From assembly GCF_018143015.1 (NCBI RefSeq), contig NC_054746.1:38876687-38940686 (forward strand): 64,000 nt of DNA, read 5' to 3'. Position numbers and translations under genes: made by a program. Positions within the stretch are counted from its first letter, which is position 1; every line of letters begins with the position of its first letter. The DNA comes from Lytechinus variegatus. Lineage: Eukaryota; Echinodermata; Echinoidea; Temnopleuroida; Toxopneustidae. Below the pieces are notes generated by a model that did not search any database, was not told the origin of the DNA, and saw only the letters and a program-made list of their open reading frames with translations. This document shows positions 1 through 64,000 of this stretch, one piece after another.

Positions 1-1227
1 GTTGAAGGCACAGCAATGGGTACCCCTGTCGCCCCTTCATATGCCAACCTCTTTATGGGTCAAATTGAAGAAAAACTAATAAACCAAATGAATTCACCCA
101 CTGTCACAAAATCATGGAAACGTTCTATTGATGACATTTTTTTCATGTGGAATGGCTCGCCACGCACACTCGAAAGGTTCCAGGGGGAAATGAACAAGCT
201 GCATCATTCCATTAAATTCACTTTCGAATCATCCCACCTCCAGACACACTTCCTAGACATATCACTCACAATACACAATGACCAAATAGAAACAGAACTT
301 TATACGAAACCCACCGATTCACACGCCTACCTCCTACCCTCATCATGCCACCCTAAACACTCCATCAACAGCATACCATACAGCCAAGCTCTAAGAGTAA
401 GACGAATTTGTTCCGAAGCTGTCCGAGAAGACCACCATCTCGGCCAGCTTCGGCAACACTTTGAAGACCGGGACTACAACCCACAAATCGTAAAAAAACA
501 AATAGAAAAGGCAAAAGAAAAACCCAAAGAACAACTCCTCACATATCAGTGCAATCCAAAACAAAACAACAACATCTACTTCCCCATGACCTTCTCACCC
601 GTAACAGCCAAAGTACCAAAAATAATTAAAAAACATTTCCCCATCCTACAACAATCACCAACAACAGCCAACATCTTCCCGAACAAGCCCACTACCTCCT
701 ACCGTAGAGGGCGCACCCTACGCAACCTCCTTGTCAGGGCTGGACACCCCTTTCCAACACCAAACCCCACCGCCACCAACACCGCCAATGACCCCCCGGG
801 ATTCTTCAAATGTAAATCACACAAATGCATTCTCCATAATCACATCAAGGACACCACGAAATTCACCAGCACCGTAACAAAACAAAATTACACAATAACA
901 TCACACATCACATGCAAATCCACCTGGATAATATACCTCATTACATGTACCAAATGCAAAAAACAATATGTTGGCAAAACTGAAACCACCCTTTACACCC
1001 GATTCAACAATACGAGATCCGAAATACGTAACTTCCATTCACCACAACACAAGACTCTTCCATACACAGTGCACTTCAACCTTCCCTCCCATTCACTAGA
1101 AAATGTCCAAATTACCGGGATCGAGTCAATCAGAAGTAGGTCACGTGAAGCAATACTACACCGAGAGTCCTTTTGGATATCAAAACTAAAAACACTACAA
1201 CCACATGGTATCAATGCCGAACAATAG
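1..1227 (+). CDS. Penelope-like element ORF: reverse transcriptase C-terminal part plus GIY-YIG endonuclease (5' end outside window)
   Basis: The frame is open from base 1, so the ORF enters from upstream and the ATG at 16 is internal. The first residues (GTAMGTPVAPSYANLFMG) are a late RT motif, followed by the catalytic IDDIFFMW box at about residue 38. A long basic linker follows. Near the C-terminus, IYLITCTKCKKQYVGKT, a downstream LYTRF box and the ending ESFWISKLKTL fit the GIY-YIG nuclease of Penelope-like retroelements. RT plus C-terminal GIY-YIG is diagnostic of that class. The protein would copy element RNA at a nicked chromosomal target. No break is seen within the window part. The element probably lies in the first intron of the downstream SMase gene, on the same strand. 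Confidence 0.85.
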   Translation, partial: VEGTAMGTPVAPSYANLFMGQIEEKLINQMNSPTVTKSWKRSIDDIFFMWNGSPRTLERFQGEMNKLHHSIKFTFESSHLQTHFLDISLTIHNDQIETELYTKPTDSHAYLLPSSCHPKHSINSIPYSQALRVRRICSEAVREDHHLGQLRQHFEDRDYNPQIVKKQIEKAKEKPKEQLLTYQCNPKQNNNIYFPMTFSPVTAKVPKIIKKHFPILQQSPTTANIFPNKPTTSYRRGRTLRNLLVRAGHPFPTPNPTATNTANDPPGFFKCKSHKCILHNHIKDTTKFTSTVTKQNYTITSHITCKSTWIIYLITCTKCKKQYVGKTETTLYTRFNNTRSEIRNFHSPQHKTLPYTVHFNLPSHSLENVQITGIESIRSRSREAILHRESFWISKLKTLQPHGINAEQ

Positions 1228-2039
1228 ATCACTGACCCCTTACTCCTGATTGACCCTAACCCCACGACCCATTTCCGTTTCCCCTTTCAAGGGTCAATGC
1301 ACTTTCACTGATATACACACACACACCCACACATCACCAACCTGGTCAAGCACTTACAGTAAAACTTGGAGGTAAGAAATCAGACATTTATAATGTATCT
1401 TTTTTGTATACATCATTTATTTATCGCAGAACCACATATATCATTGTTACCTCTACCTATTATATGATACTTTGTGTAATTACCAGCACTACCAATTAGA
1501 GTAGGGTTGGTTTGGGTGTCTGCGCCTATGTATGTATGTGACTGCGAGTGTGATTACATACATAAGTTCACGTGCTTAGACACGAATGTATATATGAATC
1601 AATACCTTATATAATTATGTATTATTTTGAGATATATATACTATTATATATTATTATACATTTTGAGATATATGTATTATACAACACACATAACCCAATA
1701 CTTTCAAAAAATGTTCGTAATAAAAATCTGCGTAAACTTAATTAATTTTAGTAGCTATTGGATAATCCTAATTAAACATTACCGATGTAAAACATATTCT
1801 TTTAAGATATACCTCTATTTAGTAAATTAATCCAAATATATGCATATTACATGTAAAGCCATTATGTCTTTTACATCTTCAGATACCTGAAGAAGGCCGA
1901 ACTAAATGGCCGAAAGCTTGTATTAATAAAAAGTTGAAGAAATCCAGGCTACGTCTCCCGCTTCAATGCTTTTTGAGCTTCTTCGCCAATATATCACTCA
2001 CTGAAGCACCCACGCAATGTTTAGGTCCTTGCTCATCAC

Positions 2040-2041
<2 letters not shown>

Positions 2042-2083
<42 letters not shown>
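2042..2083. repeat. (TA)n microsatellite
   Basis: About 20 uninterrupted TA dinucleotides just upstream of the SMase 1 mini-exon, at the presumed end of the Penelope-like element. Confidence 0.95.
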
Positions 2084-2086
<3 letters not shown>

Positions 2087-2125
2087 TAAATGATTGACCA
2101 AATCAATACCACTGTTTACTTTCAG

Positions 2126-3722
2126 GGTCGTGTGACGTAGATGAGGTGACACCAACTGTGTGGTTGGGTAAGTATATATTAACAAAAACAAAATCAGTAC
2201 CCATATAATTTTCAATGAAATTATTTGAATGGTAATATACAAATTGAACAAATGATAGTGCTTTCGTATATGAAGGAAAGTATATGCATACATTTCTCAT
2301 TACTATGCATTTGATGTACGATTCATTACATAATTATGAATCTGAGGGTGATTCTGAAATGGAGGCACGATAATGCAGTCTTCGTTTTTCAAACCCCTTT
2401 TTACTTGAAGGACTGATGTATCACTCTATATAAGAATTGTATTTTCTTTTACTTGAATAGGTGATGAGGAAGATATCAACAAATGCAAAGCAGATGAGAC
2501 GTCTTGTGGCCTGTTTGGTCTAGACTTCATCTGTCAGGATCCAAACGGTGGAGAGTTTGAACCATGTACAGAGGGAACCAAAGTCCTATGCGCTTCTCCA
2601 CCACCCATCCCTCTCGCTCCTCCTACCCCAGTCTCAACATTCCGTGTCATAGCATACAACGTCTGGGAGCTGAGATACCTCTACTACCAGAATGGTCAAC
2701 GGGAACGTACTTGTCGCATCCCTCGTGAGGTTGTTCAAATGCATCCTGATGTTGATGTGATTGTCTTCAACGAGGCATTTATGGGAGGGTGTTTCTCTGA
2801 GTTCAATTCTACCATTGGAGCCAGCATACTCACATTTCGAGATATTCTGACCCAGTATGGCTTCATCTACTACACTAATACTGTTGGTGATCCACCACAG
2901 TTACCAAAACTGGAAAATGGTGGTGTATTTATAGCCTCTCGTTGGCCTATCATCAAGGAAGATTACTGTATCTATAACGATTCAGTCATGGCAACGGCTG
3001 ACGCAATATCTGGAAAAGGTGCCGTTTATGCTAAAGTTGAGAAAACTGTTGACGGTACTAGCATGACTTATCACATTCTGGGAACACATTTGCAAGCAAC
3101 ATCGCGGCCTACAGCAGATTTTGTCCGTGTCTCACAGGCAGAGGAAATGCATGAATTGATGATGAAACAGAATATTCCCGATGATGAGCCAGTCATCTAC
3201 GCAGGGGATCTAAATGCCCGAAATGGAACGCGGCATGGTAATAATGTTATGCAAGCGCTTGATGCAGCCATTCCAAACTTTATCGGAGATCGAATTTACA
3301 CTTATGATGGACCTGAAAACGACCTCCTAATTTCAAACAGCACATCTTGGATCGACTATGCCGTCTTCAGTAAATCTCACCTTCAACCAAGCAGCTCTAC
3401 CCTAGAAGTGGTTCGACCAAGGTCTCAAGAACCGTTTGATGTATGCATGTTATCATTAGCAGTAGTACCAACTTATGCCAACTCTGAGAGGTGTCTCCTC
3501 AACAGGACGGTTACAGATCTAGCAGACCACTACGCTGTTATGGGTGTTTTTGATTTTGGTAGCACTACAACATTACCTCCAAGTTCGACGTTACCTCCTA
3601 CGATTGTGACTTCACAGCCTGTAGACCTGCTAACAACCGATTCTGGTACCGATGCTATGACAACCAGCATATTTCTTTTTCTTATCCTTCCTTTGTGGTT
3701 TGCCTTTGTCTTGAGCCAATAA
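2126..3722 (+). CDS. Sphingomyelinase C-like phosphodiesterase, copy 1 (first exon not in window)
   Basis: Exons 2126-2167 and 2461-3722 lie between tttcag/gtaagt and a tag acceptor, with a phase-1 junction; the signal exon must lie upstream. Known family reaction: Mg-dependent hydrolysis of sphingomyelin to ceramide and phosphocholine by the DNase I-like fold. Visible motifs in order are YNVWELR, VIVFNEAF (metal-binding Glu), GTHLQA (His), YAGDLNAR (Asp and Asn), WIDYAVFS and LADHYAVMG (catalytic Asp-His; the usual Ser before DH is Ala here). A Cys-rich segment precedes the domain (CGLFGLDFIC, CASPP). After it come a Thr/Pro-rich stalk and a hydrophobic tail (IFLFLILPLWFAFVLSQ), suggesting a GPI signal or membrane anchor. 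Activity and substrate are inferred. The catalytic domain has no intron. Confidence 0.85.
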
Positions 3723-3723
3723 A
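3718..3723 (+). terminator. Poly(A) signal AATAAA overlapping the SMase 1 stop codon
   Basis: AATAAA spans the TAA stop at 3720-3722. If used, the 3' UTR would be only about 15-30 nt and would end before the hAT-like element at 3777. Other AATAAA hexamers occur about 1 kb downstream, past that element. Confidence 0.5.
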
Positions 3724-3776
3724 GAATTATTCTTAAAAACTCATTACTCCATGCATCAATAAGTGAGGTTGCTGAT

Positions 3777-4599
3777 CAGGGGCGGCAATCCGGGGGGGGG
3801 GGAGCGGGAGGCACAGTGAACCCACTTTTTGAAGCCATAAAATGCTCCCTTTTTTAAGAAAGAAAATGCCCCCTCAAGAACGTAAAATGTTCACCTGAGG
3901 AAGACCCGTTTCAAGTGTTACAAAGCGCTCTTTCTCTTATGAGGAGGACCCGTTTTAGGTGTTACCAAGTGCCCTTTCTCCTCGATAAATTGCGAATTTT
4001 TACAAAAAATGCCCTCTCTCGAACATGTTCTGTGCCCTTTTCACATGAGAAGAACCTGTTTTATGATTGCGTTAGGAAGTGCCATTTCTCGTATATCAGC
4101 GCCAATTTTTACCCCCCCCCCAAAAAAAAAAATGCCTTCTCACGAACGTGTTCAGTGCCTTTTTCACCTGAGAAGGACACGTTTTATGTGTGAGCAAGTG
4201 CCCCCTTGCCTTCTAGTAAGTGACTTTTCTCGTATCAGTGACCTTAGTACCTAAGAAAAGTGCCCCACACAGACGTGTTCTGTGCACATTTCACCTGAGA
4301 AGAACCCGTTTTATGTGTTAACGAATGCCCCTTTGAAACCAGAAAACAATATTCCCATTTTATATGTTAGTATTTATGAAGGAAAAATAGTAACAGTAAT
4401 CCTAATCTTTCACAAAAATTGATTTTTATTACAAAAGTTTTAAAATTGGTGTTGCACCATATCTAGCCCCCTCAAAATTTTGGCCCCATTATGCCACTAT
4501 AGATAAGTCTTTTTTTTTTCTTCGTTTTCTAAAGAAAGGGTGCCTTTTTTCCTTGTGCCCCACCCCCCCTCCCCTTTCAGCTTCGGTCCGCCGCCCATG
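3777..4599. mobile_element. Non-autonomous hAT-like element with internal tandem repeats
   Basis: The left end reads CAGGGGCGGCAATCC and the right end, reversed, CATGGGCGGCGGACC. It is flanked by a near-perfect 8-bp duplication, TTGCTGAT (3769-3776) and TTGCTGTT (4600-4607). An 8-bp duplication and CA...TG ends are hAT features. The interior is a degenerate tandem array built on 'cacctgagaagaacccgttt' and 'agtgcccttt', with long G and C runs next to both ends. No transposase is seen. Confidence 0.7.
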
Positions 4600-6166
4600 T
4601 TGCTGTTAGTATTATTTCAGACATATTTGAAAAATTGCGCCACAACAAAGCGGGAGTTATAAATGAAAAATAAATCAAATAAAGCGGCCACAGGAGTTTG
4701 GTGTTATTGTGACATGATATGTATAAAACGAAGTTCAGATTTTCAGACATGAATACGTAGGCAATCAGTCAGGATATTCATGTAATTCAATTAATGATAT
4801 CATGGAACCATCTCTGCTCATCTATTTTCTTTTTCAATTTTCGAATAAAGCTCATACAATGTAGAGTCTGCTATTTTGTTAGCAAATGAAAACTTCGCAA
4901 TATTCTCCAATCTGTTGCTGTTAGTATTTTCATTTTTCTGATGCTTTGTTACTGATATAGATGTATTATTTTATTTCTTGTGCATATTACCAGCCTTTGA
5001 AATTGTTGGTCGGAATAAAAAAATTGTTAATACTCAGTGCAAATAAAAGTTTAAAGAACAAGATGACTTGATAACAATAAAATTCGTATATTAATAAAAT
5101 CAACATTGAAAAGATAACATTATGCCCACGAACAGTTTACATTTGCTTTCATTATGTTTAACATTTCCCGTGACACACATTGTAACGTAAATGTTAACAC
5201 AAGATGGACCCATCTGATCTCAATCCAGTACCAGTTATGTAATGCCATATATGTGTATTCGGTTTTTGGCATAAAATCAAGAGGTCGTAGTGCAGTATAG
5301 CATTCTTGCAGAAGCAGAAGGATATGATTTCGTGTCCATCGCCCAAATCTCCAATAATCCGACCGAGTCTTTGCACTTTATTTTTTGCATCAGCTTTACC
5401 ATGACATATAAGGTCCTTCATGTAGCATTTCTTTAAAAAAAAACTGAAGAAATTATGGCGTAGTCACGGCGTAGTCAAAGAAGTTCGACGCTCAAGAACG
5501 GTGAACACCATCGGCTTCTGAATGGAGACTTTGGAGCGTCCCACGCCAACTCTAAGGACAACCATGTTTTCCAACTACATTTATGTCCTGATAGTAGCTA
5601 AGTGTTCTGGGACCATCTTGCACTAGCGTATCCAGCATCAACTACGATAAAGAAATATATGGGCCCATGCACAAGCATAATAGGGTCACTATTGCCTCCA
5701 GATAATTGGGCCCATGAAATGCTTTGTACGATCTGATGCTGGTTACACACCTTCCCATAGGGCTATTCTGTTAGTACAAGGGAACTCTACATTGACAAGC
5801 TGGCTGATCCTGGTGTTGGGAGCCTTGGGTGAGGATGTCTTCTACCAGTTCGCATGCGCTCTGCTGATCCCGACACAATAATGCATTAGGCAGGTATAGT
5901 GATGCATCTGCAGCATCATTGAATTCTCAGTGAATCCAATCTCCAAAATTCCTGTTCAAGATCTGTGGTTCGCAGAGTTAAAGTTGAGTTTTTCGTCCCA
6001 AGATTAGCCATAACTTCATCAAAGGTACATTGTGTATTTATTGGATACCGGAGAGGGTGACCGGAGGTTGGAATACAGAGGCATGGTAACATCGAAAAAG
6101 GGTATATCATCCACATAGAGATATACTATCGCTGTGGTTATCCGTTATAAAAACACTCATAATTAA
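4600..6166. other. Intergenic stretch, no gene recognised
   Basis: AT-rich to about 5190, then 5190-6120 with more balanced composition and several short open frames on the minus strand. None has recognisable domains. It may be a decayed mobile element (see rejected items). Confidence 0.5.
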
Positions 6167-6261
6167 GGCCCGAATTCACTAAGGTGACTTCAGTAATGTA
6201 CCATGGTACAATTAGAACCACTTTGTACAATAATTAAAACCTACTTTATGAATTCGGGCCC
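6167..6261. mobile_element. Short MITE with 'ggcccgaattca' inverted ends
   Basis: GGCCCGAATTCACTAAGG on the left mirrors CTTTATGAATTCGGGCC on the right, giving a ~95-bp element with about 18-bp inverted ends. The target duplication is not clear. Confidence 0.6.
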
Positions 6262-7059
6262 AAGGGGTTTGATTTGGGGAAGATATTTTTTTAAATCTGA
6301 ATTTAGATTTTGCCTTTGTATCGGCGGTAAGTGCAATTCTAATCGAAAATCCCTTCTGAGCATGCAAATAATAATAATGAAAAACTTTCGAAAGTTGGGA
6401 AAGCAACGGGTTTCTTGGGAGCGACAAGTAAAATTGTGGTACAGTTACCCTGAATCTAAGTTTCACATCTTGATATCTTGATAATCCAGTTCACGGCTAG
6501 CTCATGATGAAAACTTTGCGATTTTTCACTAAGATGAACACTAACATTTTCAAATGAAGATGTTGCTTAAGCTTTCCGACAAAGCATTCAAATTCTAAGA
6601 AAGGCATTTATAAACCAGGTGATTCGAGTATTACATCGGGGTAAAGTTTGGAAATCTGTTTCTTTTATTGTCTGCTTTTCGGTTACTGTCAAATGCCGGT
6701 GATTATGAAGACGTTGTTATTCTTCAGCTTGGATGTGAGGAAAAGAATATTTAAAAAGGTAGGACTATACATTAATAACCGTCAAATCACAAATGCCTAT
6801 GTCAGTGGATTTGAATACCACCTTCATTGTTTATCTCAAAATACCATTTACTGATCGTGCGCAGTTTATTCTGCTGGATTTTGATTTTATGCGGGAGCCA
6901 TCATCAAATTTATAGTCATTTTTATACTTATGTCATTTTTAATTGGTCTCTCTGTTTTGTAAATGGGATTCCGCCTTGGTTTAAACAAAAGTCACTCGAG
7001 ACGAATTGATTGTTGTAGTCCTGTAATAATAATAAACCAATCGAGAATGTTAATTTTTA
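6262..7059. other. Intergenic stretch, nothing recognised
   Basis: AT-rich sequence with short open frames in several phases, none with splice context or a known motif. Confidence 0.4.
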
Positions 7060-8600
7060 GCTCGTCCGGCCCGAAGGGCAAGATGAGCTTATGCCGTGGC
7101 GTGGCGTCCGTCGTCTGTCGTCCGTCCACAATTTCAAAATGCTACTACTTCGCCATTTCAAGTCCGATTTCAATTATGTTTGCTTTATATGATAGCACTA
7201 GGTGGGGCATTCAAAACTTCTACACAGAATTTTTAAATTCATTAAATATGCTAATTTATGCGCATTTTTCAAAATTCACATAAAATGCTACTTCTTTATT
7301 TGTTGACCGATTTTGATTTTTTTTGCTTCCATCTGGTAGAGCTTCATGAGGTTCACCAAACTTCTACACAGAATTTTGAAATTTTGAACAGAACAATTTT
7401 TATGCTAATTTATGCGACATTAATTTATGCATATCTTTTAACATTCACATGAAATGCTTCTTCTTCTTTATTTGTTGACCGATTTTGATTTTTTTTTCTT
7501 CCATCTGGAAGAGCTTCATGAGGTTCACCAATCTTGTACACAGAATTTTGAAATTTTGATTAGAACAAGTTTTATTCTAATTTATGCAAAATCAATTTAT
7601 GCATATTTTTAAAAATTCACATAAAATGCTTCTTCTTCTTTATTTGTTGACCGATTATGAATTTTTTGCTTCCATCTGGTAGAGCTTTATGAGGTTCACC
7701 AATCCTGTACACAGAATTTTGAAATTTTGACTAGAACAATTTTTATGCTAATTTATGCGAAATGTATTCATAAATCACAGAAAATTCCTCTTCTTCTGTA
7801 TTTGTTGACAGATTTTGATTTTTTTTCTTCCATCTGGTAGAGCTGCATGAGGTTCACCAAACTTGTACACAAAATTTTGAAATTTCGTCTGGAAAATTAT
7901 TTATTCTAATTTATGCAAAATTTATTCAGAAAACACAGAAAATGCCTCTTCCTTTTTATTTTTCGACAGATTTTGATATTTTTTCTTCCATTTGGTAGAA
8001 CTTCATGAGGCCCACCAAACTTATTCACAGAATTTTGAAAATTTTCAGTAGAAAATTATTTATGCTAATTTATGCGAAATGTATTCATAAATCACAGAAA
8101 ATTCCTCTTCTTCTGTATTTGTTGACAGATTTTGATTTTTTTTTTCTTCCATCTGGTAGAGCTGCATGAGGTTCACCAAACTTGTACACAAAATTTTGAA
8201 ATTTCGTCTGGAAAATTATTTATTCTAATTTATTCAAGATTTATTCAGAAATCACAAAAAATGTTTATTCTTCTTCATTTGTTGATCAATTTAAATTTTA
8301 TTTTCTTTATATGATAGCATCGAGGTGGTGATACAAAATTTAAACATAGAATTTTGAAACTCATTGAATCTGCTATTTATTCATATATTTTCAAAACTCA
8401 CCGAAATTACTTACTTATTTGTTGATTGATTTTGGTTATTTTTGTTCCATCTGAGAGCTACATTAGGTTCACCAAGATTCTACACAGAGTTAAGAAACTT
8501 TGACTAGATAATAATTAATACTTAATTCATATGAAATTTATTCATAGATCACAAAAAATGCTTCTATGTCATTTCTTCATCAATTTCAATTCTATATCCT
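7060..8600. repeat. Degenerate satellite, about 8 units of ~160 bp
   Basis: The phrase 'tttgttgaccgattttgat' or a near variant recurs at about 7298, 7476, 7648, 7801, 7960, 8119, 8277 and 8418, each followed by 'cttccatctggtagagcttcatgaggttcacc' variants. Spacing is 141-178 bp. The array starts with 'gagcttatgccgtggcgtggcgtccgtcg', a phrase I associate with marine invertebrate repeats. Copies have diverged substantially. Confidence 0.85.
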
Positions 8601-9688
8601 CAATTTATGTCACCAATATAATTCACTGCAGTGTCAACTGGGCTGAAATTAAAATTGTGTTAAATTGTGTTGCGAGATGCCGGATGAGCTCCACATCATT
8701 GATGTGCTAGTTTATCATTGAATCGCGATTTATTTGTCAAACCTATTCTTGTACAAACAGGTGTTCATAAGATATCAACTAACGCATATCGTGAATGATA
8801 TTCCACACTATAATGTAAAAACAAACTCGCGATAACTCATTCCGGTAAGGCAAAATAAGTCCAAACATTGAAATTTGTTGAAACTTTATTTTAAAATATA
8901 CAATGTATTATATTAAAACATATAGTTGTGTAAATGATGAACGAACGGGCAAGGGGGAAACATACAAAATAAGATCGGCAAATCAACGAATATCTAACCT
9001 CGATTAATTATTGTAAAATGGCAATGCTTTCCATAAGATGTACAACAATCTTGATGAGTTTTTTTCAGTCACATATGTTTCCTTAATGCTGTATTTCAAA
9101 TTCACACAAGTATTTTGTCCTTTTAAACAGCATAGTGCCTAATTTGTTATGCTACGAATTATTCTACGATTTTTGCACAGTCATTAGACATCGTAGAAGG
9201 CTAAGACATAGTAACATAGACGCCATACGTAACTCGTACAGATATCGTAAAATGCCCATGGCCGCAGTGATCAAACCGTATTACACTTATACAATGACTG
9301 TACATTTATTGTACAATGCGCTGATCGTATTATGCTCTTTGAAAAAATAAGTATATCTCCACGCTAAGAAAAATAGAAAATCGTACGGTGATCGTAAATC
9401 CATAAGAAAATCGTACGATAGTCGTATGCCACCCTCAATGGCATCCTCCGATGGTCACAGAACAACGCGAAACTGAGAAAGATGGAGAATTGATCATTAT
9501 TGGGATGGGAGCAAAGTATCTAAATAAAATAAGCAAGCAATACTCAGATAAGGTCTACATGATTGATTGGAAACTTTTATACTTTAAGAAGTCTGAACAT
9601 CAATACCTTGATTTGATTCGTCGAATAATCAAACCATCTTGAATAGTTGAACAAAATTAGTATAATTACGATGTAAATTCTGAACATA
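8601..9688. other. Spacer downstream of SMase copy 2, no gene recognised
   Basis: AT-rich. 9130-9440 contains several 'atcgtac' or 'cgtac' words in both orientations, possibly a decayed palindromic element. A 63-codon open frame at 9451-9642 has no recognisable domain or splice context. Confidence 0.4.
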
Positions 9689-9694
9689 TTTAAT
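9689..9694 (-). terminator. ATTAAA poly(A) signal variant for SMase copy 2
   Basis: On the minus strand ATTAAA lies 19 nt beyond the stop codon at 9713-9715. This predicts a very short 3' UTR, as for copy 1. Confidence 0.4.
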
Positions 9695-9712
9695 AAAGAT
9701 TCAATTGAATAA

Positions 9713-12700
9713 CTATTTCAAAACAAGTCCCATCACAATGGCAAGTACTACCAAGATGTTAGGAATGCAACAAACAACACTCGAATCAGTCGTATGCGGA
9801 TATTCCGTAGCAGTTGATGGAGGGGATTCCATGTTATAATGAAAAGTACCCAATACAGCATAGTGATCAGATAGGTCTGTAATATTCTTTCGTTCAATGC
9901 AAAATTGAGAATTAGGGTAGCTTGGAATCGGGGATATTGCCGTCGAGCAAATCTCTAAAGGAGTAGACATTCGAGGCCTAACGACCTGTATTGTAGCAGC
10001 TTCAGGTTGAATGTGGGATCGACTATACAAGACATAGTCCAACCACCAGTTCGTATCGTTATTTTCGTCAAAAACATCATTGTTCTCGTGATCGTATGTG
10101 ACATTGAGTTCACCGATGATTGTGGGAAGTGTGGCGTCAAGAGCGTCAACGACGTCATCACCATTGGTTGTGTTCAGTCTGGCATTCAGGTCACCTCCAT
10201 AAATAACGGGTTCATCATCACCGATGCCTTGCTCCAGCATGAATTCATGGATGATTGTAGCTTGAGCAACACGAACATCGTCTGCATTCGGGGTTCGGAA
10301 AGCTTGCATATGAGTCCCAAAGATATGGTACATAACACTCTGTCCAGCAACAGTTTTATTGATCATGGTGTACACAACTCCTTTAGCCATCCACGAATAT
10401 GGTTCGGATACGTCGAAAACCCGGGAATCAGTCTTGACAATGGGCCACCTAGAAGCAACGAACGCTCCACCATTCTCAACTTTAGGGAAGGGTTCACCAA
10501 TGCCAACGGTATCTGTGTAATAGATAAACCCATATTGGTCCATGATGTCACGCATGGTAAGGGTACTTGTTTCAATGGTATCGTTGAAGGGGGCAAAGCA
10601 ACCTCCCATGAAGACTTCGTTGAAAACGATGACATCAATATCTGGATGCATACTGAAAAACTTATGTGGAATACGGCATGTTCTTTCTCGTTGGCCACTT
10701 TGCCAATAGAGATAACGTAGCTCAAAGACGTTGTATACAAGAACTCTAATAGTGGTGGCAGGAGTGGGATCAGTCAGGGGCACAGCAGGTGGTGATGCAC
10801 ACTTCACTTTGGTCCCAACGATACAAGGTCTAAGTGATCCTCCACTCGGATCCTCACAAACAAAATCAAGACCGAAGTGGTCACAATGCTCGGCACTGGC
10901 ATCACAGAAGTTTGCATCATCTTCATCACCTATTTTTAAAGAGAGAGTGGGAAACAAAATGAACTAAAACTTGTTAATTTCATTTCAGAAAATATCATAC
11001 TTGAAGCTTGTACTGTCATTTCGTTGTGAAAAATAAGATTCCATGAAACAATATATTGCTCAATTAATTGTCATTGATAATTTGTGTTATCATAGAGCGT
11101 TCTGACATAATTACGGAGCTTGAAAGTGTATACGTATATTCTAGTTTTTGTTCTAAAAAGGCAATTTTTATTTGTTTAGATGTTTAGTATCGCAAAAATG
11201 TCTTAATGACATAAACTACAGTTACATGCAGTCGGTTTATCTAAAAATAGCTCATGATCATGCACAGTACAAGGTCGTGCAAGAAAAATGAATTATCCGG
11301 TCGGAGGAGGGGGGGGGGGGGATACCAAAATTGATATTCAGGCTGTGTTACCGAAGCGACACAATTTATCACAAAAACGATGGTATGATGGTGTTTTTTA
11401 AACGCTGAATGGAAAGAAGTTGGCACACACCTGAGCGTATTTTGGGGAAAATTTGCATTGAAATTGTAAATTTTGATTTCGTCATTTCATTATCATGATT
11501 ATTATTTGGGGAGGGTGGATCACTTTTGTCCCTGCCAATGGTACATTAATATATGGTTATTGTCCAAACATTCAACGTCAAGACGTGGAAACCAATGTCC
11601 AATGCAAAGCAGTATCTCAAGAGCATCATCAAGGTATAAAGGTCATGACAAGATCATAAATAAATTTAAAAAACGGTGCCAAGAACACTTTACAAAAAGA
11701 GGATTACACATCCCTCCCAAAAATGAATAAAAATAGCTGAGCTTAGGAATATAGTAGAGTGCTTACGTGCAGTATTTAGACTTGAATCTATGTGAAGAAT
11801 CCCTACTATTAAGACATAAAACTAGCAACCTAAGCGTTTAGAGACATGTTTTGTGATAAGCGCTATACAAATGTTATTAATTATTATTATCATATTTCAT
11901 ATGCCAATCAGTATTAACCATTGTTCAGGTAATCGATTTAATATATGACTCTGCTTGATCCTTGGTCATATGGGGGTGTTTTACAAATATTAAGTATGAC
12001 TTTAAGTCACATGCTTTGGCACCAATGCACACATGTTAAACGCACATTCTTATTCATGGATACGAGGTGTTCCGCATCCCGTCACATGATCTGATAATTG
12101 CGATATTGTTCTAATTATACCACTGGGAACATAACATCTGTGTGAAGCACTCCTAGGTCATATTCTTAATCTACATGTAATTATAAAGATGCATGAATTA
12201 TATATATTTGTGTTAATATTCATCATGACATTCAAATCTTATGGAATAACTTACCCAACCATACCGTTGGCTGTCTCTCATCAACATCACAATTTTGAGT
12301 CTGACCTGCAATGAGATGTTTGATAATGCACAATTCTCCTTTGAATACTAATTACACGAATCATTCCATGGAATCAGCTTAAGACTTGATATGAGTTTAT
12401 GTTTTATTTATGCGTTTGAACTTATCTGTATTTTCCGAGGGAAAAGTACATGAAATCATTTGGGCCATAAAAAGAAGAATGTTTATAGTAAAGCCACACA
12501 GATACAAATGTCCCATCGATAAATAACATTGATTTACTTCCTTTATTTTGTTTTGATCGCCAGTGGAAGAAAAGATTAAATTACGTGAAACAATCCTCGA
12601 ATCTTTTTCCTTCATTGACAATTCCTTGATTTTTTTATGTTACTATGTAGGGTTACTTTTTATTGTATCTGTAAAACCTAAAGAGAGAGCGAGAAAGATA

Positions 12701-13352
12701 GAAAGTCACAAAGGGAGATGAAGATTAAAATTAATGAGATCAAGACTTACGTTTATGTTATAAAAGGCCGTGTAAATTGCGCGTAAGTGAGCTAATAGCC
12801 GGCTAATTTTTCACACACACACATTATAAAAACAGTTCAAACAAGTGCATTTCAACTATCAAGGAAATTTAGATCACAGAAACGAGAAAATGGATATCCT
12901 TAACAAGAGGGAACATTCTCATTAAACATGCCATTTCCCGTCTTTTCTTAAAAAGAAAACTTTCTTCCTAATTTTTTGTGAATTTTGAGCGCGCTAAGCG
13001 TATTTTCTTAAAAAGAAAACTTTCTTCCTAATTATTTGCGAATTTTGAGCGCGCTAAGCGCGTATATTCTTAAAAAGAAAACTTTCTTCCTAATTTTTTG
13101 CGAATTTTGAGCGCGCTAAGCGCGTATATTCTCTTATTAAAAAAAACACCCTTTTCGAGATTTTCTGGTTGTGAGTGTAAGCGATGCCCCTGCTATTGAA
13201 TGAAAAAAAAACACTGCCATTAAAATCATTCCACGTGACAAGAATTGACTGCATTGATGTATTGTATCATACTGACCTGTAGCAGCTGTCAAAGCTACAA
13301 GGAATAAAATATTCAATGTGGCCATAAGTTGAAATCGTTCATCTAGTCCCAT
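9713..13352 (-). CDS. Sphingomyelinase C-like phosphodiesterase, copy 2 (complete, 3 exons, 447 aa)
   Basis: Coding exons on the minus strand are 13352-13277 (76 nt), 12305-12255 (51 nt) and 10929-9713 (1217 nt), all with AG/GT boundaries and phase-1 introns; the sum is 1344 nt. Residues 1 to about 24 (start MGLDERFQLMATLNILFLVA) form a signal peptide. A Cys-rich segment (51-86) leads into the DNase I-fold domain. Putative catalytic residues by family comparison are N109 (YNVFELR), E147 (FNEVF), H249 (FGTHMQA), D289 and N291 (YGGDLNAR), D340 (WWLDY), and D397 with H398 (LSDHYAVLG). The hydrophobic end (ILVVLAIVMGLVLK) suggests a GPI signal or membrane tail. The whole catalytic domain is in one exon. 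It lies head-to-head with copy 3. Sphingomyelin as substrate is inferred. Confidence 0.9.
11800..11895 (+). mobile_element. SINE/LINE 3' tail fragment in intron 2 of SMase copy 2
   Basis: 'gtgataagcgctatacaaatgttatt' followed by ATT repeats is the recurrent tail also seen at 14308-14360, 41815-41870 and, reversed, at 63040-63070. Confidence 0.5.
12939..13133. repeat. Three tandem copies of a 61-64-bp unit in intron 1 of SMase copy 2
   Basis: 'ttcttaaaaagaaaactttc' starts near 12944, 13005 and 13067. Each unit ends in 'ttgagcgcgctaagcg'. The copies are almost identical, so the array is recent. Confidence 0.9.
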
Positions 13353-13974
13353 CTTGAAAACTATTTTAAGAAGTAAACTGCACCTATACTTCCCGGATTC
13401 CAAACGAATGAATGATTTACTCGCTCACCGTTACCATCGCCTAATTTCATAACCTAAATATCAATTTTACCTGCAGCTTAATTGGATTATTATCTTAATT
13501 GATTGACGAGTGTAAACCCTCCAGAAATCAAACAGATCAAAGTACTACGAGAGGTGACTTCATATTATAGTTTATCTTATTCAGCATAAAGTGTTAGTAT
13601 GATAGCCATTAATTCACGTAGTCTAAAAAATATAAATAAATAATGAGAATTGATTAATAATAATCAAGGATCGATCGATAAAGTTAATGGATAGTGTTTA
13701 TGAGCTTTATATTTTTATTGTATGTTTAATTTGAGAGAAGAAAATAAATGCATGTTTAAAAACAATATATTGATAATCGATAACTTATAAATAACAATAA
13801 ACCATGAAAAATAATACAAAAATACTATAGGATTTGTAGAGCGCATGGATCCACCTTGTTAGATGCTCAAGGCGTTCCTTATACCCCGGCTATAAGCCAT
13901 TCTACCGATTCCGGTGCCCATAACTTTTTGAGGAATAACACTGTGGGTAATTTTTTTTTGCTGAAACAAAACAC
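13353..13974. other. 5' flank of SMase copy 2
   Basis: Region upstream of the minus-strand start codon. No convincing TATA box was seen. 13560-13850 is very AT-rich without recognisable structure. Confidence 0.35.
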
Positions 13975-14050
13975 GCCATGGCTTGGAATCGAACCCACGT
14001 CCCTCAGATTGAAGGACGAGAGACTTAACCACTAGACCATGACAACCCCG
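13975..14050 (-). mobile_element. tRNA-derived SINE head
   Basis: On the minus strand 'tggtctagtggttaag' resembles a box A and 'gtgggttcgattcc' a box B, with an anticodon-arm-like stem between. No acceptor stem closes it, so it is a SINE head and not a tRNA gene. Confidence 0.55.
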
Positions 14051-14139
14051 TGATCATGGTATCCATCAAAATCAATTGTGAAAAAGAAAGTTCGTTTTAC
14101 TGGCAGAACTTTTAAAAGCAGAAAGTCATTCCAAAATCC

Positions 14140-14362
14140 AGAAAACAGGCCAGTTTCAACTCATTTCATTCTCTGGCCCCCCATCTTTCGAACAAATCCC
14201 TCTATCTCTTCGAAACCTCTCTTCTCTTGACCTCTTCAAAAAACATCTCAAAACACACTTATATAACCATAAACCTTAACTTGTCTTATTCCATCAACAG
14301 CGCTTTGTATCCTCTCGAAAAAGCGCTATATAAATCCAATTATTATTATTATCATTATTGAT
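14140..14362 (+). mobile_element. 3' end of a 5'-truncated LINE
   Basis: The plus strand encodes FEQIPLSLRNLSSLDLF then KKHLKTHLYNH, matching the C-terminal 'LWNSLPL.LR...SL..FK..LKT.LF' phrase common in CR1/L2-type LINE polyproteins. A tail 'aagcgctatataaatccaattattatt' follows. The exact start is uncertain. Confidence 0.6.
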
Positions 14363-15873
14363 TTTTTTTATTCTGCCCCCCCCCCCTTATGATCTCGGCC
14401 GTCGATCGCAACAAGAATTTGCACCCATGCTACCCATGGCATAATCTTCAAAATAATAACATCAAATTCTGCAAAAAATCTCATTGCTAATCAATTTTTC
14501 TACTTTATGCATAAAATCAAAGGTTTGCTCTAATTATGAATAAGGCCTCTAAAATGCTATTTTTTGTTCACTGCCTGTTTATACCTATCTGATGTACTAA
14601 AAAAAATCAACATCACATTTTCTTATTTATTTTATTGTATTCTACATTTTATGTATTTTTTTGTTTGGGCGGAATCAGCCCCCAGTCTAATTAGGGTTAA
14701 AGGGCTATGAGCAAAGACCTTAAAATATATTTACTAGACCAGGGTCCCGTTGCAGAAAGCTAAATTAAGCCCCTTAAATAATTGTTGTTGATGCTCGTTT
14801 TAGGCTATAATAACATAATCTATTTGTTTGAGATAAGGCCTATAAAAAATTGTTCATCTTAAGATGAAATGACAGTAGATGAAGAGGTCTGATCCCCTTT
14901 TCATGTTGTAAGATAATGTATATATATAACCAAAATAAAGATTCTCAAACTTAAATGGCCAGAAGAGGCCGCGGAACGATTTTTTTCTGGGTGGATGGGG
15001 CTGAACATGTATTGTATCACAATTTAAAGGCTTTCTCCCTGCGCGTACGGATCACTTCTTCTCATTATTCTTCTCTCTTTTCTTTCACAAACAGGTTGCA
15101 ATGGGTTTAAAAACAAGAAAAACAGTACCGATGATAAATGATGACGATCAACATGGCGTGATCATAGTTTGCAAATTCTCATCCAGGTATAAAAGTTAAA
15201 CTAATCCATTACAGATCTATGCATACACGAATGTTTACCATGTTTACGTTAAATAAAAAGAACCTGAACCACCAAGAGGTATGATATATACTGAATATAC
15301 ACTTCTTATATATACAGGCTCTAGAGTATTAAATAGAACCAATTCCAAAAGTTATGTAATAATGTATCTTGGGCGAATTGATAATGTCCTTGGTCTATTC
15401 AAACGACGTTCGTGTTATCAGCTATCTTTTTATTTCCTATTTGTTTGTAAACAAAACAATGTTTGTTTTTTTGTTTTTCATGTTTTTATATCATTTTATA
15501 AAAATTAATTTTATTCATTCTCATAGCGTTGTTTGATATTTGTAGATTTCTGATTTTTTGTTTTATTTATTTTGTAATGATGTTCTATTTTGTCCTATAA
15601 GATGATGCCGTTTTTACATTAACCGTGAAGGAATAAAAAAGTGACTGGACGCCAAAGAAAAATGCAACCTACAACAGTTATATGAGTGAGTTAATTGTGT
15701 TCCATTCAGAAGTAAGATTTCTTTTGTTATGTGTTGCAGAAATATATATAGGCCTATGTATGATTTTATGGTCTCAATTTTCTTAGAACACTTATGAAAC
15801 CATGAAAATTTAAATTCAACTTCTTTGATTTTCTTTCTCTATTTTTTTTTTAATCTGCAGAGCTTGTGTACCA
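14363..15873. other. Intergenic stretch, only weak repeat traces
   Basis: AT-rich with a C11 run at 14377. 'gggtcccgttgcagaaagc' near 14743 looks like the end of a MITE, but no partner end was found. No gene recognised. Confidence 0.4.
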
Positions 15874-16130
15874 GGGGCCGTCTTACAAAGAGTTGCAATT
15901 GATCCGATCAATCGCAACTATGGAAAGCCAGCAAAGTCAACATTATGAAATGCATCTTTGTCAAAGAAAATCTAGATATGAATGTATATCTATAAAGTCA
16001 TTGATTTCTTGACTATTCTGTGTGTACAAAGGACATTTTGCAAATTTCTTGTAGAAAAAGTATGACACTGATGGATTTCCATGGAGTTACGATTGATTGG
16101 ATCAACTGTAACTCTTTGTAAGACGGGGCC
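15874..16130. mobile_element. 257-bp MITE with ~45-bp inverted ends
   Basis: The left end GGGGCCGTCTTACAAAGAG continues as an inverted copy of the right end, CTCTTTGTAAGACGGGGCC. Both arms include 'tgatccgatcaatcg' or a near variant. The middle is AT-rich and non-coding. Confidence 0.85.
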
Positions 16131-16139
16131 AACATTTTT

Positions 16140-16545
16140 TCATTCAAGAACTTCAACAATTCAAGATTGGAGAGTCTAATTTAGACTCGTTTTATTTTGA
16201 GCTTATTCGTTTTATTTTGATATTTGTGGATTACTTGTCTTCTGCGTCCGTCTCGATTTTTGTATAGTTTGTTCATAGTTAGTATTGAAACTAAGTTTAG
16301 GGGCTTGCCTTCTCTACAAGCTTTTGCTTTTCTTGGCAAGTCCCTCCGTTCATTTATTGTTTCTTTTCATTGAAAACATTACGGCAACAAATTGTAGCTT
16401 TGTTTAATCCATATTCAACATTTGTTACGAAATGTCATTGAATTGTCTGTATCATCTATTATATTGAATATGTATTGTTACTTTGATGGTATTTTGAAAA
16501 AATTGTTGAACGGAAATAAATAAATCTAAATCTAAAGTGACGAAG
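16140..16545 (+). mobile_element. Possible LINE 3' untranslated tail
   Basis: Non-coding sequence ending in 'ggaaataaataaatctaaatc', a tail style common for LINE copies. No coding part remains. Family not assigned. Confidence 0.3.
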
Positions 16546-17173
16546 ATGGAAAAGATTCTTTTCCTTTTCTTTAAAAACAAAATTACTATCACAACCCCCA
16601 AATTTCTGACGTGTGAAATGTCATGGAATGGGATGGAGAGAGATAGAGGGAAAGAGTGAGAAGAGGATTGAAAATAGATGAATAAGAAACGGAGGGGCAA
16701 ATACGAAGAGATTATTGAGAAAGGGACGTGGGTGATTGTAATGATAACAATAATTTATAGAGCGTTTAATATCAAGATCTCTACTCGATGTACATTAATA
16801 CAAGAATGATTGAATTACAATTATTTCACATGCTACAGTATTATGCTAACATTAAATGTACATGACATGACATACCATTACAGGGTATAACACTATTAAA
16901 CTACACTACATTATTAAACTAAATCAATTAAACTATTAAACTACATCAGAATGGTGGAAAGTAGGAAGAGAGGGGTGAAAGAGAAATAGGACGAGATTTA
17001 TGGAAAGCGGGAGACAGATAAAAAGTGGGAAAAGAAGAGGGAATAGTTTACAGGTTACAGGAGAAAGGTGGCACAAAAGAACTTGAGTGGGAAATTGAAT
17101 ACACGGAAGAACAGAGTAAGAAAATAATGCTAGAGAATGAGGGGACAGAAAACCTCGTATTGGACATAATAAA
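16546..17173. other. Intergenic stretch, purine-rich, no gene
   Basis: 16620-17130 is rich in GA-type tracts, which give short open frames of low-complexity composition. 16850-16945 repeats 'ctattaaactacat'. Nothing supports a gene. Confidence 0.4.
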
Positions 17174-17330
17174 CTGGGGCCCGTTTCAAAAAGAGTTACA
17201 AGTATGGTAACTTTGTCATGACAACTACCGTGGTAACTAGGGCTCATCAACCAATTATTTTAAAGGTTACCACGGAAGCTACAATAATAGCGATTTTAAA
17301 TACTGTAATTCTTTATGAAATGGACACCAG
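17174..17330. mobile_element. 157-bp MITE with 'gtttcaaaaagagttac' ends
   Basis: Left CTGGGGCCCGTTTCAAAAAG and the reversed right end CTGGTGTCCATTTCATAAAG form imperfect inverted ends, followed by 'ggtaac' words in both arms. Confidence 0.65.
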
Positions 17331-17845
17331 ATGAAGAATACAAGCACGGAGATCCATTAAGGAGCGGCTCCCTAACGTTATACCATGACTTTTTTTTTTT
17401 TGCTTCTCAAGACTTTTTGTATCAAGAAAATGTACTCTGTTAGTGATGACATTATTTTTTCAGTAATCATATACACACAAAGAGTGAAAATTATGATCAA
17501 ATTGTGATATGCATGTTCACCCCCCCCAAAAAAAAAAATGGGGGTCAGTGCATCATCCCCCCCCTTCAAATTCGTTCCGCGGCCCCTGCCCTGTATTTAA
17601 GTTCGAGATTCCTTATAAATTTCGTATTAACTAAGATTGTGTTACAACTTAACAATCTAAAAATTTGGGGATCCATACCTATTTACCTCATCACGACTTG
17701 ATCTACTCTCTTCACTTTAGAATTAGGTTAGGCCTATTCTCAAACAAGCACGGTAATGTTGTGTATACATGCCCAAAAGACGCAATAACAAACAATGCTT
17801 TGTTTCGCTTGTGATATCGATACCTTATATAACGCGCAACATTAT

Positions 17846-17938
17846 GTCTGCCTGGTGGGGGGGGGGGCATTTTCCGAAAAAATCACAGGGGCGCCGACAG
17901 GGGCGCTAAAATTAGGCCCCCCCGGTGCAAAATCCTGG
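17846..17938. repeat. G-rich dispersed repeat, inverted copy at 25118-25215
   Basis: 'gcctggtgggg...gcattttc', 'aggggcgc', 'aaaattaggcccccc' and 'ggtgcaaaatcctgg' reappear in reverse at 25118-25215. Both copies begin or end at CCAGG and contain G/C runs of 7 or more. Probably a fragment of a G-rich DNA transposon family. Confidence 0.7.
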
Positions 17939-17961
17939 AGAAGCGCATGTATAAGACTAAC

Positions 17962-18037
17962 ATGGGTGACCGCTGACCGTTCCCACGAGAATCAGGACAA
18001 GATATTAGAGATCGATGAATTTCACTGCCACGTTCAT
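17962..18037 (-). pseudogene. Orphan, decayed copy of the SMase copy 3 signal-peptide exon
   Basis: On the minus strand this 76-nt segment matches the SMase copy 3 signal exon (19606-19681) from ATG to donor GT and has the same length. Homology extends on both sides: 17938-18072 against 19571-19703, at about 90% by eye. Its frame is not open to the donor. No mini-exon or catalytic exon follows it before the separate first exon of copy 2. It points the same way as copy 2, so it may be a discarded first exon of that gene or the relic of an inverted duplication. Confidence 0.75.
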
Positions 18038-18074
18038 GATCAATAGTTGTTTTATCCCGATGAAGACGTAGTGG

Positions 18075-18190
18075 TCGTGGTCGTGTGGTCTAAGGCGCCT
18101 GGCTATTGAAAGTCAGGGGTTCGATCCAGGCCTAAGCCTAATTCCTATAATTCCCGGCCTAATTCCTAAGCCTGTATGGATAATGAAAAT
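18075..18190 (+). mobile_element. tRNA-derived SINE head
   Basis: 'tgtggtctaaggcgcc' resembles a box A and 'gggttcgatcc' is a box B, with an anticodon-like stem between. No acceptor stem closes. It abuts the upstream limit of homology of the orphan exon. Confidence 0.5.
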
Positions 18191-18756
18191 GCCTGCCTAC
18201 GAGTCATTCAAATATCGAATATTGTAATCATGCATGATGAAATGCCCCCGTGTCACCTCCCCTTGTTGCCGCCACTGCCTGTTATCTTTCTACATCAGTA
18301 GGATAATAAAAAAATAGCAGGAATGTTACCGCGATGTTTTTTTTTTCATTATTTTTATTTTTCATTGGGATTTTCGTGTTTACCGTGATTCTGCGATAAG
18401 CACGAATTCAGTTTTTATATGACAATTAAACTGATTTGAAATAAAAAAAAAGAGACCACAAGTTTATTATGATACCAAAGTAGTGATTTCTCAATATTTG
18501 TGAAATTTGCAATTCGGAAATGTAAATATAAAGCTACAAGGAAAACGGGAATAAAATTAGAACAAAACAAATTCTTGTTTGAATTCCTTTTGCTCAGTCA
18601 GGCTATTTACCAATTCTTTGTGACAATAGGAGTGCTACACCACATCAATACTAACGCCATGGCTGAATGAACCGTAAATAGTTTGCCTTCGAGTAGGCCT
18701 ATCCATTTTTGGTTGCAAGGGCCAATGCATGGTCAGTTCGTTGATAAAATCTTCAC
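18191..18756. other. Spacer between the inverted SMase genes, nothing recognised
   Basis: AT-rich, with T and A homopolymers. No ORF or repeat structure of note. Confidence 0.35.
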
Positions 18757-19202
18757 AATGGAGGGGTTTTTATGGTAAACACCATGTATGTATGTATATA
18801 TGTATGTACGTGTGTATGTATGCGTGTATGTATGTATGTATGTATGTAGTCCTAAACAGGACTGTTTGTTATGAACCCAAGTTTTCAAGTGGATCGTCAT
18901 TCCTGATGACGACCGGAACACGCTGGGAGCGTTTCATGAAAGGACTTGTCGGACGTTTTATCCGACAAGTCCCATTTTATCCGACAGTTACCATAGTAAC
19001 AGTGCCTCACAGCCAATCAGAGTCAGAGAAAGATGTCAGATCTGACAACTTGTCGGACAAAAATGTTGATGAAACACTCCTCGGAACACGCTGGTCGAAA
19101 CGTCGTTAACAGTTCTTTTCAGAGCTAATAATCAAGAAAGAATAACAGTTTTTTGCAGGACTACATAAATACATGGTGTTTACCGTAAAAAAACCCTCCA
19201 TT
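18757..19202. mobile_element. Inverted-ended repeat with Penelope-type hammerhead-like core, split by a MITE
   Basis: 'aatggagggg', 'ggtaaacaccatgtatgtatg' and 'gtagtcct' on the left reappear inverted at the right end (to 19202). Between them are CTGATGA, GACC...GGTC and GAAACGTC, the same arrangement as at 1888 and 45.2 kb. A (GTAT)n tract fills 18786-18848. The core is interrupted by the 155-bp MITE at 18927-19081. Confidence 0.6.
18927..19081. mobile_element. 155-bp MITE with 13-bp target duplication
   Basis: The element begins GAGCGTTTCATGAAAGG and ends in the inverse of AGGAGTGTTTCATCAA. It is flanked by CGGAACACGCTGG at 18914-18926 and again at 19082-19094. Internal palindromes repeat 'cttgtcgga' and 'tccgacaag'. 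The duplication length is uncertain by about 2 bp. Confidence 0.85.
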
Positions 19203-19389
19203 ATTCTCTCCACCATGAAAGCCTTCAAAGATTAAAATCTTCTTACACGAATGATCCTTCGATTTAAAGCACATTTTGTAGACGATGGGGGATTCGTATT
19301 TAAAACCATGTGAGTTCTTGATTTCTCTGGTGTAACTGTCCGAGCGGTGAACCTATTGTTCAGTGGGAATATCTATTGTTTCATTCCCC

Positions 19390-19605
19390 CTATATATGAC
19401 GTCACGGATATACGCCAATGCTTGATTTCTTTACACATGAATAATCTTTCGACTTCGAGCGTTATTTAAAAGAGGATAGAAAGTTGTGGAAAAAGGTTTC
19501 TCTTCAACCTTGTTGGTAGCTCTCGTCACTCATCAGCAACCTGTGTCTTGTCAAGTAGAGGGTTAAAGGGACTACGTCTTCATCAGGGTAAAACAACCTT
19601 TGATC
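19390..19605 (+). promoter_or_regulatory. Probable promoter and 5' UTR of SMase copy 3
   Basis: Upstream of the ATG at 19606 are a CRE-type TGACGTCA near 19398 and a TATA-like TATTTAAAAG near 19463, about 140 nt before the ATG. The TGACGTCA block resembles a dispersed sequence near 36040 (reversed), so it may have arrived with a repeat. Confidence 0.35.
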
Positions 19606-22600
19606 ATGAACGTGGCAGTGAAGTTCATCAATCACTACTATCTTGTCCTGATTCTCGTGGGAGCGGTCAGTGGTCACCCAGGTTAGTCTTATACATGCGC
19701 ATATCCAGGGCGGTATTCTGAACATTGTCTTTTCTCCATATTTTATCTTATCTCAGAGATATGACAAAATCGGTATTCTGGTGGATGTCATAACTTTTGT
19801 CACAAAAATTGTCATAAATTTTGTCTCTTCTCTGGGGTGGTATTCTGAGGTCATTTTATCTTTAAAATATTTTATTTTATCTCTTAAAATGAAATTGGTA
19901 TTCTGAGATGAGATTTTATCTCTCAGATAAAATTGTAGATTTTATCTTGCGTATGAATTTTATCTTGCGTATCTACGAATGATACGCAACAGAACAATGC
20001 CTGCGTACACATACCCATCGCGTATCTGGCCATTGCAACGCAGATGATTTGCTTGCGCCCATGTTACTTTGAAGAAAAAATAAAATAAATTTAAAAGAGG
20101 GTAGAGGCTATTTTATCTCTGCGACGTTGATTTCACCGGTATTTCTAGGTGAATTAACCCCAAATGGTGACATGAAAATGAAGAAAAGTTATATACTTAT
20201 TGAGAATAACACCTTAACGTTGTTCCTGTACAATCAGAGAGTATTTCATAAGACTTTTCTTTACTAATATTGTCTTTGAAATGATGTTTGAAAAGATGCG
20301 ATATAGACTTCGAAAAAAGATAAGAGCATTGTCTTTTTTGTTAAAAAGAAATCTCCGTAAAGACGCGCAAGCGTATAGTGCAAGCGTATTTGAAGTCAAT
20401 AAATTGACGCAATCTGGCCCCTTTGCCACACCTCCTGGCGGAATGAATTTTATTTGGTTGAGTGATATGCGAGAGCTATAAAAGCGCGTTTTTAATTGGA
20501 TATTGATTAAAAAATAGGTGTGTCTTACAGAGATAAAAAGAAGATAAAATGGTTCTCAGAATACCAATTCGGAGAGATTTTAAGGGTATTTTATTTCACT
20601 GATTTTAACGGAGATAAAATATTTTATTTTATCCGAGATAAAATGGATCTCAGAATACCACCCCTGATCTTTAGCGCGCAGCAAAAATACGCGGCTTTAA
20701 ATGCGCGTAATCCTTTTATTGAAGAAAATTGCAGTTGTGAATTATCTCTTCTAAAATTGCCTTTCAAATACAGAATTACTTTAACAAGATTCCGGTGTGG
20801 AAACCACCGTCTGCCAATAACATCTGGTAGATTTGCAAATATTGAGCGATCACAGAGAATATGCACTATATGTAATACATCAAAGCTGGGTGATGAATTT
20901 CATTATTTGTTCGAGTGCCCTGCATTTCTTACAGCAAGAAAGAAATATATTGATGGTTCCTATACAAGCCGTCCAAATGCATTGAAAATGTTTAAGCTTT
21001 TCAATTCTTCCAAAATGTCAACATTAATAAATTTATCAAAATTTTGTAGCATTATAATGGATAAGTTTAATAAATAAACAAATAAAATATTTATGTTAAC
21101 ATTTTCTATTTGAAAACACGTTCATGTATATATGTAAATAAACAATAATTAGGTAAAGGATAAATTAAATTCTAATTCTCTCTAATTTCTTAAAATAAAT
21201 TTTTATCAATTTTTATGCCAAAGTCCAATATAATTATATATATAACCACGTTAAATACACATATCGGTGCCTTTGCATTGCAGTTCCAACTTTTTCAATT
21301 CTATAACACGCATTCATTCGTATTTATTTATTATCATTGTTAGTACTGTTTCTTTTAAAAATTATTGTTATTACAATCATTTGTCTTTTTGTTCTTTTCT
21401 TTTTTCTCTCTCTCTTCCCCTTTTGTTTTTCCTTCTTTTCCTATTTTGTCTCTCCTCCTTCTCTCACCAATTGATTTAGAGACACATCATTCCTTTTACT
21501 TTTACGTCTCTAAAGTAATTTCATGTAGTATTTATTCAATTACTCTGTAACATGTGATTGTATATATTTGTAAATACTTTGTAAATATAATTGAAATGAT
21601 TTTGAATATGTTATGTTCTGTATGATAATATCCCCAATACCCGAATTAGGGTGACATGGGTAAATAAATCATTGTCATTGTCATTGTCATTGTCATTGTC
21701 ATTTTATACAAGCAAAAGATATGACAAAAGTTATGACAGGGGGGTAGCAGTCATAAATTTTGTCATATCTTTTAGTACCAAATATCCCGATACCCTGGCG
21801 ACTGAATGTGAAGCAAATAATTATATTATTTAGATTAGATTGTGGTATTAGTTTCACTCATCATCCATGACAATTTTCAAAATTATTTTTTCATGCTACA
21901 ATAAGTTAGGCCCTACATATTTATTCCCCCTTTTTCTCTGTTTTCCTTACTTTTTTACTTCTCCTCTAAAATCCTTCACAGCTCCCTGTCTCTCTTTGTA
22001 ATTAAGCGCATCAATATACGCGTAGTTGCGCGATGCCAGCAACTGTTTTGGGGATACGCCCTACCTGCCACGGGGCCTTCCTATTGGCTAGAAGGGCTCC
22101 CACAACGAACGTAGAGGGCAGCAACACACAAGCGTGTTGCTCTAAGGAAGGTCAACTCCGCTCGAATTTTGTGACCACTCTAAAAAATAAGGGGGACTTT
22201 TCCGAAATTTGTCGAGTTGATTTTTTTTCATTTGTTAATTTCAAATATTTTTTAATGAACAATTATTAGATCGGTTATTCTGGGTAGAAATATTAAAAAT
22301 ATTAATTTTAATTTTAAAGAAATTATTTAGCTTAAATAATCATGATTTTGACATTTTTTCTCATTTTGGAATATTAAGTCTATGACGAGGATCCCTCTTA
22401 TCTCTTATTTTCCTCTGCTGAATTTCGCTGCACCACTAATAAATGCATAGACAACCACCGTAATAATCGAGGTCATTTTTCTGGCCTGGGTGCGCCGAGT
22501 CTGGGCCGGTCGCGTAGCTAACTAGTGACGTTGATGATGCGCTGGGGCTTCAGTCGACTCGTCATAGATCTTCTAGCAACATAGACAATGACATCTAATT

Positions 22601-25600
22601 TGCCTGGTCTGATTTGAAGTGCAATTGCTTCAGGGCTGATGTTTATCAACGATGATTGTTCAAGGTCAGATTTCAAATTTTAAATTGCATTTGACTTTTA
22701 AGTCTATAAATCTTAATACAAGAAGCTGCATCCCCGAAATCCGGGTCTAATTTCAACTTCGAGTCCGAGACTATGGACGGCGAAAAAAAAACCCATGCAT
22801 CGGATGCATTGCATTGGCTGCGCGCTGCGCTGCAGCTGAGCTGCACAGCCATGCAGGCGCTGCGTCGCGTCGAAGGTCGATAATCATTGAGCAACCAAAC
22901 TTCCAAAGCCAAATTAAAGTTTGAATAAACGGCCACCTAATCACATTTTCCCTGGTTTTCTTCAATAATTTCTAAGAAAATCAGCCAATTGAGGGAAATT
23001 GATTGCAATGTTACATCGTTTGCAGAGTGCCATCATCGACATTCGTTTTGCGTTAGAAACCTTAGTTATAGATCTAATCATCTATAGGCCTAGTCCTAGA
23101 CTAGAAATGGGGGCTATATAGATTAGACCATCTTAATTTCTGATTTTGGGTAGAAAGTAGACTTGATAGACAGCATCCATATCTTAATTTAACCATTGAT
23201 TCTGTGCAATCAATGTTTAAAGACTTTTACATAATTTGTTTGCCATATTGCAATTGGTAAATTTTCCTGGGCCTGCATGGCCTGGGCTTGGCTGGCAGAA
23301 CGCGGTTTTTTTTTTGAGAAATTTCGAAAGTGAAAGAGCAAAGTGACTGAGCTCGTTGTGATTTTATTTTTATGCATTTTCTGACTGAATTTTTAAAGAT
23401 TTCATGCCTAACGCTAAGGCCTAACGGTAACTTGTCAACCATATAATCTTCTAGTTCTAGATCTAGACTTTACCCTGTATGTAGGCATTTAACGGACTAA
23501 AAAATCATAACCTCCTAGCGGCTAGCCCATGCAGGCTGGCCTTAATTGAACCAAACTTAGCTTGCATGGACCAACCCTCAAATGGTCTAGATTTAGGCGT
23601 CCTATACTATAAAGACAATGTGGAATTCGTCTGTTTTGAGTTGATTATTATTTTAGTATTTTTTTATTGTTGCATAGACTCATACCAACTCATACCAACA
23701 AGACGTGCTAGATCTATATATATTCTAGATCTACTTAGATATCCAGTGTGGAACAACATCTTCAACAAACAGATCGAGACTGGTCAAAGCATTTGTCTAC
23801 AGTCTAGTTAGACAAATAAAGTTTTCTAGATCTTTAGACTTGGGTCTATCGATCAACTAGACAGGAATAACCGTCGTTTCTGGGGATTTATTCAACAATT
23901 TCTGACATTTTACTATAATCTCCATCGGTGAGTGAGCCAGCGCAGTTCAGCAGAGCAACCAAAATACAGAGACTGAAGCTTTGTTTTGGTCTATCGATCA
24001 ACATGATCAAGATCTAGGTTAGATGTAGACTTCACTTATTACTGATTGGAATGTATTTCTAAATTTATAAGTTTTGGGGAAAATGGTGAAAAGAAATGAT
24101 AACATACTACTGATAGATACGTGAATTTTTTTTTAAATACCCATTGGCATTGCTGCCTGCTCTAATAAATAAATAAATGAGTCACGGCCTATATTTTATA
24201 TGGACTGCAGATAAATGCTGATCGACGCCTAGCAGAACAAGTACCAGTGCTAGACTAGGGGGTTGAAATCTAAGCAGACGACGGAGCATAATGTAGCTTA
24301 AGCATAGAATGATGATGGGTTCAGCGAAGAGCCCAGAGAAAATAAGGGGGACATATTCAATCCCGAAATGCTTTGCGAGTGGTCACAAAATCGTCTCGGC
24401 GCAAATCACCTAATTCAGCCGTCTGGTGAAATCGCTGATAACAACAATCACCGATTTGGTAATTATTTTAGTTTCCTGAAACTTGCATTTGTAAAGTTTT
24501 AAATATCAAAGTATGTTTTCATATTTATGTATATCCCTCAACATATTTTTTAATGTTATTTTTTATATCGTTGTAGTCATTTTCTTTCATATTCGTTTCT
24601 TGATCACTACTAATTTGTTGTTGTATTGGATCGGCATTTGATTTCGTTGTCATGAACAATAAAATATGCGCGCAGCTCAGTTGCATGCGCGTATCGAGTT
24701 GACCTTCCTTAGAGCAACACGCTTGTGTGTTGCTGCCCTCTACGTTCGTTGGGCTCCCACTGGGAACTAACGATGATTTTGATTGGTATGCTTCCGAAAA
24801 GTTGGGTGGGAACTTTGAGAGATATGACAGGGAAAAGACAATGTTCAGAATACCGATTTGTGACAATCATAGCGGTGTCACATCTCGGAGAGAAATGACA
24901 AAATTTATGACAAAAGTTATGACAGAGTTACAGAATACCACCCCAGGGGGCCGTTTCATAAAGCTGTTCGTAAGTTAAGGGTGACTTTAAGAACGACTGG
25001 TGATCCTTTCTTACGCGCTAGACCATCGCCTATGGTGTACACCATTTACCAAAAGAAAGGATCACCAGTCGTTCTTAAAGTCGTTCTTATCTTACGAACA
25101 GCTTTATGAAACACCCACCAGGATTTTGCACCCGGTGGGGGGAGGGGGGCGACCTAATTTTGGCGCCCCTGTGAAAATGCCCCCCCCCCCCTACTCCAGC
25201 AGGCAAACATAGGTGCCTTAAATGCAGGTTGAATTATCTTATTTCATAATCACGTGAAAAAAGGGGCAATCGAATGCCCCTTTTTTATGTGTTGGTGAAA
25301 AAAATTCCTTGAATATGTTGTCATACCACTCTTTGAAAAAAAATAAATGCGACCAGGTGGGTGTTTCATAAAGCTGTTCCTAAGTTAAAAACTTTAAGAA
25401 CGACTTGTGAACCTTTCTTACGCTCTACATAATCACCAATGGACATATGGTCAATATCATTTACCACAAGAAAGGACCATCAAGTCGTTCTTAAAGCCGC
25501 TCTTAACTTACGATCAGTAAAACGGCCCCATGAAAGCATAGAATTTTAAGCACATTAGGGTTTCAATTTAGTTTGACTTCTCATCGGAATACGCCCTATT

Positions 25601-28600
25601 GATATTATGTAAGCGGGAGCTATGGGAGGGGGGGGGAATAATTTCATCTAATGTATGTTTCCCGATCAGATATTCTAAACACTTTTTTGTAACCGTGAAC
25701 ATGATGGGTATACATATATCCAAATATATCCAAACAGTTGATGCGAACACGAGCTGAAAAATGTTGATTCTGACCTGAAATGTTGACATTCTAAGCACTA
25801 TTGGTAATCATGAACAGGATGGGTGTCTATCACTACGTATTATGCAAGCGTAAAGCGAGAGCTGAAAATTTTTGAATTTTGGACCCAAAACTGAATATTT
25901 TAAGCACTTTTTGTAACCATGAAAATAATGTATCTATCCGAGCAATTGATGCAAGCACATAGCGCGAGCTGAAAATTTTGTATGTTCTGACCTAAAAATT
26001 GAACATCATAAGCACTCTTGATGATCATTAATAGAAAGGCGAAGCACGGGCTGGAAAAAATTGTAATATTCTGACCTAAAATTTCGTCATTCTAACACTT
26101 TTGGTAATCATGAAAAGGATGGTCATCTAACGAAGCAATTGATGTTCACGCTCGCTGAAATTTTTTGATATTCTGCCTTAAGAATTTGGACATCCTAAGC
26201 ACTTTCTGTAATCACGATTAAGATGGGCATATACCTAATAGATGCGAGTGCGAAGCTCGAACTCGAATATTTTAATATTCCGACCCAAACCTGCACGTTC
26301 CAAGCACTTTGTGTGGCTATGAACAGCATCTATCTAAACAATGATGTGCGAGCTTCGCGCGCAAAGCTAAACAAGTTTGATATTCTGACCTAAAATTTTG
26401 ACATTCGAGTAAGCATTTTTGTCAATCATGAACAAGATGAGTATCTAACAACATTTTATGCAAGCGTGAAGCGCGAGTTGAAATTTTGTGATATTTCTCA
26501 CCCAAGCTGAATATTCTGAGCATTTTTTTCAGTTCAATTCCAATGAATATTTATTTCTTCTATTTCAAAAATTTCGACATTTTTCGTAAACCTTAAAAAA
26601 TCAGTTCGTCATGAAGAATAGAAAAATGTTAATGTTTATAGAGAAGGCGTATACTCTAAAAGCAAAGGCTTTTGGGGGGGATACGCCTAGAGACTTAAAC
26701 ATAGTGCAGTAAAAAACAAAGAAAAGACGAAAGGCTGGAAAAAGGCAGAGCTCTTATCTAACCATGAGCAGGATCGTCACCTTACTAAACGATTGATGCG
26801 AGTGCGAAGAGCGAGATGAAAGTTTTTGATATTGAATATTCTGACCTAAAATTTCTAAGCACTTTGGTAATTATGAACAAGATAGGCATCTAACTATGCA
26901 TTTGATGCGAGCACCAAACTCCCGAGAACATGACTTTGGCGCCCCAGGACAAACACCAAATTGGCGCCCCTATGTCGAACTTCAATACGGCGCCCCTATG
27001 GCGAACATCAATTCGGCGCTCCTCTATATTATGTCGAACATTAATTCGGCATCCCTAGGTCATGCCCTAGGTAGAACATCAATGGGCGCCCCTATGTCGA
27101 ACATCAATTCGGCGCCCCCCAGGTTAAACATAAATTCGGCATACCCTAAGTCATGCCCTAGGTAGAACATCAATGGGCGCCCCTATGTCGAACTTCAATT
27201 CGGCACCCCTATAGGTAGAACATCAATTCGGCGCTCCCCCAGGTTGAATATCAATTCGGTGCCATTATGTCGGACATCAATTAGGCGCACGGCCCACTAG
27301 TTCGAACATCCATTCGGCGCCCCCTTCTTCTTCTTATTTCCTTCTTTCTTTCTTTCCCCTTTTTTCTCTTTCTCTTCTTTCCCTCCTTTTTTCTCCCCTT
27401 TTCTTTTCCTCTCTTTTCCCCCCTCTTTTTGGCGCCCCCCTTTCGCCTACCCGGGCCCCGAGGCCCCCAGAATACGCGCATGTTACAGATAATCGATAGA
27501 ATTATTGCATTATGTGTTCCTCTGACAGGGTATCCTTATAAAGTTCAGTATCTTCTTTCATTAATGGAGTGGAGGCATTTGTAGTTTCGAATGCAATGTT
27601 TTGTTTTTGTTTCTACATTTCCTTTATTGACACTAAAAGCTATATCAACATATCAAGATAGTTAAGATTTCGTGTAGGTTTTCGACTGAATGAGGCAGCT
27701 TCCCTGATTAAATTACTAGAATGTCTGATGAAGTATATCAAAATTGTTAAGTGAGGGAGTTTACTAAGTACATCGATATCTTGTCTACATACTTTTTTCT
27801 CCAGATCTTTGTATAGTGAACGACACTACTCCAATTGTATGGTTAGGTAAGTATATCTTTTCCACTTTTTAAGAATTATCAAAGGGAATTCGATCATGGG
27901 GGGGGGGGGGCATATTCGATTTAGATCGCTGTGATCTGGCATACTACTACTTAAAACTTATAATAAAATGTGTGCTTTGTGTAAACTCAGGTAAGGTCCA
28001 TATAACCCCGGCAAACATGTATACCCTAATCGAAAAAGGAAAATACTTTCGAGTTTTTAGGTATTTGCTGGCTCGTGGGATATGTATCCAATTGATTCAA
28101 CAGTGTTCGTGACCGTAAGAAATCTTTTATTTGCACTTATAAATGGTCCTTGACGTTAACGTTTAATATTTGCACACATCATGGATTCCCATTCCTATGC
28201 ATGTACGTAACTCGAATAACATTGGACACGAGGCGTCTTATAGTGATATACCGTGTGAGTAAATAAAAACTTGAAACCTAAAAAATCCCCAATATATTTC
28301 ATGAACTCATCACTATTCATATGCCCTGAAAGGATACAGTCTCCCAAGCAATTTGATGCCATAGTTACGTGGTATGTTCTGCTTGGATAATCAGGGCGTC
28401 GTTGCATAAAAGTTTCTAGTAACTTTGCTATCCAATGGTAACCATGGAAACATTGCCCATCGGCCGATTAAAATCAAGGATTCCTTTAAAGATACCACTG
28501 GATGGCAAAGTTACCATAATAGTAACTTTTATGCGACGGGACCCAGGAGGTATTTTTTTTTCACTGTGATGGAAAGTTCAATTTGCGCCAAAGTAAGGCA

Positions 28601-31050
28601 TGCTGTAATGAATGAATCAAGTTGCCAAATATGTCATAATTCAACAAAGAGTTGGTAGACATATTTGCAAACCCCTTGTCGATGAAATTAACCTGAGAGT
28701 TCATACTAAAAAGGGTTTATTAAATCGTTCTAATTCTAAATATTGAAAGGTGTTTTACAATGGATTTTAACGCAACCCTTGTAGGATTATGACATCATTG
28801 ACATCTGGATTTATATTTTGTTGGATTCATGCCTTATACCATGGTCACATTTGTTCTACGGCGGCCGTACGGCTAGTCGAAAATAGCCGTTTTATCAATT
28901 TTGATTCAAACCACCTATATGTAGTTGGACAAAAAAAAGTTTAAAACGGCCGTTTTCGACTCGCCGTACGGCCGCCGTAGAACAAATGTGACCATGGCAT
29001 TACTTTGGCGCGAATTCACTTCACTGCTGAATACCTACAAGCCTATGTAAAGACATAACATATTAATATGGTATCAAATTATTTGGGGAAGATATTCTTT
29101 ACGGCCATATGTAAGGATTATTTGTTAATTTAATATATTTTCCATTAATTGGGGATTTGTGAGGTGTCCCCTCCAGTCTTTTTCCGGAATTGTTTGGAAA
29201 GTCGTGAAAACACTAATGGTCTGAAAAGCAAAGTTTGTGAACTTGATGGATGCAGTTCTATTCTCAGGATTCCTAAATGTATACGGAACCACAATATGGG
29301 TGGAATTACCCGAATTCAAATATTTGTTTTCATATTAAACCATGGACTTTTATAAACTACGGTTTTTGGTAAGCGATATTTTGGCCAAACTACCTCTGTA
29401 AATTCACGCCATTATCAGTTCTGTCTTTTAATGCTGAAACAACTCATTGTCCATAGGTGAGCAAATTTAAATTTGAATGAAGTAAATAATTACGATTTCA
29501 GGTAATTATACCACATGTTATATGACTAATAGCTTTATCGGAATGTACTCGCACGTGATGATTTGCGGACTCTCGAAATTAGCACTTTCTTAATTTCATG
29601 ATTTATTATGATAAAAAATTAGAGCTTAGTAGACCCCAGAACTCTCTTTGTAGGCCTATTGATTTGTTTATCACTTTATGAACAGTAGGCCTACATGAAT
29701 CTGACAATTTATAAGGACAATATTATCATTTTTTGAAAGAGTATACATACGGTAACATAATTGAAAATGTCTTTTGCAAAGATGTTTTATTTTGTGTTAT
29801 CTCGAGTGCGAATTATTCTGAAGTTTCTTTCCCTTTGTCTTACCCCAGGTGGTGAGCAACAAGGCTATGACTGTCAAGATGAAACGCCACCTTGTCCACA
29901 CTTTGGTCTCAAGTCCATCTGTCATGATGATGATGGTGGAGATTTTCCTCCGTGCTTAAACGAAACCAAACTCCTCTGTGCCTCTCCACCGGCAGTTCCT
30001 TTGACCAATCCTACAGAAGTTTCAACCCTTCGAGTTCTTGCATATAACATTCTTGAACTACCTTACCCATTTTTTCAAGGCGGTCAAAGGGAGCGAACAT
30101 GTCGGATTCCCCATGAACTATTTAGGCTGCATCCCGACCTTGACGTCATTGTCTTCAACGAATTGTTCCAAGGAGGGTGTTTCTCTATCGTCAACCCTTA
30201 CACCAATTCAAGCGTTCTCAGTTTCAGGGACATTCTAACCCAACATGGCTTTGGTTATTTCACCGAAAACGTTGGAGAGCCCTTTTCATCTCCCCTCGTA
30301 GTAAATGGTGGGACCTTTATTGCTTCACGATGGCCTATCGTGAGGCACGACAGTCACGTCTTTACGGTTGCTGATAATACCACATTGGATGCTCTGTCTG
30401 CTAAAGGGGCAGTATACGCTGAGATCGTTAAAACAGTCGGAGATTCCGAGATGACCTATCATATCTTTGGTACGCACATGCAAGCTTCTGAGTCACCATC
30501 TGAGATAACTGACAGAGTTCGTGTTCAGCAAGCAGGAGAAATACGTGAACTGATGGAGAAACAGAACATATCTTCTACAGAACCAGTCATATATGCAGGA
30601 GATTTAAATGCTGAAAATGGAACGTCTCATGGAACTGATGTCGTCGCCACGTTAAATGCCACCCAACCGCCGAATATTGGAGAGTATGTCTACACGTTTG
30701 ATGGACCAATAAATGATCTCCTTGGACCGACTGTTGATGCTAATTATACAGGTTGGCTCGATTATGTACTGTACAGCAACAATCATCTGCAGCCTTTACA
30801 TTCATCTGTGGATGTGGTACGCCCTCGACTCGACCAACCCATAGAAATCTGCATATCTGCTAATGAGTCCATTCCAATTTACGCAGCATCTAGTCGATGT
30901 CTCCAACGTCTCCAAACTCGGGATCTATCTGATCATTTCGCGGTGCTAGGTGTCTTTGAGTTCCCATCGTCAGCAGTTGACACTTTTAACACGCTTTCAA
31001 GCTTTCTTTGTATATTAACTGGAGTAAGTGTCAGTCTTTTCATTCACTAA
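19606..31050 (+). CDS. Sphingomyelinase C-like phosphodiesterase, copy 3 (complete, 3 exons, 439 aa)
   Basis: Exons 19606-19681 (76 nt), 27805-27846 (42 nt) and 29849-31050 (1202 nt) have AG/GT boundaries and phase-1 introns and sum to 1320 nt. Residues 1 to about 24 (start MNVAVKFINHYYLVLILVGA) are a signal peptide; the mini-exon encodes LCIVNDTTPIVWLG. The single catalytic exon carries YNILELP, VIVFNELF, GTHMQAS, YAGDLNAEN, GWLDYVLYS and LSDHFAVLG, so all expected metal and acid-base residues of the family are present. A hydrophobic tail (LSSFLCILTGVSVSLFIH) suggests membrane anchoring. An in-frame ATG at 29767 gives an exon-like open start, but the splice acceptor at 29848 and homology to copies 1 and 2 favour the three-exon model. 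Linking the remote first exon over 8.1 kb is inference, backed by phase, length and the orphan copy. Confidence 0.85.
19834..20665. mobile_element. TIR element of the 'ggtattctgag' family
   Basis: Left GGGGTGGTATTCTGAGG and right CTCAGAATACCACCCC are inverted ends, continuing into 'attttatctt' versus 'gataaaat' arms. Length is about 832 bp. No transposase recognised. A related fragment with 'ggcggtattctgaac' sits at 19705-19833 and another, reversed, at 24836-24948. Confidence 0.7.
20668..21715 (+). mobile_element. 5'-truncated LINE with zinc-knuckle C-terminus and (cattgt)n tail
   Basis: The plus frame ending at 21077 contains LTRFRCGNHRLPITSGRF, then RICTICNTSK and DEFHYLFECPAF. This is the C-terminal C-x2-C...H-x4-C region found after the RT of many LINEs. 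The 3' UTR ends in about five CATTGT units (21673-21707). The element abuts the TIR element's right end and lies in SMase 3 intron 1. Clade not assigned. Host exon origin is unlikely. Confidence 0.7.
22103..24751. mobile_element. 2649-bp DNA transposon, perfect 56-bp TIRs and 8-bp target duplication
   Basis: The first 56 bases (starting CAACGAACGTAGAGGGCAGC) are exactly the reverse complement of the last 56. The 8-bp duplication GGCTCCCA flanks it at 22095-22102 and 24752-24759. A subterminal 'attttgtgaccactc' is also inverted between the two ends (near 22167 and 24377). CA...TG ends with 8-bp duplications fit hAT or P superfamilies. Interior frames are short: minus-strand 24525-24650 could encode a small peptide start, and 22771-22965 is GC-rich. 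No transposase was recognised, so it is called non-autonomous. Perfect ends imply a young insertion. Confidence 0.9.
24944..25121. mobile_element. Palindromic MITE, 'tttcataaagctgttcgtaag' family, copy A
   Basis: Arms with CCGTTTCATAAAGCTG and 'aagaacgactggtgatcc' face each other around a ~40-bp centre. The right arm ends CAGCTTTATGAAACACCCACC. Confidence 0.85.
25118..25215. repeat. G-rich dispersed repeat, second copy
   Basis: Inverted relative of 17846-17938, with 'ggattttgcacccggtgggg', 'gacctaattttggcgcccct' and a C12 run. Confidence 0.65.
25357..25530. mobile_element. Palindromic MITE, 'tttcataaagctgttc' family, copy B
   Basis: GTGTTTCATAAAGCTG and 'ctttaagaacgact' on the left are mirrored by 'agtcgttcttaaag' and a degraded right end at 25517-25529. 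It is about 240 bp from copy A and more diverged. Confidence 0.75.
25560..26530. repeat. Degenerate ~105-bp satellite
   Basis: Units contain 'gcgcgagctgaaaattttg', 'atattctgacct', 'aagcactttttgtaatcatgaa' and 'gatgggcatcta'. About nine repeats are visible, and a further piece lies at 26750-26920. The same unit occurs singly inside the hAT-like element at 32735-32790 and at 45740-45980. Confidence 0.8.
26935..27325. repeat. 26-bp minisatellite, about 13 units
   Basis: Consensus near 'ggcgcccctatgtcgaac' plus 'atcaattc'. Some units have lost or gained the 'ccctaggtcatgccctagg' insert. The unit is GC-rich against its surroundings and not a multiple of 3, so the open frame across it is fortuitous. 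Confidence 0.9.
27318..27430. repeat. Polypyrimidine tract, about 110 nt
   Basis: Nearly all C and T, directly after the minisatellite and before another 'ggcgcccccc'. Candidate for triplex-type structure. Confidence 0.85.
27900..28390. other. Part of SMase 3 intron 2, nothing recognised
   Basis: Starts with a G14 run at 27898-27911, then AT-rich non-coding sequence. Confidence 0.4.
28391..28546. mobile_element. MITE in SMase 3 intron 2, 'ttgcataaaag' ends
   Basis: Left CAGGGCGTCGTTGCATAAAAG and reversed right GGGTCCCGTCGCATAAAAG. Both arms continue with 'agtaactttgc' or 'ggtaactttgcc' and 'tatcca'. Confidence 0.8.
28839..28997. mobile_element. 159-bp GC-rich palindromic MITE in SMase 3 intron 2
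   Basis: CCATGGTCACATTTGTTCTA and TAGAACAAATGTGACCATGG are exact mirror ends, continuing through 'cggcggccgtacggc' on both arms. It is capable of a long hairpin. Confidence 0.9.
29000..29848. other. Distal part of SMase 3 intron 2
   Basis: AT-rich, no repeat or ORF of note; ends in the acceptor 'cttaccccag'. Confidence 0.5.
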
Positions 31051-31298
31051 TGAAGAGGTTTTACAATGTGTGTAGTTGGTCTATCTGGATATTGCAAGAG
31101 CGACATTTTCTTTAGCTGTTTGCAAGGTATAATTATGCTTTATAAATGACTTGAATTTGGTAATACGATCCGAATGCGGTTCTCGGTGTCTTTCAATCGT
31201 TCTGCTAAAATTGAAATAACACGTTCTACGCACAACTCGAAACTCCATTATTATTGAAACTCTTCTGATCTTGACGCTACAAAATGCATTTTTGCCAA

Positions 31299-31304
31299 AA
31301 TAAA
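31299..31304 (+). terminator. Candidate poly(A) signal of SMase copy 3
   Basis: First AATAAA after the stop codon, about 250 nt downstream. Confidence 0.4.
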
Positions 31305-32465
31305 ACTAGGATCATTTGAAATACAGTCACATTTAATTTGTAAGAAAATCTGAAAAAATGATAAATGTAGCACTTATTTTATATTCCACTCATTCTCAAG
31401 GTTACGTGCAACTCCACATACAGCCCAATGAAAGTTTCTCCTGATGGTCTTTTCTACATACCACTATTACTGTCAAATATTATTGATGAAGTAAAGGTAA
31501 ATCGATCATATTGAAGTTGGAATTTATTGAAATGAATTATGCATCCAGTACCAAAGCAATGATTTATGTACTTCAAAAGTAAAGAAGTTTTGAACAAGAC
31601 AACAGATTGCATGCATAATTATGCATAAAATTAATGAACAGTATATGTCACTATTATAACCATTTTATCATCAAAATACTGTATGTTCATACTTTGCTAG
31701 AAATAATAATATATGCTAAAATCATATTTTATTAGAAATAAAAGTATATGCTATTTTGTTACTCTGATAGATATAAAGGTATCTGCTAGGTTCATACTAT
31801 AAAAGATAATAAGCACATTCCGTCACATCAGTTTTCTGGAAAATTCTGTATATTAAATGACTAAGGAAAATAATGCTTATGGTTTACAGAATTTGTCTTA
31901 ACCGAATCAAGAAGGCTGAAACATCTACAGTACTACTGTCGTTATTTGTTCACCATGTCTGACGAATCCGTTTGCTTTTCATGACATCCTACATCTTCAT
32001 GTCAACCAAGCAAATTTATTGACGTTGTTTAGTAGCTTTAAATGATAGTTAAAATAGATTTGTAGCTGTTATCCTTCCCTGATCGTATTATGTTATACCG
32101 TATTCCTATGTAATCATTGATTATAACGGATTTACCACACGCTATTTTTACAATTGATTGTAAAATGTTTTTTTTATATGTGTTGTAATATCTTCTAATT
32201 CTCCTCTTAAATATTTTAACCCTTTTTTTTAATTGTGCTGGGCTCTCTAACAAAGCATTTTATACGGAAGAGACTACCCTTGGTCAATAAAAGAGAAGAA
32301 AAGATGAACGAATTAATTCATTAATTAATAAACAAACAAATATATAAATAAGTAAATAATGTTACGATGGAGGAATTGAAACGGACAATGAAATGGCTGG
32401 TGTGTACGAGCTTTAATTATGATCTTCTCTTTTTCTCTTTTACTCGATCCATCATCGCTTTTGAA
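31305..32465. other. Intergenic stretch, no gene recognised
   Basis: AT-rich. 31690-31810 repeats phrases like 'agaaataaaagtatatgcta' two or three times. Confidence 0.4.
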
Positions 32466-32473
32466 TACACACC

Positions 32474-32642
32474 CAGTGGCGTAACTACGGGGGGCATGAG
32501 GGCACGTGCCCCCCAATCGGCTGGCCCAAAAAAAAAGAAACGGGGAAAAGGAGAAAAAGAGGGAGAAAGCTAAAAAAAAGAAACGTAGTAGGAAAGAAGA
32601 AATTATTTTTCACTGTAATGCTATGTTATATTATGTAATAAT

Positions 32643-32715
<73 letters not shown>

Positions 32716-32806
32716 ATTTGTATCTAAAAGAAGAATAGATGCGAGCACGAAGTGCAAGCTGAAAATTTTGATATTTCGATCTGAAAAAAATGACAGTTTA
32801 ATGGAG

Positions 32807-32843
<37 letters not shown>

Positions 32844-33575
32844 GGTGTGTTTGGGTGTGTTTGTGGTGGGGGGAGGGGGAAGTTTGGTCTTTAAGCATTT
32901 TTATAATAACTGATTTCATTGTTGTTGTTTTTTTAAGATATATATGACTCATGATAGTGGAAAAATTGAAAATATAAAGTGTAAAGTATTATATATGATT
33001 TGAAATGTTAAATTGAGATGTTATGTAACTATTTGTTCATGAAATCAGAATAAAAACATTATTAAAAAAAAAGTGTATGGGTGTGTGTTTTGTACGATTG
33101 AGCGCCTTTGGAACGTTAATGATTTTGCCCCCCCCCCATCTGAAAAATGGATCGACGCCCCTGTATATCATGATTACAAAGACTACAAGTGAGTCATGTG
33201 TTTAGATGTAATTCTAACAAAATCAGCAAGCGCTTGCCAATTGCATTAGATGACAATGGTGAGACATGTATACTCTTAATAGATTCCTAAAAGTCCTTAA
33301 AATGTCCCTGTTTGGGTCAATATATACAAAAAAATGTTTGTTTAGCGAGAAAGGTACCTATCATGATTACAAAAATTTGCTTATAATGTCCCTTTTTAGG
33401 TCTGCATACCAAAAATTGATCTGTGAGATATACATCTGTATAATGGCACTGTCCTAAAATGCCTCTATTAGGTCAGTATACAAGGCAACTGAGCGCGCGA
33501 TGCGCGCTCAATAAGCGACTTAATTTTTTTTTGCTGGTGCCTCCCCACAATGCTGTGACCCACGGTACGCCACTG
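32474..33575. mobile_element. 1102-bp non-autonomous hAT-like element
   Basis: Ends CAGTGGCGTAAC and GGTACGCCACTG are inverted and flanked by an exact 8-bp duplication, TACACACC, at 32466-32473 and 33576-33583. G/C-rich subterminal runs, a long (TA)n, one monomer of the 'gcgagctgaaaatttt' satellite, and a nested terminus ending GGATCGACGCCCCTG at 33162 (related to 44739) lie inside. No transposase. Confidence 0.85.
32646..32712. repeat. (TA)n microsatellite inside the hAT-like element
   Basis: About 33 TA dinucleotides; a second, shorter (TA)n with (GT)n follows at 32806-32840. Confidence 0.95.
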
Positions 33576-33583
33576 TACACACC

Positions 33584-34111
33584 TTTAAGTTATTTAAGTT
33601 ATCGATGGAACGGTTGGCACGATAATATCCATTGGGTGTTCTTACGGAAACGCGGGCACTCTGCATTCCAGTATCCACTTAGTTTCTTTTACTTTAAATG
33701 CACAATCATGACAACAGGGCATTTTAGCAATCACTTTGCGGACGCTATCTTTAACGCAGAGAATCTTTTGTCAAAAGTCCGTCATAACAGAGCAGCCTTT
33801 GTCGAAAATGGGTGAATGAAAACCACAAAGTCGTCCTGGACTCTGGACAAGAAACACATCTGCAATGATTTGTCCGGTCCGAATCTGAAGACGATGTCCT
33901 GTCACGGTCAACAACCAACTTTCGGCAATGACCTCTAATCTCTTCATTGTGATTTGACGGGTATTTTCAATAGATTCTGAAGGTTGCAGAAAACGTGACC
34001 TGCGAAGTGGATGCTAAAATACGCTATTATGAGAGGAACCAAACACAAATGAGAATCGAGAAAGCAGATTGGTGAATATTTAAACAAAATCAGGCAAATC
34101 AATGAGAAAGT
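33584..34111. other. Intergenic stretch, nothing recognised
   Basis: More balanced base composition than its surroundings. The open frame 33459-33815 crosses the end of the hAT-like element and has no known motif. Confidence 0.35.
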
Positions 34112-34400
34112 TATAAGGCCCGGTCCCACTGCATTACGGATGCATAGCGGATGTAAAACGTACCAAAATCTTGTCATCCGTTGGAAAACGCTATGCATCC
34201 GTTGCGTACTCATTGCCCACGTGTTACATACGTTTTTGCTGAACAAAAGAGAGAGGTTATTTTCTGATATGTTTTCGCTAACTTTGTGCATTTCTGGAGC
34301 GGATGTAAACGGATGGAGCGACCGCTGAAATTTTGCTCGTCCGCTGTGTCCTTTATAAATACGTTTTGTGTCCGTCGGCCAGTGGGATCAGGCCTTTATA
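34112..34400. mobile_element. 289-bp MITE with 'ggtcccactg' ends
   Basis: Left TATAAGGCCCGGTCCCACTG and reversed right TATAAAGGCCTGATCCCACTG. The interior has 'gcggatgtaaa' and 'catccg' words in both orientations. A TA target duplication is possible. Confidence 0.8.
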
Positions 34401-35035
34401 GAATTTGTTAATGTTTTACAAAACTATGGTCTCTCATGTGGAAATTTCTTGCATACCGCTAAGATAATGCCATTTTGATGTATAAAGGTTAAAGAAGAGA
34501 ATACATTGAATGACTTCACAGTAATTTTTCTTCGGTACTTTTAGTAATGATACATCTTTGCTTTTAATCTGTTGTGGTTGAATGATCTATCTTCTTAAAA
34601 AGGATGTGTATTATGTGATTGCCAACTTGGAAGGCGGTTTACAAGCTTTCAAGTTTGCCCAGTATTATGATGTCCATGCAGTCACGTATCTATGCGTTAA
34701 TTGACTAGCTCCATATCGAAATGCCAACCACGTTACATTTACATTCTTTTCACGTATGAATAGGACTATCGTCCCCAACATATCAGGCAATTAGAAAAGC
34801 ACATTACATACTCGGGCGTAAATATGTCACGGGCGTAAATCGTAAATCAGGGGGGGGGGGAGGGGGATACATCCCCGCCTTTTTGAGAGGGGAGGGATGG
34901 CATGTACAATCAACCCCCCTCTTTTCAAGACGAACGTTATTTTTTTTAATCATCAAATGATTTATACTAACTCTTAATGCATGGATTCATTTGCATGCGA
35001 TCAAAGTGCTTAGATTTGCCAAAATTGGCATACTA
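34401..35035. other. Intergenic, G-rich repeat fragment
   Basis: A 'caggggggggggaggggg' stretch at 34849 starts a probable G-rich DNA-element fragment; its other end was not found. Confidence 0.35.
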
Positions 35036-35180
35036 ATACCGTGTTTACATTTAATCGGCATTTGGTTCAGAACCGCGAGCCGATGCAGAATCGGCTTTTG
35101 GTTTGCGTTTACACGTTGGTACAGCTCGCGGTTCAGAACTGCGAGCCGATTCAAATGCCGATTAAGTGTAAACACGGTAT
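35036..35180. mobile_element. 145-bp palindromic MITE, 'ataccgtgtttac' ends
   Basis: ATACCGTGTTTACATTTAAT mirrors ATTAAGTGTAAACACGGTAT. 'cagaaccgcgagccgat' occurs in both arms. Confidence 0.9.
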
Positions 35181-36896
35181 AAAATGCAAAATTTCTCGCG
35201 CGGTCGCTCCGCTAACGTGGTCAATCTAATCATAACCAGAACAAATCCCTATGTTCAGCACTCTGCAAATGTTATATCCCCTGCATCATGAGAGTGTGGT
35301 TATAATACGTCCATTTATGAACTGTATGATAATATGGTTATAACTTTGATCATAAACCAATCAAAACATCTTTTGACTACACTAGCGTGAATGTGGGAGG
35401 GGAGGGCGTCATACTATCCGAGCATCTTTGTGAAATCGGGAAATAATAATTTGTACCAAAAAATTGAAGTATACTGTATACTTCAAGTTGAGAGTACGAT
35501 GACTTACTGATGACATTGACCAAATCAATGCAATTAATGAAACACAGAGGCAAGGTAGTATATTTCCCACACCCTTTACAATTAAATCCGTTTATGGAAG
35601 ACTTTAAATCATACTAATTTCATAACAATCTAATAAATATTTCAAATATGAATTTTGTTCCAAATTTTGAATGTTGCATCACCTTCCAAGGTAATCTTAA
35701 AGATTATCAAAATTGTATCCTTTCCGCAATATTTTTCTTTTGATTTGCATCGTTTTGCTATTTCCACCTTTTTGGGAGCTTATACAAGTTAACCTTTTCA
35801 AGGCTCGCCCACCACGCTCACTCGCTGTATTTCTCCCATCATTACACATCCCTTTGAAAGAGGATTTTGTCTTCCGACTTTTACGAAAATTTGCTTGCTC
35901 GCTTCGCTCGCTCGCATATTGATATTTACCGTAATGCATTTTTTATATCCTAACAAATCCATTACAATAGTCATCGAAAATATTCACGATAGGCATTTAA
36001 TTGAAAGATGGTAGTATATAACACTGGTGTCGATCCGTGACGTCATATACTATTCATGTGGGATTAAACAATAGATCACCCCCCCCCCCCTTTAACAATA
36101 GATTCAAAACACAAATCGACACCCATAATGTATGCATTTACAGTATACGTATACATTTCCCGTGATTTGATAATTACACACCACTTGAAAGAGGTTTTTG
36201 GACATCATATTTGTCTGCTAACTACTGAAAATTTGCTCGCTCGCTTGCATATTGATATTAACCGTATATCATTACTTTATAGCCATCGGAAAAAACGTAC
36301 ATGTAATATAAGCCTTTAACTAAATGTTGGTAGTATTATGTGCATGGTCAAATACCCCGAATACTAGTACATAGCCCTTGGTGTGGGGTGTCCCCCAAAT
36401 TTTGAATTTTAAGATCAATAGGTTGCTATCATCCCCCTCCATTGCTCGGACCGGATTTACGCCCCTTACGCCAGTATACTCTATTGTGCGAAATGGGAGG
36501 GAAAACATTCATCACAGCAGTTTTCAGTGAGACATAACAATACAATTCACAACATGCCTTACTTCTAACAATAAGTTTTTAGAGCAAATTCTTTTGTGTC
36601 TATGTTTTGATTTATTTGTAAGAGGTATTCAAGCGTACGGTTTGTTTGTGGTGGAAGCTAATGATCACTGGGAATCCATTCATAATCAGCATTGTTCTGC
36701 TCTGAGTGTGCATGTTAGTATGGATCTATGAACCGGTAGCAGCATTGAAGCTAAATTCGAACCACAAGAGAAGTGATAGATGTTGAATAAATTTGACGCG
36801 GAGGTGGATATAATCTTATCGTGTCTAATAGGGATAATTGATTAAAGTCAGCTTTGCAGTAGGGAACAGAAAATAGCGACTCAAGTACATCTTCAA
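35181..36896. repeat. Upstream region of the receptor gene with a diverged ~320-bp tandem duplication
   Basis: 'ttgaaagagg...gaaaatttgct(t)gctcgct' and 'catattgatatt(t/a)accg' occur at 35855-36010 and again at 36185-36330, with short C-runs and inverted TGACGTCA (36033) between. No gene recognised. Confidence 0.5.
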
Positions 36897-36906
36897 GCGC
36901 ATGCGC
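36897..36906. promoter_or_regulatory. NRF1-type palindrome upstream of the receptor start
   Basis: GCGCATGCGC, a perfect match to the NRF1 core, lies 127 nt before the ATG at 37034, next to the likely 5' UTR of the GABA-B-like receptor. It is a common core-promoter element of TATA-less animal promoters. Binding is inferred. Confidence 0.45.
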
Positions 36907-37033
36907 AACATTTCTCGTCATGCAATTTTCGAGCACTCCACGAACCATCATCAGAAGATATCAAGTGTGTTAAGATGACGGGATGCTGTTATTGCTTGGT
37001 CGGTCACATAGAGGCCAGTCGAACTGAACAGTG

Positions 37034-40000
37034 ATGGTCATGGCGATAACAAAACTTTTCAGATTGCTGCGGTTTGAATTCTGGCTGTCAATTACGATGT
37101 CGATGTTGGTTTCGTCGTTAGCCGCAACATCAAACCCAATGTCTTCTTCCGATTTGGACACGACGATGTCTCCATCACAATCCACCGTCATCAATGACTT
37201 CGAATCGATGTCGTCGACCCCTATCACCACCTTTCAGACTGATACAAACCAATCACAGTCTCTACAGCCGTCCCATGGAATCAGTAATGATGACAAAATT
37301 CCAATATATTTGGGTGGCTTTTTCACCCTCGGAGGAAATTGGGATGGTAGTGGTATACTACCTGTGGTAGAGATGGCTTTAGAGCATATCAACAATCGAC
37401 CTGATCTTTTAGCTGATTATGATCTTAGGATGGTTTGGAATGATACACAGGTGAGTCTTTACCCACTTGAAATATACTGATTAAGCCTCAGAATATTCTT
37501 TTCATAAACCACTCTTTTTGTTAGGTTTTTATTGTCGATATTTTTTGTTTGTGTTGATTTATTTTTGTATACATGTATATCTATCTATCCATCTATCTAC
37601 ATGTATCTATCTATCTATATACATATATATCGTGTAGTACGTGTGTCTTTCATGCTTTTGAGTTACCGAGGCAATATCTTATCCTCATAACTAGTTCGAT
37701 GTTTTACTTTTATTTGGAACCTCATTCCATTGATGATGTTACTTTGTATGTAAGTCCCAAACAAATCAAAGAGCCCAGTGATGTCTCAATAAATTGAGGG
37801 GATGCATGAGGTCGAGTTTATTTCTAAATCGAATCACAACTAGTCTTGAGGACGCAATGATGATGACTTTTTAAAATCCTGTCATATACTTCTTCAATGA
37901 TGAAGAAGTATATGATAGGATTTTAAAAAGTCATCATTGTGTCCTCATGACTAATCACAACGCACTGCAGAGTGCTCAATCATTACCTTGGCACGGTTGT
38001 TATCGCGGAGAATTAAGACTTCAAGGAATAAAATCCTGCAAACAATTAATGTTTAGTAATGATTCTTTTTAATTGTTGATTCATCACTTCCGATGTGCTT
38101 CAAATAATTTTATACCGTGTTTCATGATAAACATTTGTTGCTATTTCTTTGGATCGTGATGAATGCATGTGTTTTCAGAGGGAGGTGGGGTATGAAATAA
38201 TGTGTCATAATTTGTATTTAATGCGTAATTTAGATAATATATCGACAGACTTGGATGATGGATATTGACAATTCGCTCAATTATGGGAGAGCAGCTCGCT
38301 GGCGGCATCCCAAACTGATAGTGCATTACCCCCCCCCCCCACACACACACACACAGTTTATTCGATTTTATTTTCAAACTGGATCATTATCTCAATAGAT
38401 CCAATCGAGCAAAGTTAGCTATGTAAATTTTCATTTTTCAGAAGTCAGTCCTAATTTTTTTAATGCTGTTTGTATTCATTATCATTCACCCGATTAATAT
38501 GCAAGAAAGTCCAGCCATCCTATCAAATAATATGCTTAGGTGAGATTATTGAAGCCAGCCTGTGCAAAATTATTATTCATTTTGACAGAGTCTGAGTTTG
38601 ATCAGTTTCTTTTGAAACCCATAAAGAAATTAAGTATATATCGTTAATCCAGGCACATTAATGTCATTACTCTGAATTTTAATATTTGCAGCAGGTAGAG
38701 AGAAGTGTTGAAAATACTGCATTCTTTTCTTCAGTTTCTTTAATAAATGCTTTGATAAGTGGGTACATCTTCCGTGATTTTGCTGATAGTGCCACAAAAA
38801 TTAAATCTACAATAAATCTACTGTGAGATGAATCCAGTCATGCATGCTTGTACAAACCAGCAGTGTACATTGATTTCAGATTTATATTCTCGATATTGAC
38901 ACATACCCTTCAACTCCCGCACTACCGAACTCCCACCCGCACACACACCAACCCTCACGCACACCCATTTCAGAAACTTCACACACCTACACTCTTCCTC
39001 TCATACATACTTTATTTTTGTTTTTAAAGGTTTATTTCTTCCCCTTCAAACATTTACAATAAAACATACATTATGATTGTCCAGTTATACGCTGTTTTCC
39101 ATTCATGAGAACAATAAAACAATTATTACATACACTGATATATACGCGTGCACACACATACGCGCCCTCACCCACCCACATGCACACACAAAATTAACAA
39201 TTTTTGTGATAATCAGAGAGAGAGATTGCATTTATTTCTGAAATAGTACGTGTATATCTGAGATATTACATTTTGAGATTGTTAATTTTGTCAGCCAAAA
39301 GTACCAAAATTAACAATCTCAAATGTAAAAAAGCTCTCAGGAATAAATTATTTTTGTGATAACATACTGTAATTCATATTCCTGCAAAAGCATGCAAATC
39401 TGTGATTGCTTTTTTTTCCAAGATTTGATTTAATTCCGCGTAAACTTATGATTCTGCGGTTGTCTTTATTTTTGTGGTTGTTTTTATTTCTGTAGTTTAT
39501 TTCTAGAGTTTTCTTATTGTTTGAAATTGTTTTATTTGCGAGATTATCTATTTCTAAACGATGACATTCATTTGTAAAATATAATGCTATTTCAATTACG
39601 ATATTTTTTATCTGGACGAGTCTTATATTTCTAAAATCTTTTATCAATGATTGACAAAATTCATTTCTGAGTTGTCTTTTATTCTCAATTCTATCCATTT
39701 CTGGTTAAATACTTTTCTTTTTGACTTATGTAGGGGAAGGCGGGGTAAGTTGAGCATAGGGGCAAGTTGAGCCACCAGCCCCAGGCCAATAATGAATGAG
39801 TCAGACATTGTGGTGGTGTCATGTATTGATGACCCATAGCATAACCCCTAACCCCACCACATTGTTTCCAACTTTGAAACAAAAAGTAGTTTTTTAGAGG
39901 GAAAAATATGAATTTCAGCCAAAAAAGTAAAAAAGAGTGTGAAATAGATAAGTGCTTTATAAACACACACGTCTTTAAAAATAATAAAGACATGATAACA

Positions 40001-43000
40001 ACATTATTAGTCCAGGTATGGATCTTCATTCTTGTCATAGTCTTTTATATGATGGATGCATAATAAATGTGTGGATACAAAATTATCGCACTAAGTTCGG
40101 ACTGGGGTAAGTTGAGCCAAACAGCATGGGGCAAGTTGAGCCATGGTAATTCCTATGGTAATGTATCTTAAAAAACAAACAAACCATAAAAATCGATTGA
40201 AATGCAGGCTGAAAGGAGCAAATTTACATGACTGCTCTTTTCCTTTTACAGGATGTTAGTATTTATAGAGAATTAGCAAGTGAAAAGACTTTAAACAAAA
40301 AATTGACATGCTGGTTCTCCCCCATACATTTTGTACATAGTTTTTGTGGCTCAACTTACCCCAGAAGGTGGCTCAAACTTACCCCATATATGGGGCAAGT
40401 TGAGCCATCTGACATCGTTTTTTTCAAAGGTCACGATGACTTTCAGTGTGGGGAAAGAAAGTTATATATAGGTGGAAAATATTTCAGAAGAATTAAATTT
40501 CAAGGCAAGGTACTTATTTCGACAAGATTATTAATCATATCAATTCTAACATGCAAAAAGCAAAAACTGTCACAACTTACCCCGCCTTCCCCTACTATTC
40601 GTCCGAAGTGATGTATTCATTTATGAATGTTACATTTCTGAGATACTACTTTTGTTTCTGAGAAAGTTGATTTATTTCTAAGAAACGGCAATTTTTTCTG
40701 AGAAACTTCATTTATTTCTAAAAGACATGTATTTCTGAGATACTACATTTAATTCTGAGAGTTATTTATTTTTTGAGATTGTTACTTTTGGCCCTTTTGG
40801 CTGCCCATATTATCGTAGTCTTAACTTAAACCAGCAATCTGGATTGAAAAATTATGTCTCATGCGCTTTTGTATGTTTTAATATCATACTGTTTGAAAGC
40901 ATGCAGCTGTCACACAAGGAATTAAAATGAACAGTTAAATAACTATCTACCTTGTCTAGCAGCTACTATTATGACTAATAAAACTAATGTCAATGGCGGC
41001 CCATAACACTTTGCTATGTATAATTCATTTGCCTTCTGGAGGGCATCTGTATAGAGGGTTATAAATATTCATAATTTATGCGGTAAGCGGCTTATTCATC
41101 ATATTCTCACCTAACCCCTATAATCTTCATAAGAGAACAAACGCAGCTGGATCTATTTCATTTTCAAGATTCTTACATCTTCTTGTCATCGGCCATGTAT
41201 TAGTATCTTCTCGACCTGAATAAAGGAAGTATTTTCTCCCCCCCCCCCTCTCTCTCTCTCTCAGTCTTTTGAATGTGCGAGAAGCAAACTGTATCGGCTC
41301 TGCCCATTTTCTTATATAACTACCACCCCAATTCATTTGTAATAGAAGCAAACAAATAAACTATTTTATAAGTATTCCAATATCAATTCTATACTTTCTT
41401 GTCATTAATCATTCCTATTTATATCAGAACGACCTGATTTGAGTTTGAAAGTATGTCAAATATGTTTAATCTATTTCGTTTCACTTTTATGTACAATGTA
41501 TTGATATACTATTACATGCAAGTGTTCTACTATTGGCCAATCCCTTATAAGAATTTCTGCAACTTTTTACATAATAAGGTAAATAATTAATGAAATACAA
41601 TAGAAAGGAGGATGTGACAAAATATTCGATAAGCAAAACAATAAACAAAGTTATAGTTTGTATGACATACAGATTAATGCAAGGTTGCAAGGATTGCCAC
41701 TATAAGCTTATAACTCGACAGCGTGGCAACCCTGTGGCTATAGATAAAATCTGTAGTAGTAGTATTTATGCATTATATTCTAAGTATACCTGTATTAGAC
41801 TTAATTACCTCCTTTGTAAAGCGCCATATAAGCATTTACTATTATTATTATTATTATTATTAATAGCTCTATGATAAATATATGAAAAAGCTCTATGAAA
41901 AAAATATATCCTTTTTAGATCTTTAACGCTTATATTAATTAATATCAGTTAAAAATGGGGGTAAAGTGGTCTCATTTATTTAACAGTTATTGTAATCTAA
42001 GAAATTTTACCAACTATTTGATTTTAGCCCATCAAATTATTTAGAAATCATAGCGTTCTGTAATTCAGTGAATTCTTATTCAGTGTATTCCGTACTCTGC
42101 GTCTATATAGTTTCATTTTTTTTCACAACACTCTTCCTCGTTGGAGAATAAAACACAGTTTTTCTATTGTAAAGTACGAAGTTACGAATAACTATGAGGA
42201 AGGAAAATGCTGGGTTTAGAACTGAAAGTGAAATTAAGAAAAATGGTAAAATTCTGTAGGCTGATTAATCAAATGAATTACCGTAGTAACCAAAAAATCA
42301 TTGTTGTTTTCCCGCTTACCAAGGTGGAAACTATTCAGAGTTGTTAATAAAACAGTTAAGAAGAGGAATTTAATTTCATATAATAACTTCCTCTTTCCAA
42401 TATTTATTTTATTATAGTTTTTTTTTGTTCAAATGACATCGTAAGTTATGCTCGTAGGGTAAATTTTAACTGACATTACATTTACAATCTTTGAACTGAT
42501 CCATAATGGCTTTAGCTTACAACCAAAGACACACTTGATTACATTTTTATTCACACAATGATATTGTGTTATTATTATACGTGTTTGCATGAACTTCAGA
42601 GAATCGTTCACCTTTACATCCTTGTCGAATAAACTCTGAGTAATAGATTTTCTGTATTTGCATTATGTGATATCATCAAAGTAAAAACTATCCTTTTGAA
42701 AACAAATACTTTCGCCATGATTCAATGGGGATTTTGAATAATGGATTTTTTTCTGGTGAATTTTTAGCCCGGCTTTGTCTCTGTCCAGTTCTTTCGAAAT
42801 AATATTTCATATGTCTCATTTATTATTACCAATATTATTTGTTTTATAATTTTCACTTAACGGTTAAAAACAAAATATTGTATAGTCGATTTATGTTTGC
42901 ATCGGAAAACATCGATCTTTCTCTAAACATTTCACAGTTTGTAAATATGAATGTACAAAGAATAGCTTTTCAATGAAAAGTGTGAATGCATAGAGTCATT

Positions 43001-44873
43001 TGTTATGCCATAATTCCTCCAAATAATTATATCATTGAGACGATTGAGACGTTAGATAACATCATACTACTATATACAAATTCCAAGAAATAGGATATAA
43101 GAAACGCCCTTGTGTCCTACTTTATCACTTTTCAGAGTACAATCTCTATGATTGTTTTATATTTTATATAATAGATATTCCTTTCACTTTAACAATATCA
43201 GTTTAGTACACGAACAAAGGTAATAGCTTTTCTGATAGTACAGTGTGATAATACCAATGTTTATTAAAAAAGTATATTGCACCTCTTGTTTGTGTATTAT
43301 CCATTTACTATGAGCAAAGGGCTTCAGTGAATTTAATTTGGCCAATTGTCATCTACAGCCCATAAAAAAGGCCTATAACGAAATAAGACTTGGTATTAAA
43401 TCTTTTTATCTTCAGTTCTCAGTTTGATGAAGATGTGATTTTAGCCCATTTGTCCTTTGCTTCCCTTTGTCCTTTTGTCGCCTTTGGTTGAGTTGAATTG
43501 AGTTTGGTTATTGTAGTATTGTACGTGCATTCTCCACGAACCATTGGCTTTCACACTTTTAAATCACTGTCAAAGTATAGAACGCAGAAGATTCGAGTAG
43601 TCGGGGGGAACCCCTGTACTCCTTCAAAACTACTTGATAAAGCATGGCCACCAAATGGAGCACACGAAAAAAAAAAAAATTTTATAGACACATATTCACT
43701 CCGTTATTCTCGGTTGGATTATTTGTACCAGCTTGACGTCAGCAGTGGCGAATCAATGCGAAACGCAAAGAACGCACACTTCCCTAATATTTTTGAGGAT
43801 CACACGTTTAACATTATACAATATTAGATAGCCAAGACAGTTAGCCAAGCGCGATTGGTCAATTGCGCGTCACGTGATATGATCGAAATCCATGTATTTT
43901 CCCAGCGGTCCACCTTCGATGAATATATTGACTAACCGGTCCATGAATATATTTTTAGGTGTTTGGCGCCCTCTTGTGGATTAGATGTAACCATGCATTA
44001 TCGGCCTGCCTTGGACCTGGACTGGGCTCGAACTTAGATTTAGATCTAGGGCTAGGCCTAAACAAAGTTGATTTAAATAGAAAAGGGTCATTCACTGCGT
44101 TAGGCTAACGTTACTTAGATATATATAGATCAAGTTCTAATGTTAGATCTATACCAGTTCAATCAATCACTTTGAATATCATAAACATGCTGCACGCATC
44201 GTTAGGCCTAACTTTATCTTCATCATTAGAGGCTATCTAATATAACAGATATTGACTGATGGGATGTGTAAAACAAACATTGTTTGGACCACCTAAAGGA
44301 TTAATATTTTCCCTCGTGATCATATTTTCCCTCAGCGCTGCGCGCTTCGGGAAAATATAACCCCTCGGGAAAATACAAATCCGGCGGTCCAAAGAATGTT
44401 TATATTACACACCCCATTAGTCAATATCTGTATATTAATATAGCTAAATTCACGAACATTATCATTTGCGCCCCTCTGTTTTCAATTAGCTCCCTGCGCC
44501 CTCCTCTATTTCAAAATCATTGATCAACCAGAGTGAACTTCACTTTTAATATTCGATCCAACCAAGGCACTGAATGTCCTTAGAATAACACTTGAGGTTT
44601 TAGAAGGTATTTTCCCATAATTTGATTGATGTTTTTCTAGTTCGAATTGCTGACGAAAAACTTGATATCCTTAACTGAAGAGCTATTTCACGTTTAATGC
44701 ATAATCTGGTGGAACAAACAATGGAAACATTTATTACTCAGGGGCGTCGATCCATTTTGAGATTGGGGGGGGGGGGGGCAAAATCATGAATCAACATTCC
44801 AAAGGCGTTCGATCACACAAAACAAACAAACTCATGCACACACACGCACTCTTACACATACACACACACAGGC

Positions 44874-44908
<35 letters not shown>

Positions 44909-47900
44909 TAATAGAAATACTCTGCTTCGGCATAATTATGGAATAAAGTAATCACAAAAGGTTTAGTAAATGCCGTGGAAATAAAATCGTAGATTTTAAA
45001 AGGAGCATAGCTCTCAAAAATGAATGGTAAAGTCACACTCTTCGTCAGTGCCCATTATGTGACAAAAAAGAATTCAAAATCCGTTTCTGAAACAGTCGTG
45101 AAAAACACGTCTGTTCATGGGCATACGGATAGTGAAACTCACCTTTCAAAAAAAAATCAATGCGCGGAAGATGGAGGTCAACTCAAAAGATGACGCAGGA
45201 CACCATTCTTAGCCTAAGCTTTCGTCTTTATTAAGACTTCGTCAGAAGCGGTCTGAAAATTACAAGGGAATACAACATCCAAGTTTGTCTTGCACATCAA
45301 TGAATTATCATCAAGTTAAATATATTCCATAATCTCAGACAGATGAATGAATAAATGAATAAATAAATTAATTGATAAATGAATAACAAATCATTAATTC
45401 GATTTAAAAATAATTATATAAATGAAGAAGACACACCTGTAATTGCAGACTATTGTGGTAGTAAAGTAGGGTGCTTACCGTATCCTATCTTGTTCTTTAT
45501 GAGAGTGTCACAATTGCAAAATGAAAACATCGGTTGCTAGGTGGCGAAAGCGCAAAGCGCATATAATTTATGTCAAAATAAATATGAATATTTATTGTGA
45601 CATAAAAGACGAAAGCTAAAGCCCAAGAATGGACAGTGTCCAGCGTCATCTTTTGAGTCGACCTCATCTCATTATGTTTCATACTCACACCACCTCAAGG
45701 GCGTTTGGTACAAGAAAACCTGTCATCACGATATATCACCAACAAATTATTGCGAGCGCGAAGCGCATGCTGAAATATTTTAAGGTACCTGTTTAGGACT
45801 GTTTGCATTGACTCATGAGGAGAATACATATCTCACTACACAGATAATGCGAGTGCCGAGAGTGAGCAGAAATTTCTTTATATTCTGACCTGAAAGCCTG
45901 ATAATCTAACTATTTTTGGTACCATTGATTAAGCGCAAAGCGCGCGAGCTGAAAATTTTGATATTTCGATCTGAAAAAATTGTCACCATATATATAAGTA
46001 GAGGCTTATCTAAAACACACTTTTGCAAGCGTTTCGGACAAGATTACTTATTCTTCCTTAATACTATATTGTGTAGTAACGATAATTGAGGAGAAGAGAT
46101 ATCTGAAGAAACCCAAAATAAATTATGAGCAATGCATTCGGACACAAACTTTGATAAATTGGTGAACCAAATCTGAACATAACAAAAAAAAACCCAGATC
46201 GTCGCTCTTTCACAAATACCGTAACTTCTTAACGGATTAATGTTTCATCAGTGCAATTCGGCAGGAGTGTACCTATACACCTATTACTTCACTTTTGTGT
46301 AAAAAAACTAATTTACCTTCTTAAGTCATGCATAAGTGAACATCAATAAAAACTAAAAAGAAACCTACAAAATATCAAATGACTCCTTTCGTATGCCAAA
46401 ATATATGGGCAGCCAAAAAGACCAAAATTGACAATGTCAAAAATAAAGAAACTCTCAGAAATACATGTAGTCGTTCAGAAATAAATGAAGTCTCTCAAAA
46501 AGAAATTGAGATTTCTTAGAAATAAATTACCTTCCTCAAAATAAAAGTAGTATCTCAGAAATATAATATTCGGAAATGAATGCATTACTTTGGACGAATA
46601 GTACATAAGTCAGAAATAAAAGTATCTAACCAGAAATGGATATAATTGAGAAATAAACGACAACTCAGAAATAAACTTGCCAATCATAGATAAAAGATTT
46701 TAGAAAGATAAGACTCGTTCAGAAAAAAAATATCGTAATTGAAAAAGCAGTATATTTTACAAATGAATTTCATTGTTCAGAAATAGATAATCTCGCAAAT
46801 AAAACTATTTCAAACAATAAGAAAACTACAGAAATAAAGATAACTACAGAAATAAAACAAATCACAGAAATAAAGACAACCGCAGAATCATAACTTTCTG
46901 CGGAATTAAAACAATTCTTGGAATTTCATTTGTGCAAGAGTATGTATTTCTGAGATACTACATTTGTTTCTGAGAGTTTCTTTATTTTTGAGATTGTTAA
47001 TTTTTGCACGTTTTCGGCGCATTTTTTACTGTTTCAAGCCAACTCGCCACTACTTTGAACACTGGAAGTTTAAAAACGAGCACATGGACCCCATATTTGT
47101 AATATTTTAACGTCTTTAGAATATATTCCTCTACAAGTCTAGAGAGTAGGATGAAATTACATGGATTTTGAGTGTTAGGGAGCAGAACTACGAACCATTT
47201 GCATTTTAGACGGTATATTATGAGACCTCTGCTAGTTTTCGGCGCATATTTTACTGTTTCAAGCCAACTCGCAACTACTTTCAACACTGGTAGTTTAAAA
47301 ACAAGCACATGGACCCCATATTTTTAACTTCCCTACACCTTTGGAATGCATTACTCTACAATTTTACAAAATTTGATGAAAATGACATGGATTTTGAATA
47401 ACAAGCAGCTTAAATTATACTTTTTTAATTTTCGGGTACATTCACGTCTTTTGAAGATTTGTTTTTTGAAGTTTGTGCACCATTCTTGTCAAATGAGGGT
47501 GCTGCTGAATCCAAATAAATATATGTTTGCCAATTAAAAGATATCATCCTACTTTGATATCCACTTAGTTACATATCCTGAAAGTTTCAGGAAGTTTGAT
47601 TCGATATCGACAGAGAATAGATTATTTAGTCTCATTTGGGGAATTCGTGAGGTCTAAGAGAGGCATAATTCTTTTGATTGCGCAACATTTCATATCATTC
47701 AAAGACGGCGAATTTTAAGTACCGTAGAAAAAAATAAGCACATGAACCTATATAATTTTTTGCATTTTCATAATACATAGATACCAAAGTAACTCTCTGC
47801 AAAATTTGATGAAAATGACATGGACTTCATTTCAACTGTGGAACATCCTTAAAATAACAGTAATGATGATATACATGTATAGGCGATATATAATGTACGC

Positions 47901-50900
47901 AACAGTTTTCAGGGCTTTTGCATGCACACAGTACATAATATACAATTTTCCCTGATTTGTTTAAATTTTTATTTAATTTTCATGAACGAGTCGGCTCTTT
48001 TTCACTAAGAAAACTGACTTCGGTTTTGGTTTCGGCTTCAAAAAGGGGATAGTGAATAATTATAACGATTTACAGAGATTTTCAATGGAATACCCTTCTT
48101 CTGCCGAAAATAATAAGTTGAGGTTGACAAAAAGAGGGTTCAAATAATAGGTTGACAAGGAGAAAGTTGAAGTTCCTGATTGGCGTAGAAACTTCTTATA
48201 ATTATACACAGCACTTTGCAACTCGAGGACCATCGCGTTTTTACCGGACTTTTTTTACCTCGTGCTTTTCTCCGATTTAATTCATGAAGCCTTTTTTTTA
48301 TTATTCATTGTCCCTTTGACAAACGGGTCAAGTAGGTTTTAATGAGAATATTTTTTTTTTCATGTAAGAGCCCCTCTAATTGCAGTTGTGATCAATAAAA
48401 AAAAACGCATTTAGAATAATTGAGGGGTGTAGCTTTGAGAGATTATTATGTCCTGCTAATTAAGTAACTGATTTTATTAGTAACGTAACTGACCCTGTTC
48501 AATATTCATGGTTTCTATAAAATCTTCGCTTGTAATATACGTATTGCCTAAACTGAATGTATTCAGAAAGTATTACCATTTGAAATTTATGATATAACAT
48601 TGTCAACAACCTTATTGAAAATTCCACGATAAAATTTTAATGAGATTTTTTCCCGTTTTTCTGAAATTTGTCACATTTTTGGATATCCAATTATCTTTTA
48701 ATTGACAGTGATAATGAAAGCAGATGAGTCTATTAAGTCACAAACGACCTCATTATACTCTTCAATTATCTTAACCTTTTATTTTAGATGTCGTAGAAAT
48801 CAGTGACATTCCATTGTTACACATATCATGTAATTGCCGGGGCGGAGGTTGAAAACGTATCATTAATTTCCTATGACGTATTCACGCAATTAGAGATGTA
48901 TATTATAGACCTGCATCATTGTATGTCTTAATGACGGCATGGAATCATGTTCCCTATGGATTTAGAGAGAAATGAAAAATGTACTAATCATGATAATTAA
49001 TACTTCGAAAAACTCATTTTCTAAACCCATTGCCGAGCATGACAATGGTGCACTAAAACTCATTCGTGATAAGTAATGCGATTAATTATTGAAAGAATAA
49101 GACAGAAAATCGAATTATATGGAGAGGGTGGATTTCAATGCAATTTCATATTAACTTGAAGGAGCAAAAAAAATCTGATAAAAGAACGTTTACTTTTCAG
49201 CTAGCTTCGGCTGTCATTGCTCATGTATCGGCGGCTGTCATTGCTCATGTATCGGTCAGATTTGTTTTTTTTTTCGGGTTTTTTTTGTCGAGGAGAATTT
49301 CTACTTTCGTATTGAGACAAGCGGATAGAACTATAAATTGTGTAGACAAGTGGAAATATAACCCAATCTTCACGGTTGACAATGTTGACTTTTCATGTGA
49401 AAAATAATTGTAGGTGGGGAGTATTTTATATATCATTGAGGAAACGATAGCATAAACTGAAGAAATGGGTTAAAGACCCAGGCAATGATGCACTCCACGG
49501 GGTTGTGGGGCTACTTTTTTATAGGAGGGTCATTAACAAAAAGGAAAGTTTTGGGGAGAAAGGCTGCACTTTTAAACATTGAAGGCAAAGCGGAAAATGC
49601 TACGTAAGTACACCAAAACGAGCTGTAAGAGACTGATTAATGAAATATCGAGGATGATTTTGGTTTCCATCTTAACACGGTAGAAGATCTTTTGGAAAAA
49701 GAAAAAAAATGACATATATTCTTGTCTGATTATTCACACGCTTAATTTTCCTGAACTTCGTGAAACTTGTAGAGAAAAACAGAATGCATCATGTAAAATA
49801 GTACAACCTGGGTTTTTTTTACCCGATTTCTAAGCGTTCCCCTGAATATACTTTTGACTGATTTCTGTTGGAAGACTTAGCATGAAAGCTCTCTGATTAT
49901 GCCATTTTATTTCCTTCATTGCACATGTTGCATATTGGTCAGAAAGGCACTCACAAAATGGGCATTTTGCAAAAAAAGAGAAAATATTGTCAGAATTGTG
50001 AAGATTTAAAGACTTATAGTAAAATTGAAAATTTGGTAGCATCTCCTTCCATTGTTCTTGCTCAGTCATGCGTGCATTATGAACATTGAAATGTGGTTAA
50101 AATGAAAGAGGGGAAGCATATCTTTTCATCTATGTACATCTCTTTGATGAAAAAATACAGTGAATTATGGTAGGACGCACTGTATAGATTACAATAGTGA
50201 GGGGTGAGATGAGATGATATGCAGTGGTCACGGTAGTTGCTTTCTAAATGAATCAATTCATTAACCAGACCTGGTATATTGAATTGATAACGTCAAATTA
50301 CGATAGATTGAACTCGTTAAATGCAGCAAATCTTTGTAATTGTCCTATAGTTAATACGTTTTAAGTCAAAATCACTCATCATCATTATTCGGTTACTGGC
50401 AAGCCAAATCGATTACATTAGAATTCAATAATAGGTAAAAAAAGCAAAATCTTAAAATTGAAGATGAGATTAAACCTGATTATCTATCGAATAAAGACAT
50501 TGGATGCAAAAGGTACAAGACTGATTTTATTAACATTGAGAAAAACGCATTTGTCTATGAAAAAAATAAATTAATAAAATAAAAATGAAAAATAAAAATA
50601 AATGATAAACGCATTATCTCACGGTCGATGTTTAAAAGTTTTTCTAAAGGAAGGTTCCTACCTGATTATGATCTCATTGATCTTTGATCAGAAGTAAATG
50701 TGGTACCTTCTAAAATCTAGTTCTTAATGAAATACCTTATTCACATTATGTCTACTTCTTGCTGTAAACTATTCACTATTACAAAACTATTATGTGGTCC
50801 AGCGTGCCGCGCCGTTCTAAGCTAGGCCCCGGGTTCGATTACCGGCGGCCTTACCAAAGTTTCCAAAAGGGAGGATGGCTCTGGGGATCTTTGATTTGAG

Positions 50901-53900
50901 CTACGCCTACCATTGTTCTCTTATTAATTTCTTTCACAATGTTAAAATGAAATTTCTGATATGTTTACTCGTCTCTTCTAAGATCTTATATGAGAGGGCC
51001 ATTATGTATTACCCACTCCCATAAGGGATGAAGAGCCATTATGGAGCAGTTTGCTCATTTTAATATTACTTAACAGTATAAGCTAACTGATATGATTTTA
51101 GTGGACATGAATGATCACCTCTGAATTTTTATTTTCTTTGACAGTGCGATGCTGGTCTAGGAACTAAGATCCTCTTTGATCAGATCTTCAGAAAACCTCA
51201 GAAGTTAATGATTCTTGGTCCAGCATGCTCTACTGCAACTCAAGCTGTCGCTGGCACTGCCCACTACTGGAATCTTGTTACGGTATGAATCAATTATCAT
51301 CTTGTTGCTAAAAAGATATATTACAGCCTATTATGTAAATACTGTCTGTTTCTAGATTATTTCCTATTTCATATTCTTTGAGAAGGAAAAAAGTGCAAGT
51401 ATGGTAGCGACTGTTAAACAGCGCGCATCAAGGAGATTATGTTTCTCCAATTTGCATTCTTACTTTTAAAAATGTAAGCATTTTATACGTTTGTTATTAA
51501 TCTTTGAACTTTATATATACATTTTTTTCTGGACGTAAAACGAAACGCGACTATTGTCGTTTTAACGTATGATGATTTAGGCTATCGAGTGGCCGTTTGC
51601 AGGTGTGAAACTTCGGGCTTCGGGCCATGGATGCATCTCATTAAAATGAATAGTAAAATATGATCATAGAAAGATAATTGCCATTGAGTTTCTGTTTCTG
51701 TTTTCTGTTTGTGGTAACTCCCGTAGGAACTCGGCAGGACACTATTTTGCTGGTAAACGCCAAGCTGGTATAAAACCAATTACCTATGAAACATTTTACG
51801 TCTAGGTTGAGTATAATTAGGTAATAGAAAGCTATAAATGAAGCATCGATAAGCCTTTTCACAAGATTTCGGTGTTGCTTAGCTAAATTTTCCCCTGCTA
51901 AACATGATTAATGCTAATACTGATCATGCTAATAAGCATTGGATGTCCTTCATCCTCCACATAATGACTATAATATGAATAGCGCCCATATATAAATATT
52001 GTTCTCGTAATACTAGCCGAGTCACTGGCGCTGATGCATGTCAGTTATTGAATTGAATTCTGGAATGACTCGGGTATGAAAACTGGATGATGCTATTGTC
52101 AAGATAATGTGTTTGAACTTTGTTTATCTTGTGATAAACAGAGTTGATAGAACCTCTCATCCTGTGCAATTCTTATTTTCTTCCATTTTCACAAAATGTT
52201 ATTTTGTAATATAACCATCAATATAAGTTAGACTTTGAATGAAATTGACTTTAACAGAAGATGAAGATAGTGATTCTACATTTTATGAGCTCGACGATAT
52301 ACAATATTCTTTCCAAACAATTTTCATATTATGGGTGTGCGCTGATATTTTCCCACGAACCGAGCTGTAATTAATTTTCAAACTTTCATGGAAATATTTT
52401 TGGATGAATATTTGATATGTATTTGGATATTATGTTATCTTAAACATACGAAAGTGATCTAATGTTAGTAGTTAGGTCACATGTTAATAGACTGAATTAC
52501 ATATTTTTTCTCTTTGTTTTTCTAACTGTACGTCTTCAGTCATCTTATATAACTAAATGTCCGATGAACAGCGATAGAATCTATGCTTTTCGATGCTTGG
52601 TTACAATGTGTTATTATTTTTGGACCACACATTGGACTTCAGTTGGTATAACCGTTTCCTATATATGAAATAGATTGACGTTACTGTTGAGGTTCAATTT
52701 GAACTGGAAATCACATGAGATAAGATTCATCTAGAAACGGAAGTCAATCCGTATTCCTAGGGGAAATCTTTCTTTAACACAAAAATACACGCATAATTAA
52801 ATATAGGTAATGATTTTCGATTTTCAGTTTAAAGTATTTTATGTAGCTTAGAACAATTCTTTTATAAGGAAGTTAACACCAATCATGCAAAAAAGTCCTA
52901 GGAAATGATAGTATACAAATAATGCACGTAAGCGCGTGCATGCAGGGCCAAATAATGAACGATGTACGAGAAGAGCCAATGGATATACCGCACCGAGGTC
53001 CGCAGGACCGAATGCGGTATATCCATTTGGCGAGTCGAGCACAGAGTTCATTATCTGGGTCCTCTATGCACAAGAATGCGTGCACAGTTTGTTTTATACA
53101 ACCCCATGTTACTGAGTCGCCCCAAATGCTATATTTTATCTAAATTCTAGATAATTCTAGATAATTCCAGACCTCGCACTATCCTGCACTCTGACGTCAG
53201 AGTGCAGGATAGTACTTTTGGTATGACGTCAGAGTGCAATAGTGCGTTTTGGATGCAATAGTGCAATTCGCTGAATTTCATGTGATCCGATTTGGACCAA
53301 TCAGATCACAGAACATTCTTGGGAGTTGGGTAATCTTTACCATTAAATACCTTGCATTGCGTGATATTGATTACTCTTAATATCCTGATTTTGTTTTAGA
53401 TGTCTTATACAGCTTCATCACCAGCGTTATCCAACATGGTGGATTATCCAGCCTTCTACCGAACCTATATGCCTGATACATTATTTAACCCAGCTCGTAT
53501 TAGACTTCTAAAAGATTATGGTTGGACACGAGTGGCAACGCTACACGAAAATCATGAAATATTCTCTCTAGTAAGATGGTATATCATGTTTTATACATGC
53601 TTACAGAATAAAACCACTGAAGCATAAACCTGATACAAATTGATTCGTCTATAGAGGTTCATTCTTTGATTATGTTCTTCATGTGATATTAATTAATATG
53701 TCCTCCCAAATCAAATTTGAATATGAATAATTTTAGATGTTTATTAGAAAAACATTGTCTTAGAATGACAAAAATGAGGATGAATCCAAATTGAAGCATA
53801 ACATGCAGATAAAGAATTATTTTGCTTATCAAAATGATTGATGGAATATTCTACTGGGTTTAGTTGGTGGTTTTATTGTGTTCATGTTCAAGCGATAGCT

Positions 53901-56900
53901 AATCTAAGATTCAGATATGATCATAACGTGTATTAAAATTGTGTAGATGTTTATCTCCATTCCTTCAATTCTTTAGATGTCTTACGCTTCCGCCTCGTCA
54001 ATCTTGTCAAATAGGAATAAATTTCCATTGTTCTATCGGACCTACATGCCTGATGCGATGTATAACCCTGCTAGAGTAAGGCTTATCAAGGAATATGGAT
54101 GGACAAGAGTCGCTACTATTCACGAGAATCACGAGTTATTCTCGCTCGTAAGATATTTACCCCATTTTGTGTCTTGGCATGTCACGTGATTTCCGTTCAC
54201 TAGCCAATAATCTGCACCGCCCAGCATGTTTCTCCTCCTTTAATACACTGCACGATTAATTTGTGTTTACGTCTGATTATGCATGTCTCTGGTAATTCAT
54301 TAACTTTTAACAAAAAAAGCAAACGTGCTACACTGAAAAATGTTGGTATTACACATTCGAACTGTTATTCTTTTATTTGAGTAGTATTTGAATAGATTTG
54401 AAGCATAGTTTTCTTCAAACGAATACATTTCCTTAAAAATATCTGTAATTTTCTTTTCGAAAAACACATTAACACTCCTTTGAGTCTCATTCTTAGAAAT
54501 TCATCACTATTTGACGATTGATATCATGGATACATAAGAAATAACCAGAAATTTTACATATTTGTAATGTCCGTAACGCCAATTTAATAACCGTAACACA
54601 ACATTAATGGTTAGTTTTGGTTTACCCTTAATCAGTTGTATCAAACTATCTTCTTTTATTAAGCAGGACGTTTCCCTGTCTCACACGAAGTTGACGTCTT
54701 AATGCTTAAGCCCACAAAGCTTTCACAAAATATAATAGCAGATTCCAAATATTTCATATCACATTGTGTCTGATAACTAACAAGTGATAAAAAAGACATA
54801 TTCAAGTTCAGACCGATAACACTTCAGGGGAAAATGTTTGGAAAGTATTTTTAAAAAGTTTGGAAGAATAAAAGGATTTACTTGTCTTGAGAGTGACCTT
54901 TTTCTAAGTGAAATTTTTCACCAAAATAATGAATAGGCTTCTAGCTTGATACAGGGGTTGGTCTATAGAAACCTATAGCTCACTAGAGTGCTTCCAACAG
55001 TCATGTATGCAATCTGGTTTCCAATTATTAAATAATGTATATTCTTAATGTCAGGTTAATAAGATACATCGTTACTTCTTCGTTGAGGAGGAATCAACCA
55101 TACATTTTGGAGAGGAAAAGTTCATTCCCATAATTCACAAGGTGGCTACTATAGGCAGATGTCTGTATGTTTAAAGGACAAGTCCACCCCAACAAAAAGT
55201 TGCATTGAATAATAAGAGAAAAATCCAACAAGCACAACGCTGAAATTTCATCGAAACCGGATGTAAAATAAGAAAGTTATGACATTTTAAAATTTCTCTT
55301 AATTTTAGAAAACTGTTATATGAACATCCTGGTCTGTATGCAAATTAGGGAACTAATAATGTCATCCAATCACTATTTCTTTTGTATTTTATTATATGAA
55401 ATATGAATTATTCTAATTTTCCCCTTTTTGTCATGTGAAAGAAAGTTTTTTTTCTCTCTGAACATGTGGAATTACCATTGCTTTAACATTTTATGGTTCA
55501 ATCAAGTTGGTGCCTATTGTCAAATTTGTAAAAATTGAAATGTTGTGTAATTCATTCAATAAAAAACAGAAGAAATAGTGAGTGAGGGACATCATCGACT
55601 CTCTCATTTGCATGTTGCTGACTTGTGCATATAACTATTTTGTGAGTTATATTTTTTTATATAAAACTTTAAAATGCCATAACTTTCTTATTTTACATCT
55701 GATTTTGATGAAATTTTCAGCGTTATGCTAGTTGGATTTTTCTCGATTGATTCAAATCAACATTTTTCTGGGGTAGACTTGACCTTTAACAGAAAATTTG
55801 ATATATTCAGAACTGTATAACAACATTTACTGAATGAGAGTGTTTGATGTTACACCTTGAAATAGACGGCACGCTCTATAGCACCTCAAATGACAGTTTT
55901 AACACCATATTTGCTCGTGCTTGGCATGTTCCAATAATTATATAAGTGATTGTATGCTCTAAGAAATCTCATCGACCCATCTGTTAACGTCTTCATTTTA
56001 AAACCTGTACGCCTATTCAAAAGAAATCAGTCTTGACGAAAAAAACTTCATGTGCTTGTAGTGCTTATTTCAATTCGATATAATAACAGTTTTGCATGAA
56101 GAGTTAAAACTCACACATGGTCTGGAAAAAAATACAAACAATTATCATGTTTCTGTATTTTCATATTATGAAAATACAATAAGGCGAAGGATGGTTTGTA
56201 ACGGTTCCATTAGCCTAATGGTTCTTGGATTTATATCACAAAGGGTGTGATAACCCATGTGTATTTTTATCATCCATTAAGTTGTATTCTGACGGGGACA
56301 CGTGTAGAATATGTAAACAAATCGATTAACCTAATGGACAGGTACAATTGGCATCTACGATACAGCCGACAATATGAAAAAAAAATAGTAACGTATTTCA
56401 AGTAATGATGGCCCGCAAATATAAGGTATATGAATAACGTGCTCAATAAAAAAGGACTGCATGTAATAACCATTATTAATTAGTTGATCAATTGTAATAA
56501 GGCTTTATTAAAATATATATTTTACTTTACGTACGATGTCACGTCTATTGTACAATGCTGTATAGGATATTAGACATACTTTGTTGTTATTGACCAAAGT
56601 GATGAATTTTTAACAATTTTTAACAATAAATAATCTACCCATCGTTCATCAAATAATTAGAAAGTGTAGGTAAAGTTTACGAGTGGGATGATAGCTCTGA
56701 GCATAATGGTAAGATACTTGATAAAACAACAGGGATTTTTTTTTTTACACAAGATGCAAAGAGCACCACATTTGGGGTTCATTGAATCGAATGTTCCCGC
56801 ATGTGCAGAATGAATGATTTTGGTTACATGTGTTCTGTTCAACCTGATTGCTGAGAGAGAGAGGGGGGGGGATAAAGACATCTTACGAAATGATAGCGCA

Positions 56901-58932
56901 TCGACTTGGCATCGAACCAGGGTTACCTCCTCATTATATGAGACCACGTACCGCTCGACCAACTGACCTATTGCACCTCCTTAGAGTTACTGTAGGCGCA
57001 AGGCAAGCAATCATCTTTTTCAAATTAACCTTGAGCTTCATATTGATTTCAGCTAAAACATAATTATCAAAGCTCTCTGCAATTTTAATGTATGAATGCT
57101 ATATAAATGGGGAAGATTCAAAGGAATAAAAATGTGGGTTTTTTTTTAAGAGGACAAATTTTTCCTTCTAGGACTAGTAGCATGATAACAGGACAAAATA
57201 AATAGAGAAAGAGGGGGCGCTGGAGAGAGATTTGCGATTGCGAGTTCCAATAATATATATATATATATATATTTAATGTGTTTTTGCCGAAATAAATTCA
57301 AATGCATTTTAACATCGTTCAAAAACACATTAGTCTTGGAAATACAAGAGAACCTGATGCGAATGAAAGAAAGGTGGATTGGAAATAAAAAAAAAAAAAC
57401 ACCGAAACTGAAAGCGGGAAATGGAAATAGCTTCCAAATGCCACCAAAAAATAATCTTCCGGAATGGATGTCTGTTAGAATACAAACTGTTTCTTATGGA
57501 AATCCACCATAAGTCAGACTAAGTCTTACCTGCAAGAGAAAGATAGGGAGAGAGAAAGAGAGAGATGGGGCGGGGGCGAGAAGGAGAGAGAGAAGGAACC
57601 ATTATAAAATGAAGGATGGGATTATGGGAGTAGTGGAAATGAATAATACGACCATGGACATGATGGAGTTTTGAAGATCTAGAGTGTTGTTCGTTTATTA
57701 TCAACTGCTTGAAAAACGTTTGATAGGTTTTAATTAATATTTTAGTCGATTTATTTCTATAAAGTTTCTAATCACAAATTCTTCTTTAATTTAATTCTTG
57801 GACTGATTGAAATTAAACCAAATTTAAGATTTCAAAGTGGTTTATCCAGACCTCGCCATACATTTAAGAAATGCATTGTAAGAAGAAAACAAAGATGGAT
57901 CGCAAGCTGTATCCATTCAAACATTTGAATTTATGATGGACTCAGGTTACTCTCAAATTACGTGATCCACACTAAAATAAATGATTATATTTGATATATC
58001 TCTAGAATATTCGTATTGTTTTATAGTAATCATCAAGGTTTATATACAATGATTATTCAATTTTCTGATATGTTACTCTCATTCAATGATAAAGTTGCAA
58101 ATAAGATTTTTTTAAGGCATGAAAATTATTTATTTCTCTAACTATACTTTCTGTCAGCCTTTTTTTATGTTGAATTCAATTCCACTATACCTATTAATGA
58201 TAGATAAAGAGTACTATATTCTTGGTAGTTTTTTATTTCATTTTTATGTTTGACGGGTAGCGGATAGTTCAGTCAGGTACAATCACTAAGGGTAAAAGAG
58301 TCCTAATTTCATTTCATTTATGTGTAAGTCGAATTTCCATTGTACTTTTTTGTTTATTTTATTGCCATCGATGCTACGCCACTTGTTATCGTCATTATTT
58401 TGTTAATAATTGTTTTTTTTTCTGCACTGTAATTTTATTTAAATGCAGTGCTTTATAAAAGAAATGTTTCATCTTTGTAGATACCAAACAATTACATTTT
58501 AGGCACCATTTTAATAAGAAAAACATATTGATAATGTATATCCAGATGATCGCAAGGATGAATTAAAAAACAAGCCCGAAAATAATTAGTTTCATTACAT
58601 ATATAATTTTTATTTTTGCCATGAAATCAATGTTCAAATCAAATACACACTATAAAACCAGTCAGAGATTTATCTTTTACAGGGATTTAATTGTTGACAA
58701 TTCGTCCTATAAGCTCCCCTTTTCCTTTAAAATGCCCTTCACGGTATGTTTTACAGTATGCAGTCGATATGATGATATCGCTTTTAGAATTATATTCCTG
58801 AAGTTTGAATTTATTTTATTCCTTCTATAGGCGATCGATAATCTTCTTACACTCTTGAGGCAAGCTAACATCACCATCATCACATCAGAAAGCTTCTCAG
58901 AAAACCCACGGAATCAAGTAGAAAATCTCAAG
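37034..58932 (+). CDS. GABA-B-type metabotropic receptor, 5' part (signal peptide and first ligand-binding lobe); continues past the window
   Basis: Phase-0 exons are 37034-37450, 51145-51282, 53400-53570 or 53977-54147, and 58831-58932. The ATG at 37034 opens a signal peptide (to about residue 31), then a Ser/Thr-rich linker, then the periplasmic-binding-protein lobe (IPIYLGGFFTLGGNWDGSG, LPVVEMALEHINNRPDLL). Exon 2 holds CDAGLGTKILFDQ and GPACSTATQAVAGTAHYWNL; exon 3 SYTASSPALSN or SYASASSILSN, FYRTYMP, NPAR and YGWTRVAT; exon 4 ITSESFSENP...VENLK. These align without gaps to GABA-B subunits around the CSS...WNL...SYGSSSPALSN region. The Ser after Cys (human GABA-B1 Ser246 by memory) is kept, as in GABA-binding subunits, whereas GABA-B2 has Pro there. 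It should be a class C GPCR at the plasma membrane; the second lobe and seven-helix part lie outside the window. Confidence 0.85.
37841..37953. mobile_element. Fold-back element, ~55-bp arms with almost no loop
   Basis: 'gaggacgcaatgatgatgac', 'tttttaaaatcctgtcatat' and 'acttcttca' are mirrored by 'tgaagaagtatatgatagg', 'attttaaaaagtcatcattg' and 'tgtcctca'. Located in receptor intron 1. Confidence 0.9.
37954..39289. other. Receptor intron 1, no gene
   Basis: Contains a C11(AC)n tract at 38329-38356 and CA/CCC-rich sequence at 38930-39190. Nothing else recognised. Confidence 0.4.
39290..40806. mobile_element. TIR element 'gcagccaaaag', copy 1, host to a nested transposon
   Basis: Left GTCAGCCAAAAGTACC with 'aaaattaacaatctcaaa' and right 'tttgagattgttacttttggc' ending GGCTGCCC are inverted ends. 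The interior repeats 'atttctgaga'. Subtracting the nested element leaves about 656 bp, close to copy 2 at 46407-47007. Confidence 0.75.
39733..40593. mobile_element. 861-bp TA-target (Tc1/mariner-like) element nested in the preceding repeat
   Basis: Ends GGGGAAGGCGGGGTAAGTTG and CAACTTACCCCGCCTTCCCC are inverted and flanked by TA on both sides. Copy 2 of the host repeat (46.6 kb, reversed) has the unoccupied site 'gacttatgtactattcgtcc', which proves the insertion point and TA duplication. 'ggggcaagttgagcc' recurs inside. No transposase recognised. Confidence 0.9.
40807..44245. other. Receptor intron 1, AT-rich, one repeat tail
   Basis: 'tttgtaaagcgccatataagc' plus (ATT)n at 41815-41870 is a SINE/LINE tail. 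A T/C-rich tract with CT repeats lies at 41237-41262. No ORF with recognisable domains. Confidence 0.45.
44246..44430. mobile_element. 185-bp MITE with ~48-bp inverted ends
   Basis: Left CAGATATTGACTGATGGG with 'ttggaccacc' and reversed right CAGATATTGACTAATGGGG with 'ttggaccgcc'. The centre has 'gggaaaata' and 'tattttccc'. Confidence 0.85.
44739..44785. mobile_element. Terminus of a G-rich hAT-type element
   Basis: CAGGGGCGTCGATCCATTTT and a G12 run match, in reverse, the nested terminus at 33110-33162. The opposite end was not located, so only the terminus is called. Confidence 0.55.
45172..45665. mobile_element. Inverted pair of Penelope-type terminal motifs
   Basis: Arms 45172-45226 and 45605-45665 are inverted copies ('aagacgaaagct', 'aagaatgg', 'gcgtcatcttttgag', 'gacctc'). 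The first, read on the minus strand, has CTGACGA, AGTC...GAC and GAAAGC, as at 1888-1918. Probably the remnant of an element with inverted terminal repeats. A (TGAATAAA)n-like stretch lies between them. Confidence 0.5.
45740..45985. repeat. Satellite monomers, 'gcgagctgaaaatttt' family
   Basis: Two or three monomers of the ~105-bp unit that forms the array at 25560-26530. Confidence 0.65.
46407..47007. mobile_element. TIR element 'gcagccaaaag', copy 2, carrying the unoccupied target
   Basis: GGGCAGCCAAAAAGACCAAA starts it; 'tttgagattgttaattttt' closes it, the outer right end being lost. Inverted relative to copy 1. Interior 'agaaataaa' repeats. Confidence 0.75.
47008..47440. repeat. Tandem duplication, ~210-220 bp unit
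   Basis: 'tttcggcgcat', 'ttactgtttcaagccaactc', 'gcacatggaccccatattt' and 'gatgaaaatgacatgga' variants occur from 47015 and again from 47239. A third partial copy is at 47735-47825. Confidence 0.8.
47441..50784. other. Receptor intron 1, no gene
   Basis: AT-rich. A 27-bp direct duplication of 'cggctgtcattgctcatgta' lies at 49207-49256. Nothing else recognised. Confidence 0.45.
50785..50855 (+). mobile_element. tRNA-derived SINE head
   Basis: 'tggtccagcgtgccgcgcc' and box B-like 'gggttcgattacc', without an acceptor stem. Confidence 0.45.
51283..52920. other. Receptor intron 2, no gene
   Basis: AT-rich non-coding. No repeat family recognised. Confidence 0.45.
52921..53086. mobile_element. 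Palindromic MITE upstream of receptor exon 3A
   Basis: 'ggccaaataatgaac' and 'atggatataccgca' on the left are mirrored by 'tgcggtatatccat' and 'gttcattatctgggtcc' on the right. Confidence 0.75.
53178..53231. promoter_or_regulatory. 36-bp perfect palindrome with CRE core, plus a second CRE
   Basis: 53178-53213 is a perfect palindrome centred on TGACGTCA (53192-53199), with 'ctgcactc' arms. TGACGTCA recurs at 53224-53231, followed by the same 'gagtgca' word. It lies in the intron, 170-220 nt before exon 3A. It may be an ATF/CREB site or merely a hairpin. Confidence 0.5.
53400..53570 (+). other. Receptor alternative exon 3A
   Basis: 171 nt, phase 0 at both ends, between 'ttgttttag' and 'gtaagatgg'. 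Encodes 57 residues starting MSYTASSPALSN and ending NHEIFSL. Matches the GABA-B segment SYGSSSPALSN...NPTR...WGWKKIAT. It keeps Ser where human GABA-B1 has Ser269 (numbering from memory). Confidence 0.85.
53977..54147 (+). other. Receptor alternative exon 3B
   Basis: 171 nt, phase 0, between 'attctttag' and 'gtaagatat', 406 nt after exon 3A. 39 of 57 residues match 3A. Most substantial changes cluster in the first 18 residues (SYASASSILSNRNKFPLF), where the residue matching Ser269 is Ala. An open frame and good splice sites argue that it is used. Confidence 0.85.
54148..55174. other. Receptor intron, no gene
   Basis: AT-rich, nothing recognised. Confidence 0.45.
55175..55785. mobile_element. 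611-bp piggyBac-like MITE with TTAA target
   Basis: TTAA (55171-55174) precedes AGGACAAGTCCACCCCAACA and TTAA (55786-55789) follows the mirrored 'ggggtagacttgacct'. Imperfect inverted arms extend over 100 bp, including 'taagaaagttatgac' and 'tttcatcgaaaccgg'. I know this end sequence as common in echinoderm-type genomes. Confidence 0.85.
55790..58830. other. Receptor intron, no gene
   Basis: AT-rich with (TA)n at 57250-57271 and GA-rich tracts at 57535-57597. A minus-strand tRNA-like SINE head lies at 56893-56990. Open frames here have no family features. Confidence 0.45.
56893..56990 (-). mobile_element. tRNA-derived SINE head
   Basis: On the minus strand 'taggtcagttggtcgagcgg' (box A-like) and 'ctggttcgatgcc' (box B-like) flank a CAT-containing anticodon-type arm. 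The acceptor stem does not pair. Confidence 0.5.
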
Positions 58933-59393
58933 GTAAATATTAATCTCTCTCTCCCACACAATTTTTTCCTTTCCTATTTTTCCCTTATCATTTTTTAACA
59001 CTTCCGTGGTTTCGTCCATTTTCTGTCTCCAAACCAACTGCTTTTAATATGTCCTTTCATATTTCAATCTAACAAATCTATCAGTATCACTCGATAAATT
59101 TTGTATGCGTTTGAATATAGGCCTACGAAAAGCTATCATTGACTTTTCAAACATAGCGATAAACGTCAAATGTCAAAGAGAATTTGACATACCTTCATGA
59201 AAGATGGCCTCATTCGACCCTGTATGAAAAAATGATTTTGTCTTCAATTCAACATGTTTAAGTTATTGCATTGTGGTTTGAGGCAATACTTATGAACCTT
59301 ATACCTATTATCATGTTCATCTTTCCTCAAAAAGGAGCAATCAGAATATAAACTCATTCAAACTATTTGGCCCAATCTCATCTTTATTTTCAG
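58933..59393. other. Receptor intron after exon 4, no gene
   Basis: AT-rich, ends in a good acceptor, 'tctttattttcag'. Confidence 0.45.
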
Positions 59394-59470
59394 CTGATAC
59401 AGCAAGACCCTCCTTTCAACAACATCATCTTTATAGATAGTTTACCCAATCATTCAGAGCGCAAACTACA
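59394..59470 (+). other. Candidate next receptor exon, apparently damaged
   Basis: After a strong acceptor the phase-0 frame reads LIQQDPPFNNIIFIDSLPNH. It begins exactly where GABA-B genes usually start their next exon (after VENLK) and has a beta-strand-like NIIF where GABA-B has RIIVG. Similarity is weak. No donor follows; the frame runs into a SINE that is itself interrupted by a DNA element. It may be a broken exon, an exon end I cannot place, or chance. Confidence 0.3.
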
Positions 59471-59899
59471 AAAAAGAGGGTCGCGCGTTGAAATCCTTTG
59501 TAGCCATGGCGTCTTTTCTTCAGCAAGGTTTCCACTTTGGCGAGTTGGAGTTGCGAGTCATACGCGAGCTGCGCGAGCTCTAACTCGCCTTAGCTCGCAC
59601 AAGCTCGCGTGAAATTTACATTTTTTCCTGGAATTTGCTTCAGTGACAAATGACTCAACATCGAGTTCACTACGCTCGCTGTACGAGTGAACCGAGCGCG
59701 AAACGAGTCAGGCCGAGCTTAGTATGAGTTGCGGTGACCTTTATACGACTTAAAGCGAGCTATGAACGAGTTATCAAGATTTTGTTACGAGTGATAAGAG
59801 TTTCATACGACCAAGGGACGAGATATGCACATTTTTGGCACTCAAAGATGGATGCCGGCGGCGGTGGCGTCAACACCAAATCTTAACCGAAGGTTAATT

Positions 59900-60880
59900 A
59901 AGTTTTTGAAATTAAATGGCATCATAACTTAGAAAGTATATGGACCTAGTTCATAAAACTTGAACATAAGGTTTATCAAGCATTACTGAACATCCTTATT
60001 GAGTTTCAGGTCACAAGACCAAGGTCAGAGGTCATTTGTGGTCAATGAACTTAGACCATGTTTAGGGAATCAACATCAAAATCTTAACCTACGGTTCAGT
60101 TTTTGAAATGTCATCATAACTTAGAAAGTATATGAACCTAGTTCATGAAACGTGGACATAAGGTTATTAAAGAATATAAAAATCCTGCTTGAGTTTCAAG
60201 TCACATGACTAAGGTCAAAGGTCAATTAGGGTCAATGGACTTTGGCTAATTGGGGTATTTGTTAAATTAACATTATAACTTTGAAAGTTTATGAATCCGA
60301 TTCATGAAACTAGAACATAAGAGTAATCAGGTATCACTAAACATCCTGTGCGAATTTAAGGTCACATGTCCAAGGTTAAAGGTCAATGAACTTTAGTGAT
60401 GTTCGGGAGATCTGTTGAATTACCATCATAACTTAAAAAGTTTATAGATCTGATTCATAAAACTTGGATATAAGAGTAATCAAGTATTACTGAACATCCT
60501 GTGAGAGTTTCAGGTCACACGACGAAGGTCAAAGGTCATTTAAGGTCAACGAACTTTGGTCATGTTGGGGGTATTTGTGGAATTACCATCATAACTTTAA
60601 AAGCTTATGGATATGATTCATCAACTTGGATATTAGAGTAGTCAAGTATCACCGAACATTTCATGCCAGTTTCAGGTCACATGACCAAAGTCAAAGGTCA
60701 TTTAAGGTTATTGAACTTTGGCCATTTGGAGATTAATACTATATTGCTGTCATAACTTTCAAAGTTTAGATACAGTTTATAAAATGTGGATATAGAGTAA
60801 TCAAGTATCACTGACAACTGAAGTCTTAGGTCACATGATCAAGGTCAAATGTCATTTATTGTCAATAAACGTAGTATTGT
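59900..60880. repeat. Tandem ~160-bp repeat with AGGTCA direct repeats
   Basis: Six units, each with 'ggtcacatgaccaaggtcaa' variants. AGGTCA-n-AGGTCA (DR1) is exact at 60022-60034, 60212-60224 and 60536-60548, and one mismatch off at 60373, 60688 and 60842. 'ataacttagaaagtatatg' and 'gaacatcctg' mark the rest of the unit. Confidence 0.9.
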
Positions 60881-61269
60881 ATCATTGTATGAATTGTGTT
60901 TTTGTGAATAATTATTTTATAGTAGTTTTCAAAGTCAGCGCTGCTACTGTATTTGATAGCGCGATGCAGGTTAGACTGCCAGAGGCGCTCCACTTGGACC
61001 TTGTCTAGTTTGATGTCTTGTTCTTTTACCTTGGCTCTGCTCGTCATTGAACTTTTCTTCCGTTTCAGTTGTCTCTTCCTGCACTTATTCTACCCTTGGA
61101 TCTTTTGGATCGAGGCATATTTCTCTTCTTATTTGTTTAAAGTTGTAATAATGCAGTGACAACAGCCTTTTTAAAAGTAAGTGTACACTGCGTGGGTCAG
61201 TTAAAATGTTCACTTTAAAATAAACTCATCGGTTTTAATAAATATCAATTGTTATTAATATCAATGATT

Positions 61270-62260
61270 AGATCATCTAATTTTCTTTAAAATGATACTC
61301 TACATGATATGATTATGGTTCACATGGAGGTGCAGTGCCTTGAAATGTGGGGCAAGGTCAAAATTCAAAATTAAGTTGCAAAGTGACACAATAATGAAAG
61401 TCACTGTTCCTTTTTTCCGTGGTGATGAGTGGGTTTTTTAAGCGGTTTCTTTTGAATTTGATCAGTAATCCCGCCTCGGTTTAAGTAAATATCAATGTTA
61501 AATTAATATCAACGAATAGTTCATTTAATTTTCTTTAAAATGATACTTTCCATGATGTGATTTTGGCTCACATGGAGGTGCAGTGCCTTGAAATGTGGGG
61601 CAAGGTCAAAATTCAAAATTTGCAAAATAACATAATATTGAAAGTCACTGTTCTTTTCATCCATGATGATGAGCGAGATTCTCAGCAATTGTTTTCATGC
61701 ACCTTAACATCAACATTCAAATGGAATCAAACATACCTCTGCACAAGCAAACACACAACAAACAAACATAAACCACAAGAAAACATTATGAAATGAAAAA
61801 TCAGGGCCAATGGACTTTCATCTGTATTGACACAGACAAAAGAATCATGTTCTGTATTGACCCTCCATATTATTTCTGCTCGTTTTGCAGCTTTTTACTT
61901 CAGACCTCATCCAACACTTTTCAATTTTGCTCTCTTTTTTATGGCATGATCATAACAAGCATGGGATCATTTTAAAGGGAATCAAAAGATCTTTTGAAAG
62001 ATATCAAATTTGCATTGTGTAAAATTTGGAGTCGGGAGAAATTAATGGCCAAACTCAGATTTCAACTTTTTTGCTCGTTTTGCAGCTTTTCAATTCAAAC
62101 TTCATCCAACACTTTTGAATCCTGCTCTTTTCGCGATGACATGATCATAACAAGCATGGTATCATTGTAAAGAAAATCAAATGACCTTTTAAATGATGTC
62201 AAATATGCAATGTGTAGATTTTGGAGTTTGGAGAAATAATGGCCAAACTTTTTTTTTTGA
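61270..62260. repeat. Two further tandem duplications inside the 3.3-kb element
   Basis: 'cacatggaggtgcagtgcct' with 'ggggcaaggtcaaaattc' occurs at 61322 and 61570. 'tgctcgttttgcagctttt' with 'atgatcataacaagcatgg' occurs at 61880 and 62072. Copies are 80-90% alike by eye. Confidence 0.85.
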
Positions 62261-63005
62261 GGGGTTTATATGTGGGGAAAATGTAGATCACTGGACATTT
62301 ATCATTCAGCCGGCATGCCTCTGAGCCCTTGCCACGCACTCGGAATAAACTCATACGAAACTCGCTGTAACTCGGGGTGCTCGATCTAAAGTCGCGCTAA
62401 TCTCGTGGGCACCTCCACTTGACTCGTAAAACGATCGCAATGCTCGTATCTCGCTCTTGAAAACTCGGAACGCACTCGCGTATACTCAGATGTGGCGAGT
62501 TATTACGAGTTGTTGTGAGTTTATCTCGAGCTTCTTACGAGTTATTACGAGTACTGCGAGTATACAACGAGTTTAGGTGAGTTCAGCACGAGTTACAGCG
62601 AGTTAGCAAAATTTTTGAACATGTTCAAAAATTTTGAAACTGCTCACGACTTCAAGGAGAGTTGTCCCGAGCTTGAACGAGCTCCGCCGAGTCATGCCGA
62701 GTTGTCGCGAGTTATCCCGAGTTTCATGGTGAGCTTTATGCGAGTTATCGCGAGTGCCTCATTTTGGCAACTCGCTATAACTCGCCATAACTCGCGATGT
62801 TAACTCGCCAAAGTGGAAACCTCGATGATCCGCATTGTGCTGCTCACAACCCAGGTGAGGTAAATGGGTATACCTCGCAGGAATTAATACTTGAAATGCT
62901 TGTTCGCTGTAAGGCCACCAGGCTAAAGCCGGGGTAATATTATCCGAGTCGTTTGGAAGGGAGTAGAGACGTTCTACCATAATGTGATATGCGCTATGCA
63001 AGAAC

Positions 63006-63370
63006 TGTTTAATTATTAAAGACTACTAAGTAATAGCCAATTTTTATATAGCGCTATTCCCAGAATCGCTCAAAGCGCTTTACAGCATATTATTACCCCA
63101 GTCATTGGATTCATTTCAATCCCGCACGAAAAGTGCTTAATTTCCACACCCTGGGGAGCATTCCTTGCATTGATAGCAGCCTCATTATGGCGCTGGCAAA
63201 TTCAAACATACAATATCTTTCGCATCCTACCGGGTACCCATTTAGCATCTGGGTCGAGAGTGGCAAAGTGTGGATTAACGCCTTGCCAAAGGACGCTAGA
63301 CCGTGGTGGGATTCGAACACCCTCTGTTTACAAGGTGAGAGTCAAAACCACTACATCCCCGCTCTTCTAT
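63006..63370 (-). mobile_element. tRNA-derived SINE, near full length
   Basis: On the minus strand the head has 'gatgtagtggttttgac' and box B 'gtgttcgaatcccacc', the body 'ccactttg', 'gacccagatgctaaatgg' and 'gtacccggtagg', and the tail 'taaagcgctttgagcg' and 'aatagcgctatataaa'. It sits tail-to-tail with the preceding SINE. Confidence 0.75.
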
Positions 63371-63484
63371 ATAAGTACGAATATACCCTCTCCCAAACCC
63401 TCCTACTTTGCTCCTATCAACACACAGCGAAATATAACCTTCTACATTCGGTAAAAGAGTATCGCCCCACCCACACCCTCATAC

Positions 63485-63999
63485 AAATCCCCGGGGGGGG
63501 GGGCCACTTACATTGACGAGTGGATACCATGCGCGACCAAAAAACACGTAAAAAGGATGTCTTTTTCACGATAGGGCACGTTACGTACGTAACGTGATAA
63601 GGGTGTCCAAAACACAAAAATAATGAAAAAAGGTATCTATTTCGCTAGGAAAATTACGTTTTTAGGGTCGAATATGCTGGGATGATAAAACAAAATTACA
63701 ATGTTTTATAAAGGATGCCCTTTTTGCCCCAAAACTTCGTGTTTAGGGTCCGATTTGCGCGAGGTGTAGAAGGTGGGGTCGTACTAAACCAAATAAGGTA
63801 AAGCCGCGACGACCGGAGGACCCGTAACAACAAAAAATTCCTGTACTTGTTTAGGGGTTCATTTCAGGGAATATTTGCCAAGAGTATCGTTTTGTTTCCC
63901 ATACTTGTTAAGGGTAGGGTTTCACACGCCAATACTTGTTAAGGGGTGCATTTTCAGAAAATGGAAATTACGTGTTTAGGGTGCTTTTCGAGACCCCAT
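63485..63999. repeat. G-rich transposon start and degenerate short tandem repeat, running off the window
   Basis: A G11 run with 'ccacttacattgacgagtgg' is followed by repeated 'acttgttaagggt', 'cgtgtttagggt' and 'cgatttgcg' words, in the style of the array within 3777-4599. Confidence 0.55.
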
Positions 64000-64000
64000 G

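Follow-up and report, generated by a model that had tools for sequence, protein, structure and literature searches.

Class C receptors are known to diversify chiefly through gene duplication or through splicing of their ends, and GB1a and GB1b differ at the N-terminus and not in the ligand-binding lobe. Mutually exclusive exons within a ligand-binding domain are found in insect Rdl (exons 3 and 6) and in nAChR alpha6, where they change ligand potency; these are ion channels of a different fold from the receptor described here. The AMPA receptor genes (GRIA1-4) offer a similar arrangement, the available part of the source describing flip and flop as tandem, similar exons of equal length in the ligand-binding part, of which one is used at a time (PMC8257547). 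The window analysed here is a stretch of 64,000 nucleotides from the sea urchin Lytechinus variegatus (G000:C7:38876687-38940686), and it holds a comparable pair of exons, 3A and 3B, in a GABA-B-like receptor gene. Judged by its anatomy and coding pattern, the pair is likely to be a case of mutually exclusive splicing within one class C receptor gene, with 3A and 3B as interchangeable versions of a segment of the ligand pocket.

The receptor gene and its relatives

The locus is RefSeq LOC121419238, and the deposited protein P0003, the best relative retrieved, is its isoform X1. The first-pass annotation had taken the source to be an echinoderm, which is correct. Placed on the genome, P0003 matches exactly over 1172 of its 1174 residues in 19 blocks, with the remaining two residues at block edges. 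P0003 represents a cluster of 12 sequences and is the sole transcript model examined. It is spliced 1-2-3B-4, its exon edges here falling at 51145, 51282, 53977, 54147 and 58831; 3A is skipped and its edges are unused (Table 1).

Table 1. Features of the P0003 gene around the exon pair (window positions unless marked C7)
Feature	Position	Strand	Remarks
P0003 gene span	C7:38913720 to C7:38959634		extends beyond the window end
Exon 1, encoding the signal peptide region and the first part of the ligand lobe (P0003 1-139)	37034..37450	+	exact translation match, donor gtgagt
Exon 2 (P0003 140-185), carries the GB1b Ser130 equivalent	51145..51282	+	exact match, AG/GT, phase 0
Dispersed hairpin repeat upstream of 3A	52930..53280	.	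39 other copies, 89-94%
Exon 3A, candidate alternative pocket exon	53400..53570	+	open, AG/GT edges, coding constraint, matches 3B in length and phase
3A-3B intron, 406 nt	53571..53976	+	
Exon 3B, pocket exon in deposited P0003 (residues 186-242), Ala at the Ser153 site	53977..54147	+	exact match
Exon 4 (P0003 243-276)	58831..58932	+	exact match

Pfam places ANF_receptor at residues 109-474 and 7tm_3 at 664-929 of P0003, that is, a Venus flytrap and a seven-transmembrane part of GABA-B type, and GABA-B chains take the first 34 places among the fold matches. Among solved chains the ligand lobe is closest to GB1 (324.7 bits vs 232.3 for GB2); the best match of the membrane part is GB2. The two are separated by an insert of ~135 residues (~475-611), where the structural model has both helix and strand. 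Pfam Lectin_C scores above cut-off in P0005 and P0006 from Amphiura and in P0010 from Ptychodera and below it in P0004; it gave no call in P0003 or P0011. Relatives were echinoderm or hemichordate proteins in 34 of 34 cases in one search and in 38 of 39 in another, the remaining hit being weak. P0003 is a member of a GABA-B-like family found in echinoderms and hemichordates, and a C-type lectin insert occurs in several of the family's proteins. The molecular reading of the first-pass annotation is amended accordingly, and two GB1 ligand contacts, His170 and Glu349, are absent from both forms. A much more GB1-like exon 3 is present on C15 (L012; compared by eye and for that exon alone), and its edges are common to the P0003 gene. 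In a tree built outside exon 3, which contained no true GB1, the Lytechinus gene groups with a Diadema protein (98% SH-aLRT). A survey of transmitter genes in four sea urchin species mentions GABA-B receptors; this gene and its splicing are not covered in the available part of that paper (PMC12467107).

The exon pair and the ligand pocket

The two exons had been described as 171 nt each, phase 0-0, spaced by 406 nt and identical at 39 of 57 residues, both with open frames and AG/GT edges, lying between an exon 2 that ends at 51282 and an exon 4 that starts at 58831. All of this, coordinates included, was reproduced. Nucleotide identity is 115/171, and blastn aligns 3A with 3B across 126 positions (E = 1.6e-12). 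Each copy alone also matches human GABA-B1 (3A 9.4e-13, 3B 5.5e-13) in a gap-free alignment of 56 residues. The likeness of 3A and 3B is therefore far beyond chance. As expected of a tandem mutually exclusive pair, they are adjacent, similar in length, of the same phase and related in sequence; both have GT-AG splice sites and coding constraint.

The predicted structure of P0003, which covers the 3B form, has a mean pLDDT of 72.5, with 73-95 by ten-residue blocks in the exon-3 part. Exon 3 (186-242) starts within strand 184-187; helix 211-224 and strand 229-235 lie inside it, and its end falls within helix 238-253. In the upper lobe both exons encode one and the same segment, running from the end of a strand through the loop that holds the carboxylate in GB1, a helix and the following strand into the beginning of a further helix. 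Gap-free alignments to solved GABA-B1 chains put Ser at the Ser153 site in 3A and Ala in 3B, as had been proposed. The loop at GB1b 151-155 reads TASSP in 3A and ASASS in 3B, and a receptor made with 3A would carry the former in its pocket where the 3B form has the latter.

The GB1 contact set (Trp65, Ser130, Ser153, His170, Tyr250, Trp278 and Glu349) is incomplete in this receptor. Trp65, Ser130, Tyr250 and Trp278 are retained in P0003 and Ser153 occurs in 3A alone; His170 is replaced by Tyr and Glu349 by Leu in both forms. The roles of these residues are given in the accessible portion of PMC6429233, according to which docking brings Ser130 and Ser153 into contact with the ligand carboxylate. 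Mutations of Ser153 change affinity differently from ligand to ligand, as stated in the part available of PMC7411975. The same sites were read in 42 family proteins, a set that includes P0003 and from which P0013, P0031, P0036 and P0045 were dropped before alignment; the reading used a GB1 sequence as reference, and for Lytechinus a separate tool alignment gives the same assignments. The Ser130 site is nearly fixed (Ser 39, Ala 1, gap 2) and the Ser153 site varies (Ser 15, Ala 15, other 12). His is found at 170 in none of the 42 and Glu at 349 in three.

Since the His170 and Glu349 contacts are lost, the natural ligand is probably not GABA, or is bound in an altered way. Ser153 of GB1b corresponds to Ser269 in the numbering of GB1a, a residue reported to affect calcium-dependent GABA affinity. 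From this the first-pass annotation had proposed that one locus could make two ligand or ion sensitivities. The calcium-dependent GABA reading is weak, with both contacts missing from both forms and the Ser/Ala site variable family-wide, and we set it low because two GABA contacts are gone; a literature search for the Ser269-calcium link found no paper. A variable Ser153 site beside a fixed Ser130 resembles a place where selectivity is tuned, and a selectivity switch seems the better reading of these residues. The swap would alter ligand selectivity or affinity and would leave the insert, the membrane domain and G-protein coupling unchanged.

It is also conceivable that the exons are mutually exclusive and that the swap affects folding, dimer contacts or trafficking and not the choice of ligand. 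Eight of the 18 residue differences lie beyond the first 18 residues, in the helix and strand part, which would suit such a role, and a dimer interface is where flip and flop exert their effect (PMC8257547, in the part available). However, the differences are denser in the pocket loop, the clustering noted at the outset being borne out by 10 of 18 within the first 18 residues (hypergeometric P = 0.010), and the Ser153 site is among them. We consider this alternative unlikely, while giving it appreciable weight.

Constraint on 3A and the choice between exons

The differences between 3A and 3B fall 16/6/34 on codon positions 1/2/3 (P = 8.4e-6 for position 2 vs 3), and 3A has no stop. As a drift control, 56 random changes were placed on 3B in 20000 runs. 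Mean identity was 22.7/57; no run kept 39 identical residues, and the frame was stop-free in 994. Two of four methods gave values for dN of 0.19-0.22, with silent change saturated. Of the 14 positions in the segment that vary little or not at all across the family, 3A retains 12 when compared by eye. Its codon-position bias and stop-free frame indicate that 3A is not a dead copy, and it appears to have been translated as protein through most of its own history.

3B is nearest to starfish exons (48/57 and 49/57 identical), from proteins that carry Ala at the Ser153 site. 3A is nearest to Amphiura P0006 (44/57), a higher figure than it shares with 3B. Trees of the exon rest on 57 columns, too few to settle the age of the duplication; both trees leave out P0003, whose exon 3 equals 3B, along with four proteins of differing segment length. 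In a 44-row tree, where 3A is unplaced, a constraint joining 3A and 3B was rejected (p-AU 0.029) and one joining 3A and Amphiura P0006 was not (0.337). In a 31-row tree, which omits seven further relatives and six urchin paralogs, the 3A+3B constraint was not rejected (p-AU 0.128); in that tree the brittle star exons take in 3A (92/88), and 3B joins two starfish (88/90). These trees suggest that the exon pair predates the echinoderm classes, but just one of the two tests rejects the grouping of 3A with 3B. That the pair is older than the split of urchins, starfish and brittle stars, with 3B from a starfish-type exon and 3A from a brittle-star-type version, is a tentative proposal that we rate at somewhat under an even chance.

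The splice sites of 3A score below those of 3B (donors 5.5 vs 7.4, acceptors 1.8 vs 8.4). For both exons the scores lie inside the ranges spanned by the 11 remaining donors (3.6-10.3) and the 11 remaining acceptors (-3.0-10.0) of the gene; the 3A sites fall under the 95th percentile of intronic sites (GT 6.8, AG 5.4). These scores fit 3B as the probable default with 3A regulated, and also a 3A that is little used. Strong RNA folding before 3A (52930-53250, z = -9.54) was considered as a switch element and set aside; the hairpins are part of a dispersed repeat, with 39 other copies among the 40 scored of 654 candidates, which lies ~120 nt upstream of 3A. An alternative casts 3A as a relic, or as an exon seldom spliced in: formerly used, still open and minor in present transcripts, with 3B doing the work. 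The weaker sites, a deposited model without 3A, the nearby repeat and the similarity of starfish proteins to 3B would all agree with this. Against it stand the open frame with strong codon-position bias and the conserved family positions retained despite saturated silent change, and we regard a relic as improbable.

The exon-3 segment is single-copy in all 41 proteins that have it (P0003 and 40 relatives; 43 scanned). Exon 3 was also scanned at six other family loci in the same genome (L011 on C17, L012 on C15, L013 and L015 on C1, L016 on C2 and L017 on C11; L014, a near-copy of L013, stood outside the scan). Its edges are alike at all six, and no convincing second copy was found within ~1.5 kb on either side, the best extra match (E = 0.022) being on the opposite strand at L017. 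A word search from 3A alone found no close carrier of 3A (4 hits/5 candidates); it also missed P0003 and is thus insensitive. Because the exon ends fall inside a strand and a helix, inclusion of both copies would duplicate a structural unit, as first suggested, and in the predicted structure of P0003 that unit is strand-helix-strand. Independent cassettes, with some transcripts carrying both exons and a lobe longer by 57 residues, are very improbable: phase 0 and a length divisible by three would keep the frame and the 406-nt intron is spliceable in principle, but P0003 omits 3A, every family protein with the segment has it once and the exon ends lie within secondary structure.

The pair is real and constrained, the two exons are very probably mutually exclusive, and they lie in a gene of a little-known family of receptors. 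Anatomy, coding constraint, the one-copy rule and the deposited 2-3B-4 splicing uphold the earlier expectation of one-or-the-other splicing, in which the use of 3A is the inferred part. In such a switch 3A would replace 3B in some cells or stages, its weak sites needing help. Each exon has phase 0 and a length divisible by three, so that inclusion of both or neither keeps the frame, and nonsense-mediated decay would then be unable to enforce the choice. Exclusivity would have to come from splice-site choice or from loss of a misfolded double-exon protein. Simple steric blocking seems unlikely since the 3A-3B intron is too long for it, and the GT-AG edges of both exons leave no visible spliceosome clash. 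Pairing within the RNA was examined for nine pairs of regions, each against 40 dinucleotide shuffles. One combination, the 600 nt preceding exon 4 with the intron between 3A and 3B, outdid all 40 of its shuffles (z = -2.7); for the other eight, between 6 and 29 of 40 shuffles reached the observed strength. A splice switch by RNA pairing is not supported: the nine pairs gave no convincing intron device, and the single z = -2.7 case is treated as unproven.

Comparison with known switches and receptors

A search of titles and abstract openings, with subscription literature mostly outside it, found no GABA-B, Venus-flytrap or metabotropic receptor reported to have mutually exclusive exons. Ion channels provide known examples of this type of switch; for its placement in a ligand pocket, within a G-protein-coupled receptor of GABA-B-like type, there was no match in those titles and abstract openings. 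If the pocket-loop switch is true, one gene would give receptors of differing selectivity with a common signalling part. The two exon versions side by side probably allow the one gene to produce two receptors of different tuning.

P0003 resembles GABBR1 in its lobe, which is nearest to GB1, and in exon-3 edges that it has in common with a GB1-like exon of the same genome. Unlike GABBR1, it has the insert, a membrane part nearest GB2 and neither His170 nor Glu349. The lectin-bearing GABA-B-like receptors of Amphiura (P0005, P0006) and Ptychodera (P0010) are of the same family as P0003; they are known from proteins alone, in each of which one version of exon 3 is visible, whereas the urchin gene has two. 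The flip and flop exons belong to an ion channel, where their place is the dimer interface; 3A and 3B contribute the ligand loop of a receptor of the G-protein-coupled type. Flip and flop are 115 nt each, so that double inclusion shifts the frame and nonsense-mediated decay is expected, according to the part of PMC8257547 available; the 171 nt of 3A and 3B stay in frame. The urchin pair would thus offer a simple case for how exclusivity holds without nonsense-mediated decay.

Family and insert of P0003

P0003, isoform X1 of the receptor gene (LOC121419238), belongs to a GABA-B-like family whose members come from echinoderms and hemichordates, those from Amphiura filiformis being numerous. Its insert (residues about 475-611) sits between the ligand lobe and the membrane part and is encoded by exons outside the window; this region is called as C-type lectin in three relatives.

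Neighbouring features in the window

The three endonuclease-type ORFs are related to one another and are, we presume, similar to sphingomyelinases. For the hairpin-rich repeat, 39 further copies at 89-94% identity were found (40 scored out of 654 candidates).

Other features of the window
Feature	Position	Strand	Remark
Endonuclease/exonuclease/phosphatase family ORF	2457-3722	+	Pfam PF03372 above cut-off
Endonuclease/exonuclease/phosphatase family ORF	9713-10963	-	Pfam PF03372 above cut-off
Endonuclease/exonuclease/phosphatase family ORF	29761-31050	+	Pfam PF03372 above cut-off
Dispersed repeat, rich in hairpins	52930-53280		5' of exon 3A

Exon 2, a probable exon copy on another contig and a paralog

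The starfish protein P0027 (Acanthaster planci isoform X2) is without the exon 2 segment, exon 1 joining directly to exon 3; possibly the exon is skipped or the model is in error. In the urchin gene the first four exons are all phase 0, so that skipping would preserve the frame. On a contig other than that of the receptor gene, G000:C10:26870053-26870226 is 86% identical to P0003 residues 364-421 and contains two stops; it looks like a stray exon copy. The paralog on contig C17 (L011 and L024, G000:C17) has one exon 3 only, with Ser at the Ser153 site (GB1b numbering), and when compared by eye is similar to the starfish 'GABA-B subunit 1-like' proteins P0046-P0048.
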